From Chloroflexaceae bacterium (lineage in GTDB: Bacteria > Chloroflexota > Chloroflexia > Chloroflexales > Chloroflexaceae), in NCBI GenBank assembly GCA_028282325.1, contig JANQID010000032.1, positions 1 through 49,843 of the forward strand: a DNA stretch of 49,843 nt, read 5' to 3'. The position numbers and the translations under genes were made by a program. The notes beneath the pieces were generated by a model. The model searched no databases. It was not told the DNA's origin and worked only from the letters and a program-made list of their open reading frames with translations. Within the stretch, counting starts at the first letter, position 1. Every line of letters starts with the position of its first letter. This document shows positions 1-49,843 of this stretch, piece by piece.

Positions 1-47
1 TGGGCCCGCACCACACGCGCGGCCCACGCCGACAAAACGCTTGACAC

Positions 48-284
48 ATGATTGCTTCGGTTCGCGCTTTCGTGGTCTTGACAAAGGGGCCAAGCATACA
101 TGTCAATGACAGCCTTTTCCAAGAAGGTTGGGCCTATTTCAGCCACTATCACGACAAGCGTTTTTCGCTCACTGATTGTATTTCCTTTCTGGTCATGCAA
201 GAACATCAACTTACACATGCGTTGACGTTCGACAACCACTTCAAACAAGCGGGGTTTCAAATGGAGCCTAAAAATGAACGGTGA
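48..284 (+). pseudogene. C-terminal part of a PIN-domain (VapC-like) toxin
   Basis: The 78-residue reading frame has the C-terminal half of a PIN ribonuclease domain: an SLTDC stretch with the conserved acidic residue, then ALTFDNHF followed by AGF, the usual end of PIN toxins of type II toxin-antitoxin systems. The N-terminal half with the first catalytic Asp is missing. An in-frame TGA lies just before the ATG (42-44), and the sequence to its left is open in another frame up to the window edge. I read this as a frameshifted or truncated gene, although the missing half may partly lie outside the window. Confidence 0.6.
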
Positions 285-420
285 CAGTGGTTGGAACGAA
301 CAGGCAAGCCGCAGGTATGGCCATCCAGATTTTCTACAGTCCAATCAAGCGATCAAGATTAGCCAAATTATAGATGTAAATTTAAGCTACAAAAAGCATT
401 TAATTTCAAACCGGACATAG
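274..420 (+). CDS. Small hypothetical ORF overlapping the PIN remnant
   Basis: A 48-codon frame starts at ATG 274, overlaps the PIN stop by 11 bases and ends with TAG at 418-420. I recognise no domain, and there is no clear ribosome binding site. It could be chance reading through the AT-rich stretch between the PIN remnant and the repeat at 461. Confidence 0.2.
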   Translation: MNGDSGWNEQASRRYGHPDFLQSNQAIKISQIIDVNLSYKKHLISNRT

Positions 421-460
421 AAATCATTTACAAATACCAACCAAGAAAGGGAAGGATGTC

Positions 461-591
461 TACTAAACGATGATGCGTATGCTGCATGTCACCCTGAACG
501 GAGCCGCAGGCGGAGTGAAGGGTCTCGATGGCCTGGGAATCCGAGCTGCGCTCAGAATGACCGCATGCGGTGTCTCCAGTATTGTTTGGTA
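461..591 (+). mobile_element. MITE-like repeat family 1, copy A
   Basis: This is one of four related ~130-bp elements in the window (others at 9898, 32216 and 39780). The ends are inverted, TACTAAAC and GTTTGGTA. The interior has the shared GCATGTCACCCTGA block, a GGGTCTCGATGGCC block and GCGCTCAGAATGACCGCATG. A TA at both edges fits a TA-targeting IS630/mariner-type MITE. It encodes no protein. It ends six bases before the start of the DUF433 pseudogene. Confidence 0.8.
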
Positions 592-596
592 GTCGT

Positions 597-833
597 ATGC
601 AGTCGTTGCTAAACCGTATCACGATACATCCTGATATTTGTCATGGCAAGCCCATCATTCGGGGTTTACGGTATCCGATCTAATCAATGCTTGAACTGCT
701 GAGTTCAGGCATGTCGATCCCGGAAATCCTTGCCGATTACGAGGATCTGGAGCACGCCGATCTGTTGGCGGTTCTGGAGTATGCGATGTGCCTGAGCCAG
801 GTAAAGCGCATTGAACTCCTTACAGCTGCATGA
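597..833 (+). pseudogene. DUF433 antitoxin gene with internal stop
   Basis: Translation from ATG 597 gives RITIHPD, then HGKPIIRGLRYPI, then a TAA stop at 681-683, then MLELLSSGMSIPEIL, LADYEDLEHADLLAVL and the end of the domain in the same frame. Without that stop this is a complete ~77-residue DUF433 protein, the antitoxin-like partner of DUF5615 PIN-like proteins. The gene stop overlaps the start of the DUF5615 fragment (ATGA at 830-833), the usual arrangement of the pair. The TAA replaces a codon in the conserved RYPxxxxLELL region, so the gene is probably inactive unless it restarts at ATG 687. Confidence 0.75.
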
Positions 834-907
834 AGCTCCTCATTGATGCCCAACTTCCGCGACGCCTCGTCTTTGTGTTCCGGAATGCGGGATATGACGC
901 TATCCAC
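830..907 (+). pseudogene. DUF5615 PIN-like toxin, N-terminal fragment
   Basis: The frame from ATG 830 reads MKLLIDAQLPRRL, then FRNAGYDAIH, the hallmark start of DUF5615 PIN-like proteins, including the first catalytic Asp. After 26 codons similarity stops abruptly and the DNA becomes a phd-type antitoxin gene in another frame. The toxin gene was evidently cut by a deletion that joined it to its neighbour. The overlap with the DUF433 stop shows the original two-gene operon. Confidence 0.7.
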
Positions 908-1172
908 TGCCGATGTCAAGGCAAAACTCAGTGCCTACCTGAAAGCAAGCGAGGATGAACTCGTCGTGATTACACGCAATGGAAAAGCGATCGCCGTCAT
1001 TCTCCGGATTGAGGATGATGAGGAACTGGAGCGTTTGGTGGTGGCGTATTCACGCCAATTTCAAGCCATCCTCCAGACGGCGCGACAGGAAATCGCAGCA
1101 GGCGCCGGCATGCCCCATAACGATTTTTGGGAAGACATGGAAGACGAATTATCCGAAAAGAGGGGTAAATAA
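894..1172 (+). CDS. Phd/YefM-family antitoxin
   Basis: This 92-residue protein starts MTLSTADVKAKLSAYL and contains VVITRNGKAIAVIL, the Phd/YefM fold that binds the operator and caps a partner toxin through a flexible C-terminus. The C-terminal part (FQAILQTARQEI, then a PHNDFW stretch) matches the longer antitoxins of this type. I chose ATG 894 rather than the upstream ATG at 843, because the extra N-terminus is only the DUF5615 remnant read in another frame. No toxin gene follows; the next open frame is about 330 bases away. It therefore looks like an orphan antitoxin. Confidence 0.75.
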   Translation: MTLSTADVKAKLSAYLKASEDELVVITRNGKAIAVILRIEDDEELERLVVAYSRQFQAILQTARQEIAAGAGMPHNDFWEDMEDELSEKRGK

Positions 1173-1280
1173 ATATCAAAAAAGATAGTTATATTTAGCA
1201 TGGCATAACACATTTGTTGGCACAGCTTGCAAATACAGCTTATTACAAAGACAAATTTTGTAAGTTCCTGTAAACCAACC

Positions 1281-1394
1281 GCCCAACAGCGCTCGCAGGC
1301 GACGCCGCTGGCGCGTTTTGCAGCACCGTTGCGTGCCGTCATCTGTGTCGGTCTCCAAAGCCGCCAGCGGTGCGCCTGAAGCGAGGCGTTGGGC
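1281..1394 (+). repeat. attC-like imperfect palindrome
   Basis: The 114-bp stretch begins GCCCAAC and ends GTTGGGC, matching the RYYYAAC and GTTRRRY outer core sites of integron attC sites. The two ~33-base arms pair imperfectly, with unpaired extra bases (AGGCGACGCCGCTGGCG against CGCCAGCGGTGCGCCT), enclosing a ~48-base loop. The size, ends and bulges resemble an attC recombination site. The position after a small antitoxin gene fits a gene cassette. No integrase gene is visible, so this could also be an unrelated palindromic repeat. Confidence 0.45.
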
Positions 1395-1466
1395 CGCCCG
1401 CAGCCCGTAACACCGTTTGTAATAGACCATACCATCAGCCGTGCAACCTGCTGCCCGAGGCGGCCA

Positions 1467-1475
1467 TGCTATACT
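1467..1475 (+). promoter_or_regulatory. Extended -10 promoter element
   Basis: TGCTATACT lies 33 bases before the DUF4160 start, with a near-consensus -10 (TATACT) and an extended TGn motif. No convincing -35 is seen at 17 bases. Confidence 0.4.
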
Positions 1476-1507
1476 GATATGAGGAGGATGCGAGTCAAGG
1501 ATAGCCT

Positions 1508-1767
1508 ATGCCGCGTATCAGCGCCTTTTTTGGCATTGTCATTTGGATGTACTATACGATCATCAGCCCCCGCATTTCCACGCCACCTACGGCGATCAAG
1601 AGGCGCTCATTCTCATTGGATCCGGCGATCTCTATACTGGTCAGCTCTCACGCCGGGCCTTGCGCTTGGTGCAAGAATGGGAAGAGTTACATCGCGCGGA
1701 ACTGCTGGCGGATTGGGAGTTGGCACAGCAAGCCCAGCCACTCCAACCGATCGCGCCGCTTACTTAG
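1508..1767 (+). pseudogene. DUF4160 protein gene with a frameshift
   Basis: The start at 1508, with AAGGA upstream, gives MPRISAFFGIVIWMYY, the classic N-terminus of DUF4160. The conserved continuation DHQPPHFHATYGDQEAL is in the next frame, which runs to the TAG at 1767. A one-base indel near 1555-1565 (ACTATACGATCAT) breaks the gene. DUF4160 proteins are usually paired with DUF2442 proteins, as here, and are thought to be toxin-antitoxin-like. Reading continues in the first frame into DUF2442, but that fusion is an artefact of the shift. Confidence 0.75.
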
Positions 1768-1780
1768 GAGGAACGGAACG

Positions 1781-2068
1781 ATGCCCCAACTCGTGCGTGT
1801 GCGATCGGCTGAACCGCTCGATGCGTCCCGAGTCCGTGTGGTCTTCACGACGGGCGAGGAGCGTGAGATTGATCTGACCCCGTATATCGCCACCGGGCCG
1901 ATCTTCGAGCCGGTGCGCGCCGATCCGGCCTTCTTTCAGGCCATCACAGTCGATGGTGGGACGTTGACCTGGCCGAATGGGGCCGATATTGACCCAGACG
2001 TCTTGTACTACGGTGGAACACCCCCGTGGGCCAAGCTGATGTCACAGTCCGAAGAAGATCGCTCGTGA
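1781..2068 (+). CDS. DUF2442 domain protein
   Basis: The 95-residue protein starts at ATG 1781, eight bases after a strong TAGGAGGA ribosome binding site. It has the DUF2442 pattern: VRVVFTTGEEREIDLTPYI, then GPIFEPVRADPAFF, then GGTLTWPNGADIDPDVLY. These small proteins sit next to DUF4160 and may act with it as an accessory or antitoxin module; the biochemical role is not established. Its partner just upstream is frameshifted. A perfect hairpin follows the stop. Confidence 0.8.
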   Translation: MPQLVRVRSAEPLDASRVRVVFTTGEEREIDLTPYIATGPIFEPVRADPAFFQAITVDGGTLTWPNGADIDPDVLYYGGTPPWAKLMSQSEEDRS

Positions 2069-2074
2069 GTGCGC

Positions 2075-2105
2075 GCGGAGGTATCTATTCAATAGATACC
2101 TCCGC
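2075..2105 (+). terminator. Perfect 15-bp hairpin after DUF2442
   Basis: GCGGAGGTATCTATT and AATAGATACCTCCGC form a perfect inverted repeat around a single base, seven bases after the DUF2442 stop. It lacks a T-run, so it may act as a weak terminator or RNA-stabilising hairpin. Confidence 0.5.
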
Positions 2106-2285
2106 TATTCGGATACATCTGTAAGACAGTCCGTTAGACAGACTGACTGAATACCTTTTCATATATAATGCACTCCAGTAGGATAATGGCGTCAAGCGGA
2201 AAGAAACTGCAACGTGAATCCAGGTATCGCGTTGTGGCAAAAGATCTGGATGATCAGACCAAAACAGGAGTGTCCTGTGCGACAG

Positions 2286-2811
2286 ATGAGAATGTCGATA
2301 CCGTGGGCGATCATGATCATCGTCGTAATCGCGCTATCCGGTTGTGGCGGTGAAACACGCCCACCAGTGGATGATCCCCGGGCATGCCATTGAGTCGCTG
2401 CAAACCATGGACCTCAATACCTGATGGCAGGCGTACCGCAATCCTGATCTCGCTCTGCTGGGCCGAATTGTTGATGAGGTTGCCGCCGACCAACCCGACG
2501 GCCTGCCCACAGATGCGGGGCGGTTGGATGTACTCATTCGCAACCGCATCGCTTCATGCTACAAGCTATACATGGACGATACGGAAGAAGGCAAGGCCTT
2601 TATCCTGGCCCAGGCTGAGGCGCGCTTCGCCGATCCGTCTTTGGAACTCTGGGATGCGGATGGGAACGTCGCTCTGCTGGATTACCATATCCTGCCCGGC
2701 GAGTGGAAGTCTATCAGCCGTGTCAGCGAAGGGCTGACAAATCCCCCTGCCGTCAAAGAACATCCGTTTCTGAAGCCGGATGTCCTTACGGATAGCCTGC
2801 AATTAACCTGA
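2286..2811 (+). pseudogene. Decayed lipoprotein gene
   Basis: ATG 2286 starts a lipoprotein signal peptide (MRMSIPWAIMIIVVIALSGC, lipobox LSGC) that stops after 32 codons. An overlapping second frame then carries on: HAIESLQTMDLNT, a TGA, WQAYRNPDLALLGRIVDEV, and a well-formed stretch to 2811 including RIASCYKLYMDDTEEGKAF. One frameshift near 2350-2380 and one in-frame TGA near 2420 therefore break what was probably a ~170-residue secreted protein. I do not recognise the family. The last 95 codons could still be translated from TTG 2524. Confidence 0.55.
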
Positions 2812-2959
2812 CGGATCTGAATTGGGACTACTCCATGGAAGGCTATTCTGCGCCACCCATTGCCGATCCGCCCGACGAGCCGCTGCTGTTCGGGGAGTAG
2901 ATGCGGCTTGACGCAGGGCATGAGCTGGATCGAGGTAAATTGAAATATATGAGAATACA

Positions 2960-4045
2960 ATGCAAGTAACGAATCTCCACCGCCTCCAATCGGCTTTCAA
3001 AGAACTCGAAGTCCGGCTGGCGCATTGGCTGAGGCATCATTTTCTCCTCGCTCTGGGGCTAGTGTCCTTCATCCTTTTGGTAAATGAGTTGTATGTGTTT
3101 GGCGCCGACCTGACCCGCTGGGATCCATTGCTCATCTCAGGCGGACTTATCTTCGTGGTTGGCTTACGCCTCAGCCTGGACGTTGGCCCAAAGGCTATGG
3201 AGACCATGACTCGGCTAGCAGACCGAGGAGTTCTTGATCTGAAAGATGAAGCAGTGGATCAGTTTAAGCGCAATTTTGCAGTTCAAGCCGACCGCTGGGC
3301 GTATCGAGGAGGACTTTTCATAGGCGCGACGATGATGATTGCCTTTCTGGTCGCCTTTGGACCACAGAAAGTCCTGTATGAGCAACTGCTGCTCACCATC
3401 ATCGAAACCCTCGCCGGTTACATTGCCGGACGGTATCTGGGACGGATGGCGTTTTATGGCCGCTTACGACAGATTCTGAAAACGAACGCAGTCGCACTCC
3501 AGGTTCAACCCGACCATCCCGATACAGTGGCCGGGTTCAAACCGCTCGGTGATCTCTACTTTTTCCAGGCGATGGTGCTGACCATTCCGGCATTATATCT
3601 AGCGATCTGGTGGTTTCTGATCCCTGTGGTGGGTCGTTACGCGTACTGGCGCGATCCCTATCTAGGGTTGTTAGTTATTGTACTGACCATCGAGGTGCTG
3701 GCGTTTCTGCTCCCAGTCTGGTCGTTTCACCGCGTGATGGTCGAGCAAAAGAAGAAACTCTGGCCCGAAGCGGACCAACTGAGCCAGCGGGTGGTAGCCG
3801 CTCAAGCAGCGCTGGCGTATACAGAAACAGATCAGGATCGTAAAGCCCTGAAAGAACAGTTAGAACATTTGCGGAAACGTTATTGGGCGATTGAGAAGAT
3901 GCCGACCTGGCCCGTAGACATCCAGATCCGCCGTCGTTTTACGCTTAATAACCTCTTTCTCTTTTTACCAATTATCAATCAGGCGCTCAATTTGCCAGAG
4001 GTTTGGCAGGATATTATTGGCGTGATGCAGGATATTGTGCGATGA
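2960..4045 (+). CDS. Hypothetical multi-spanning membrane protein
   Basis: This 361-residue protein has about six hydrophobic segments (near residues 27-48, 53-70, 114-135, 140-158, 195-222 and 233-252). A charged cytoplasmic C-terminal stretch follows, with coiled-coil character (QLSQRVVAAQAALAY, then DQDRKALKEQLEHLRKRYW), and it ends in a hydrophobic patch. I recognise no catalytic motif or family. The start at ATG 2960 has only a weak ribosome binding site; the hydrophobic profile fits it. It stands alone between decayed toxin genes and the restriction-modification pair. Confidence 0.75.
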   Translation: MQVTNLHRLQSAFKELEVRLAHWLRHHFLLALGLVSFILLVNELYVFGADLTRWDPLLISGGLIFVVGLRLSLDVGPKAMETMTRLADRGVLDLKDEAVDQFKRNFAVQADRWAYRGGLFIGATMMIAFLVAFGPQKVLYEQLLLTIIETLAGYIAGRYLGRMAFYGRLRQILKTNAVALQVQPDHPDTVAGFKPLGDLYFFQAMVLTIPALYLAIWWFLIPVVGRYAYWRDPYLGLLVIVLTIEVLAFLLPVWSFHRVMVEQKKKLWPEADQLSQRVVAAQAALAYTETDQDRKALKEQLEHLRKRYWAIEKMPTWPVDIQIRRRFTLNNLFLFLPIINQALNLPEVWQDIIGVMQDIVR

Positions 4046-4092
4046 AGCAGAAACTCTGCTTTCAACGATCATTGACGCGTTTGAAGATGAAT

Positions 4093-4111
4093 AGGCTAAA
4101 GCCTGTTTGTT
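4093..4111 (+). terminator. Possible small terminator
   Basis: AGGCT-AA-AGCCT followed by GTTTGTT lies about 50 bases after the membrane-protein stop. The stem is only five base pairs. Confidence 0.25.
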
Positions 4112-4199
4112 GCTTCCGATAGTCCCTCGCTTTTGCTCGACACAAACTCGGTTATCAGCGCACCCCTCTTGCCGATGATAATAAGACAATAGGCAACCG

Positions 4200-5075
4200 T
4201 CACCGCGCCCAATCGAGATTGCGGCCAATCAACAATTCCGTCATTGCGGCATGATGCGAACTCTTCATCGTCACGGGCTGGATGTCGAAGCTGTAGCGTC
4301 GGGCAAGTCGGCGCAACTCCTCAGCATCGTCATACGTCATCAGAAAATCGCCTTCAAGTGTGTCGACGATCTGGAAAAGCTCTTCGTGGTCAAGTTCTGA
4401 ATGCGTATAGAGACGGCTGCCGGCGCGCTTGCCGGAGGCCGTATAGGGCGGATCGATGAAAAACGTTGTATCGGGACGATGCGCGTTTTGACGTAAGATG
4501 TCCAACCCATCACCGGCTATAAACGTTATCCGCTCGCGGATGGCGCTAATATTCAAGATACGCTGCTTGAGCGTCTGCGGATACCAGCGCGATGACAACC
4601 CCTTGCCATTCTCGCCGTGCTTGACCTTGCCGGCTCCGGGCGCAAGAATGCCGCCGCGATTCACGCGGTTTTTCAGGATAGTCTGAAATGCCTGTTCTTG
4701 CACGGTGAACGGTCGGGCAGCCAGGACTGCGGCGACTGAGTCTGCCGTGAGATCAAAGGCCGCGATACGTTCAGCGAGCCACGGACCATAACCATTGATA
4801 ATCGTCTGCCAGACTGCTGCTACCTGCTCATCGATCTCCACCATCGTGACATGCTCTGCCAGCCGCTCAAACGCAACTGTCAAGCTCACAATGCCCCCGC
4901 CGGCGAACGGTTCGATGAACTCAGCCGGCGGCGCCGGTCGGCTGGCAAGCCAGCTACGGATACGCGGAACTAACCACGTCTTCCCGCCGGGATAGCGGAA
5001 CGGGCTGCGCTGCGGCGCCATCGCCACATTCACAATCGGGCCGGGGTGCGGTTCATCGAAAAATGAGAGCTGCAT
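4200..5075 (-). CDS. D12-class DNA N6-adenine methyltransferase
   Basis: The protein has 291 residues. RYPGGK near residue 28 starts the AdoMet site and EPFAGGG near 57 is the binding loop. DPPY near 206 is the catalytic motif of Dam-type N6-adenine methyltransferases. The gene begins five bases after the stop of the NotI-family endonuclease, so the two form one operon transcribed leftward and very likely a type II restriction-modification system, with this enzyme protecting the host site. The methylated base is expected to be adenine, so the target should contain an A. Confidence 0.92.
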   Translation of the reverse strand: MQLSFFDEPHPGPIVNVAMAPQRSPFRYPGGKTWLVPRIRSWLASRPAPPAEFIEPFAGGGIVSLTVAFERLAEHVTMVEIDEQVAAVWQTIINGYGPWLAERIAAFDLTADSVAAVLAARPFTVQEQAFQTILKNRVNRGGILAPGAGKVKHGENGKGLSSRWYPQTLKQRILNISAIRERITFIAGDGLDILRQNAHRPDTTFFIDPPYTASGKRAGSRLYTHSELDHEELFQIVDTLEGDFLMTYDDAEELRRLARRYSFDIQPVTMKSSHHAAMTELLIGRNLDWAR

Positions 5076-5080
5076 AGCGA

Positions 5081-5989
5081 CTATTCCTCTGACGCAACAT
5101 CAGGATTGAAAATATCGAGGATCGTAGATGTATCTGGCGGGATGCTTGCGCTGCTCTGCTTCTCATCCAGTTTGCGTTGTATGAGCTTGCGAAAGTCGGC
5201 TTCCGAGCCAGCCTCAGTCGTAGTGATTTGCTGCAACGCGGGTGTGAACTGGGTGTAGAGCGTTTGTTCCAGGACGAGTTGATAGCGGTTTACGCGAATA
5301 TCATATCGGAGATCGTAAACGAACCAGGCCACATCGGCTTGATCTGCTACGACCTGGGGTAATTTAGGGAGTGTAGCCAGGAATCCGCTATCAATCGCAA
5401 CCGCAATTTTCTTTCCCCACGAATGGAGAATGCCGCCTTTGTAAATCAATTGAGGGGCTAACCGTTTGCGCGATGAAGAGAGATAATCGGCATGCGGATA
5501 GTTGCGCTGATTGGACCAATCCATAGGTATGCGATTAGCAGGATCTTCCATATAGAATGCAAATGGATTGCGGATATTGCCCGAGATATAAACTGCCTGC
5601 ACTTCCAAGGTGCCAAAATCGATTATCTGACCTTGTTCGTCATATGCTACGAGAACTACATCGATATTACCGGCTGGCTTACCATTTCGATCATTGAGAC
5701 GTATCTCAGTCAGAGAAGTCCAGGCTGTACCGGAAGGAAAGAAGAAGGCGGCGGCATCTGTTGTAATACGCCAATCCTGACGAAAGCGGATTGGACATGT
5801 AATCGCCGTGTGGTCGCGCTCATAAATGCTGCAGACGCCCAGAGGATCGTTCGCTTTGTCCTTCGTGCATGACGGCACTCGATTATTGAAAGGACAGAGG
5901 CGATGCCGACGATGCCGCTCCGCCTCGCTGGAAAAGTCATCAATGCAGAAGCCAAAGACTTCAGCCATCGGCTGGTTCCCCTCGCTCAT
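5081..5989 (-). CDS. NotI-family type II restriction endonuclease
   Basis: The start at ATG 5989 follows a GGAGAGAAGG ribosome binding site and gives 302 residues. VFGFCIDDF near residue 11 and LCPFNN near 31 are typical of NotI-family enzymes. Cys32, Cys41, Cys53 and Cys65 could form the structural metal site. The nuclease core reads NIDVVLV (Asp110), then GTLEVQAVYISG (Glu129, Gln131), matching the NotI D...ExQ active site. The adjacent gene is an adenine methyltransferase, unlike what the GC-only NotI site (GCGGCCGC) would need. The specificity probably differs from NotI. Confidence 0.85.
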   Translation of the reverse strand: MSEGNQPMAEVFGFCIDDFSSEAERHRRHRLCPFNNRVPSCTKDKANDPLGVCSIYERDHTAITCPIRFRQDWRITTDAAAFFFPSGTAWTSLTEIRLNDRNGKPAGNIDVVLVAYDEQGQIIDFGTLEVQAVYISGNIRNPFAFYMEDPANRIPMDWSNQRNYPHADYLSSSRKRLAPQLIYKGGILHSWGKKIAVAIDSGFLATLPKLPQVVADQADVAWFVYDLRYDIRVNRYQLVLEQTLYTQFTPALQQITTTEAGSEADFRKLIQRKLDEKQSSASIPPDTSTILDIFNPDVASEE

Positions 5990-6150
5990 ATATCGACCTT
6001 CTCTCCGCGTGCATATGCAATATGCATACTCTAGCACAAATGCGCCAGTGCTACAAACTACGCGGAAGATATATTCATTATACCCTATTTCGTGTAGATT
6101 CCGAGGGGTGATCGACAGCCAGTTTTGGCAACGCCCAATCGCCTGCCCGA

Positions 6151-6159
6151 TGGTATACT
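6151..6159 (+). promoter_or_regulatory. Extended -10 promoter for the DUF255 operon
   Basis: TGGTATACT combines the TGn motif with TATACT. It lies 42 bases upstream of the small ORF at 6193 and about 160 bases upstream of the DUF255 gene. No good -35 is visible. Confidence 0.45.
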
Positions 6160-6192
6160 ATCTCTGATGCGGAATCAGGCGACCGATGTAGG

Positions 6193-6317
6193 ATGACACA
6201 ACAGCTTGAGGGCGAAGGAATGCGCGAACCGACGTTTGCCTTTCGACGCTTTCCTTTTGACTTGACCCCGGTCCGCACCCCGACGCCCGCCGACAAACGA
6301 CATGAGAGGAGCGCATA

Positions 6318-6318
<1 letters not shown>
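6193..6318 (+). CDS. Small ORF overlapping the DUF255 start
   Basis: A 41-codon frame runs from ATG 6193 to TAA 6316-6318, sharing its last base with the ATG of the next gene (TAATG). The product starts [15 protein letters not shown] and is rich in Pro, Arg and Phe. The overlap suggests translational coupling. The ribosome binding site is weak (AGG close to the ATG) and I know no family. Confidence 0.35.
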
Positions 6319-8402
<2,084 letters not shown>

Positions 8403-8418
8403 CCGATAGAAGGGTGCG

Positions 8419-9693
8419 ATGCACGTTCTCCACATTGTTCAACTCTATCGCCCGGTTCCGAGCGGGGCGGCGCGCTATTTCGTCGAAGTCGGCGAGCGTT
8501 TAGTTCGCGAAGGCCACCGCGTCACCGTACTCGCCACCGATGCGTTCGACCTCGAACATCTCTGGCGCGCGGGTCGCCGCCGCATCACCGAGCCATACGA
8601 CGAACACAACGGCGTGCAGGTGCGCCGCTTCCCGGCGCAGCGGTTGCCCGGTCCGCCGATCGTCTACCCGATCATCCGCCGAGCAATGCTCGAACTCGCG
8701 CGCGTTCCCGGCAGCGCGCCGCTGCTGCGGCGTCTGGCCACGCTCACCCCGCGCGTACCCGATATGATCCGCTACCTGAACGAATCGCCCGAACTGGTCG
8801 ATGTGGATCTCGTTCATACGACCAACATCACGCTCGACTTCGCCATTCTGCCCGCGCTGGAATGGGCCGAGCGCCGCGGTATTCCGCACATCTGCACACC
8901 GTTCGTGCATCTCGGCGAGCCGAACAATGACCGGGTGCGGCGCTATTACAGCATGCGTCACCACATCGACATTCTGCGTCGCAGCGCGGTCGTGATCACC
9001 CAGACCAACCTGGAGCGCAATTTCCTGCGCGAGGCCGGCGTCCCCGACCGTCTGATGCGCACGATCGGCGTCGGCGTTACACCCGACGAGCTGGCGGGCG
9101 GCGACGGTGCCCGCTTCCGCCGCGAACGCGGCATCGACGGCCCGATTGTGCTGACGCTGGGCATAGCAGCCTTCGACAAAGGCGCAGTTCATACCGTCGA
9201 GGCGATGCGCAAACTCTGGGCCAGGGGCAGTGCGGCGACTTGGGTACAGGTCGGCCCGTTGATGGAGCACTTCGAGCAGTTCTATCGACGCCTGCCCGCC
9301 GCCGACCGCGCACGAACATGGCTGCTCGGCTTTGTACCCAACCAGACTCGCCACGATGCACTGGCCGCCGCCGACGTTCTGGTTATGCCGTCGCGCACCG
9401 ACAGCTTCGGCATCGTTTACCTGGAAGCGTGGTGCTATGGCGTACCGGTGATCGGCGCACAGGCCGGCGGCGTGCCGGAAGTCATCACCCACGGCATCAA
9501 CGGCCTGCTGGTTCCCTTCGGCGACGTGGATGGGCTGGCACGCGACATCGACCGGTTGCTCACCGACCACGAGCTGGCGCAGGCGATGGGCGCGGCGGGT
9601 CTGAACACGGTGAATCGTTCAATGACCTGGGAACACAAATACGCCCAGGTACGCGACGTTTATATCGAAGTCGCGGCCACGCGACTTCGATGA
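8419..9693 (+). CDS. GT4-family glycosyltransferase
   Basis: The protein has 424 residues and a GT-B fold. The N-terminal acceptor domain (MHVLHIVQLYRPVPSGAARY) has the glycine-containing loop of GT4 enzymes. The C-terminal nucleotide-sugar domain includes LGFVPNQ, an ADVLVMPSRTDSFGIVYLEA stretch equivalent to the EX7E region (first Glu replaced by Asp/Ser), and AGGVPEVI. It probably adds a sugar from a nucleotide donor to a glycan, lipid or small molecule; donor and acceptor cannot be read from sequence. It is probably cotranscribed with the DUF255 gene. Confidence 0.88.
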   Translation: MHVLHIVQLYRPVPSGAARYFVEVGERLVREGHRVTVLATDAFDLEHLWRAGRRRITEPYDEHNGVQVRRFPAQRLPGPPIVYPIIRRAMLELARVPGSAPLLRRLATLTPRVPDMIRYLNESPELVDVDLVHTTNITLDFAILPALEWAERRGIPHICTPFVHLGEPNNDRVRRYYSMRHHIDILRRSAVVITQTNLERNFLREAGVPDRLMRTIGVGVTPDELAGGDGARFRRERGIDGPIVLTLGIAAFDKGAVHTVEAMRKLWARGSAATWVQVGPLMEHFEQFYRRLPAADRARTWLLGFVPNQTRHDALAAADVLVMPSRTDSFGIVYLEAWCYGVPVIGAQAGGVPEVITHGINGLLVPFGDVDGLARDIDRLLTDHELAQAMGAAGLNTVNRSMTWEHKYAQVRDVYIEVAATRLR

Positions 9694-9897
9694 CATAGAA
9701 CTCATTTCAGAATGGCTTGTATTCAAACCTTTGTCATCAAAACCCCGTAGATTCAATCGTGAAGGATGGGTAAGTCGGCCGTCGGGCGCAAGTGCGACAC
9801 TCTCACACATACGGCATCATCTGTCGTTGCTTGCGCTCTTCGGTTTAATCCTGCCAGAGGTGCGATCGACCGCCGTCCAGATCGTCCTACGCTTTTC

Positions 9898-10036
9898 TAC
9901 CAAACGATGCTACCCATGCCACATGTCACCCTGACCCTGAGCGCAGCGAAGGGGAAGGGGCTCGGCGTTGTTGGAATCCGAGATTCTTCGCTGCGCTCAG
10001 AATGACACCATGCGGTGTCTCCAATATTGCTTAGTA
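9898..10036 (+). mobile_element. MITE-like repeat family 1, copy B
   Basis: The most diverged of the four copies. The left end TACCAAACGATG is intact, and the right end has drifted to GCTTAGTA. The interior keeps GTCACCCTGA and the GCTGCGCTCAGAATGAC block. It lies in the ~790-base gap between the glycosyltransferase and hpf. I see no gene in the rest of that gap. Confidence 0.75.
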
Positions 10037-10258
10037 TCGGCGGATATAGCGCACAGCTTCACAATAAGCCGCCAGTTTTGCGAACAAACCCCGCCCTTGC
10101 CGCACCCCGCTGACAACCGAGCTTTGTAGACGCAATTGCCTTGCGAGCAGTGAGAATGGCCCCTCCAAAAGCCGCATATGTCGTATGCTATCCCCACCGA
10201 GTTGGAATTGTCACCGTACAGCCTTGCACATCGCAATTTCACGTAGTACAATGAATTA

Positions 10259-10286
10259 TTAAGAAATGATTATTTGAGACTACAAT
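10259..10286 (+). promoter_or_regulatory. Candidate hpf promoter
   Basis: TTAAGA, a 16-base spacer and TACAAT would start an hpf transcript carrying the hairpin at 10371-10413 in its leader. A weaker alternative (GTGACA, 16 bases, TACAGT at 10433-10460) lies after the hairpin. Confidence 0.35.
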
Positions 10287-10370
10287 GACGTAAGCTCTGG
10301 CGACAAGAAAGCAGCCTGAAATGGGCCAGCGTCTCCACACACATTCAAAGCATTGTTGCTTGCGGATTTT

Positions 10371-10413
10371 AGAAGAAGCCTTCGGGTGCAGTGTGCGTCC
10401 GAAGGCTTCTTCT
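10371..10413 (+). terminator. Perfect 15-bp hairpin upstream of hpf
   Basis: AGAAGAAGCCTTCGG and CCGAAGGCTTCTTCT pair perfectly around 13 bases. The following TCTATTTC is only weakly T-rich. It lies 70 bases before the hpf start, so it could be a terminator for upstream transcription or an attenuator-like element in the hpf leader. Confidence 0.5.
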
Positions 10414-10482
10414 ATTTCAGCGCTGGAAAGTAGTGACAGAAGACGTTCGGTCGCTACAGTGAATATCTGATGGAGGACCCCG

Positions 10483-11076
10483 ATGGATCTGATTGTCAAG
10501 AGCCGCAATGGGAAAGTATCCGACCGCCAACGCCATTACATTGAAGATAAGCTCGGCAAGCTCGCGCGCTTTCTAGACCAGATCAACAACGCTACTGTCG
10601 AAGTTTCAACTGAACAGCGACGTGATCAGGGCGAAGTCAGTCGTGTGCAAGTTACGCTCGTGGGCGAGCATGGGATCATCTTGCGCGCAGAAGAACATGG
10701 TTCGGATCTCTACAGCGCCATTGATAATGTCAAAGACATTTTGGAGCGCCAGATCAAACGCTACAAGGAAAAGCATTGGCGACGCGGCAAGATGCGCCGT
10801 CAAGGCGGGGATTTTGTTGACATTGATGTTGAATCGGCTGCACTCAAAGATCGCAGCGCTGCCGCTCCTGCTGTAGAGGGAGTCGCGGAAGATCTGCCGC
10901 GCATTGTGCGTACCAAGGAATTTAAGCTTACGCCAATGTACACCGATGAAGCAGTTGAGCAAATGGAGTTACTCGGGCATACGTTTTTTATTTTCCGTGA
11001 CGCCGATACCTCCCAGATCAGTGTAGTCTATCGTCGGAAAGACGGCAACTACGGCCTGCTCCTACCGAAGGCATAA
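10483..11076 (+). CDS. hpf: Long-form ribosome hibernation promoting factor
   Basis: The protein has 197 residues. Residues 1-~95 form the HPF/RaiA domain (MDLIVKSRNGKVSD, TVEVSTEQRRDQGEV, then YSAIDNVKDILERQI). A linker of ~45 residues follows, then the C-terminal dimerisation domain (IVRTKEFKLTPMYTDEAVEQ, then GHTFFIFRDAD, SVVYRRKDGNYGLL). Long HPF binds 30S subunits in stationary phase and dimerises ribosomes to 100S particles. GGAGG precedes ATG 10483. It is a single gene with its own leader hairpin. Confidence 0.95.
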   Translation: MDLIVKSRNGKVSDRQRHYIEDKLGKLARFLDQINNATVEVSTEQRRDQGEVSRVQVTLVGEHGIILRAEEHGSDLYSAIDNVKDILERQIKRYKEKHWRRGKMRRQGGDFVDIDVESAALKDRSAAAPAVEGVAEDLPRIVRTKEFKLTPMYTDEAVEQMELLGHTFFIFRDADTSQISVVYRRKDGNYGLLLPKA

Positions 11077-11327
11077 TCAGCACCAAGAGGCCTGTACAGC
11101 CAGAACGATTTTGGGGGCGAGCGAACATCTATTCACTCACCCCCATATTGCGTTCCCTGCAATACCAATAATACGTCTGGCAGTCAGTTATGCGTATGAA
11201 TCTTCTATCGTTTGAGGCGGCGCAGTTCAGAAAAGTACCGGCGGATGATATAAAGTCGATGGGTCGTGTGATAGAATCGTTCTAATATAACGCATCTTGT
11301 ACATGCTTATTCTTGAGGGAGGCGGCT

Positions 11328-11855
11328 ATGACACAACAATGGAAGCGACTGGCATCTCTGATCACGCTGGCAATGCTAAGCATCCTCTTGATCTCCTCGC
11401 GCACGTCGCTCCATGCTGCGTCCGAAGAGCGGGTATTTCTCCCGATGATTGTCGCTCCCCCCGCCTCATTCGTGGTTCAGGTGGTTGAACTTACAAATCA
11501 GGAACGCGCCAATGCCGGCTGTCCAGCGCTGACTATGGACACCAAACTCGGCACAGCGGCGCAAGGCCATAGTGACGATATGGCGGCAAATAATTTTATG
11601 TCGCATACCGGCTCGGATGGATCATCTCCATGGGATCGCATCCGAGCTACCGGTTACAGCTATAGCAGCGCTGCCGAGAATGTCGCCGCCGGGTATTCCT
11701 CGCCAGAGTCGGTTGTCAATGCTTGGATGGGTAGTTCCGGCCACCGCGTTAATATCCTCAACTGCAATCTGACCGAAATTGGTGTCGGGTATGCCTACAG
11801 CAGCAGCACGAGCTACGGGCATTATTGGACGCAGGTTTTCGCCACGCCGCGATAA
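11328..11855 (+). CDS. Secreted CAP-domain (SCP/PR1) protein
   Basis: ATG 11328 follows GAGGGAGG and gives 175 residues. A signal peptide (residues 1-~31, ending near LHAA) is followed by a CAP domain. It has ELTNQERANAGCPAL, the GHSDDMAANNFMSHTG His region, a ENVAAGYSSPESVVNAWM stretch with the second acidic/His set, and SGHRVNIL. This is the common bacterial YkwD-like form, exported to the cell surface; activity is unknown. Cys residues in AGCPAL and ILNCNL may form a disulfide. The shared terminator after it faces the convergent zinc-ribbon gene. Confidence 0.9.
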   Translation: MTQQWKRLASLITLAMLSILLISSRTSLHAASEERVFLPMIVAPPASFVVQVVELTNQERANAGCPALTMDTKLGTAAQGHSDDMAANNFMSHTGSDGSSPWDRIRATGYSYSSAAENVAAGYSSPESVVNAWMGSSGHRVNILNCNLTEIGVGYAYSSSTSYGHYWTQVFATPR

Positions 11856-11880
11856 GCTTGGCGCTTTGCCGTCGGTTATA

Positions 11881-11924
11881 CAAAACCCGCTCGCCGGTTC
11901 TCCAGCAAGCGGGTTTTGTTTTTT
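11881..11924. terminator. Bidirectional intrinsic terminator
   Basis: CAAAACCCGCT and AGCGGGTTTTG pair perfectly over 11 bp, followed by six T on the plus strand. The A-run on the left edge gives T on the minus strand. It sits between the convergent CAP and zinc-ribbon genes and can serve both. Confidence 0.85.
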
Positions 11925-11940
11925 CACAGGATTCGACATA

Positions 11941-12432
11941 TTAGCCAAACGCCACCCCAATGATCACCAAAAACATGAAACCACTACATGCCAATACCAC
12001 AAGCCCGATCTGAATGTAACCCAACACCAGACCGACCGTAGCCATGCCGGCACCCCCGATCTGACCGCCGGAGTTGCGAATCTCGTTGCGCGCCATATGT
12101 CCAAAGATAACGGCCCCGATCGCGGCAATCACCGGCAAGATCACCCACGCAACAATCCCCAGGATCAAGCTGATGATCGCGTTGGTACTGTTGGGAATGG
12201 TCGCTGTCGTATAGGATGGCGTGTAGGCCGGATAGGGCGGCGGTGTAGATGGCGCTGGCGGAAGCTGTTGATCCCAACTCGCCGCAATTGGCGGTTCGCT
12301 GGGAGGATCCGCGGTCACCAGCGGAGCATTTTCGGCATACGGCTGAGGTTGCGTCGTTTCCAACCGCGCGCCGCAGTTATAGCAGAAACGCTGATCCGGT
12401 TCGTTGGTTGCACCGCATTGCGGGCAGAACAT
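11941..12432 (-). CDS. Zinc-ribbon membrane protein with DUF4190-like region
   Basis: This 163-residue protein begins with a CxxC...CxxC zinc ribbon (MFCPQCGATN, then RFCYNCGARL). A Pro-rich linker of ~65 residues follows, then two hydrophobic segments separated by GHMARNEIRNSGGQIGG, the DUF4190 signature. The ribbon is likely cytoplasmic and the C-terminal part membrane-embedded. The function of this family is not known. GAAGGAG lies upstream of ATG 12432. Confidence 0.85.
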   Translation of the reverse strand: MFCPQCGATNEPDQRFCYNCGARLETTQPQPYAENAPLVTADPPSEPPIAASWDQQLPPAPSTPPPYPAYTPSYTTATIPNSTNAIISLILGIVAWVILPVIAAIGAVIFGHMARNEIRNSGGQIGGAGMATVGLVLGYIQIGLVVLACSGFMFLVIIGVAFG

Positions 12433-12515
12433 GTTGAAACTCCTTCACTCATTATGCCAGGTGGAAGGGACAATGTTTTCTTGTACCATTTTACGACATA
12501 TTGACGTCAACGGTT

Positions 12516-13346
12516 TCATGCAGATGCTAACTCACGAACTTTCGCCTCGATATCCGGCGCCGCCACCAATGCTTCGCCGACCAGTATCGCATCCACACCG
12601 TAGCCACGGAGTTGAACCACATCCGCTGCTGTGAAGATGCCGCTCTCGCTCACCAGCGTTGGTCGGTCTGCGCCGCCGGGAAGCCGCGCCGCCAGGTGCG
12701 CCGTCGTTTCGAGCCGGGTCTCGAATGTATGCAAATCGCGATTGTTGATCCCAATGATGGGCGCGCCCACAGCGAGCGCCCGTTCCATCTCCGCCTCGGT
12801 ATGCACTTCCGCCAGCGCGTGCATGCCCAGTTCGTAGGCCAGCGCCAGCAATTCGCTCAGAGCGACGTCATCCAATGCCGCGACGATGAGCAGGATCGCG
12901 TCGGCCCCGTAGGCGCGCGCTTCGTAAATCTGGTAGCGATCGATGATGAAGTCTTTGCGGAGCAACGGGATCGGCGAGTGCAACAGATCGCCGGTTTCGT
13001 CACCTCCAATCTCCAGGCGGCGAATTCCCTCCAGGTATTTGAGACTCCCCTGGAAAAAGCGCACGTCGGTCAATACCGAAAGCGCCGCAGCGCCGTTGGT
13101 GATATACGTTCGAGCCACCGCCAGATGATCGAACGACTCCAGCAGCACGCCGCGGCTCGGCGAAGCCTTCTTGACCTCGGCGATCAGCGCCGTGGCGCCG
13201 TCGATGCGCAGTGCGGCGGCAAAATCGTATGGCGGCGGCAAGACCTCGATCCGGCGTTGCAGCGCAGCGAGAGGAATTTTGGTCTTTTGCCGCTCGACCT
13301 CGGTGCGCTTGTGCGCGAGTATCTGCTCAAGAACCGTTTTGGGCAT
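12516..13346 (-). CDS. trpC: Indole-3-glycerol phosphate synthase
   Basis: It catalyses ring closure of CdRP to indole-3-glycerol phosphate in tryptophan synthesis. ATG 13346 has CAGGAG upstream and gives 276 residues, the normal size. MPKTVLEQILAHKRTEVE is the typical N-terminus. The barrel shows IAEVKKASPSRG (catalytic Lys and phosphate region), LRKDFIIDRYQIYEA, IGINNRDLHTFE and LVSESGI. The frame stays open 56 codons upstream, but that extension reads through an RCK-domain remnant and is not part of the enzyme. trpD lies 2.4 kb upstream on the same strand, separated by the TrkA-like gene. Confidence 0.95.
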   Translation of the reverse strand: MPKTVLEQILAHKRTEVERQKTKIPLAALQRRIEVLPPPYDFAAALRIDGATALIAEVKKASPSRGVLLESFDHLAVARTYITNGAAALSVLTDVRFFQGSLKYLEGIRRLEIGGDETGDLLHSPIPLLRKDFIIDRYQIYEARAYGADAILLIVAALDDVALSELLALAYELGMHALAEVHTEAEMERALAVGAPIIGINNRDLHTFETRLETTAHLAARLPGGADRPTLVSESGIFTAADVVQLRGYGVDAILVGEALVAAPDIEAKVRELASA

Positions 13347-13436
13347 AGTTACTCCTGAACGCTCTATGATTTTGCGATCTTCCGCGATGTCCGGTCGGCG
13401 ACAAGGCGGCGCGTGCGTGCGTCGGCTGACTGGACG

Positions 13437-13594
13437 TCGCGCGCGCAGGCGCTCGAACTGGGAAATATCAACCAGCGCGACAATTTCATCGCCGGCCTGC
13501 AGCTGTGTATTCAACGTCAGCGGCGTGAGGCGAACGCCTTATCCAGCCGGTCGGCCAGGACATCGCTGAATACGCGCAATACGAGAAGGATGTC
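13437..13594 (-). pseudogene. Remnant of a second RCK (TrkA-type) domain
   Basis: Two pieces, read leftward in different frames, match the end of the TrkA-like gene next door. DILLVLRVFSDVLADRLDKAF (13594-13532) resembles its PDIDIVLRVSSDVLAERL. LNTQLQAGDEIVALVDISQF, followed by ERLRAR (down to 13437), resembles its FDTQLHVGDEICVLVEVS and KLRAR end. About 100 residues between them are missing and a TGA intervenes. This looks like the stub of a tandem duplicate with an internal deletion. Between it and the intact gene, 69 codons (13609-13818) stay open in frame beyond the trkA stop and end in a stretch with DSDADHTYFYDPAS. Confidence 0.65.
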
Positions 13595-13818
13595 TTCTCG
13601 CATCGATGTCAGGTAGGCGAGGCCGGGTCGTAGAAGTATGTATGATCGGCATCCGAATCGCCAAGGATTAGACTCTCGAGCAACGCTTGCGTCGCAGCAT
13701 CATCAAGCGAAGAGGCCGCGCTTTCCTCGCCGCGCGGCGATTGTCCCGCCACGCTGAATGCCGCCAGCGAGGGCAGTGCAACCGCCGGACGGGTCGCGGC
13801 AGGTCGAACAACCCGCAG

Positions 13819-15738
13819 TTAGCGGGCGCGTAGCTTGTCCAGCATCGACACTTCAACCAGCACGCAAATCTCATCGCCTACATGCAGCTGCGTGTCAAAA
13901 GACGGCGGCAATGCGATGGAGTCACCCTGGCGCAAGGCAATCACCTGTACATTGGCGTGCGTATGCACCTGATCGACGCTCCGTCCGGCAAATTCATCGC
14001 CGGCCTGCACTTCAAGCGTCACGATGGACAACAACCTCCCGCCGATCTCGATGGCATAGTCGGTGCCCGGCGCCACCGTTGCGGCGGCCAGCGTCGGGGC
14101 TGCGAGGGCGGCGACGCTAAACGACGTATGCATGCCGAACATAAGTGTGAGACGTTCGGCCAACACATCGCTGGAGACGCGCAGTACGATGTCAATGTCC
14201 GGGTGCAAGCGGCGGGCGGCCAAACCAATCTGGAGATTCACCAGATCATCACTGGCCACGGCGGCGACCGAACATGCCCGATCGATGCCGGCTGCCTGCA
14301 ATGTCTCGATGCGGCGGGCGTCGCCATCAATGATGCGCACGCCAAGGGCCTGGACTTCTTCGATGAAGGGGCCGGGTGTCTCACGCTCGCGGCAGATAAC
14401 GGTAACATTTGGATGGGAGTGTAACTGATAGAGCGACTTCACCGCTCGATAACCGATCTTGCCCAGACCGCATACAATCACCGTGTCAAAGCACATAGCC
14501 GAACTCGATTGCAGCGTCGCGCCAAAAGCGCGCTGCGGCAGATGGGCATCGTTGTTGAGCGTATCATTGAGCACGCGAATCTGCTCTAGCACATCGAGCG
14601 GGCCAAGCAGTAGAAGCGCGTCGCCTTGTTCCAGCACGCCATTGCCAACACTTTCACTTTGGCTAGCGCGACCATTCGTCGACTTCGCCCGACCGCCCAC
14701 GCCGATATGACGCACAATCCGTACGTTGAAGCGTTCCTCGACTGTACGCGCCGGACCGCACAACGCGCTCTGCGGTGCAACCCAGACTTGCAGGATTCCC
14801 AGGAAGCGGCGACCGTTGTTCGATGCGGCAAAATCGACGGGCAACGGCACAACGTGAGCGATAGCACGCCCTACCGCCGCCACCGCCAGAGTCGGCGCCG
14901 CCAGAGCCGACGCGCTAAAAGCCGTGTTAGTGCCAAAGCTGCGCTCCAGATTTACATCGAGTTCGTCGTTGAAGATACGCAGCACAACCTGAATGTCGGG
15001 ACGTTTACGACGCACGGCAAGACCGATTTCGACATTGACCATATCATCGTGGATACCGGCAAGCACAGCGCGAGCGCGCAAAACGCCGGCTTCGCGCAAT
15101 GTTTTGCGGTTGCGTGCATCACCCTGAATAACCGGCACCTTGAGCTCAAGAACAGCTTCGACGTATTCGCCCTCCCAATCGCGTTCGATCGCCACCACCT
15201 CATAGCCTGCCTCCAGCAACTGCACGATGGCGCGATACGACACGCTCCCCAACCCGCATACCACCACATGGTTGTGGAATGTGCGAGCGAGTGCGACCTG
15301 CCAATCCTCACGGCGACTGGCCTTGTCGAGCAGCAAGCGGCCAAAGTTGAGAATACTTTGAAAGACCAGCGCCAAGCCAAGCAGCGGTACGATGAAGAAG
15401 ATGACATCGCCGAGCGGATCATCGACGGGCAGAGGCAAGCCCGTTTCCAGCACCAGCAGGCGCATCGTTTCGTACAACGCCGAGGCCAGCTGAAAAGGAG
15501 GAACGCCAGAATTGGCGTAGTCGTGGTAGCCGTACAGCAAATACAAGGTGCTGATTGCCGAGACGACGACGAAGCCAATCAAGGCGATATAGGCCTCGCG
15601 CAACAGGAGCAGGAAATCCCAGAAACCCGCCGCGATTAGACGCCAGATCGGAAGCCGTCGCCGCCGCAATCTTTCGAGACGCGCATCATATTCAGAGAAC
15701 ACACCATAGGGCGTAGATGGGGACGATGATAGTTGCAT
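13819..15738 (-). CDS. Ion-channel-like protein with two RCK (TrkA_N/TrkA_C) modules
   Basis: The protein has 639 residues. Two membrane helices (near 31-60 and 108-132) flank a short loop, followed by two Rossmann RCK units. The first (from VVVCGLGSVSYR near 152) has VIQGDARNRKTLREAGV, and the second (from VIVCGLGKIGYRAV near 423) has IIDGDARRIETLQAAGI. TrkA_C-like tails (AGDEFAGRSV, HVGDEICVLVEV) follow. These resemble ligand-gated potassium channels of the two-TM/RCK type. The loop lacks a TVGYG filter, so ion selectivity, or channel function itself, is uncertain. It lies between trpD and trpC. Confidence 0.8.
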   Translation of the reverse strand: MQLSSSPSTPYGVFSEYDARLERLRRRRLPIWRLIAAGFWDFLLLLREAYIALIGFVVVSAISTLYLLYGYHDYANSGVPPFQLASALYETMRLLVLETGLPLPVDDPLGDVIFFIVPLLGLALVFQSILNFGRLLLDKASRREDWQVALARTFHNHVVVCGLGSVSYRAIVQLLEAGYEVVAIERDWEGEYVEAVLELKVPVIQGDARNRKTLREAGVLRARAVLAGIHDDMVNVEIGLAVRRKRPDIQVVLRIFNDELDVNLERSFGTNTAFSASALAAPTLAVAAVGRAIAHVVPLPVDFAASNNGRRFLGILQVWVAPQSALCGPARTVEERFNVRIVRHIGVGGRAKSTNGRASQSESVGNGVLEQGDALLLLGPLDVLEQIRVLNDTLNNDAHLPQRAFGATLQSSSAMCFDTVIVCGLGKIGYRAVKSLYQLHSHPNVTVICRERETPGPFIEEVQALGVRIIDGDARRIETLQAAGIDRACSVAAVASDDLVNLQIGLAARRLHPDIDIVLRVSSDVLAERLTLMFGMHTSFSVAALAAPTLAAATVAPGTDYAIEIGGRLLSIVTLEVQAGDEFAGRSVDQVHTHANVQVIALRQGDSIALPPSFDTQLHVGDEICVLVEVSMLDKLRAR

Positions 15739-15789
15739 AGGCGTGTGTTTAACCTGTATCGCGGGCTGGCCTGGGATCGCGTTGGCGCG

Positions 15790-16815
15790 CTACGATGATA
15801 CGACGCTACTCACTGCGATCAAGCGTTCCATACGCTCCTGCGCGCGTCCCGAGTCGATGCTGGCGCGCGCCAACTCCAAACCAGCGGCCATATTCGGCGC
15901 AGCTTCCCCGGCTACGATCGCGGCAGCAGCGTTGAGCAGCACAACATCCCGTCGAGGTCCGCGATCTTGCCCGGAGAGAATACCGCGAACGATTGCTGCA
16001 TTTTCGGTAACATCGCCGCCGCATAACGCCTCGCTCGCCGCCGGAGCTAATCCCAACGCAGCCGGATCGAGGATTGAACGCTGCGGGTCCTCGCCGCCGC
16101 GCACCATGAATATGACGTTGGGCCCGCTCAAGCTCAATTCATCTACTCCACCATCGCCATGCACCACGAGCGCATAAGCGGTGTCGAGACGCGCCAGCGC
16201 CCGCGCCAGTTTCTCGGCGAGCGATTCGCTCGCCACGCCGAGCACCTGATAGCATGCTCGCGCCGGATTGGTCAACGGCCCAAGGATGTTAAACACGGTG
16301 CGAATGCCGATTTCACGCCGTACAGGGCCTGCGAAACGCATCGCCGGATGAAACTTGGGCGCGAACATAAACCCGATCCCGGCTTCTTGCAGACAGCGGG
16401 CCACGCCTTCCGCATCCAGCTCGATATTGACCCCCAGGCCCTCCAGCACATCGGCGCTGCCACACTTGCTCGACATTGCGCGATTCCCATGCTTGGCGAC
16501 GGTCAACCCGGCTCCCGCGACAACAAACGCAGCCGTCGTACTGATATTAAACGTATTCGAGCCATCGCCGCCGGTGCCGCATGTATCGACCACCGGCCCG
16601 TCAAAAAAAACCGGCGTCGCTTTGGCGCGCATTACTTCGGCCATACCGGCGATCTCGCCGTCGGTCTCGCCTTTCAGATGCAGCGCCGTGAGCAATGCGG
16701 CGATCTGGGCCGGCGAAGCAACGCCCGTCATAATCTCTTCCATCACTGCGGAAGCTTCAGCCTGGATCAAATCTCTTCCATTGACCGTTGCGATAATGGC
16801 ATCACGGATATGCAC
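15790..16815 (-). CDS. trpD: Anthranilate phosphoribosyltransferase
   Basis: It transfers the phosphoribosyl group of PRPP to anthranilate, the second step of tryptophan synthesis. The 341 residues are the usual length. DTCGTGGDGSNTFNIST near residue 77 is the PRPP-binding signature, with KHGNRAMSSKCGSADVLE and the anthranilate region (FMFAPKFHPAMR, then RTVFNILGPLTNP) after it. The start is GTG 16815, with GGAGGAG five bases upstream. The TrkA-like gene follows 51 bases downstream on the same strand, so the two are probably cotranscribed. Confidence 0.96.
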   Translation of the reverse strand: MHIRDAIIATVNGRDLIQAEASAVMEEIMTGVASPAQIAALLTALHLKGETDGEIAGMAEVMRAKATPVFFDGPVVDTCGTGGDGSNTFNISTTAAFVVAGAGLTVAKHGNRAMSSKCGSADVLEGLGVNIELDAEGVARCLQEAGIGFMFAPKFHPAMRFAGPVRREIGIRTVFNILGPLTNPARACYQVLGVASESLAEKLARALARLDTAYALVVHGDGGVDELSLSGPNVIFMVRGGEDPQRSILDPAALGLAPAASEALCGGDVTENAAIVRGILSGQDRGPRRDVVLLNAAAAIVAGEAAPNMAAGLELARASIDSGRAQERMERLIAVSSVVSS

Positions 16816-16889
16816 GGCGACTCCTCCGATGTATTGTTGCTTGAGGCGGATCCTGGAATTGGTTCAGTTTGTACCAAAACGCCCTGGTG

Positions 16890-17657
16890 CTACACAAACG
16901 TCTGATCGCAATGCGTCGCCAATTGCTTCGCGATCTCTGGCAGTACAAATGCGACATCTTCTCGGATCACGACATCCGCCTGCGAATCAATGTGCGTTTC
17001 ACTCAGATTCACAATAATTGTCCGCGCGCCGGAACGCATCGCCAACTGGGGCATCTCACTGACAGGATACACTTCAAGCGAGGTGCCGACGATAAGCAGC
17101 GCGTCGCATTGCTCGATAGCGTAGTGGGCGAGCCAAAACAACCCGCGGGGCAACGGCTCATCGAACAGCACGATATCCGGTTTGAACGTCCCGCCGCAAC
17201 TACAAAGCGGCGTTCTGCTATAACGTACGTCGCGCATCAACCGCTTAAAATCAACCTTGCGCTCACACACCATACACGTGGCGCTGCGCAGATGCCCGTG
17301 AAGTTCGTACACCTCGCGCGAACCGGCAAGCTGGTGCAGCCCATCGATATTTTGGGTAACGATCGCCGAGAGCAAACCCCAACGCTCCATCCTGGCCAAC
17401 GCCAGGTGAGCCGGGTTGGGCTGGGCTTCCTGGAACTGCTCTATCAGCGGTTGAAACCATTCATAAAAGCTCCACGGATCGACTTCAAATGTTTGAAGTG
17501 ACGCCACTTCCATCGGATCGACCTGGCCCCACAACCCGCCACTGCTACGATAGTCAGGGATGCCCGAAGGACGGCTGATTCCCGCGCCGGTCAACGCGAC
17601 TACTTGCTGCGATTCGCGCAAGATCTGTACAGCCTTTTCAATCATATGATGACTCAT
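16890..17657 (-). CDS. cobB: NAD-dependent protein deacylase (sirtuin)
   Basis: The protein has 255 residues, starting at ATG 17657, which is seven bases after AAAGGA. Sirtuin motifs are present in order: ALTGAGISRPSGIPDYR, then TQNIDGLHQLAG, then the catalytic His in ELHGHL. Four zinc Cys follow (CMVC, then LCSCGG), with FKPDIVLFDEPLP, LIVGTSLEVYPVSEMP and IIVNLSET after. Sirtuins remove acyl groups from lysines using NAD+, often on metabolic enzymes. trpD starts 75 bases downstream on the same strand. Confidence 0.94.
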   Translation of the reverse strand: MSHHMIEKAVQILRESQQVVALTGAGISRPSGIPDYRSSGGLWGQVDPMEVASLQTFEVDPWSFYEWFQPLIEQFQEAQPNPAHLALARMERWGLLSAIVTQNIDGLHQLAGSREVYELHGHLRSATCMVCERKVDFKRLMRDVRYSRTPLCSCGGTFKPDIVLFDEPLPRGLFWLAHYAIEQCDALLIVGTSLEVYPVSEMPQLAMRSGARTIIVNLSETHIDSQADVVIREDVAFVLPEIAKQLATHCDQTFV

Positions 17658-17752
17658 CAACATTCCTTTAACCAGCGAGATGCGCCGCATGTCCGGCGCT
17701 TACGTTGTTTGTTTTTCGATCACCTCGTAATCGCCTGACCGACTATGATTGA

Positions 17753-19174
17753 TTATTGGGACGCCAGCAATCGCAGCGATTCGAGAATAAATGGGTCGTC
17801 ATCTTCGCTGTAGCGGGTCCAGTCAAGGTTGAGTTCAAGATCAGGTTGTACTCCCAGGCCTTCTAAATTCACGCCATTGCGCAACCGGAAACCTTCTTGC
17901 GCCACCCAGAGCCGCGCGCCGCCATCCAGTTCATAGGCATAAATAGTCTCGGTATTGCCGGCGGAAGATGTTCCAACAACGATAGCGCCGGTCTCAGCCT
18001 GCAAAATGCCCGCCATCAACTCGGCGTATGAAGCTGTATCGTTATCGATTAGCACGGCCAGCGGTAAACCGCGCAGATCGGGACCGCCACGCTCTTCGAT
18101 CTCCAAAGGCGTAACGTCGCGTTGGTCGAAAAAGTCGCCGACCTCCCCGCGCACAAAGTGGCTAAGCACGCCGGTCAATACATCACGCCAGCCGCCGGGA
18201 TTGCCGCGCAGATCCAGGATCAGACCGCGCACCGGGCGTTCAACGACGAGATCGGTGAGCGCACCGCTCACCAGGTCGGACATATCGTTGACCCACAGTG
18301 TGGTCACGGCGAGGTAGCCGATGTCGCCGTCGAGGCGGCGCATAATTGGTCTGATACGCGCTTCGACGACGCGCCGCATCAATACGACATCGCGAGTGTG
18401 GCCGCCGGGGCGGATCACCGTCAGGCGCACTTGCGAGCCTTCGGCGCCTTCAATATCGCCGCCTGCATTGTACAACACCCCATCGACCGCTACAATCCGA
18501 TCACGGGGGCGCAAGCCAGCCTGCGACGCCGGTCCATTTGGGAAGATATGGCGGATCATCGCCCCATCGGCGGTCGGCACAGTGATCACGCCAATGCCGA
18601 CCTTTTCCTCGCGCCCGCTGCTCAATGCATCGTCTCGTTCGGCGATGCTGGGGGGCAAAAAGCGTGAATGGCGATCCCCCAGGCGTGCGACCATCTCGGT
18701 TAACACCGCATAGAATTCTGCATCATTCGCCGCCGCTATCACACGCGGCGCAAACTCCTCTTTGACCGCCTCCCAGTCAAGGCCGCGAAAGTCGGGATAG
18801 AGATAATGGTCGGCAATAGTCTGCCAGACTTGCTCAAAGAGCTGCTGCCGCTTTGTGATAGTCCAGGGCGTTGCCGACGGCTCAGGCGATTTGGTCGGCT
18901 CCGGCGTGCTGGTTGAACTTGGCGCCAATGCTGCGGTCGAAGCAGCCGATGGTTGTAGCGTGGGTATATCCTTTGGCGGAAGTTGCGTCGGGAGCGCCGG
19001 AGCAGCTTCCGCCGGTTCCACAACTTCCCGCGCCGCCGAGGGAACGGCGGCGCACCCGACTAGCGTGAGCGTCAGTGAAGCCAGGCAGACATACAACGCC
19101 GCGCAACGCATAAAGACCGTTATGAACGTTCCACGCCAAGCGTGACGATTGTTGCTATGGGCTTTGGTCAGCAT
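17753..19174 (-). CDS. S41-family (C-terminal processing) protease, lipoprotein
   Basis: The N-terminus has a hydrophobic stretch ending in LVGC, a lipobox, then a Pro/Ala/Thr-rich linker. A helical S41 N-terminal domain, a PDZ-like domain (IRHIFPNGPASQAGLRPRDR) and the protease core (LILDLRGNPGGW, then DNDTASYAEL with the catalytic Ser) follow. The position of the usual catalytic Lys reads VVGTSSAGNTE, so the Lys of CtpA-type enzymes is absent, as in some other S41 groups. The start is uncertain: GTG 19195, ATG 19174 or ATG 19111. The last gives the tidiest signal peptide, but none has a good ribosome site. Confidence 0.85.
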   Translation of the reverse strand: MLTKAHSNNRHAWRGTFITVFMRCAALYVCLASLTLTLVGCAAVPSAAREVVEPAEAAPALPTQLPPKDIPTLQPSAASTAALAPSSTSTPEPTKSPEPSATPWTITKRQQLFEQVWQTIADHYLYPDFRGLDWEAVKEEFAPRVIAAANDAEFYAVLTEMVARLGDRHSRFLPPSIAERDDALSSGREEKVGIGVITVPTADGAMIRHIFPNGPASQAGLRPRDRIVAVDGVLYNAGGDIEGAEGSQVRLTVIRPGGHTRDVVLMRRVVEARIRPIMRRLDGDIGYLAVTTLWVNDMSDLVSGALTDLVVERPVRGLILDLRGNPGGWRDVLTGVLSHFVRGEVGDFFDQRDVTPLEIEERGGPDLRGLPLAVLIDNDTASYAELMAGILQAETGAIVVGTSSAGNTETIYAYELDGGARLWVAQEGFRLRNGVNLEGLGVQPDLELNLDWTRYSEDDDPFILESLRLLASQ

Positions 19175-19232
19175 CCGCGATACACCTGGCTTCACGTCAG
19201 CGCGTTAGTATGCTCTCGCTCATTATGAATCA

Positions 19233-20945
19233 TCACTCGGTCTCGAAAGCCGCCTGCAACACCTGACCGGCCAGACGAGCGGCTGCCCCGCTGCCCTCGC
19301 CGCCGCTCTCGATCATCACGCCGACTGCATAGCGCGGCTTGTCAATGGGGGCGATGGCGATAAACCAGGCGTGAGGCGTCGCCCCCTCGATATGCTCGGC
19401 GGTTCCCGACTTGCCGCCTACTTCAACGCCTGGAACAAGCGTACTGATGCCGTTGCCGAAGCCATACTCGGCAACGGCATGCATATTGCTGCGCATAATC
19501 TCCGCTGTACGCGATGACATAACCCGTCGAATGGATTGCGGGCGTTGGACAAAAATCTCGCCGCCGTCTGGTCGCACAATGCGCTGAACCAGGTACGGGC
19601 GCATCATTATGCCATCATTCGCCACAGCCGCCGCGACCATCGTCATTTGCAGCGGCGTCGTCAACAACTGCCCCTGGCCAAAACCGGTATCTGCAAGCGC
19701 CAGAGGGCGCGACAAGAAACCGGGTTGCACATACAGCCGACTGGTAATCGTCGGCAAGTCAGTAAAATGTTCATAGCTGTTTGCAGCCTCGCCCGGCGTA
19801 AAAATATCAAACCGCTGCGCAATCTCCTCAAAGCGTTCCCGGTCCAGACGCAACGCATATTGCGCAAATGCGACATTGCACGAAAATGCGTAGACACGTT
19901 CAAGATCCGACGGATCGTCTGTCTGGATAGCCAGATTCGCCACCGCATTGACGACAGGCGGCGCTCCTGCTTCAACATCCAGATGCTCGAAACAGCGAAT
20001 CTCGTTCGGTTTCCCGATGTCCGGATATTCAAGCACGCCAACCGCCGTCACGGTTTTGAACGTCGAGCCAGGCGGATATTGTCCCTGTGTCGGCCGATTG
20101 AGCAACGGCTGCCCGGCAGCATCGCTATTCAGCAGATCCCAGTTGTGGCTGATACGCAGATTCTCGGCTTCCCAATCCGCTTCCGGGTTGAAGCTTAATG
20201 CGCGCGGGTCAAAGCCGGGAGCACTCACCATCGCCAGCACCTCGCCGGTCTGCGGATTCAGCACGACTACCGAACCCAGACGACCGCCGAGCAGCGCGGC
20301 GACGCGATTCTGCAAGCGGGCGTTGAGCGTCAATTGCAGATCGTTGCCTACCTGCGTCCGTCCCAGCAATTCATCCTGAAGGCGCACCAGCGAACTGCCG
20401 CGCTCGCCGCTAAGATAATCGCTATACGTCGCCTCCAGGCCGCTTTGCCCGAAGCGGTTGCTGAAAAAGCCGACTACATTACCGAATGCGGTTGGATCGA
20501 ACTGTTCGGCGAGCGGATAGGTGCGACGGGCGAAGCCTTCCGCCGATTCGCTGCCGACGAGCAACAACCCTGTACGATCAAAGATGCCCCCGCGCAACAC
20601 ACGCTGCGATGCCAGCACCGGACGAACGTTGCTGGTCACCTGGCCGGTATCAGGATCGATGACGGTACGATGGTAGATTGAATCGGCCTGCACCACCTGT
20701 TGGCGCAGCAATTGCAGACTGAGCAAAACAAATCCGACCAGCACGACCAGACTCAAATGATATACGCTGCGCGTCAGGCCTCGGGGCAGTTCGGGCTGAC
20801 TCAGCCACACAACCAGCCCAATGAAAGGTGCAGCGGACCACAAGCAGATGAGCCAACGCCCATCTTGCTCAAACGGTTGAAACAAGCCGAATCCGATCAA
20901 CCCTAGAGCGACCAGGATCGCAACACTTCGGATTGCTGCACGCAT
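19233..20945 (-). CDS. Class B penicillin-binding protein (transpeptidase)
   Basis: The protein has 570 residues. Three N-terminal membrane segments (about residues 5-80) precede a PBP dimerisation-like region and a transpeptidase domain. That domain has the three active-site motifs: YPPGSTFKT (SxxK, near 290), FSCNVAF (SxN, near 353) and GGKSGTAEH (KTG-like, near 513). It would cross-link peptidoglycan in cell elongation or division, in the style of PbpA. Three N-terminal helices rather than one is slightly unusual. A good promoter lies ~75 bases upstream. Confidence 0.93.
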   Translation of the reverse strand: MRAAIRSVAILVALGLIGFGLFQPFEQDGRWLICLWSAAPFIGLVVWLSQPELPRGLTRSVYHLSLVVLVGFVLLSLQLLRQQVVQADSIYHRTVIDPDTGQVTSNVRPVLASQRVLRGGIFDRTGLLLVGSESAEGFARRTYPLAEQFDPTAFGNVVGFFSNRFGQSGLEATYSDYLSGERGSSLVRLQDELLGRTQVGNDLQLTLNARLQNRVAALLGGRLGSVVVLNPQTGEVLAMVSAPGFDPRALSFNPEADWEAENLRISHNWDLLNSDAAGQPLLNRPTQGQYPPGSTFKTVTAVGVLEYPDIGKPNEIRCFEHLDVEAGAPPVVNAVANLAIQTDDPSDLERVYAFSCNVAFAQYALRLDRERFEEIAQRFDIFTPGEAANSYEHFTDLPTITSRLYVQPGFLSRPLALADTGFGQGQLLTTPLQMTMVAAAVANDGIMMRPYLVQRIVRPDGGEIFVQRPQSIRRVMSSRTAEIMRSNMHAVAEYGFGNGISTLVPGVEVGGKSGTAEHIEGATPHAWFIAIAPIDKPRYAVGVMIESGGEGSGAAARLAGQVLQAAFETE

Positions 20946-21020
20946 AGCGTTTCTTTGCCAGCCGATGCAAGAATGCCCGACAATATAACAACACTACAAC
21001 AAGCTGCGAACATCTGGTTA

Positions 21021-21050
21021 ATTATACTCTACCCTGAGAATACACGGCAA
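21021..21050 (-). promoter_or_regulatory. Promoter of the penicillin-binding protein gene
   Basis: Read on the minus strand: TTGCCG, an 18-base spacer and a consensus TATAAT (at 21026-21021), 76 bases before the start codon. Confidence 0.5.
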
Positions 21051-21135
21051 GGAGCAAGCATTGAACTATGGCGACGGAAAAACCGGCAGCGTTGTATTTT
21101 GCATCATTATGGATCGCTGTGCAATGCGGGAGGGG

Positions 21136-22299
21136 TTAGGGGCGCTGAAGGGGCAATCTTCCACAAACGATGACGCCACCAGAGTCCCCTTCAAAGACGT
21201 CAAGGCTGCCTTCAAGTTCGGCCAGCCGATAGTTGAGCGCCCGGAGCGCATGAAACCCTGGGCGTTCATAGGTGCCGTCGAGCAGCCCGACGCCGTTATC
21301 TTGCACGGTTAGCGAGACCGCCTGCGCTCCATAGTCAAGCGTGAAAGAAACATGCCGAGCACGAGAATGTTGCTGGATATTGAGCAGCGTTTCCTGGGCG
21401 AGCCGAGATAATATGCTTCGTTGGGCGGGAGAAATGCGCGTCACCTTGCCGGTAATGCTAATCTGCATATCAATGCCATAGACGCTCCCCGCATCTTTGA
21501 CGAATTGGCAGAGAGCCGTCGTAAACTCGACATCGCCTCCCGGCATCAGGTTCGCGACAGTTCGGCGCATCTCCTGAGTACGCTGCGTAGCAGCCTGAAT
21601 CGCCATAAGCGGCGCCATCACCGAGCTGCTCATCATCGCTGTATGGTCGCGTCGCTCTTTGGGTTCGTCTGCACGCGAAAAATCCGTCGGCATCGGGACA
21701 TTCAAGGGTGATGGCGGGGGCGATTCAGCAACGGCTTCATCTGTAGTCCAGGTATTATCAACCTGATCGGTGTTCGCATGTTGCCAGTGATGACGCGCAT
21801 AGACGAAAGCAGTAAGAGCAAGTGTCAGCGTGACAGGCGTCAACGCCCGGCCAAGGAGCGCTCCGAATGAGAGGGTGAGGGCAGGTTCTACGCTGAGGAG
21901 AATAACCTGGTCCAGTGCGACAAATGACAAGCCGGCGATCAAGGCGCCGCGCCAACTCAACAACAAAGCCGGCAAAATCAATGCGCCGAGCGCATATGGA
22001 TAAAATGGCAGGATATGCCCCTTGCTTAACCAGACCAGCGCTGCGCTGGCCAGCAGATCCAGAGATGCCAGGAAGGGGCGGCGGCGCATAAGACGTATGT
22101 ACGACAATTCAAGCGCTGTTGCAACCACATTCCACACGGCGGTAAGCAACAGTAGACCTGCATACGATGGCATATTCTCTGCCGGCAGGCCGAATAGCGT
22201 CACTGCAACGATGGCCAACAACCAGGATGCCCAGCGGTAACCGGTGAAAAGTGTGTGATCACTTGCAATGACCCGCCAGTTGTAGCTGTGAACATTCAC
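21136..22299 (-). CDS. NarL-type sensor kinase-like protein without an H-box
   Basis: The N-terminal half has about six hydrophobic helices. After a charged linker the C-terminal ~160 residues look like a HisKA_3/HATPase_c module: QETLLNIQQHSRARHV is the N-box, VQDNGVGL the G1 box and GFHALRALNYRLAELEG the last part of the ATP-lid helix. The dimerisation helix (VMAPLMAIQAATQRTQEMRR) has no histidine in the ELHD-like place, so it may not autophosphorylate. No response regulator is adjacent. GTG 22299 is a better start than TTG 22347 because it follows a purine-rich stretch. Confidence 0.75.
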   Translation of the reverse strand: MNVHSYNWRVIASDHTLFTGYRWASWLLAIVAVTLFGLPAENMPSYAGLLLLTAVWNVVATALELSYIRLMRRRPFLASLDLLASAALVWLSKGHILPFYPYALGALILPALLLSWRGALIAGLSFVALDQVILLSVEPALTLSFGALLGRALTPVTLTLALTAFVYARHHWQHANTDQVDNTWTTDEAVAESPPPSPLNVPMPTDFSRADEPKERRDHTAMMSSSVMAPLMAIQAATQRTQEMRRTVANLMPGGDVEFTTALCQFVKDAGSVYGIDMQISITGKVTRISPAQRSILSRLAQETLLNIQQHSRARHVSFTLDYGAQAVSLTVQDNGVGLLDGTYERPGFHALRALNYRLAELEGSLDVFEGDSGGVIVCGRLPLQRP

Positions 22300-22444
22300 G
22301 CTATTTCTCAACCTGCCTATGGTATGTTCGCTCAGTACGGGGAGCAAAGCTGCATGGCTAACGAGTTTCGACGGGGTCAGGAAACGAATGTAGTGTAGCA
22401 GAAAGGGGGCGCTGCGGCAACTCCTGTACGACGCTTAATTATAG

Positions 22445-23302
22445 TCAGGCCAGCGCCGAGGCTAGCGTTACAACAACCAGTCCTAATACGCCAATTACGC
22501 CGTATTCAACCAGAATAGCTCGTCGCAATGAACCCAAAGTATAATGAGAAAGAATATTCACGGCCACATAGAACAGAACGAGCAACAGAATCCCGCCGAG
22601 AAGAAACGTCGTCGGCCAGTAGTTTAACGCCCAGTTGGCCTCGCCAAGCGCCAGGCCAACCAAAAATGACAACAACAGCCACTGCTTTCGCGACGTCCAT
22701 TGGAGAATTTCGTACGCCAGCAACATGCCGGCGGCGCCGATCAGCGCAGCGGAATACAATGTGCGAAAGCCGGTGTAATACACTGCGCTGAAACTTCCGA
22801 ACGCTAGAAAATAGGTAATCGCCTGCAAAACCAGCCGACCGATCTGGGCCATGTCTGCGTCGCGAGATAATGCGTAGTACTGAGCTACGAGCACAATCAA
22901 GAGCAAACCGCCCGCCGCTGCCAGAGCTATGGCAAACGCTATACCCGGCAAGCTGGCATTAAATAGCCGGAAGAATGCAAATGACCCGATAATGCTGAAC
23001 GATGGCAATATCCAGAAGCCAGGGGCAAATTCAATCTTCGTAAAACCTAGATTCAATGTCGGCAGCATGCGGGTTTGCATCTCAGGGTGCGAACGAACCA
23101 GCAAATCTGCGCCAGCACTGGTAATCACGACCAACGACGCAATTAAGACCCACGCAATAGGAATAACCGGCAAATCGCCGCCTAGACGCGCACGCAATGT
23201 ATTAGGGTTGGCGTCGATGAGAAAGACAATCGCCAGACCAATCACGACGACGAACACCAACGATACGATGCCGTCATAACGCGGCGACGCAGAAGACGTC
23301 AT
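22445..23302 (-). CDS. Hypothetical multi-spanning membrane protein
   Basis: ATG 23302 follows GGAGG and gives 285 residues with about eight or nine transmembrane helices. Only one larger loop (ARLGGDLPVIP) and a few charged residues lie between them. I recognise no family motif. It is transcribed away from the marR gene across a 221-base shared intergenic region that holds the marR operator, so MarR control is possible. Confidence 0.75.
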   Translation of the reverse strand: MTSSASPRYDGIVSLVFVVVIGLAIVFLIDANPNTLRARLGGDLPVIPIAWVLIASLVVITSAGADLLVRSHPEMQTRMLPTLNLGFTKIEFAPGFWILPSFSIIGSFAFFRLFNASLPGIAFAIALAAAGGLLLIVLVAQYYALSRDADMAQIGRLVLQAITYFLAFGSFSAVYYTGFRTLYSAALIGAAGMLLAYEILQWTSRKQWLLLSFLVGLALGEANWALNYWPTTFLLGGILLLVLFYVAVNILSHYTLGSLRRAILVEYGVIGVLGLVVVTLASALA

Positions 23303-23463
23303 CGATTTTCCTCCAGCTATAGCAATGTTATCTGAGTAGATACAGCAGGCCAGGCTTTGCAAACGCTTTCGTTCACAAGTTGCCGCCTGTGGCGACGTAA
23401 AGCATCGCACCTGAACAGGGCTACATTAACAGCGAGATAACTGTGCAATACATTTGCAAATTT

Positions 23464-23492
23464 TTGACAGAGTCATTGCATCGTGCTATAGT
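23464..23492 (+). promoter_or_regulatory. Strong marR promoter
   Basis: TTGACA, exactly 17 bases, then TATAGT with an extended TG (TGCTATAGT). The ATG is 31 bases after the -10. Confidence 0.75.
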
Positions 23493-23493
23493 T

Positions 23494-23509
23494 CATATGC
23501 GAACATATG
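23494..23509. promoter_or_regulatory. Candidate MarR operator
   Basis: CATATG-CGAA-CATATG, a symmetric 16-bp element covering the predicted transcription start of marR. MarR proteins commonly repress themselves from such a site, so autorepression is inferred. Confidence 0.55.
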
Positions 23510-23523
23510 CACAAGGATCAACG

Positions 23524-24006
23524 ATGACAACGCTCGATCATCTCAAATCAACTGCGGAACCAGAGCTTGAAGCATATATGCTTATCAGGCAGATCTCTAC
23601 CGTTCTCGAAACATATCATCGCTACGATCTGCGCAGCTCAGGCTTGACCGCGCCCCAGTTTGCGATTTTAAATCTCTCTACGCCTGAGGGCGTTCCCCTG
23701 ACCTTGATTAGTCATCGCATGCAATGCGATAACAGCAATTTGACAGGAATTGTTGATCGCTTGATCGGCAAAGGGCTAGTCACACGACAGGCCGACCCGA
23801 ACGATCGGCGGGTAACCCTGATTTGTCTCACCCCGGCGGGAACCGAGTTACTCCGCTCACTCCGACCGCGTTACCATGCGAGCGTGAAGCGGCGGATGCA
23901 AGTTCTCTCACATACACAAGTGCATCAGCTTCACGATTTACTTCAGGCCCTCTATCAGGGGCTTCAGTCATCAGATAGCGTTGTAGATCCCTCGCGCAAC
24001 CGGTAA
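23524..24006 (+). CDS. MarR-family transcriptional regulator
   Basis: This 160-residue winged-helix protein starts at ATG 23524 after AAGGA. The DNA-binding part reads GLTAPQFAILNL, TLISHRMQCDNSNLTGIVDR (recognition helix) and LVTRQADPNDRRVTLICLT (wing, with the typical DxRR). Flanking helices form the dimer. The ligand and targets are unknown. The element at 23494-23509 in its own promoter and the divergent membrane-protein gene are the likely targets. Confidence 0.93.
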   Translation: MTTLDHLKSTAEPELEAYMLIRQISTVLETYHRYDLRSSGLTAPQFAILNLSTPEGVPLTLISHRMQCDNSNLTGIVDRLIGKGLVTRQADPNDRRVTLICLTPAGTELLRSLRPRYHASVKRRMQVLSHTQVHQLHDLLQALYQGLQSSDSVVDPSRNR

Positions 24007-24103
24007 CCGAGAGATGGTGCATCCAATACTCAAGTCTGGAACATCGGACCAGTAAATCAGCCAGAGACGCGCTGCCAATAGGAAATTCCCGTGCATCGCT
24101 GCA

Positions 24104-24589
24104 CTAGGCTTCGTCCTGGCGCTGAAGCTGTACAACACGCTGCCGTTGCACAAACAGCGGCGGAACGCCGTACATCGCGCGTTCGCTATCGCTAATGCGT
24201 TCATCGACCGCCCCCAACGACCAGCGTCCATGTTGCTTGATGATCTGCGTGCCAAAGCGCTGGGGTTTGCCGGATGCCACCAGCCAGCGATCCCATGCCA
24301 TTGCCAGAAGCGTCCAGGCCCATTCATCGCCCAGATCAATCGATCGACGCGCAAACCGGCGCGCAAGGTCGTAGTGGGCCTGCGTTTCTCCGCCAATAAG
24401 CACCCAGGCAGTATGAAAGTAATCGCGAGCTGTTTCCACTAACCCTTGCGCATAGAGATCGATCGCCCGCTGGCAGCGCATTTTCGCGCTTGCAGCGTCG
24501 TCGGCGCCAGCCTGGGACTCAATCGTCTCTTTTGCCAGGCGCGCCAATTCTTCAGACGGAGTCTCGGCGGAGTGTTGCTCATCATCCAT
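24104..24589 (-). CDS. Hypothetical helical protein, DUF6624-like
   Basis: This 161-residue soluble protein is largely helical. It begins with a SEELARLAKETIE stretch. The stretch from ARDYFHTAWVLI to the WLVASGKPQRFGTQI end resembles the DUF6624 pattern, where a helical repeat is followed by G-PQ-YGTQ. I am not certain of the family. It has no signal peptide. It overlaps no neighbour. Confidence 0.7.
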   Translation of the reverse strand: MDDEQHSAETPSEELARLAKETIESQAGADDAASAKMRCQRAIDLYAQGLVETARDYFHTAWVLIGGETQAHYDLARRFARRSIDLGDEWAWTLLAMAWDRWLVASGKPQRFGTQIIKQHGRWSLGAVDERISDSERAMYGVPPLFVQRQRVVQLQRQDEA

Positions 24590-24713
24590 GCGCTGCCACC
24601 TACAATTTCACTAGCTGACCCTTGTGTCGCAGTACAGGGTGCAGTGTACCACTCTCCGCCAGCTATGCCAACACGGTGTTTGCATCGCCTTGCAAGTCAG
24701 GTCAATATGAAAA

Positions 24714-25298
24714 TCAGCTAGCTTGTTCTGATGCCATCGCTCGCGTTGGTTGCATATAGCCGGTTCGCTTATATCCGGCAAAGCATGCCGGGCATAGCGC
24801 GACGCAGGTAATTTCGCGAGTGATCTGATCGCCGCTCTGGACTGCAATCGGCAGCGGGTATACGGACAACCGACGGTCGTCGGCGCCGCACCAGGCGCAT
24901 CGTCCCTGCGCTTGCCGGTGAATGCGCCAGTAGCGAGGTAGATGCACATGGTCGAGAATGAGGTGGAGTGATACTCCCCAGGCGATGGGTTGCAGCATAG
25001 GCAGATGCCAAGCCAACATCCAGATCGTCGGCAGCGTGAGCAGCGGGTGGTGAATCAATGAGCGCAGCGAGCCATATCGCGGGCGTGTATCGCCGGGCGC
25101 GAGCGGTTGGTTGCGATAGCGGTTGTAGCGCAACGCCCCGGTGATGCTCCAGTCGCCGGTTTTTAGTGCGTACAGGATGAGATGATCCGCGTCGATCAAT
25201 ACGCCTGCCATCGTCAACAGCGCCGCACGACGCAGCGAGCGCGGATATACGACCGCCGCCGTGAGAGCCGAAGTCCAAAAGTGCGTGCGAGGATGCAT
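24714..25298 (-). CDS. YdjM-like membrane protein with zinc ribbon
   Basis: ATG 25298 (MHPRTHFWTSAL) gives 194 residues. The N-terminal part resembles DUF457/YdjM membrane-bound metal-dependent hydrolases: a starting MHxxTH, LIDADHLILYAL, then SLIHHPLL and SLHLILDHVH, with several conserved His and Asp. The C-terminal ~70 residues hold two CxxC pairs (CAWCGAD and LCPACF), so a zinc ribbon is fused or extends the protein. Its activity is not known. It lies just after rnhB on the same strand. Confidence 0.75.
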   Translation of the reverse strand: MHPRTHFWTSALTAAVVYPRSLRRAALLTMAGVLIDADHLILYALKTGDWSITGALRYNRYRNQPLAPGDTRPRYGSLRSLIHHPLLTLPTIWMLAWHLPMLQPIAWGVSLHLILDHVHLPRYWRIHRQAQGRCAWCGADDRRLSVYPLPIAVQSGDQITREITCVALCPACFAGYKRTGYMQPTRAMASEQAS

Positions 25299-25357
25299 AG
25301 ATGTGTTACTTGCTGGTGATGGTTGCGCCTGATGTTCCGATGTTATCGCTCTTCGTT

Positions 25358-26020
25358 TCACTGCTCATAGCAGTGCAGAGATACTGGACGAAAGGTCCGT
25401 CGATGAACTGCACATGGTCCGAGCGCCGCCAATGCACGTTGATGCCGCGCGGTGCCATAACCTTTGTGCGCCGCAAACCCATATCCAGGATACGCCAGAT
25501 CCGCGGTGTGCATTAAGCGGTCGCGGGTGACTTTAGCGATCACCGACGCAGCGGCGATCGAGAGGCAGCATGCGTCGCCTTTAATCAAGCTCTGCTGCGG
25601 GATCGGCAATGCGGTCAGCGCCACCGCGTCGATTAGCAATGCATCGGCGGGGTGCGGCAACGCCAGCAACGCGATGGTCATCGCCAGGCGCGTCGCCGGA
25701 ACAATGCCCAGGGCGTCGATCAGGAATGCCGGAACGATCCCGACGCCAACTCCGGCAGCGTATTCCCGAATCCATGCAACTCCGGCAGTGCGCTGCGCCG
25801 CCGTCATCGCTTTGGAGTCGGTGATGCCGGCAAGCAACGCCGGCTCGTCGTATACCCGCGTCTCAAGGATGACCGCCGCCGCTACCACCGGCCCGGCCCA
25901 ACACCCGCGTCCGGCCTCGTCGATCCCCGTGATCGCGCGATAGCCCTGTTCACGCAGGGCCAGTTCATACGTCACTTCTGGCGTAGAAGGCGACACAACG
26001 CCGATGTGCGGCTTACGCAT
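25358..26020 (-). CDS. rnhB: Ribonuclease HII
   Basis: It cleaves the RNA strand of RNA/DNA hybrids and at single ribonucleotides in DNA. The 220 residues match the family. The active-site start reads [20 protein letters not shown] (Asp34, Glu35), with [16 protein letters not shown] and [14 protein letters not shown] (further acidic residues) later, and the C-terminal [15 protein letters not shown]. The order rplS, methyltransferase, rnhB on one strand is close to the widespread rplS-rnhB neighbourhood. Confidence 0.95.
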
Positions 26021-26050
26021 AGATGTGTTCCGAATGCGCCGACCGACGCC

Positions 26051-26770
26051 TCACGCTTCGGGCGGCGTTGCCGGTTGATTATCCGACAGTGTTCCCGTAA
26101 TAACCATCACTCGGCTCACGCCAACCGTTTCCCAAGTCTGAGTCATTGCGAAGCCGACTTCTTCAAGCGCCGGTAGGCGGAAGTCGTATTCGGTCATTGC
26201 TTTCGTCGGTGCGAGCAGCGCCAAGCGATAGGCAAGATCGACAAGGCGCTCGTACCAACCAGGCCGTGTGAACTGCGCGCCGTCGACGATTACCAGCCGA
26301 CCGCCGGACGCCAGCGCTCGGCGGATCTCGTGCGCGGTCGCCGGTTCCAGGATATATTCGGCGGGAAATGTGGCAAGTACTGTGTCAACGCTGCTGTTTG
26401 CGACAGGCAACGCCTGAGCGATGCCACGCGCCAGCCGTAGCGGCAAGCCGGATCGCCGCAGCCGCCGGCGGGTGATTGCCAGCATCTGAGGCGACGCATC
26501 GACGCCTAGGACAGTGCCGGGTGATTGTGATGCCAGCGCTTCCTGCACATAGCCTGTGCCGCATCCGATTTCCAGCGTTCGGCCACGCAGATAAGGCAGC
26601 GCGATCAGCATCCATTGTCGCCACATCCCGCGGGAGACCAGCCAGGCGACGGCGCTGTACGTCCAGGCGAACTCGCGGTAGAATCGCGTGAATGCCCACC
26701 GAATCAGCGTAGCATACAAGAACGCGGGCGTAAACCCGCGTTTGCTGCGCTCCGATCGTGTCCCTGGCAA
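26051..26770 (-). CDS. Class I SAM-dependent methyltransferase
   Basis: This protein of up to 239 residues has the Methyltransf_11 core: TLEIGCGTGYVQEAL (motif I), VLGVDASPQML (Asp binding the ribose), ARGIAQALPVANSSVDTVLA, and GGRLVIVDG. The substrate cannot be told. The start is uncertain. TTG 26770 lies nine bases after rplS, but a perfect hairpin (AACGCGGG/CCCGCGTT, 26721-26742) falls inside the first codons and could be the rplS terminator. In that case translation may begin at a later codon such as the TTG before YATLIRW. Confidence 0.85.
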   Translation of the reverse strand: MPGTRSERSKRGFTPAFLYATLIRWAFTRFYREFAWTYSAVAWLVSRGMWRQWMLIALPYLRGRTLEIGCGTGYVQEALASQSPGTVLGVDASPQMLAITRRRLRRSGLPLRLARGIAQALPVANSSVDTVLATFPAEYILEPATAHEIRRALASGGRLVIVDGAQFTRPGWYERLVDLAYRLALLAPTKAMTEYDFRLPALEEVGFAMTQTWETVGVSRVMVITGTLSDNQPATPPEA

Positions 26771-26781
26771 CTTCGCCCCGC

Positions 26782-27135
26782 TCAGAAACGACGCTCGCGA
26801 ATGCGTGCCGCTTTGCCGGTTCGTCCGCGCAGATAGTAGAGCTTGGCCCGGCGCACCTTGCCGCGGCGCATCACTTTGATCGATTCTACCCGCGGCGCGT
26901 GCAAGAGGAATGTTCGCTCGACCCCGATGCCATGCGAGGCAATCCGGCGCACGGTAAAGTTTTCGTTGATCCCCCCGCTGCGACGACGGATCACCACGCC
27001 TTCGAACTCCTGCACACGTTCGCGACTACCTTCGACGACCTTCACGCCGACGCGGACGGTATCGCCAACGCTAAACTCAGGAGTATTTTGTTTGTACTGG
27101 CGCTGCGCCAACTCATCAAGAATTTGCTGCGACAT
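26782..27135 (-). CDS. rplS: 50S ribosomal protein L19
   Basis: The protein has 117 residues and all the L19 features: [56 protein letters not shown], and [20 protein letters not shown]. It sits at the 30S/50S interface. Its promoter is ~180 bases upstream, leaving a leader with a strong hairpin. Confidence 0.98.
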
Positions 27136-27265
27136 CGCTATGTCGCTCCTTTCCCTCGACTGATCAAGCCACCCAACGCTTCACCGGCGCCGCCGAATCT
27201 CTACCTCCTGGTCGCCCAACCGCCGATCGAAATCAGGTTGGCAAACCGATCACTAGACACAGAAG

Positions 27266-27294
27266 CTGGCAGGCGGTACAAGCTCGCCTGCCAG
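27266..27294 (-). promoter_or_regulatory. Leader hairpin of rplS
   Basis: CTGGCAGGCG and CGCCTGCCAG pair perfectly around nine bases. It starts about 15 bases after the predicted transcription start. A ribosomal-protein leader that regulates L19 synthesis is possible but inferred only from position. Confidence 0.45.
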
Positions 27295-27315
27295 AAACGG
27301 CGCATAACTTTGTCG

Positions 27316-27344
27316 ATTATAACACAGACAGATATGCGGGGCAA
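27316..27344 (-). promoter_or_regulatory. rplS promoter
   Basis: Minus strand: TTGCCC, 17 bases, then consensus TATAAT, giving a leader of ~170 bases before rplS. Confidence 0.65.
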
Positions 27345-27407
27345 GCGTATTGATCGCCTGTCGATGGGGCATGCGCACGCCAACCGGCATCCGTGATAAT
27401 CCGTTCG

Positions 27408-27473
27408 ACCGGCCATGATGGCTCCTCCTCTGTGGGTTTGGCAACCCGGAGGACGCCACCATGGTCGGTTTTT
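27408..27473. terminator. Long two-part hairpin after troA
   Basis: The outer arms ACCGGCCATGATGGC and GCCACCATGGTCGGT (two mismatches) enclose TCCTCC/GGAGGA and GGGTT/AACCC, followed by TTTTT on the plus strand. It lies 45 bases after the troA stop in the troA direction, where the T-run is on the wrong side. It probably stabilises or terminates the troA transcript. It could also block plus-strand read-through. Confidence 0.55.
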
Positions 27474-27517
27474 GTCAAGCGACGATCGTTCGAGGGAACC
27501 CCGAATTAGATTTCGTG

Positions 27518-28603
27518 TTACTCACCACCCGGCGCGCCCCCAAGCGCCCCGGCGATGGTGTCGATGTTGTAGCGCATCAGGCCGGTATATGTTGCGCCCG
27601 GACTACCCGGTTCGCCCAGGGCATCTGAATACAGCTCACCCCCGATCTGCACATCGACGCCCTCGGCCTGGGCGCCGGCCTGCACGGCTTCGATCGTATC
27701 CGGCGCAACGATGTTTTCAATAAAGATTGCCGGCACCTCCCGCTCGACAATCAGGTCAACCAGTTGCTGAATGTCGGCGGCGCTGGCTTCAGTTTCCGTA
27801 CTGATGCCCTGCACCGCTTCTACCTGGAAGTCATAGGTGCGCCCAAAGTAGTTGAAGGCATCGTGCCCGCTAATGATAACGCGGTTCTCCTGCGGGATGC
27901 TTTCGGCCACGGCCAGCACATAGTCGTGGGTTTCTTGCAACTGCACCTGATACTCCTCGTTCAACGCCGCATACTGCTCCGCATTGGCCGGATCGACCTC
28001 GGCCAGAGTATCGGCCATAGTCTGGGTCACCTGCATCCACAGGCGCATATCGTTCCAGATGTGCGGGTCAAAGGGCAGATTGTTCTCCGGTTCCCAGTCC
28101 AGCAACTGATCTTCGGGCAGGCTGTCACCTACCGCCACGACGACGGTGTCGCCGCGTTCGCCAAGCTGCTCCAGCAGCTCGTCCATCTGCGCTTCCAGGC
28201 GCACACCGTTGTAGAAAACGATATCTGCTGTTTCAAACAGTTCAATGTCGCCCTCGGTCGGCACATACGTATGCGGATCAATGCCCGGCCCGAGCAGGTT
28301 TTCGACCGTGAACAGGTCGCCGCCGCCCAGATTATTGAGCGTATCGGCGATATGGCCGGTAGTGGCGACGACTCGCAATTGTTCATCGCCCATACCTTCC
28401 TCCGGTGTTTCTGCAGCCGTTTCCGCTGCTGTCGGCTCAGCCGCAGCGGGTGTTTCTGCAGCCGTTTCTGCTGCTGTCGGCTCAGCCGCAGCGGGTGCTT
28501 CTGTGGGCGTTTCAGCCGCTGGTTGGCCACCGCAGGCTGCCAGCATGATCACAAGCAGCAGACTCACCAGACCCAACAAGGATCGTCCAGACGTATAGCG
28601 CAT
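27518..28603 (-). CDS. troA: TroA-type metal-binding protein of an ABC importer
   Basis: This 361-residue lipoprotein (lipobox LAAC near residue 24) has an Ala/Thr/Glu-rich linker containing a 45-bp tandem duplication. The cluster 9 binding-protein fold follows, with metal ligands in GIDPHTY, FDPHIWND and ISGHDAFNYFGRTY, and an Asp in GGELYSDALG. This His-His-His-Asp set and VEAVQGISTETEASAADI resemble Treponema TroA, which binds Zn and Mn. It feeds the permeases encoded rightward from the same intergenic region. It is preceded by a small membrane-protein gene, with two bases between them. Confidence 0.9.
   Translation of the reverse strand: MRYTSGRSLLGLVSLLLVIMLAACGGQPAAETPTEAPAAAEPTAAETAAETPAAAEPTAAETAAETPEEGMGDEQLRVVATTGHIADTLNNLGGGDLFTVENLLGPGIDPHTYVPTEGDIELFETADIVFYNGVRLEAQMDELLEQLGERGDTVVVAVGDSLPEDQLLDWEPENNLPFDPHIWNDMRLWMQVTQTMADTLAEVDPANAEQYAALNEEYQVQLQETHDYVLAVAESIPQENRVIISGHDAFNYFGRTYDFQVEAVQGISTETEASAADIQQLVDLIVEREVPAIFIENIVAPDTIEAVQAGAQAEGVDVQIGGELYSDALGEPGSPGATYTGLMRYNIDTIAGALGGAPGGE
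28406..28495 (-). repeat. 45-bp tandem duplication in troA
   Basis: Two near-identical 45-bp units, differing by one base, encode two copies of a 15-residue Pro/Ala/Thr/Glu unit (PAAAEPTAAETAAET) in the linker after the lipobox. Copy number may vary between strains. Confidence 0.85.
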
Positions 28604-28605
28604 TC

Positions 28606-28848
28606 CTATTCTTCCCTTTCTAGCTCTGTTCTTCGCAGTATGCTTCCATTCAACCGCCCCGGACCCATCCAGCCGCGTTCCTGGGGAAGGCGTAAGGAAG
28701 ACGCACCGTGCCGTGTCCGGTCACGCTGCTGCCGAAACTGCTCCTTACATTGCTGCTGCGCTCGTGCCACTGCCCAGAGCAAGACCAGAACCAGAACCAG
28801 CAGGATCAGCGCCAGACAGAGCATCGCCCAGGCCAGACGGTCGTCCAT
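28606..28848 (-). CDS. Small single-span membrane protein upstream of troA
   Basis: This 80-residue protein has one helix near residues 6-27 (WAMLCLALILLVLVLVLLW) and a basic cytoplasmic tail with RQQRDRTRH. A strong AAGGAG precedes ATG 28848. Its TAG is followed two bases later by the troA ATG, so translation is probably coupled. I know no family. A role as an accessory of the metal importer is inferred from position only. Confidence 0.65.
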   Translation of the reverse strand: MDDRLAWAMLCLALILLVLVLVLLWAVARAQQQCKEQFRQQRDRTRHGASSLRLPQERGWMGPGRLNGSILRRTELEREE

Positions 28849-28899
28849 GATGTACAGCTCCTTCCCATGAATTGTCTGGATGAATCAGGGACGGGGTTT

Positions 28900-28959
28900 A
28901 GAATATACGAATATATTTTGTTTGTCAATTTTGACAGTTTTTATTTACATTGATATACT
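28900..28959. promoter_or_regulatory. Divergent promoters of the metal importer sharing a palindrome
   Basis: TGTCAATTTTGACA (28923-28936) carries a -35 in each direction. Rightward: TTGACA, 17 bases, TATACT (28954-28959). Leftward: TTGACA, 17 bases, TATTCT (28905-28900). Perfect 11-bp inverted repeats GAATATATTTT (28909) and AAAATATATTC (28978) flank it. A metalloregulator binding here would shut both arms; no regulator gene is close. Confidence 0.7.
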
Positions 28960-29041
28960 CAATCATAAGCATATACTAAAATATATTCATATGGTACATC
29001 TTAATCACGGCGCACGTGGTTGCGTTGAAAGGATCTCCGCT

Positions 29042-29803
29042 ATGATGTCTGTGCGCCCGGCGGTGATTGATGTCACCGATCTGACGGTTGCCTATCGTGA
29101 GCAGCCTGTACTCTGGGATATTGATTTCACGGTACCGTCCGGTGTGCTGCTGGCGATTGTTGGCCCCAATGGTGCAGGCAAAACCACGCTGATTAAAGCT
29201 ATTCTAGGGCTGGTCAAACCGGCCGCAGGAAATGTACTGATTGCGGGCAAGTCGTACCGCGAACAGCGGCGGCTGGTTGGCTATGTGCCGCAGCGCGGGA
29301 GTGTCGACTGGGATTTCCCTACCAGTGTGCTTGATGTGGTAATGATGGGAAGGTATGGAGCATTAGGCTGGATCAAACGCCCGGGCAAAGCTGAACGGAA
29401 ACTGGCGAGGGAAGCTCTGGAAAAGGTGGGCATGCACGACTTCGCCGGGCGCCAGATCAGCCAGCTTTCCGGCGGGCAGCAGCAACGGGTTTTTCTGGCC
29501 CGCGCCCTCGTGCAGGATGCCGAGATTTACTTTATGGATGAACCATTCCAGGGCGTCGATGCCACCACCGAGCGGGCAATTGTGGCCCTGCTCCGTGATC
29601 TGCGCGAGCGTGGCAAAACGGTGGTAGTGGTGCATCACGATTTATCCACCGTGATAGACTACTTCAACTGGGTGACGCTGCTGAATGTACGGCGCATCGC
29701 TCATGGCCCCGTCGCCGAGGCCTTTACCCCCCATAACCTGGCCCTGGCCTATGGCGGGCATGTGGCATTTGTGCCTCAGCTCAGCCAGCAAGGAGCAGCT
29801 TGA
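29042..29803 (+). CDS. troB: Metal ABC importer ATPase
   Basis: The 253-residue ATPase starts at ATG 29042 after AAAGGA. It has Walker A GPNGAGKTTL, the Q-loop in YVPQRGSVDWDFP, signature LSGGQQQRV, Walker B EIYFMDEPFQG and switch His in VVHHD. The PQRGSVDWDFP stretch is typical of Mn/Zn importers. Its TGA overlaps the permease ATG (TGATG), so the ATPase and both permeases form one operon from the promoter at 28931-28959. Confidence 0.95.
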   Translation: MMSVRPAVIDVTDLTVAYREQPVLWDIDFTVPSGVLLAIVGPNGAGKTTLIKAILGLVKPAAGNVLIAGKSYREQRRLVGYVPQRGSVDWDFPTSVLDVVMMGRYGALGWIKRPGKAERKLAREALEKVGMHDFAGRQISQLSGGQQQRVFLARALVQDAEIYFMDEPFQGVDATTERAIVALLRDLRERGKTVVVVHHDLSTVIDYFNWVTLLNVRRIAHGPVAEAFTPHNLALAYGGHVAFVPQLSQQGAA

Positions 29804-30726
29804 TGGAACGGCTGATTGATCTCCTGCTGGATTACAATGTGCGCAATATTGCCCTTGGCTCGGCCGTACTGGGCATTATCAGCGGTGCGCTGGGCTGCTT
29901 CGCTGTGCTGCGGCGTCAGGCCTTGGTGGGCGAGTCCGTGGCACACGCAGCTCTGCCTGGCATTGTGCTGGCTTTTATGCTGCTGAGCACGCGTGCGCCG
30001 CTGGTACTGATGCTGGGCGCAGCACTGGCGGGTTGGCTGGCTATGCTGAGCGTGATCGCCATTGTACGCCTGACTCGCATCAAAGATGACTCGGCATTTG
30101 CGCTGCTGCTGTCGGTCTTTTTTGGGGGCGGGCTGGTGCTGCTCACCATTGTGCAGAAATCAGGTGCAGCCAGTCAAGCTGGATTAGATACCTATCTGTT
30201 TGGCCAGGCTGCCGCGTTGATTAGCGAGGACGTGATCACAATGAGCAGCCTGGGGATAGTGATCCTGACCGTGCTATTGCTATTCTGGAAAGAGTTCAAG
30301 CTGTTGAGCTTTGATCGCGCCTTTGGCGGCAGCCAGGGCTTTCCCATGCTTGCGCTGGATATTCTGCTCACTGCGCTGGTAGTGATGGCTACGGTCGTTG
30401 GTCTGAAAGCGGTCGGCGTGGTCTTGATGAGTGCCATGCTGGTTGCCCCGGCAGCGGCGGCCCGCCAGTGGACAGATCGTCTGGGACTTATGGTTGTCCT
30501 GGCTGGTCTGTTTGGAGCCCTGGCCGGCGTGACCGGGGCGTTTATCAGCACACTGGAACGGGGGCTATCAACTGGGCCGGCGATTGTGGTCTGCATCAGT
30601 CTGCTGGCAGTTTTCTCGCTCCTGTTTGCTCCCAACCGCGGCCTGTTGCGAGAAAGGCTGCAGGCACACCAGAACCGCCGCCGCTTGCGCGCCGACCTGC
30701 GCACACTGCAAGAACCGGAGGTGTAG
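29803..30726 (+). CDS. troC: Metal ABC importer permease (first)
   Basis: The 307-residue protein has about eight helices and the ABC-3 family pattern: GIISGALGCFAVLRRQALVG near residue 20, the coupling EAA-like GESVAHAALPGI, and KAVGVVLMSAMLVAPAAAAR. It begins at ATG 29803, overlapping the ATPase stop, and ends one base before the second permease start. The tail after the last helix is short and basic. It pairs with the downstream permease to form the membrane channel. Confidence 0.94.
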   Translation: MERLIDLLLDYNVRNIALGSAVLGIISGALGCFAVLRRQALVGESVAHAALPGIVLAFMLLSTRAPLVLMLGAALAGWLAMLSVIAIVRLTRIKDDSAFALLLSVFFGGGLVLLTIVQKSGAASQAGLDTYLFGQAAALISEDVITMSSLGIVILTVLLLFWKEFKLLSFDRAFGGSQGFPMLALDILLTALVVMATVVGLKAVGVVLMSAMLVAPAAAARQWTDRLGLMVVLAGLFGALAGVTGAFISTLERGLSTGPAIVVCISLLAVFSLLFAPNRGLLRERLQAHQNRRRLRADLRTLQEPEV

Positions 30727-30727
30727 G

Positions 30728-31861
30728 GTGCTGGAAGAATTGCTGGGGTTGCGCACGTCCCAGATCGAGGTGATTGGTCTGGGGGTGCTGGTTGCGGTTA
30801 CATGTGCGCTGGTGGGCGTTTTTCTGGTGCTGCGGCGCATGGCTATGATGGGCGATGCAATCAGTCACACGGTCTTCTTTGGCATTATCGCCGCATTCCT
30901 GATCGTGCGCGACATCGACTCGCCGTGGCTGGTGGTAGGGGCCACGGCTGTCGGCGTGCTGACGGTGTGGCTCGTGGAAGTGCTGACGCGCACACGGCGG
31001 GTGAAAGAAGATGCTGCGATCGGGCTGGTCTTTCCCTTCCTCTTTAGCCTGGGCGTGATCATGGTGTCGATGTTTGCCAGCAATGCTCATATCGACACGC
31101 ATGTGGTGCTGCTGGGCGAACCGGCACTGGCCCCGTTTGACCGCATGGAGCTGTTTGGCGTCGATCTGCCCCACGCGACCTGGGTGATGGGTGCGATTTT
31201 GCTGATCAATCTGCTGTGCATTGGCCTGTTCTACAAAGAAATTAAACTGGCCACCTTTGACGCGGGGTTGTCTGTGACGCTGGGCTTCTCAGCTGGGCTG
31301 ATCCACTACGGCCTGATGACGCTGGTATCGCTCACAGCGGTAGGGGCCTTCGATGCGGTGGGGGCAATCCTAGTGATCGCCTTGCTGGTGGGGCCGCCAG
31401 TCACGGCCTATCTGCTGACCGATCGCCTGATCACGATGATCGGGCTGAGTATGGTGATCGGGGCCATCAGCGCCGTAAGTGGGTACTTCGTTGCCCGTGC
31501 GCTCGATAGTACGATCTCCGGCTCGATGGCCCTGATGGTGGGCGTCTGGTTTGCGCTGGTCTTCCTGGCGGCGCCAGAACGGGGTGTGCTGGCTGTCCTG
31601 CGCCGGCGCGAACGCCAGAAGTGGGAGTTTGCCCAGCAAGTGCTGGCAGTGCATCTGCTGAACCATCCTGCTGGCGAACTGGAAGAACGGCATATCGATC
31701 ACATGTACCGGCATTTGCGCTGGGCGCCCCATTTTGCTCAGTCTGTGCTGCAGCGGGCGCAGCGGCGGGGTCTGGTTGTGCCCGTGGACGAGTATCTGGA
31801 ACTAACGCCCCGTGGCCAGCAACTGGCGCGCCAGTTGCTGACACATATGGGCCAGGGCTGA
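30728..31861 (+). CDS. troD: Metal ABC importer permease fused to a winged-helix domain
   Basis: GTG 30728 follows GGAGG. Residues 1-~280 are an ABC-3 permease (LRRMAMMGDAISHTVFFGII, GAFDAVGAILVIALLVGPP). The final ~97 residues (QKWEFAQQVLAVHLLNHP to LELTPRGQQLARQLLTHM) look like a DtxR/MntR-type winged helix: a helical bundle with a LxLTPxGxxLA wing. Such fusions occur in some Mn/Zn permeases. The tail might sense metal or DNA at the membrane, but its role is inferred. A terminator follows. Confidence 0.93.
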   Translation: MLEELLGLRTSQIEVIGLGVLVAVTCALVGVFLVLRRMAMMGDAISHTVFFGIIAAFLIVRDIDSPWLVVGATAVGVLTVWLVEVLTRTRRVKEDAAIGLVFPFLFSLGVIMVSMFASNAHIDTHVVLLGEPALAPFDRMELFGVDLPHATWVMGAILLINLLCIGLFYKEIKLATFDAGLSVTLGFSAGLIHYGLMTLVSLTAVGAFDAVGAILVIALLVGPPVTAYLLTDRLITMIGLSMVIGAISAVSGYFVARALDSTISGSMALMVGVWFALVFLAAPERGVLAVLRRRERQKWEFAQQVLAVHLLNHPAGELEERHIDHMYRHLRWAPHFAQSVLQRAQRRGLVVPVDEYLELTPRGQQLARQLLTHMGQG

Positions 31862-31877
31862 TGTGAAAAGAGACGGT

Positions 31878-31909
31878 GGCACGTATTGCATAAGGTAGCG
31901 TGCCTTTTT
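31878..31909 (+). terminator. Terminator of the metal importer operon
   Basis: GGCACG and CGTGCC flank a 15-base loop, followed by TTTTT, 17 bases after the troD stop. Confidence 0.8.
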
Positions 31910-32215
31910 ACACGGTTTCGGACATATCTGGAACGTCATGCGTGAACGTTTCTGCTGCATCACGGTCTTGGATATGGGCGGAATGGACGAAGACGACCAG
32001 CAGCAAGCCCAACGTATTGACGGCGATGTGGCGCTTGCGGCCCTTGACCTTTTTGCCGGCATCGTAGCCCTTGAACCCACCCACTTCGGTCGTCTTGACG
32101 CTCTGGCTGTCGATGATGGCGACACTCGGTTCTGGTTCCTTGCCCGCTTTTACCCGGATACGCTCACGCAAGGCGGTGTTGATCTGTCCTAGGTCACATC
32201 GGGTTGACAGGTATC

Positions 32216-32430
32216 TGCCAAACGATGATGAGTATGCTGCATGTCACCCTGAACAGAGCCGCAGGCGGAGTGAAGGGTCTCGATGGCCTTGAGATCTGAG
32301 ATTCTTCGCTGCGCTCCTCAGAAACTTGAACCCTACACGGTAGCGTTCAAGTTTCTCCCGGCGCTATTGGCCCGCCGGGCCATCAGGTACTCAGAATGAC
32401 CGCATACGGTATCTCCAATATTGTTTGGTA
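32216..32430 (+). mobile_element. MITE-like repeat family 1, copy C with insertion
   Basis: Ends TGCCAAACGATG and GTTTGGTA, with the family interior. A ~74-base extra block at about 32315-32390 lengthens this copy. It lies inside the IS5 transposase relic and so is younger than that element. Confidence 0.8.
32320..32379. repeat. Two adjacent hairpins inserted in MITE copy C
   Basis: AGAAACTTGAAC/GTTCAAGTTTCT (12 bp, 32320-32356) is followed directly by CCCGGCG/CGCCGGG (7 bp, 32357-32379). The block is absent from the other three family 1 copies. Confidence 0.7.
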
Positions 32431-32533
32431 TCATAGTAGTAGCGCACGCTGCTGCGGCTGGAATAGATCCGCGGGAGGTAGCCCCACTGACAATCCCGTT
32501 CGCTCCAGATAGAACAAGGCGTTAAGGACGGCA

Positions 32534-32637
32534 CGCATCGACTGAACGTCTGAGCGCAACTTCCACCGAAGACTTCTCCAAACGTTTTTATGGAAGACTG
32601 GCCCAGTCTGCTTTCCACCATTTTTCAGACAAGTTCT
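32534..32637 (+). repeat. Repeat family 2, copy 1 (5' end of IS5 relic)
   Basis: Starts GAACGTCTGAGCGCAA and carries AGACTGGCCCAGTCTGC, then ends TTCAGACAAGTTCT. It matches 36311-36452 in the same direction and 39965-40134 inverted. It forms the terminus of the relic transposase gene, so family 2 is probably made of internal-deletion derivatives (MITEs) of that IS. Confidence 0.75.
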
Positions 32638-32656
32638 AAAGCTGCCCGATGAGCTA

Positions 32657-32665
32657 TGCTACAAT
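32657..32665 (+). promoter_or_regulatory. Extended -10 promoter upstream of mcr
   Basis: TGCTACAAT lies 20 bases after the end of the repeat and 60 bases before the small ORF at 32725. No clear -35 is seen. Confidence 0.4.
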
Positions 32666-32724
32666 AGCGAGACGTTTGCCCGCGCCCGCGTCGGTCGTCG
32701 TTCAACCACAGGAGTAGAGAGAGC

Positions 32725-32841
32725 ATGCGCCTCGTTTTTGTCGCCGCGAATTTCGTTCGCCCGCCGCTCGCCGCTGTCGCCGTGAAGTTGTACATATGCG
32801 CTGGCCACGCCTCGCACGGTCGGGGAGGATGGCACGTATGA
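32725..32841 (+). CDS. Small leader ORF overlapping the mcr start
   Basis: A 38-codon frame starts at ATG 32725 after AGGAG and stops at TGA 32839-32841, overlapping the mcr ATG as ATGA. It begins MRLVFVAANFVRPPLAAV and has one hydrophobic stretch. The good ribosome site and the overlap suggest translational coupling to mcr. No family is recognised. Confidence 0.4.
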   Translation: MRLVFVAANFVRPPLAAVAVKLYICAGHASHGRGGWHV

Positions 32842-35800
32842 AGCAGGAAGCGGACGGGACGACCAGGCAGGTCGCCCCGCAGAGACGGCTGGACGGCAAG
32901 GTTGCGCTGGTCTATGGCGAGGACGCTGAAATCGGCGCAGAACTGGCGCGCCGGTATCTGGCTGAAGGCGCAACCGTCGCTTTGGTCGGGCGCAATGTGC
33001 CGGCGGTGCAAGCACGCCTGCGCAATCTGGACGGCGCGCTGCTGCAAAGCGTGTCGCTCCAGGATGCGTCGGTGGAAACGCTCCGCGCCGCCGTCGCCGC
33101 GGTGATTGCCCGCCACGGGCGCATCGATGCGCTGGTCATTGCCGTCGACGCCGATCGGCAGCGATTGGATGCGCCACCCGCCGCCGAGCTTGCGTGGATC
33201 CAGGATTGCGTCGCGGCGGTTATGGGCGTAGCCTGGAACCTGGCGCGCGTCGTTATTCCACAACTGGCGCACGCTGCCTGCATCATCGTTGCGCTTCCCG
33301 CACTCCAAACCACCGCTGCCGATCCGCCGCTGCCGTACGTGGCCGCCCGGGCTGCTCTCGTGCGTCTGGTCGCCGGATTAGCGCACGAGGCGGGGGCGCA
33401 GGGCATCCGTATGAATATGATCCAGGCCGCGCCTGCGGCGTCACCCAGCGCCGTTGCGCGGCTGGCCGTTTTTTTGGCCGGCGATGAGGCGCGCGCCTTG
33501 CATGGCCAGACGCTCGACCTGGGAGGCGCCCAACCGCCCGACGTGAAGCGGGCGACGCTGACCTCGCGGCCCGGGTTGCGCGCCGTGGACGCCGCCGGGC
33601 AGGTGATTTTGATCTGCGCCGGAGACCAGATCGAGGCGGCGTTAGCGCTGGCCGGGGTATTGCGTTCATGCGGAGCCGAGGTCGCGCTGGGGTTCCGCAG
33701 CCGCGCCCTGATCGCCCAGGTCGAAAAAGTGCTGGAGGCGAGCCGACGGTTGCAGGGGGCGGCATATCGCCCGCCCTGGTTGTTCTATCTCGATCCGCTC
33801 GATCCAGATAGCGTCGATAAAACGCTAGCTCGTATCGAGAGCTATCTGCAAGCGCCCGATGCGGCGATCATCCTGCCCGCCCGGCAGACATATGCCGACG
33901 CCCCCGCGCTGATCGATGCCGCCGACGCAACGGTTGAGGCGCTGCTGACGCACGAGTTGGCCGGCGTGATCGGGCTGGCGCTTCAGCTCACCCGGTTCTG
34001 GTCGTCGCGCCGCGCCGAGCTTCCCCCGCCGCGGGTCATCTTCCTGAGCAATGACGATGACGGACGGGGCAACGTGTATGCCGACGTTCTGCGCGCGAGC
34101 GTCGAGTGCCTGGCGTATCGATGGCGCACGCCGACGAACGCCGATGAAACGGCGATCTGGGCCAATCAGATCGTGCGCTATGTAAATACGGAGGCTGAAG
34201 GCCTCGACTTCGCCTGCGCCTGGGTCGCCAAGTTGCTCACCGGCGACCGCGCGATTGACGAGATCGGCCTGTATCTGCCCGAACGCATCACCGAGACGGC
34301 CGGCGCGCAACGACCGTCGTTTGGCTGGGCCGAGGGGCTGATCGGGTTGCACCTGGGCAAGGCGGCGGTGATCACGGGCGGCAGCGCGGGAATCGGCGGA
34401 CAGATCGGGCGGCTGCTCGCGCTGAGCGGCGCGCGGGTGATGCTGGCGGCGCGGCGCGCGGGATTGCTGGAACACACCCGCGAGCGCATCGTCGCCGATC
34501 TGGAGGAGGTCGGATATGCTAACGCCGCGGCGCGGGTGGCGATAACCGCCGACTGCGATGTCGCCGAGGAGGCCAACCTCGTGCGGCTGGCGGAGCGCAC
34601 GATGAAGATGTTTGGGCGCGTTGACTATCTGATCAACAACGCGGGCATCACCGGCGCGGAGGAAATGGTGATCGACCTGCCGCTCGACATCTGGCGGCAT
34701 ACGTTGCAGGCCAATCTGATCAGCAACTATTCGCTGATTCGCAAAATGGCGCCGCTTATGCAGGCGCAGAACACCGGCGCGATCCTCAACGTGTCCTCGT
34801 ATTTCGGCGGCGAGAAGTACATCGCTGTGCCCTACCCCAATCGCGCCGACTATGCCGTGAGCAAAGCCGGACAGCGCGCTTTGTCCGAAGAGTTGGCGCA
34901 CTTTTTCGGCCCCGCGATCCAGATCAATACCATCGCGCCGGGCCCGGTGGATGGCAATCGTCTCCGCGGCACAGATGAAGAGCCGGGATTGTATAAACGC
35001 CGCGCGGCGATCATCCTGGAGAACAAGCGCTTGAGCCGGGTGTACGCGGCGCTGATCGAAGCGCACAATGTCTCAAGACAGCCGATTGCGGCGCTGTTGG
35101 ATCTGTTGCAGCGCAATGACGTGTCGGCGTTGGTCGCGCCCCAGGCCACAGCGATCCCCGAACCGCTGCGCCGCCTGGCGAGCGCGATCTGGGAGCAGAG
35201 CGATCCGTTTGGCTCGTCGCAGGCATACCTGATGAACGAGCGCATCGCGCACAAGCTGTTCGTGCGGCTGCGCTCGGGCCGGTATCTCGGCACAACCGAC
35301 GCCGAGCCGCGGCTAAACGCGATACCGCCGGAGCCGTTTTTTACGTCGGCGCAAATTGATCGCGAGGCCCAGCATGTGCGCGATCGGGTTCTGCAAATGC
35401 TTTCTACGCAGCAGATGCCAAGCGACTTCGATGTGGCGCTCGCGACCGCGCACTACCTGGCCGATCGCAACATCAGCGGCGAGACGTTCCATCCTTCGGG
35501 CGGATTGAAGCTGGATCGCGTCGCCACCGACAGCGATCTGTTTGGCCAGGCCAGCCAGGAACAGTTGGCGGGACTGCGCGATAGCACGGTCTATCTGATC
35601 GGCGAAGCCCGGCCCGACTATCTGCTGGCGTTGGCGCGCGCCTATCTCGATGATTATCATGCCCGCCAGGTCGTTTGTCTGACCGAAAGCGCTGCAGCAG
35701 CCGAACGCCTGCGCGCCGCCTTGCCGGCGCATGCTGCCACCGGTCGTTGGTATACGCTTGCCGGCGGCGACGACATCGAGGGTATGCTCGAAACAGCCTG

Positions 35801-36311
35801 CACCCGGTTCGGCGTGCCCGGCCCGGTCGTCTGCGCACCGTTTCGCGCGTTGCCGGATCGCCGTCTCATCGGCGACGCCGACGGCAATTGGGACAATGTG
35901 CTGAGCGAAGTCGAGTTTGCCGATCTGGTTGAGCAGCAGGTGACGCATCATTTTCGCGTCGCGCGCAAGATCTCGCTGCTGGACGGCGTGTGCTTGGCGC
36001 TGGTGACGCCGGCGACGAACGCGCGATCAACGCCGGAGGAGTTCGCGCTGGCCAGCATCGTGCGCACAATGCTCAGCGCACTGACGGTCACGCTGGGCGT
36101 GGAAAACGAGCGCGTCATCCATCGCGTGCCGGTGAGCCAGATCAACCTGACGCGCCGTAATCGCCACGATGCACCGCGCACACCAGCGGAAGAGCGAGAG
36201 GCGCTCGCACGATTCATCGACGCTGTGATGCTGGTAACTGCGCCGTGGCCGGAGCGCGACCGTAGCCGGTATCTGTCCGACGCCTGCCAGGGCCGTTCGC
36301 TCACGATTTAG
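32838..36311 (+). CDS. mcr: Malonyl-CoA reductase, with degenerate N-terminal SDR
   Basis: The protein has 1157 residues from ATG 32838, nine bases after GGGGAGG. The layout is that of Chloroflexus malonyl-CoA reductase: four SDR-fold units in two halves. The C-terminal half is intact: VITGGSAGIGGQIGRL near residue 512, LINNAGITGAEEM, ILNVSSYFGGEK (Ser653/654) and ADYAVSKAGQ (Tyr672, Lys676). That half reduces malonyl-CoA to malonate semialdehyde. The N-terminal half should reduce the semialdehyde to 3-hydroxypropionate, but has YGEDAEIG for TGGxGNIG, IAVD for NNAG, Leu153 for Ser and Arg171 for Lys (Tyr167 kept). It has also lost ~50 residues. The structural units between are conserved. The stop codon touches a repeat. 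Confidence 0.93.
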   Translation: MKQEADGTTRQVAPQRRLDGKVALVYGEDAEIGAELARRYLAEGATVALVGRNVPAVQARLRNLDGALLQSVSLQDASVETLRAAVAAVIARHGRIDALVIAVDADRQRLDAPPAAELAWIQDCVAAVMGVAWNLARVVIPQLAHAACIIVALPALQTTAADPPLPYVAARAALVRLVAGLAHEAGAQGIRMNMIQAAPAASPSAVARLAVFLAGDEARALHGQTLDLGGAQPPDVKRATLTSRPGLRAVDAAGQVILICAGDQIEAALALAGVLRSCGAEVALGFRSRALIAQVEKVLEASRRLQGAAYRPPWLFYLDPLDPDSVDKTLARIESYLQAPDAAIILPARQTYADAPALIDAADATVEALLTHELAGVIGLALQLTRFWSSRRAELPPPRVIFLSNDDDGRGNVYADVLRASVECLAYRWRTPTNADETAIWANQIVRYVNTEAEGLDFACAWVAKLLTGDRAIDEIGLYLPERITETAGAQRPSFGWAEGLIGLHLGKAAVITGGSAGIGGQIGRLLALSGARVMLAARRAGLLEHTRERIVADLEEVGYANAAARVAITADCDVAEEANLVRLAERTMKMFGRVDYLINNAGITGAEEMVIDLPLDIWRHTLQANLISNYSLIRKMAPLMQAQNTGAILNVSSYFGGEKYIAVPYPNRADYAVSKAGQRALSEELAHFFGPAIQINTIAPGPVDGNRLRGTDEEPGLYKRRAAIILENKRLSRVYAALIEAHNVSRQPIAALLDLLQRNDVSALVAPQATAIPEPLRRLASAIWEQSDPFGSSQAYLMNERIAHKLFVRLRSGRYLGTTDAEPRLNAIPPEPFFTSAQIDREAQHVRDRVLQMLSTQQMPSDFDVALATAHYLADRNISGETFHPSGGLKLDRVATDSDLFGQASQEQLAGLRDSTVYLIGEARPDYLLALARAYLDDYHARQVVCLTESAAAAERLRAALPAHAATGRWYTLAGGDDIEGMLETACTRFGVPGPVVCAPFRALPDRRLIGDADGNWDNVLSEVEFADLVEQQVTHHFRVARKISLLDGVCLALVTPATNARSTPEEFALASIVRTMLSALTVTLGVENERVIHRVPVSQINLTRRNRHDAPRTPAEEREALARFIDAVMLVTAPWPERDRSRYLSDACQGRSLTI

Positions 36312-36452
36312 AGACTGTCTGAAAAGACTGGGCCAGTCTCAAAACCGACATACCATTGAACGTCTGAGCGCAATTGCTGTCGAAGCCTTCAGCAAACGTT
36401 TTCATAGAAGACTGGCCCAGTCTGCTTTCTGCCACTCTTCAGACAGGTTCTT
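36311..36452 (+). mobile_element. Repeat family 2 (IS5-derived MITE), copy 2
   Basis: Starts GAGACTGTCTGAAAAGACTG and ends AGACTGGCCCAGTCTGC, then TTCAGACAGGTTCT, so both ends share a CTGTCTGAA-type inverted repeat. Its first base completes the mcr stop codon TAG. It is in the same direction as the IS relic upstream of mcr. Confidence 0.8.
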
Positions 36453-36469
36453 GGGCCGGTTCTGTCGGT

Positions 36470-37276
36470 TTATGGCTTGCGTGCAACGATCAAGCCAAAC
36501 GTGCCGCGCAGCGAGATGACCCGTTCGCCTTCGACGACGATCTCGAAACGCGTGCGCACATGCGGTGGCGCGGAGATCAACCAGCGCTCTAGCGCGGCGC
36601 GCTCGTCGTCGGGCATACGCATACGCGCGGTCCAAGAGGCGAACTCGTACGGCTCGCGAAAGTCATCCTCGCTCTGCTCGACGCGCAGTACCGCCGCCGT
36701 GCAGAACGTGCGCCACTCAGCGTAGGTGTAAGCGCGCACATGGCTCGGATCGCGCCAGCGCTCAAAGCGATCCATAAACGTATCAAGCTCGACGTCTTCC
36801 AGACCGATGTGGTCGGAGATCAGCAGTAGGCCGCCAGGGCGCAATGCGCGGGCCGCCTCGCCGACAAACGCGCGGATGTCGGCGAAGTGGTGAGCCGCAA
36901 CGCGACAGACGACCCGATCAAAGCTGGCAGGAGCGAATGGCAATGCCTCGGCGGCGGCGCGGCAGTAGGCGACGTTGGCAACCGACTGCACCGCAATGTG
37001 ATTACGAGCTGCGCACAGCATCTCCAGCGTCAGATCACTGGCGACCACGCGCCGTGCATGGTGGGCGAACGCCAGCGCGGTATGTCCGCCGCCCGTCGCA
37101 ACATCGAGCACGGTTTCGTCGCCGCGCATACCGGCGAGTTCGACCAGGCGCGCCAGATCGGAGCCATACGCATGGGTCGCGCTGGTGACATAGGACGCGG
37201 CGACGGGGGCGAACTGCGCCTGTACGCGTTCCTTGATGCGTGCGGTATCATCGGCGGGTTCGGGTTGATGAGACAC
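36470..37276 (-). CDS. Class I SAM-dependent methyltransferase (UbiE-like)
   Basis: GTG 37276 follows AAAGGA and gives 268 residues starting with SHQPEPADDTARIK. The core reads FAPVAASYVTSATHA, VLDVATGGGHTALAFAHHA (motif I), VVASDLTLEML, EALPFAPASFDRVVCRVAAHHF and ALRPGGLLLISDHIG. This is the UbiE/COQ5-like Methyltransf_11 group; the substrate is unknown. The frame stays open upstream to 37666, but that part has no ribosome site and is not typical. It runs opposite to mcr and diverges from the glycosyltransferase. Confidence 0.9.
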   Translation of the reverse strand: MSHQPEPADDTARIKERVQAQFAPVAASYVTSATHAYGSDLARLVELAGMRGDETVLDVATGGGHTALAFAHHARRVVASDLTLEMLCAARNHIAVQSVANVAYCRAAAEALPFAPASFDRVVCRVAAHHFADIRAFVGEAARALRPGGLLLISDHIGLEDVELDTFMDRFERWRDPSHVRAYTYAEWRTFCTAAVLRVEQSEDDFREPYEFASWTARMRMPDDERAALERWLISAPPHVRTRFEIVVEGERVISLRGTFGLIVARKP

Positions 37277-37559
37277 GGCGATTCCTTTCTGCAAACGAGC
37301 GTCGTCTGAGCGACAACAGCACGATATTCGACGCAGCGATCGGGCGCTGCCTCGAAATAATCGGGCGAATTGACACAATGCTCTGCTGTGACGATAATCC
37401 GGGCGCGCCGACGTACCGCTGTTCCGAAGGGCAATGCTGCGCTGGTTGTGAAGCCTGCCGGGCGCGACCGGCGGCGTTGCGGCGTACCGATGCGCGAGGG
37501 ACGCAATTTCGACAGGACGGCTACAGTATACACTCGAATGTGCAATCTCCAAAAAACTT

Positions 37560-39908
37560 ATGCAGCGCAAGCGCCGGTTTGAAAACGCTCTCGCCTGGAT
37601 CCAGAGCAGTGTAGCGCAATTACGCTCTTCCCTGACCGCCCGCTCGCATCTATCGCTAATCGCCATCTTGTTGCTGGCGCTGACCTTGCGGCTGGCGCTC
37701 TGGGCGCAGCCGCTCCATCAACCGGCAAATGACGAGGTCGAATACATCCAGGTGGCCTATGATCTGCTGGCGGGAAAGGGATGGCAGTTTTACGACAGCT
37801 ATCACTGGCTGCGCGCACCGTTGTATTCGCTGTTTCTAGCCGCGTCGCTCCGGCTCTTCAATGGCGATCTTTATCTCGCCGCACTGCCCAACATCGCGCT
37901 CAGCGTCGTACTGGTTGCGCTGGTCTACGCGTTAACCGGCGAATTGGGCCGCCAGTCGGATGGTGCGCCTGGCGCGCGCACTGCTCCGCTTGTCGCCGCA
38001 TTGATTGCCGCATTGCTTTTCACCTTCGCCGCCTTCGCCAGCCTGTATATGAGCGAGATGCTCTTCAGCGTTCTGTTCAGCGCGGCCTTGCTGCTGTTGC
38101 TGCGCTGGCGACGGCAGATGCATCGACACGACGCCCCCGACCCGCTCCACGCCTATGGGTTGCCGATCGCGGTCGGCGCCTTGCTCGGCCTGGCGATCTT
38201 GACCCGCTCGCTACCGTTGCTGTTTCTCCCTGTTCTGACCGTATGGATGGTGTATGCCGCCGGCGGAAGCGGTTGGCGACCGCGTCGGGCGGCGCTCGGC
38301 GGCGCCGCGGCTGTGCTGCTGTTTGCCGGGTTGACCATCGCGCCGTGGACGCTGCGCAATTGTCGGGCGTACGGGTCGTGCATCCTGGTCGAAACCGGAT
38401 TGTCCTATAATCTTTGGGCCTTCAGCGAGCCGCGCGAAGACGATGCGACGATTTTTGCGACGCTCGAAAACATCTCCAATCCCGCTGAACGGGCCGATGT
38501 CGCCACCCGGCGCGGTCTGGAACGCCTGCGCGAAGATCCGGCCATTCTGGCGCGCAAACTGCTCCCGAACTGGGTTGCGCTCTGGTCGGTCAAGCCGATT
38601 GAGGATCGTTTCCTGCTGCCGGACTACGTTGCCGATCCGCCACCGCTCGTCTTTTTGGGTGCGCTACTCGCCGACGATGCCCTGTATCACCTGATCCTGC
38701 TCGCAGGCTTGCCGGGACTGGGGGCGGCGCTCAGCAGGCGGCGTCCTGACGCCGTGCTGTTGGCGCTGTGGATGGCCTACGTCATCGGCATCACGCTGGT
38801 GACGCACGGCGAGGGACGTTATCGACATTTCCTGCTGCCGATGCTCATCCCCTACGCCGCGTTGGCGCTGAGCGATCCCGGAAGCGCGCGCCACGCAACG
38901 CCAACAGAAACGGAGGCATCACATCCAACCCGCCGTCTCGTGCGCGCTGCATCATACATATTCGCCGGTCTCGCCTTGCTCACGGCGCTGTGGTTCTATC
39001 CGTGGAACTGGGCCGCCGCCGGCGCGATCCGCAGCGTCCACCGGCTTGCCGGCGACCTCGCCCGGTCGCACGGCGATCTCGCTGGCGCGGAAACTGCCTA
39101 CCGCAACGCGCTGGAAGCCGATTCCACCCCCGACGGCTGGATCGCACTGGGCAACGTGCATCGTCAACGCGGCGAGACCGCTGCGGCGGAAGACGCTTAT
39201 CGCATCGCCTGGGATATTGCCCCGGCCTACATCCCCGCCAGCGCGCGCCTCGGCGACCTATATCGCAGCACCGGCCAGATCGAGCGCGCGCGTGCAGCTT
39301 TCATCGGGCGCTACGCGAGCGAGCAGGCCGTGCTCGACTGGAGCTGGAGCAATCTGGCCCCGGAACCGGCGACCCGGATCGCTATCGGCGATGGACTGGA
39401 CTTCGGCTATGTCGGCGGCGTCTATCCGGCGGAAACGCTGCGAGGCGCACAGGTGCGCTGGACAGGCGAAAGCGCTGCGCTACGGTTGGCTGCAACGTCG
39501 AACAGCGCCCGCGTGCTACGCCTGCGCATCGCCGCCCCACACCCCGACGCCGAGCATATCACCGCGAACATCTGCGTCGCCGATCATTGCCAGCCATTGT
39601 CCATAACCCCCGACTGGCGCGTCGTCAGCCTGATCCTGCCGCCATCGAACGCCGCAACGCAGATCGTCGAAATCCGCAGCCCGACGTTCGTCGCCGCCGA
39701 TGGTCGCTCCCTCGGCGTGCTGCTGGATTGGGCCGTGATCGACGCCGAGGCGGTATCCTCGTACGCCTCCAGCGATTGCTACCAAACGATGATGCGTGTG
39801 CTGCATGTCACCCTGAGCGAAGGGGAAGGGTCTCAATGGCCTGGGAATCTGAGATTCGTCGCTGCGCTCAGAATGACCGCATGCGGTGTCTCCAATATTG
39901 TTTGGTAG
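37560..39908 (+). CDS. GT39-type membrane glycosyltransferase with TPR region
   Basis: The 782-residue protein has about a dozen membrane helices in the first ~470 residues. The N-terminal ALTLRLALWAQPLHQPANDE carries the acidic loop motif, and the next loop reads WLRAPLYSLFLA, typical of ArnT/PMT GT-C enzymes using a lipid-linked sugar. Residues ~495-590 form TPR-like repeats (GDLAGAETAYRNALEA, GETAAAEDAYRIAWDI). A beta-rich outer domain follows. From about residue 740 the coding sequence is MITE copy D, so the last ~42 residues and the stop come from that element. The natural tail is lost. Confidence 0.82.
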   Translation: MQRKRRFENALAWIQSSVAQLRSSLTARSHLSLIAILLLALTLRLALWAQPLHQPANDEVEYIQVAYDLLAGKGWQFYDSYHWLRAPLYSLFLAASLRLFNGDLYLAALPNIALSVVLVALVYALTGELGRQSDGAPGARTAPLVAALIAALLFTFAAFASLYMSEMLFSVLFSAALLLLLRWRRQMHRHDAPDPLHAYGLPIAVGALLGLAILTRSLPLLFLPVLTVWMVYAAGGSGWRPRRAALGGAAAVLLFAGLTIAPWTLRNCRAYGSCILVETGLSYNLWAFSEPREDDATIFATLENISNPAERADVATRRGLERLREDPAILARKLLPNWVALWSVKPIEDRFLLPDYVADPPPLVFLGALLADDALYHLILLAGLPGLGAALSRRRPDAVLLALWMAYVIGITLVTHGEGRYRHFLLPMLIPYAALALSDPGSARHATPTETEASHPTRRLVRAASYIFAGLALLTALWFYPWNWAAAGAIRSVHRLAGDLARSHGDLAGAETAYRNALEADSTPDGWIALGNVHRQRGETAAAEDAYRIAWDIAPAYIPASARLGDLYRSTGQIERARAAFIGRYASEQAVLDWSWSNLAPEPATRIAIGDGLDFGYVGGVYPAETLRGAQVRWTGESAALRLAATSNSARVLRLRIAAPHPDAEHITANICVADHCQPLSITPDWRVVSLILPPSNAATQIVEIRSPTFVAADGRSLGVLLDWAVIDAEAVSSYASSDCYQTMMRVLHVTLSEGEGSQWPGNLRFVAALRMTACGVSNIVW
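39780..39907 (+). mobile_element. MITE-like repeat family 1, copy D
   Basis: Perfect ends TACCAAAC and GTTTGGTA, with TA at both edges, 128 bp. The interior has GCATGTCACCCTGA and GCTGCGCTCAGAATGACCGC. It is inserted in the 3' end of the glycosyltransferase gene and supplies its stop codon. Confidence 0.85.
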
Positions 39909-39964
39909 CGAAAATGACAGGTTGTCAGCCTCGCATAACCGCCGATTCGATGCTACACTCAGGA

Positions 39965-40134
39965 AGAACTGTCCGAACGTCATATCCTGAGCCAGTGCGG
40001 CGGATGCGCGCAGACTGGGCCAGTCTTCCGTTCTTCCATGAAAACGTTTGCTGAAGTCTTCGCCGGAAATTGCGCTTGAACGTTCATATGGTATGCCAGT
40101 TTTGAGGCTGGCCCAGTCTCTTTCCAGACAGCCT
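39965..40134 (-). mobile_element. Repeat family 2 (IS5-derived MITE), copy 3, inverted
   Basis: Starts AGAACTGTCCGAA and ends CCAGACAGCCT. Inside, AGACTGGGCCAGTCTTCC, ATGAAAACGTTTGCTGAAG and GCGCTTGAACGTTC are the reverse complement of copies 1 and 2. It lies 57 bases after MITE copy D. Confidence 0.75.
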
Positions 40135-40189
40135 GTGGGAACCATACGCGAAGCTGTGGGCTGAGTATTTACGACTGAGGAGGAACGGT

Positions 40190-40723
40190 ATGCAAGATGC
40201 TTTCTTAAACTTTATCGAATCACCCTCGCGCGAGTCCTACCTGCGCATCCGCGAGTTTCTGATCGCGCTGGATGTGTACGATCCCTACTCGGACGATTTG
40301 AACACCATTGGTACGCTCATCAATCAGCAGCAGTTTGACGAAGCGAACGAAGCAATCGCCGCCGCGATGCCCAACTTGCTGCTCAGCCCGCGCGCCCACT
40401 GGTATGCGGCAATCGTCTATGAAGAGCAGGGCAATGAAGAGCACGCGCAGATCGAGCAGTATATGATGACTGCTTGCTTCCAGGGCATCCTGTCAACCGG
40501 CGACGGCAGCTACGAACAACCGTTCATCATCTGTCGCACATCCGACGAGCATGATGTACTCAGCTACCTTGGCAAGGAAATGCAGCAGCAGAGCTTGCAC
40601 AACCGCGACAGCCGCCACTTCGACCAGCTCGATACGAAAGACGGCGAATCGATCTGGTTTGACATCACCGAGCCCTACAAGCAGATGGGCATACTCCTGA
40701 CGCGAAAAATGCAGGGACGATAG
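40190..40723 (+). CDS. Hypothetical protein, possibly DUF4919-like
   Basis: This 177-residue soluble protein starts at ATG 40190 after GGAGGAA. It has a mainly helical N-terminal part (SRESYLRIREFLI, then TIGTLINQQQFDEANEAI) that looks like a TPR-style helix pair. The second half has a YEQPFIICRTSDEHDVL strand pair and ends with IWFDITEPYKQM. The pattern, a helical repeat and a small mixed fold with IWFDI near the end, recalls DUF4919 proteins, but I am not certain. It is followed by the aldo/keto reductase gene on the same strand. Confidence 0.7.
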   Translation: MQDAFLNFIESPSRESYLRIREFLIALDVYDPYSDDLNTIGTLINQQQFDEANEAIAAAMPNLLLSPRAHWYAAIVYEEQGNEEHAQIEQYMMTACFQGILSTGDGSYEQPFIICRTSDEHDVLSYLGKEMQQQSLHNRDSRHFDQLDTKDGESIWFDITEPYKQMGILLTRKMQGR

Positions 40724-40793
40724 AACCGGCGTCCCTGTCATTGAATCCGGAAAGCGGCGCCGGCATTATGCCAGCATCGCTATGGGAGGAAGC

Positions 40794-41789
40794 ATGCGCC
40801 TACGTCAACTTGGGGCGATGAATCTATCGGTATCGCCTATCGGCATTGGCCTGGCCGCGCTGGGGCGACCGGGCTACATCAATCTGGGCCATGCCGATGA
40901 TCTTGAGCGCATCTACGATGTGGCGGCGATGGAAGCGCGCGCCCATCGCGTTCTTGATGCAGCCTATCAGGGCGGCGTGCGCTATTTCGATGCGGCTCGT
41001 TCGTATGGACGGGGCGAGGCGTTCCTGGGGAGCTGGCTCGCCTCACGCGGGCTGGCTCCGGGAGATGTGACGGTCGGCTCGAAGTGGGGCTACGTCTACA
41101 CCGCCGACTGGCAAGTGACTGCGGAACTCCACGAAGTCAAAGAGCACTCGCTGGAGGTGCTGCAACGCCAATGGGGCGAAAGTCAGGCGCTGCTCGGCGC
41201 GCACCTCGATCTGTACCAGATTCACTCGGCGACGCTGGAGAGCGGGGTGTTAACGAACACGGCAGTGCTCGATGAGTTGGCGCGATTGAAATCGACCGGC
41301 GTTGCCATCGGCCTGACCGTGAGCGGTCCGCGCCAGGCCGCGGTCATCGAGCAGGCGCTGGAAACGCGCATCGACGGCGAGCCGCTGTTTGCGTGCGTGC
41401 AGGCGACGTGGAACCTGCTGGAGCGCTCGGCGGGCGTGGCGATGGCGCGGGCGCATGCCGCCGGGATGGGCGTGATCGTCAAGGAAGTGCTGGCCAACGG
41501 ATGCCTGACCGAGCGCAACGCCGCGCCGGATTTCGCCGATAAGATGGCGGCGCTGCATGCGGAAGCAGCGCGGCTGGAAACCACGATCGACGGTCTGGCG
41601 CTTGCCGGAGTTCTGGCTCAACCGTGGGCGAGCGTCGTCTTGAGCGGCGCAGCCCGCATCGAGCACCTGGTGTCGAACCTGCAAGCGCTCGATGTGGCGT
41701 GGGACGCCGAAGCTGATGCGAAGTTGGCGCATCTGGCAGAATCGGCGGAAGCCTATTGGTCGCGACGCAGCGACCTGCGCTGGAATTAA
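40794..41789 (+). CDS. Aldo/keto reductase
   Basis: ATG 40794 follows GGGAGGAAGC and gives 331 residues. The TIM-barrel tetrad is visible: Asp and Tyr in YFDAARSYGRG, Lys in VGSKWGY and His in LYQIHSATLES. NAD(P)H would be bound near the C-terminal LSGAARIEHLVSNL region. The family reduces aldehydes and ketones; the substrate here is unknown. It could in principle serve small aldehydes, but nothing in the sequence links it to a particular one. Confidence 0.92.
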   Translation: MRLRQLGAMNLSVSPIGIGLAALGRPGYINLGHADDLERIYDVAAMEARAHRVLDAAYQGGVRYFDAARSYGRGEAFLGSWLASRGLAPGDVTVGSKWGYVYTADWQVTAELHEVKEHSLEVLQRQWGESQALLGAHLDLYQIHSATLESGVLTNTAVLDELARLKSTGVAIGLTVSGPRQAAVIEQALETRIDGEPLFACVQATWNLLERSAGVAMARAHAAGMGVIVKEVLANGCLTERNAAPDFADKMAALHAEAARLETTIDGLALAGVLAQPWASVVLSGAARIEHLVSNLQALDVAWDAEADAKLAHLAESAEAYWSRRSDLRWN

Positions 41790-41857
41790 TGGCCTACGGG
41801 TTGCACTGTGGTGGTGGCTCTCCCTTGACTAGCCAGGCGGATAGTGTTACGCCATCT

Positions 41858-41968
41858 TCAGCTTTGCAAAGTTACATCCTCATACTCAAACCCAAAACTC
41901 TCGGGACTGCCGCATACGGGTGAGCTGCCCGGTTTGGTGACTGAATCGGCAATAAATATTGTTAACAT
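41858..41968 (-). CDS. Small ORF with strong ribosome site
   Basis: A 36-codon frame begins at ATG 41968 seven bases after AGGAG, reading MLTIFIADSVTKPGSSPVCG, then SPESFGFEYEDV. It has one Cys and a hydrophobic start. It lies 59 bases after the stop of the hydrolase gene on the same strand, so it may share its transcript. I recognise no family. Whether it is a small peptide or the stub of a lost gene cannot be told. Confidence 0.4.
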   Translation of the reverse strand: MLTIFIADSVTKPGSSPVCGSPESFGFEYEDVTLQS

Positions 41969-42026
41969 TACACTTCTCCTGGACAACTGTTGCACTCTCA
42001 TACTCCACCAACTTGCTTGGCGCTTT

Positions 42027-42914
42027 CTAAACATGTCGGTTGAACCAGCCGAGCATTCTCTCCGGATGGTCATAAAACCAGTTGTAGCCATCAAATCTAT
42101 GGTTCGGTTCCTCCATCCAATACATCTCTTTCTCTACGTCCAAGGTATCATAAACGTCATTCACGAAATCCAGGTTTGTCCAAGGGTCTTTGCGGCCCTG
42201 GCACAAAAGTGTGGGCGCTGTCACTTTTTCAACCGCAGGAACAATGGGATAATCCAATGGAATACCGGTGTGTTCTTTGTAGTGTTCATCTGCGTGTCTG
42301 TAAATAGACCCTTTGATGCCATAGGCTTTTAAGAAGTCGCCATTCCCCAACGGCTGCATACCGACCAGAGCCTTGACGTTGCTGTTTGCAAACAGGTCAG
42401 CATCTTCGTTGAAAGCAAAAAAGGTGGCATTAAGCCCCATGCAATAACTCAACAAGCCGATGTTCTTCCCGTTCGTTATTTCATGATTCGCTATAAACCC
42501 TACGGCGGCTAATACATCAAATCGTTCATCATAGCCACCTGTGCCACAAGCCAACTTACTCTTTCCGCTGATGCCGTGATTTCGCATGTCGTACATCAAT
42601 ACGGCATAACCGGCATCGACAAGGCGTTGCGCCACTTTTACAAACTCAATTTCGTATTTGTAGGGTTTGGTCAGCCTTGGTTGATACTTGGTTTGGTAGC
42701 CAAAGCGATTGGCACGGTACCCAAAGTGGGTCATAATGACGACTTTGTTTGCCGTTTCATTCAGTAACCAACCGGATATTTTGACCCCATCTCTGGCGAG
42801 GAATTCTACATCTTTATAATTGATGCCATAGTCTGCGGGTGTTTTGGGAAACGGTTGATCTACCGGGTAAAGCACGGCATCTGCAAGTCTGTTTCCGATG
42901 GCTTTAAAGATCAT
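42027..42914 (-). CDS. Alpha/beta-hydrolase with Cys nucleophile
   Basis: The 295-residue protein has the alpha/beta-hydrolase order: VIMTHFGYRANR (oxyanion region), VLMYDMRNHGISG, then GLLSYCMGLNA with the nucleophile elbow S-Y-C-M-G, so the nucleophile is Cys rather than Ser, as in dienelactone hydrolases. The acid is in QGRKDPWTN and the His in EEPNHRFDG. ATG 42914 follows AAAGGAG. The base composition is clearly AT-richer than the neighbours. With the adjacent tetR gene it looks like an acquired module. Confidence 0.88.
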   Translation of the reverse strand: MIFKAIGNRLADAVLYPVDQPFPKTPADYGINYKDVEFLARDGVKISGWLLNETANKVVIMTHFGYRANRFGYQTKYQPRLTKPYKYEIEFVKVAQRLVDAGYAVLMYDMRNHGISGKSKLACGTGGYDERFDVLAAVGFIANHEITNGKNIGLLSYCMGLNATFFAFNEDADLFANSNVKALVGMQPLGNGDFLKAYGIKGSIYRHADEHYKEHTGIPLDYPIVPAVEKVTAPTLLCQGRKDPWTNLDFVNDVYDTLDVEKEMYWMEEPNHRFDGYNWFYDHPERMLGWFNRHV

Positions 42915-42946
42915 TATTAATCTCCTTTCATCTTAAATCATTATTG

Positions 42947-42960
42947 ACCGAATATTCGTT
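42947..42960. promoter_or_regulatory. Candidate TetR operator before the hydrolase gene
   Basis: ACCGAATATTCGTT, a near-perfect palindrome, matches the 14-bp palindrome in the tetR promoter. It lies between the tetR stop and the hydrolase start. Confidence 0.6.
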
Positions 42961-42982
42961 TAATTAAAAAATCAAAAAAATA

Positions 42983-43555
42983 TCAAATAGTCAACGCATC
43001 CCAGATAAGCTCAAAAGTAGCTTGCTGCAATTCCTCATCCAAAACTAGTTGGCCATTGTGATGTTGTTTGCCCAGCATCATTGAGGGTGCATAGAAAATT
43101 GCTGAAAATAAACTCTGGGGTATATCCTTGAAAATGCCTTCTTTTTTGCCACGTTCAAATAGTTGTGATACTGCCTGAAAGTATTCCCCTGATTGCGCTC
43201 TATTCACCCGATTGATTAAAGGCGAGTTCAGAAATTGCTCCGAAAAGGAGAAATTCGTCGGTTGCGTGAGCATATGGCGGCAGCCATTTTCCCAGATGAG
43301 CTTCAAGCCGTCTTTTACCGGCAAGCTGTCATCGTAGCCAATCAGCATCGCCCTGGCGTTCTCTTCTTTCACCATCAGATAGAGTTGATTGAGCAAATCC
43401 TCTTTGTTCTCAAAATAGACGTATATGGTGGCCGGCGATACGTTGGCCGCTTTGGCAATTTTCGACATCGAGGTATCGGCAAAGCCGATGGTGGTGATCA
43501 ACTCAATGGCCGCGTTGCTGATTGCTTTGCGTTTGGCGTCGTCTTTGTGTCTCAC
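42983..43555 (-). CDS. TetR-family transcriptional regulator
   Basis: GTG 43555 gives 190 residues; the upstream open frame to 43591 would start inside the promoter's -35, so it is rejected. The N-terminal helix-turn-helix reads AKRKAISNAAIELITTIGFA, then TSMSKIAKAANVSPATIYVY and FENKEDLL, the TetR_N signature. The C-terminal ligand domain is helical. It very likely represses itself and the downstream hydrolase through the two matching palindromes. The gene is AT-rich like the hydrolase. Confidence 0.9.
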   Translation of the reverse strand: MRHKDDAKRKAISNAAIELITTIGFADTSMSKIAKAANVSPATIYVYFENKEDLLNQLYLMVKEENARAMLIGYDDSLPVKDGLKLIWENGCRHMLTQPTNFSFSEQFLNSPLINRVNRAQSGEYFQAVSQLFERGKKEGIFKDIPQSLFSAIFYAPSMMLGKQHHNGQLVLDEELQQATFELIWDALTI

Positions 43556-43562
43556 GGCCTGT

Positions 43563-43591
43563 ATATTAAACGAACATTCGTTATTTGTCAA
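43563..43591 (-). promoter_or_regulatory. tetR promoter with operator in the spacer
   Basis: Minus strand: TTGACA (43591-43586), 17 bases, TAATAT (43568-43563). The perfect palindrome AACGAA-CA-TTCGTT (43569-43582) fills the spacer. The start codon at 43555 is only eight bases after the -10, so the mRNA may be leaderless. Confidence 0.75.
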
Positions 43592-43671
43592 ATTGTTTGC
43601 GCATCTTCCACCATTGCAGGCGAACCAAACTGATTGCGCAATTGCTCAAGCAACCGGTTAAATGACGACAT
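43588..43671 (-). CDS. Small ORF directly upstream of tetR
   Basis: A 27-codon frame with GAAGG before ATG 43671 reads MSSFNRLLEQLRNQFGSPAM and ends inside the tetR -35 box. It looks like the 5' stub of a gene cut when the tetR module arrived, or a short peptide. Confidence 0.3.
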   Translation of the reverse strand: MSSFNRLLEQLRNQFGSPAMVEDAQTI

Positions 43672-43855
43672 AGCGTCCTTCCCCCTGTATGCACCGATAA
43701 TGAGAATGTGCAACGGCTTGTAGAGGACTAAACGACAGTGAGCGAAACACGTTCCAACAACACCATTGTACGCATAAACTGGCGAAAACGGATGTGGCGA
43801 ACGAAGGAGATGGATCGATCAATGCCTTGCGTTGGCGGGCGGCGGCGGGATGGCA

Positions 43856-43864
43856 TGGTATAAT
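43856..43864 (+). promoter_or_regulatory. Extended -10 promoter
   Basis: TGGTATAAT, a consensus -10 with TGn, 55 bases before the TPR protein start. I see no other feature in 43672-43855. Confidence 0.5.
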
Positions 43865-43919
43865 CGCTTCTCATCACTCGTAACAAACAAACGCTAACCT
43901 TTGAGCGCAGGAGCAGGCG

Positions 43920-44693
43920 ATGCCCGAACAGCAGCCCGAACGACCCGATTCCGCCGACCAATCGGTGCCGCAAACCGACGCATATCGACGCCAGGCCGAG
44001 GAGTTATTGGCGCGAGGCAAGACCGCGCTGCTCGACGGCGACCAGGCCGAGGCCGACCGCTTGCTCGCCGAAGCCACAGCGCTCTATGCCAACCACGATG
44101 ACAGCTATGGCATCGCCGCTCAAACCGGCAACTATGGCTGGGCGCTGCGGCGCGCCGGGCAGCCTGATCGCGCCCGGCCCTACCTACAACGCGCTGCCGA
44201 ACTCTTCGCCGCTTTGGAAATGCACGACTTCGCCGAGCGTCACCGCCAGGCCGCTGAAGCCGCCGACAGCACGCCGGTCACCGCTGATCTCTCCAGTCTA
44301 CCGCCGGCGGTACGCGACGCCGTCGAACGCGGCGATGTGCAGGGGCTTCAGATCGCCCTCAGCGCCTTTCCGCTCGCCGAGCAGCAATTGCTTCTCAAAC
44401 GCCTGGAGGAAGCCGGCGTCATTCGCGTCGAGTCCGAGGACACCGCCGATGAGGCGCTTCAGCAGTTTGCGCCGCTGCTCGAAGGCATTGCGAGCGTCGC
44501 CCTCGGCGATACTGCCGACCGCGCCGAGATCGAGGCGATTATGCCGAATTTGCGCAGCAAGGGCTGGAATTTCATCGCTGCGGCGCCGGCGATCTGGGCC
44601 GGCGAGCGAGATCTGGCGAAGCTGACCCGCGGCCTCGACAAGGTTGATCGTCGGCTTGTCGCCCGCGTGTTGAAGTTGATCGCTCAACGCTGA
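43920..44693 (+). CDS. TPR-repeat hypothetical protein
   Basis: This 257-residue soluble protein starts at ATG 43920 after AGGAG. Residues ~20-110 form two or three TPR-like helix pairs (AEELLARGKTALLDGDQAEA, YGIAAQTGNYGWALRRAGQP, RARPYLQRAAELF). The rest is helical, with RDAVERGDVQGLQIALSAFP and a Leu-rich end. No catalytic motif is seen. It is probably a protein-binding scaffold. It is convergent with the membrane-protein gene that ends 80 bases away. Confidence 0.75.
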   Translation: MPEQQPERPDSADQSVPQTDAYRRQAEELLARGKTALLDGDQAEADRLLAEATALYANHDDSYGIAAQTGNYGWALRRAGQPDRARPYLQRAAELFAALEMHDFAERHRQAAEAADSTPVTADLSSLPPAVRDAVERGDVQGLQIALSAFPLAEQQLLLKRLEEAGVIRVESEDTADEALQQFAPLLEGIASVALGDTADRAEIEAIMPNLRSKGWNFIAAAPAIWAGERDLAKLTRGLDKVDRRLVARVLKLIAQR

Positions 44694-44773
44694 TTGCGTC
44701 GGCGGCAACCGGCGAATCCATACCACAAAGACACGACAGGTTTTGGGGATCTGTCAGGTCTGTCGAATGGCTA

Positions 44774-46753
44774 TCAGTGGGTCAACGCGGTCAGCGTCGG
44801 CTTGACCGCCCAGAAAACGCCCGAATACCAAACATTCACCCCCGCAACTACAACCACTCCTACCACCAGAGCGCTTACGAGCCAACCCCAGGCGCGCCCG
44901 TTCATCAAGCGATCCAAGAGCAACGCCAGCCCGGCGCTGACCAGCGGCATAGCGAAATAGGCATAGCGCACTTGCAAGCCGAAAACTAGATCGACCGCCA
45001 GAAACGCGCCCGCGCTAGCCAGCCATGCGCCAAAAAGCCAGCGTTGTTCGCCGCGGGTGTGGAAGAGTGCAGCCGCGAGACTCAGCAACGTCAACGGAAT
45101 ACCGATTGGGCGGAGCGACGATTCGAGCCCGCTGCCGATCAGTCGGAGACGCAACGCCTCGTCGGTCGTCACGCTGGTTGGCGTCTGGGTGAATAGTTCA
45201 CGAACGGAGGCCACTGCCGCATCGAGGTAGAACACCAGTAGGGCGACAAGGCCGCTGCCGACCACCACCACCACCCAGACCCGCCAATCGTCTGGCGTCC
45301 GCCACCGGAATCGCCAGAGCATTATGATGTAGCCGACCAGCCAGAACCCGCCGAGGATCGCCACCCCGTTGTGTATGAGCAAGGCCAGGCAGAGAATGAC
45401 GCCGGCTGTTGCCCAATACAACGCTCCCGAATAGCGCACGCAGTTGTTGGCGGTGATGGGCGCGTCTTGCACGGGCGCGGCGCCGCCTGCGGTCAGCGCA
45501 TTATGCTGCAATGTCCGCGCATTAATAACCACCAGCAACAGCAACATCAGGCTTTGACCGACAACCTGGGGTGCAAATCCCCACCATAACGCAGTGAACT
45601 GAATCGGCAGAAACGCGATGATCAACGCCGCCGCCACAGCCGCCCGCAGACTGCCGCCGACCTGGCGAACCAGGATCGCGACAAGCAGCGCGGAGAGCGC
45701 GCTAAGTAGCGCATAGAAGCCCTGGATCGCCGACCCCGCGTCCATCAGCAATGTCAGCGGCGACGCCAGCACATAGAAGGCCGGCGGCACAGCGATGATC
45801 CGTCCGGCGAATTCAGCCGGGCGATCGAAGAGATGCAACGAACCGAACTGCACCTTCAGCAAACGGCCGCTATGGATATAGAGATCATGCGAGACGAAGG
45901 CCGGATACAATGCGCCGAGCAAATGTACGCCCGTGACGACAATGGCAACACCGCCCAGAATGCCGATCTCATGGCGTGATGTATCCGGCGGCAGCCCGCG
46001 TTGGATCAGCGCCGCAGCATTCCACGCGATAAGCAAGCCGAGCACGCTGAAACCGAGCACGCTGCGTTGCCAGACCACAGCGATGAAGGGGTCGAACCAT
46101 ACCATTCCTGCCAGCAGTGCGAGCATCCCCAGGCCAAGTGCAACCCGCCAGCGAGCAGGAACGCCAATGCGCCAGGCGATCCCAATCACCGCCAGAATCA
46201 GCGCCGCTTGCACAAGCACGTACTGCCAGGCGAGCTGCTGCCAGCCATCTGTCGCCCAGCTCAGGATGACGGCATCGAGGCGAACGCCAACCGCTCGCAG
46301 ATCGGAAGGTGATTGCGATGTCGCGCTGACGAAAGAAAATCGCACATCACCATCGCCGAGGGCAGCGGGATCCAGCAGGAGATGATAACGCCGTGGCTCC
46401 ATATCTGCCGGCAGATCCAGCCATGCACGATCATCAAGCTGAACGCTCACCATGCGTGGCGCCAAAGCCTCCGCCGGCAGACCGCCGAGATCGAACGTTA
46501 CCTGCGCGCGCGAAGGCGCTGCGATGCCTGGGATATGCAGCTCGCTTTGCGCAGACGTCCAGCGATACGACTCGCCCAGAGCGTCGATCTCGTGGCCGTG
46601 CATCTCGCCGACAAACGGGAGATCACCGCGTGCGCCGATGTCGAGATAATACGTATCGCCGTGGGCTTGCACACCGAACAGATTCGCGCCAACGACGCCC
46701 AACATCAACCACAACCACCACAACGCAAGCGATCGCCGTATTGCTTCGCGCAT
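44774..46753 (-). CDS. Large multi-spanning membrane protein
   Basis: The 659-residue protein begins with a signal-anchor helix (LALWWLWLMLGVVGANLFG). An extracytoplasmic domain of ~150 residues with beta-rich segments follows (VTFDLGGLP, then VSVQLDDRAWLDLPA). After that come about twelve helices. The loop LYPAFVSHDLYIHSGRLLK is acidic and His-rich, and the overall plan recalls GT-C membrane glycosyltransferases. I cannot confirm the family. ATG 46753 has GGAGG upstream. Confidence 0.75.
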   Translation of the reverse strand: MREAIRRSLALWWLWLMLGVVGANLFGVQAHGDTYYLDIGARGDLPFVGEMHGHEIDALGESYRWTSAQSELHIPGIAAPSRAQVTFDLGGLPAEALAPRMVSVQLDDRAWLDLPADMEPRRYHLLLDPAALGDGDVRFSFVSATSQSPSDLRAVGVRLDAVILSWATDGWQQLAWQYVLVQAALILAVIGIAWRIGVPARWRVALGLGMLALLAGMVWFDPFIAVVWQRSVLGFSVLGLLIAWNAAALIQRGLPPDTSRHEIGILGGVAIVVTGVHLLGALYPAFVSHDLYIHSGRLLKVQFGSLHLFDRPAEFAGRIIAVPPAFYVLASPLTLLMDAGSAIQGFYALLSALSALLVAILVRQVGGSLRAAVAAALIIAFLPIQFTALWWGFAPQVVGQSLMLLLLVVINARTLQHNALTAGGAAPVQDAPITANNCVRYSGALYWATAGVILCLALLIHNGVAILGGFWLVGYIIMLWRFRWRTPDDWRVWVVVVVGSGLVALLVFYLDAAVASVRELFTQTPTSVTTDEALRLRLIGSGLESSLRPIGIPLTLLSLAAALFHTRGEQRWLFGAWLASAGAFLAVDLVFGLQVRYAYFAMPLVSAGLALLLDRLMNGRAWGWLVSALVVGVVVVAGVNVWYSGVFWAVKPTLTALTH

Positions 46754-47118
46754 TGGAACCTCCAGGCGCAGGACAGAGCGCCGCTGTCTTCACAAGTCAC
46801 ATCGCTTTTCAATTGGCAGCGCTTGGCACGAGACTAAGCATACCATACCTAAAACACGCCGAACGGAAACGTCGCCCTGCGCCAATAATCGAATCGCCCT
46901 ATGCTCCCCGATCGGGTAAGCCTGCCATCTGACGAGCATATTTGCGTATATGTCTTAGCTATTCACGAATCCTATTGAAAGAAAATGATTAATACGCTCA
47001 AAATGATCTCAATTGATATTTGAAGTTTTTGAATTTTGTACTAAAATACACATGTGCCCAATACAAGACATTTCTTTCGTCTGTCCAACAAGTACCGCTT
47101 GCTACAAGGAGCTTTGTC

Positions 47119-47415
47119 ATGACTGATAGCCAGAAAAGTACAACTTCCGCCAGCGCCCAGTTCGATAGCTTTGTCCAATCTGCGGGAGAGTTGAGCAGCA
47201 ACATGATCAAGCTTAGCCTCTCGACGATCACGCTACCGCTCACGCTGCTGCCCGAAGAGACACGGGAGAACCTTGGCGCGACAACGCGCAACCTGGTGCA
47301 TACGGTCGCCAAGACGCACTACGACCTGGCCAATGCCGCTTTCAAGGCGGTTGACAAGTGGGCCAGCGAGCAGCCGGCCAAACCAGCCGCTCGCAGCGAG
47401 GCGCCCAATCGCTAG
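47119..47415 (+). CDS. Small hypothetical helical protein
   Basis: ATG 47119 follows AAGGAG by eight bases and gives 98 residues. A polar start (TDSQKSTTSASAQF) is followed by an amphipathic helix (FVQSAGELSSNMIKLSLSTI), a PLTLLPEETRENL turn and a second helix (YDLANAAFKAVDKW), then an Ala/Pro-rich end. I know no family. The promoter may be TTGAAG, 16 bases, TAAAAT around 47020-47047. A strong terminator follows. Confidence 0.65.
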   Translation: MTDSQKSTTSASAQFDSFVQSAGELSSNMIKLSLSTITLPLTLLPEETRENLGATTRNLVHTVAKTHYDLANAAFKAVDKWASEQPAKPAARSEAPNR

Positions 47416-47441
47416 ATGATACCAACGCACGATTATCCTGT

Positions 47442-47487
47442 AAAGATGTTCGGAGAGGCCAATTGCTTCTTCGAACATCTTTATATT
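47442..47487 (+). terminator. Intrinsic terminator
   Basis: AAAGATGTTCG and CGAACATCTTT pair perfectly over 11 bp around 19 bases, followed by TATATTT, 27 bases after the previous stop. Confidence 0.75.
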
Positions 47488-47530
47488 TGGTTGAGTTTCG
47501 CTGCATCTCCAGGCATATCGCCCGCAAGAA

Positions 47531-47539
47531 TGCTATAAT
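47531..47539 (+). promoter_or_regulatory. Extended -10 promoter of the DinB-family gene
   Basis: TGCTATAAT, consensus -10 with TGn, 37 bases before the start codon. No good -35 is visible. Confidence 0.55.
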
Positions 47540-47576
47540 CCAACTGTGATGCCCATTTCGTGCCTGGAGAGATGTT

Positions 47577-48146
47577 ATGACTTCTCTGTCAAGTCCCCAT
47601 CTGGGACAATGGTATGCTGACGCTGAGTATGTTACCGATGCGGCGCAAGCGCTGCTGAGAGGGCTTTCTCCCGGCCAATTGACCTGGAAACCGGCTCCAA
47701 AAGAATGGAGCATCGCGGAATGCTTTGATCATCTGGTGGTGGTAAATAATCTGTACTATCCTCGGATCGAAGCCGCTATCGCCAACGCGCGCGAACAGCG
47801 CCTCAGCGAGAACAAGATCTTCCGTCCGAGCCTGTTTGGTCGCCTGTTTATCAACTCGATGCGTCCAAATGCGCCGATCAAGGCTAGAACGTTTAAGATC
47901 TTCGAACCCTCCGCGGCTGCCGACGAGGCAATTCAGCATACGTTTATCGACCAGCAGGCAACGCTGCTCGGCCTTATTCAGCAGGCTGACGGGTTGGATT
48001 TGAACACGGCGAAGGTTTTCTCGCCTCTGACCAATTTCATCAAATTCTCACTGGGCGAGGCGCTCTGGCTGCTCGTTGTCCACGAGCAGAATCACCTGCA
48101 ACAGGCGCAGAACGTACGCGCTAGCTCGGATTTCCCTCAACCATGA
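47577..48146 (+). CDS. DinB-family protein
   Basis: This 189-residue four-helix-bundle protein has GLSPGQLTWKPAPKEWSIAE near residue 30, then CFDHLVVVNN with the first metal His, and VVHEQNHLQQAQNV with the other two His near the C-terminus. DinB/YfiT proteins bind a divalent metal. Some are thiol transferases, but most have no assigned reaction. GGAGAG lies nine bases before ATG 47577. Confidence 0.88.
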   Translation: MTSLSSPHLGQWYADAEYVTDAAQALLRGLSPGQLTWKPAPKEWSIAECFDHLVVVNNLYYPRIEAAIANAREQRLSENKIFRPSLFGRLFINSMRPNAPIKARTFKIFEPSAAADEAIQHTFIDQQATLLGLIQQADGLDLNTAKVFSPLTNFIKFSLGEALWLLVVHEQNHLQQAQNVRASSDFPQP

Positions 48147-48156
48147 CGCAAATGCA

Positions 48157-48184
48157 TTGAATATCCGTGAATGTGGGGTATAAT
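48157..48184 (+). promoter_or_regulatory. Promoter of the C26 amidotransferase gene
   Basis: TTGAAT, 16 bases, TATAAT, 62 bases before the start codon. Confidence 0.6.
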
Positions 48185-48246
48185 GCGCCGCGCAGCGCTG
48201 TCATCGGGCTGCACAGCATTCCGGCAATGAGGAGATATGGTTTGCG

Positions 48247-49005
48247 ATGAAACCCTGCATTGGTATTCCCTGCGCCCTACGACCAGACAAAGCGCGCCCC
48301 TGGTTCCCACCGAACTTTAGCCAACGCCAGACGTATGTGGATTCCATAGTGCAGGCCGGCGGCGCGCCGATGCTCATCCCTGCTTCTGGTCAGGAAGACT
48401 TTCTGCAGGTTGTCGCTGAGCGCATTGACGGCCTGTTGCTGGCGGGAGGGGTTGATATCGACCCTGCGCGTTATGGCGAAGCGCCCCACGAGCGCCTGGA
48501 AGAAGTTGATCCGTTGCGGGACGAACTCGAAAGCGAGTTGACGCACCGGTTTCTGGCATCGGGTAAGCCAGTTCTGGGCATTTGTCGCGGCATTCAGTTG
48601 TTGAATGTCGCCCTCGGCGGCACGCTCTACCAGGACATCGATGCCCAGGTCGAAGGCGCCGCGCCGCATCGCGAGTCATACGCGCGCCAGGATTGGAACT
48701 ACCTGGCGCATGAGATCACGATCACGCCCGAGTCGCGCCTGGCGCGGCTGCTCGGCGTCACCGACCTCGCGGTCAATTCGCTGCACCACCAGGCGGTGAA
48801 GGATCTCGCGCCGGGGCTGCGACCGATCGCCTGGGCCGCCGATGGCATCGTCGAGGGCGTGGAAGGCGACGCCGAACAATTCGTGCTGGCAGTGCAGTGC
48901 CACCCAGAGACCCTGCAAGCTCAGGCCGATCCGCGCTGGCAGCGCGTCTTCCGCGCTTTTGTCGAAAGCAGCGCCGCGTTTATGCCGCGCTCAACAGTGG
49001 AATAA
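48247..49005 (+). CDS. Class I glutamine amidotransferase-like hydrolase (peptidase C26)
   Basis: The protein has 252 residues. It belongs to the gamma-glutamyl-GABA hydrolase (PuuD) group: MKPCIGIPCALR at the start, DGLLLAGGVDIDPARYGE near 61, the nucleophile Cys113 in VLGICRGIQLLN, the loop NSLHHQAVKDLAPGLR, and His219/Glu221 in VQCHPETLQ. It hydrolyses gamma-glutamyl amide bonds; the natural substrate is not fixed by sequence. murI starts 29 bases downstream on the same strand, so the two may be cotranscribed. Confidence 0.92.
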   Translation: MKPCIGIPCALRPDKARPWFPPNFSQRQTYVDSIVQAGGAPMLIPASGQEDFLQVVAERIDGLLLAGGVDIDPARYGEAPHERLEEVDPLRDELESELTHRFLASGKPVLGICRGIQLLNVALGGTLYQDIDAQVEGAAPHRESYARQDWNYLAHEITITPESRLARLLGVTDLAVNSLHHQAVKDLAPGLRPIAWAADGIVEGVEGDAEQFVLAVQCHPETLQAQADPRWQRVFRAFVESSAAFMPRSTVE

Positions 49006-49034
49006 CCTCATCCAGCCAATCCGCGACACGTTGT

Positions 49035-49843
49035 ATGATTGGAATCTACGACTCGGGAATGGGCGGTCTGTCAGTGTTACGGGAAGTGCGTGGGCGCTTG
49101 CCGCAACACGATCTTACCTACCTCGCCGACGCGGCGTTTTGTCCCTACGGGCCACGCCCGATTGATGGGATTCGCGACCGCGCGCTCGCGTGTAGCACCT
49201 GGTTATACCATCAGGGCGCGCAGGTCGTCGTCGTTGCATGCAATACCGCTACCTCTGCCGCAATAGCAGATGTTCGCGCCGCTCTGCCGATACCCGTTGT
49301 CGGGATGGAGCCGGGGATCAAGCCTGCCATCGCCGCAACGCGCAATCGTCGCATTGGGGTACTGGCAACTGACGGCACGCTGAGCGGGCCGCGGTTTGCT
49401 ACGCTGGTGCAGCGTTTTGCCGATGGCGTTGAAGTGCAAACCGTTCCCGCGCCGGGGCTGGTTACGCAGGTTGAAGCGGGCGACCTGGATGGGCCGGAAA
49501 CGCGACGGTTACTGGGGCAATATTTCGCACCATTGCAGGATCGCGCGATAGATACGCTGGTTCTCGGATGCACGCATTTCCCGTTTCTCGCGCCATTGAT
49601 CCGCGAACTTGCCGGTCCCGATGTCGCTCTGATCGACACCGGCCCGGCGGTTGCGCGCCAGGTTACGCATATCGTACATTCCGGCAACGTCGCGCCGGGT
49701 TGCAGTCGATTACGCTTCGTCACAACCGGCGATCCGGCGCAGGCGGCTCCGGTGTTCGAGCGTTTATGCGGAGCGGCGCAGGCCGTGGAAGTAGAGCACG
49801 CGACCATAGCTAGCGAACGATCAATGGCAGATATGCGCGAACG
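49035..49843 (+). CDS. murI: Glutamate racemase, 3' end beyond the window
   Basis: ATG 49035 starts MIGIYDSGMGGLSVLREVRG, the glutamate racemase signature. Two catalytic Cys follow: VVACNTATSAA (Cys69) and LVLGCTHFPFL (Cys179), with ADAAFCPYG near 31. It converts L- to D-glutamate for peptidoglycan. The frame is open to the last base (269 codons plus two bases), so only a few C-terminal residues are missing. Confidence 0.95.
   Translation, partial: MIGIYDSGMGGLSVLREVRGRLPQHDLTYLADAAFCPYGPRPIDGIRDRALACSTWLYHQGAQVVVVACNTATSAAIADVRAALPIPVVGMEPGIKPAIAATRNRRIGVLATDGTLSGPRFATLVQRFADGVEVQTVPAPGLVTQVEAGDLDGPETRRLLGQYFAPLQDRAIDTLVLGCTHFPFLAPLIRELAGPDVALIDTGPAVARQVTHIVHSGNVAPGCSRLRFVTTGDPAQAAPVFERLCGAAQAVEVEHATIASERSMADMRE

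Follow-up and report, generated by a model that had tools for sequence, protein, structure and literature searches.

The closest described relatives of the locus analyzed here are two malonyl-CoA reductases (MCRs) of known structure. In Chloroflexus aurantiacus MCR (8hjw; MCR-N, 8aew; MCR-C, 8a30/8i70), the C-terminal half is active alone, while G16R or Y171G/K175G substitutions in MCR-N stop the formation of 3-hydroxypropionate (3-HP), with malonate semialdehyde left over or accumulating (PMC3779250). The enzyme of Roseiflexus castenholzii (RfxMCR; 8hi4, 8hi5, and 8hi6), which serves as the reference for residue roles below, has a working T165-Y178-K182 triad and a moving alpha10 helix (PMC10470521).

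A full-length, four-SDR MCR in a phototrophic Chloroflexales genome

The window, i.e., the whole stretch of DNA that was analyzed (49,843 nt), belongs to a phototrophic Chloroflexales genome represented by one draft assembly (140 contigs, 99.98% complete by marker genes) with no close relatives. Its mcr gene (32838–36311 on the (+) strand, as are all parts of it given below) is in frame with no internal stops, and GGAGG lies 9 nt upstream of its ATG at 32838. The 1,157-aa product matches MCR structures (Foldseek/VIA), is collinear end to end with both C. aurantiacus MCR (8hjw) and RfxMCR (8hi4), and carries four tandem SDR units in a single chain, which is the MCR architecture. Compared with C. 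aurantiacus MCR, the layout is the same over 1,157 aa and the C-half is ~57% identical and retains every catalytic residue that was mapped; in contrast, SDR1 is without the NADP motif, NNAG, the Thr and Lys of the triad, the malonate semialdehyde ligands, and the alpha10 lid, and is predicted to form no 3-HP. The gene is flanked upstream by a zinc/manganese-type ABC importer and downstream by a methyltransferase and a large ORF without a Pfam match. We considered these neighbors as functional partners and found no evident link, nor are there catabolic genes beside mcr at the locus.

SDR1 has lost its active site

Using an alignment of 35 relatives, residue mapping, and branch lengths, we found that SDR1 (residues 16–228; 32883–33521), the 3-HP-forming reductase domain, is degenerate, with its catalytic triad reduced to Tyr (Y167). 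Specifically, the former NADP glycine motif reads YGEDAEIG in place of TGGAGNIG (residues 26–33; 32913–32936), the NNAG region reads IAVD (residues 101–104) with two NNAG residues deleted, and the former Ser164-Thr165…Tyr178-Lys182 active site is now L153-P154…Y167…R171 (33294–33350). Beyond the changes Ser164 to Leu153, Thr165 to Pro154, and Lys182 to Arg171, the malonate semialdehyde ligands Tyr172 and Arg175 have become Ala161 and Pro164, and the NADP ligand Asp70 has become Gln75. In total, five of the seven mapped catalytic, substrate, and cofactor residues are lost, with Y178 and R41 retained (RfxMCR numbering). The original prediction had described the same motif changes and a loss of about 50 residues after the active site. 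Alignment with Chloroflexus and Roseiflexus MCR and further relatives bears out the former and places the latter at ~46 aligned residues after residue 202 (junction at residues ~202–203; 33441–33446), including the alpha10 active-site lid (RfxMCR 213–228). The motifs are not simply shifted, since SDR1s of intact relatives match this region in the same reading frame only; a frameshift account of the domain was rejected on this ground as well. Thus, the features of a bifunctional MCR, namely the Thr165-Tyr178-Lys182 triad, TGxxxGxG plus NNAG, and the alpha10 lid, are not present intact in SDR1.

This lesion pattern occurred in 0 of the 35 aligned relatives, and no relative sharing the lesions was found among 82 genomes of the order, 400 genomes of the phylum, or in a scan of GTDB contigs. 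Only 34 of 82 family-invariant positions are kept in SDR1, versus 117 of 128 in SDR3, indicating that the SDR1 pattern is not due to chance. The lesions resemble those of the C. aurantiacus MCR-N mutants G16R and Y171G/K175G in striking the glycine motif and YxxxK, but those were engineered and single, whereas here they are natural, multiple, and accompanied by a deletion (PMC3779250). By analogy with these mutants, the expectation that the protein should make malonate semialdehyde and no 3-HP appears well founded.

The fold of the N-terminal half is retained

Despite the loss of its active site, SDR1 keeps 43 of 50 core-hydrophobic sites (86%), compared with 59 ± 7% (maximum 78%; 200 runs) in a simulation that treats all divergence as unconstrained, so that part of the retained core reflects ancestral constraint. 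Because the full-length AlphaFold model was of modest confidence (pLDDT 69, pTM 0.48), a separate prediction was made for the N-half (pLDDT 76, pTM 0.79), which superposed on the RfxMCR N-half (8hi6) with a Z-score of 36.5 (2.6 Å, 451 residues). SDR2 (residues 229–485; 33522–34292), a structural unit, shows normal-rate conservation, with a branch length of 0.70 substitutions per site and 35 of 43 invariant positions kept. The structural units are thus conserved as had been proposed, and SDR1 is, as judged from sequence, a pseudoenzyme domain with its fold preserved. A comparable pairing occurs in BbsCD (7pcs), where BbsC, which we take to be an SDR pseudoenzyme subunit, sits as an inactive SDR beside an active one; however, it is a separate subunit of a heterotetramer rather than a domain of a fused enzyme.

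The malonate-semialdehyde-forming half is intact

SDR3 (residues 500–730, including the start of the extra domain [ED]; 34335–35027) converts malonyl-CoA to malonate semialdehyde in the known enzymes, and it is followed by the ED remainder and SDR4 (residues 731–1157; 35028–36308). The claim that the second catalytic SDR keeps all its motifs held up in full: all 12 mapped catalytic and binding residues of SDR3/ED/SDR4 are kept, comprising C-site positions S731, Y743, R746, Y749, K753, R785, L795, R799, and R1164 and NADP ligands S593, R616, and D651. In its own numbering, SDR3 retains S654, Y666, R669, Y672, K676, R708, L718, and R722, and residue mapping also finds the CoA-binding R1092 kept. 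Branch lengths (in substitutions per site) are 2.5 for SDR1, 0.37 for SDR3, and 0.87 for ED plus SDR4. These patterns argue that selection still maintains this half. Two relatives have standalone MCR-C proteins (G031:C61 and G021:C577), which likewise represent the malonate-semialdehyde-forming half alone, with catalytic residues intact and the N-half absent. Both genomes also encode a longer MCR with an N-half, that of G021 being cut or broken at its start.

The bicycle appears incomplete and a Calvin operon is present

We found that propionyl-CoA synthase (PCS), which consumes 3-HP, is absent from the genome, the best match being 36% identical to its synthetase domain, although a gap is possible in a draft assembly. 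The absence does not stem from the E-value cut-off, since a search at 1e-6 with 44 of 44 candidates scored returned just separate synthetase, hydratase, and reductase homologues. Neither a second MCR nor an MCR-N-like protein was found elsewhere in the genome. In comparison, Mct, Mcl, Mch, Meh, SmtA, and SmtB are present (69–84% identical to those of C. aurantiacus), and the glyoxylate-assimilation half of the 3-HP bicycle is retained. The genome also carries a Calvin operon, rbcL-rbcS-cbbX-prk-tkt-prk-rpe, with both markers of the cycle, the RuBisCO large subunit and phosphoribulokinase. Across the family, MCR and PCS are both kept in 2 of 11 RuBisCO genomes versus 28 of 30 otherwise. There are ~20 other SDRs in this genome. 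An aldo/keto reductase in the window (40782–41789) was considered as a malonate semialdehyde reductase, and it has no solved relative at an E-value of 1e-15 and no evidence for that role.

For the fate of the product, the original prediction had offered a separate dehydrogenase serving the bicycle or another purpose for the enzyme. The missing PCS, the lack of a second MCR-N-like protein, and the Calvin operon disfavor the former and favor the latter; PCS absence together with the Calvin operon makes a hidden reductase restoring the bicycle unlikely.

A putative supplier of malonate semialdehyde

Taken together, mcr probably encodes a monofunctional malonyl-CoA reductase with SDR1 as a pseudoenzyme scaffold, its product having been diverted after the switch to the Calvin cycle. 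SDR3-ED-SDR4 would use NADPH to reduce malonyl-CoA to free malonate semialdehyde, while SDR1 would no longer bind NADPH or close on the aldehyde and would be kept for the protein fold and the dimer. Such an enzyme would have arisen among phototrophic Chloroflexales, in a lineage that has lost PCS and today carries the Calvin cycle, leaving 3-HP with neither maker nor user, and its malonate semialdehyde would be drawn into another pathway. The sequence lesions, the intact SDR3 site, and which genes the assembly does and does not contain were observed directly; the lack of 3-HP activity, the malonate semialdehyde output, and the use of that output are the parts we infer.

The leading candidate use is transamination to beta-alanine for pantothenate and CoA, because PanC is present (C14:258–1073) while PanD and PLP-type decarboxylases (PF00282) are absent. 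Most relatives, unlike this genome, have a PF00282 enzyme; a role of these as aspartate decarboxylases was rejected, the C. aurantiacus enzyme being DOPA-decarboxylase-like. Whether an aminotransferase turns malonate semialdehyde into beta-alanine, which PanC would then join to pantoate, is a possibility that we hold with some doubt. An omega-aminotransferase lies next to panC in 31 of 34 panC+ panD− family genomes and in 0 of 2 panD+ genomes, but this panC-linked enzyme is missing here. The sole non-ArgD class-III aminotransferase found (C69:87085–88317) is closest to taurine:2-oxoglutarate aminotransferase and may be a candidate for the step; the substrate of that enzyme is the sulfonate analogue of beta-alanine. 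Against the route, no operon joins MCR to the pan genes, and uracil catabolism or uptake could supply beta-alanine instead. Moreover, seven MCR-less relatives also lack PanD while having PanC, and they need a different source anyway, so MCR is not the only possible source of beta-alanine in the family. A nitrilase beside panC was considered as a beta-ureidopropionase and set aside: its best named matches are N-carbamoylputrescine amidases, and the gene that follows is agmatine-deiminase-like, which makes polyamine synthesis likelier. To our knowledge, a path from malonate semialdehyde to beta-alanine and CoA through MCR is known solely from metabolic engineering. We propose only tentatively that a bicycle MCR was recruited solely to supply malonate semialdehyde for beta-alanine and CoA synthesis, its second reductase being retained as no more than a pseudoenzyme scaffold.

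Alternative explanations

The lesions might instead record decay in progress, with the whole of mcr under relaxed selection after the Calvin takeover, SDR1 falling first and the C-half next. PCS is already lost, RuBisCO-bearing relatives are often without any MCR, and the SDR3 and ED plus SDR4 of this genome are the least conserved of the set (branch shares of 0.105 and 0.110, respectively). Yet the residues kept in SDR3/ED/SDR4, the frame open through the degenerate SDR1, and the retained core hydrophobics of that domain all speak against decay, as does the finding that SDR1 changed 3–4 times more than expected whereas SDR3 did not, and we regard this account as unlikely. That the unusual SDR1 is a sequence artefact, whether from compensating frameshifts, contig chimerism, or mis-binning, has next to no probability: the assembly is a 140-contig draft without a close relative, but relatives match one frame throughout with correct spacing, the coding GC pattern is unbroken, and catalytic sites changed while core residues did not. 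In addition, the 4-mer profile of the contig correlates with those of the other contigs of the genome at r = 0.91–0.96, compared with 0.57–0.88 for most relatives and 0.94 for the nearest (G029).

Two further readings leave the intact half at work in other ways. Archaea have separate enzymes for the bicycle steps concerned, and the 3-HP bicycle could still run here if a separate dehydrogenase reduced malonate semialdehyde and PCS lay in an assembly gap or were replaced by separate enzymes; the highly conserved second half and the available SDRs and aldo/keto reductase would suit this. It is nevertheless very unlikely, given that neither PCS nor a fragment of it was among the 44 scored candidates of a genome that is 99.98% complete, that an MCR-N-like protein is lacking while the Calvin operon is full, and that the mct-mch-mcl-meh branch could presumably perform propionate/glyoxylate assimilation without MCR or PCS. 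The malonate-semialdehyde half-reaction is of the CoA-acylating aldehyde dehydrogenase type and reversible in principle, and the C-half could form malonyl-CoA by oxidizing malonate semialdehyde released when beta-alanine, uracil, or 3-HP is broken down, a use for which losing the 3-HP half would be harmless. With no catabolic neighbors at the locus and an NADPH/NADP ratio that usually favors reduction, we consider the chance of such reverse use slight.

Implications

A monofunctional MCR of the kind proposed would offer engineering a natural enzyme predicted to make malonate semialdehyde only, and it would make the mcr gene an unsafe marker for the 3-HP bicycle. The case may be a snapshot of a carbon-fixation pathway dismantled after the arrival of the Calvin cycle, and it predicts that Chloroflexales have a so far unrecognized requirement for malonate semialdehyde. 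CoA synthesis in these bacteria may be accounted for by the family-wide replacement of PanD with a panC-linked aminotransferase.

Architecture of the MCR and lesions in SDR1

The open reading frame (ORF) at window:32838-36311 (+) encodes 1157 aa with no internal stops, and its Pfam domains are exclusively of the SDR type. The malonyl-CoA reductase (MCR) is collinear with the bifunctional MCRs of Chloroflexus aurantiacus (8hjw) and Roseiflexus castenholzii (RfxMCR; 8hi4), with the chain covered by two matched stretches between which the window protein has lost ~48 residues. To map residues, 37 Chloroflexales MCRs were aligned, and catalytic and ligand roles were taken from RfxMCR (PMC10470521). 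Within SDR1, the domain that forms 3-hydroxypropionate (3-HP), the active site was changed at Thr165>Pro154, Ser164>Leu153, and Lys182>Arg171 (RfxMCR > window MCR), with further changes at Tyr172>Ala161, Arg175>Pro164, and Asp70>Gln75. The glycine motif TGGAGNIG reads YGEDAEIG, NNAG reads IAVD with two residues missing, and the alpha10 lid (213–228) is deleted together with its flanks, while Tyr178 (Tyr167) and Arg41 (Arg52) are retained. These catalytic and ligand positions are invariant across the 34 other sequences compared, except for Arg41 (Leu in some). The malonate-semialdehyde-forming part (SDR3, the extra domain [ED], and SDR4) retains all of Ser593, Arg616, Asp651, Ser731, Tyr743, Arg746, Tyr749, Lys753, Arg785, Leu795, Arg799, and Arg1164. 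The alignment of relatives thus bore out every SDR1 motif reading of the original prediction (YGEDAEIG, IAVD, Leu153, and Arg171), and the motifs are not simply shifted, because the intact SDR1 domains of three relatives match the region in a single frame only.

MCR was found in 39 of the 82 genomes of the order, among which the host is the sole member of its genus, and every aligned relative covering SDR1 kept the SDR1 motifs. No second case of the SDR1 lesion appeared in a 400-genome sample of the phylum or a scan of GTDB contigs; among the genomes examined, the lesion is so far known only from the host.

Selection on the individual domains

On a tree built without SDR1, the terminal branch of the window MCR measured 2.5 substitutions/site for SDR1, 0.70 for the structural unit SDR2, 0.37 for SDR3, and 0.87 for ED+SDR4, and this branch made up 0.275 of the tree length for SDR1 versus 0.07–0.11 for the other domains. 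Of positions conserved in at least 97% of relatives, the window MCR kept 34/82 in SDR1, 35/43 in SDR2, 117/128 in SDR3, and 112/146 in ED+SDR4 (SDR1 versus SDR3: Fisher P about 4e-15). The SDR1 sequence is not randomized: 43 of 50 core-hydrophobic sites remain so (49 of 50 if Ala and Tyr count), against an unconstrained expectation of 59 ± 7% when a relative's codons were mutated to equal identity, although ancestral constraint explains some of this retention, since the simulation takes all divergence as unconstrained. The predicted N-half superposes on crystal MCR-N 8hi6 (Z 36.5, 2.6 Å, 451 residues). Because the SDR1 branch is fast, yet the hydrophobic core and predicted fold are retained, we read SDR1 as a pseudoenzyme domain that may be kept for fold or dimer, with the C-half of the chain apparently still needed.

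Predicted product and its possible use

In C. aurantiacus, the MCR-N mutants G16R and Y171G/K175G make no 3-HP and accumulate malonate semialdehyde, and MCR-C by itself yields malonate semialdehyde with a kcat/Km above that of the full enzyme (PMC3779250). By this analogy, malonate semialdehyde is the predicted end product of the window MCR. Standalone MCR-Cs with intact SDR3/ED catalytic residues accompany a longer MCR in two relatives (L070, G031:C61:30894-32909, [−] strand, 689 aa; L069, G021:C577, 700 aa). Malonate-semialdehyde-only MCRs thus seem to occur among relatives by another path, the N-half being absent there, whereas in the window MCR it is degenerate in place. An acyl-CoA-synthetase-like ORF adjoins one of the two standalone genes.

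Conversion of the malonate SEMIALDEHYDE of the window MCR to beta-alanine is a plausible use in the host, which has PanC; neither PanD nor a PF00282 decarboxylase was found there (for the latter, 35 of 41 family members score above the cut-off). Family-wide, PanD occurs in 2 genomes and is missing from 39 of 41. Both PanD genomes lack the omega-aminotransferase that adjoins panC in many other Chloroflexaceae (L149:5357-6823, G007:C1:3008467-3009819, and orthologues), which is present in 31 of 34 panC+ panD− genomes versus 0 of 2 panD+ genomes (P = 0.016). This mutual exclusion suggests that the family draws beta-alanine from transamination of malonate semialdehyde, and the aminotransferase may possibly replace PanD by this route; aminotransferases converting malonate semialdehyde to beta-alanine are known (PMC7142369). 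The panC-adjacent enzyme of relatives was not found in the host, which carries a different class-III aminotransferase, nearest to taurine:2-oxoglutarate aminotransferase. Seven relatives without MCR have PanC and no PanD; therefore, MCR is not the sole beta-alanine source in the family.

Where relatives have the aminotransferase neighbor, host panC (L143:201-3156, G000:C14) is followed by N-carbamoylputrescine-amidase-like and agmatine-deiminase-like genes. A DOPA-decarboxylase-like PF00282 protein (L185, G007:C1:3802208-3803308, [−] strand; 7xin, 581 bits) is common in Chloroflexaceae and absent from the host.

Carbon fixation in the host genome

The host is a Chloroflexales draft of 4.6 Mb in 140 contigs (completeness 99.98%, contamination 1.8%), phototrophic by pufLM, and the window, one entire contig, fits its other contigs in 4-mer profile (r 0.91–0.96). 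Elsewhere in the window, a Dam-type DNA adenine methylase-like ORF with an FRYPGGK motif (window 4200-6037 [−]) adjoins a second ORF, perhaps forming a restriction-modification pair, as judged by sequence alone.

Mct, Mcl, Mch, Meh, SmtA, and SmtB are present at 69–84% identity to C. aurantiacus. The 3-HP-consuming propionyl-CoA synthase (PCS) was not found in the draft assembly, the best matches being 32–36% identical and confined to the synthetase domain. Calvin genes lie in the order rbcL-rbcS-cbbX-prk-tkt-prk-rpe (rbcS assigned by position and sequence only), an operon with two phosphoribulokinase genes and transketolase between them (L146:11448-15618, G000:C131). This one draft genome combines the Calvin cycle with an incomplete 3-HP cycle. 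Across the family, MCR and PCS occur together in 2 of 11 RuBisCO-positive versus 28 of 30 RuBisCO-negative genomes, one weak RuBisCO-like match being scored as negative (Fisher P = 8e-6, kinship among genomes ignored). The Calvin cycle operates in Oscillochloris, where the 3-HP cycle is missing; in Chloroploca, Viridilinea, and Chloranaerofilum, genes of the 3-HP cycle are present and those of the Calvin cycle are missing (PMC6180586). Another partial 3-HP state, PCS and RuBisCO without any MCR, occurs in two relatives' genomes (G033 and G034).

The host looks like an intermediate from its gene content, with neither maker nor consumer of 3-HP and the glyoxylate-assimilation branch retained. 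The observation on SDR1, made in one draft genome, is genuine and specific. The MCR is a natural new form of a known enzyme, predicted to be monofunctional and carrying a putative pseudoenzyme reductase domain.
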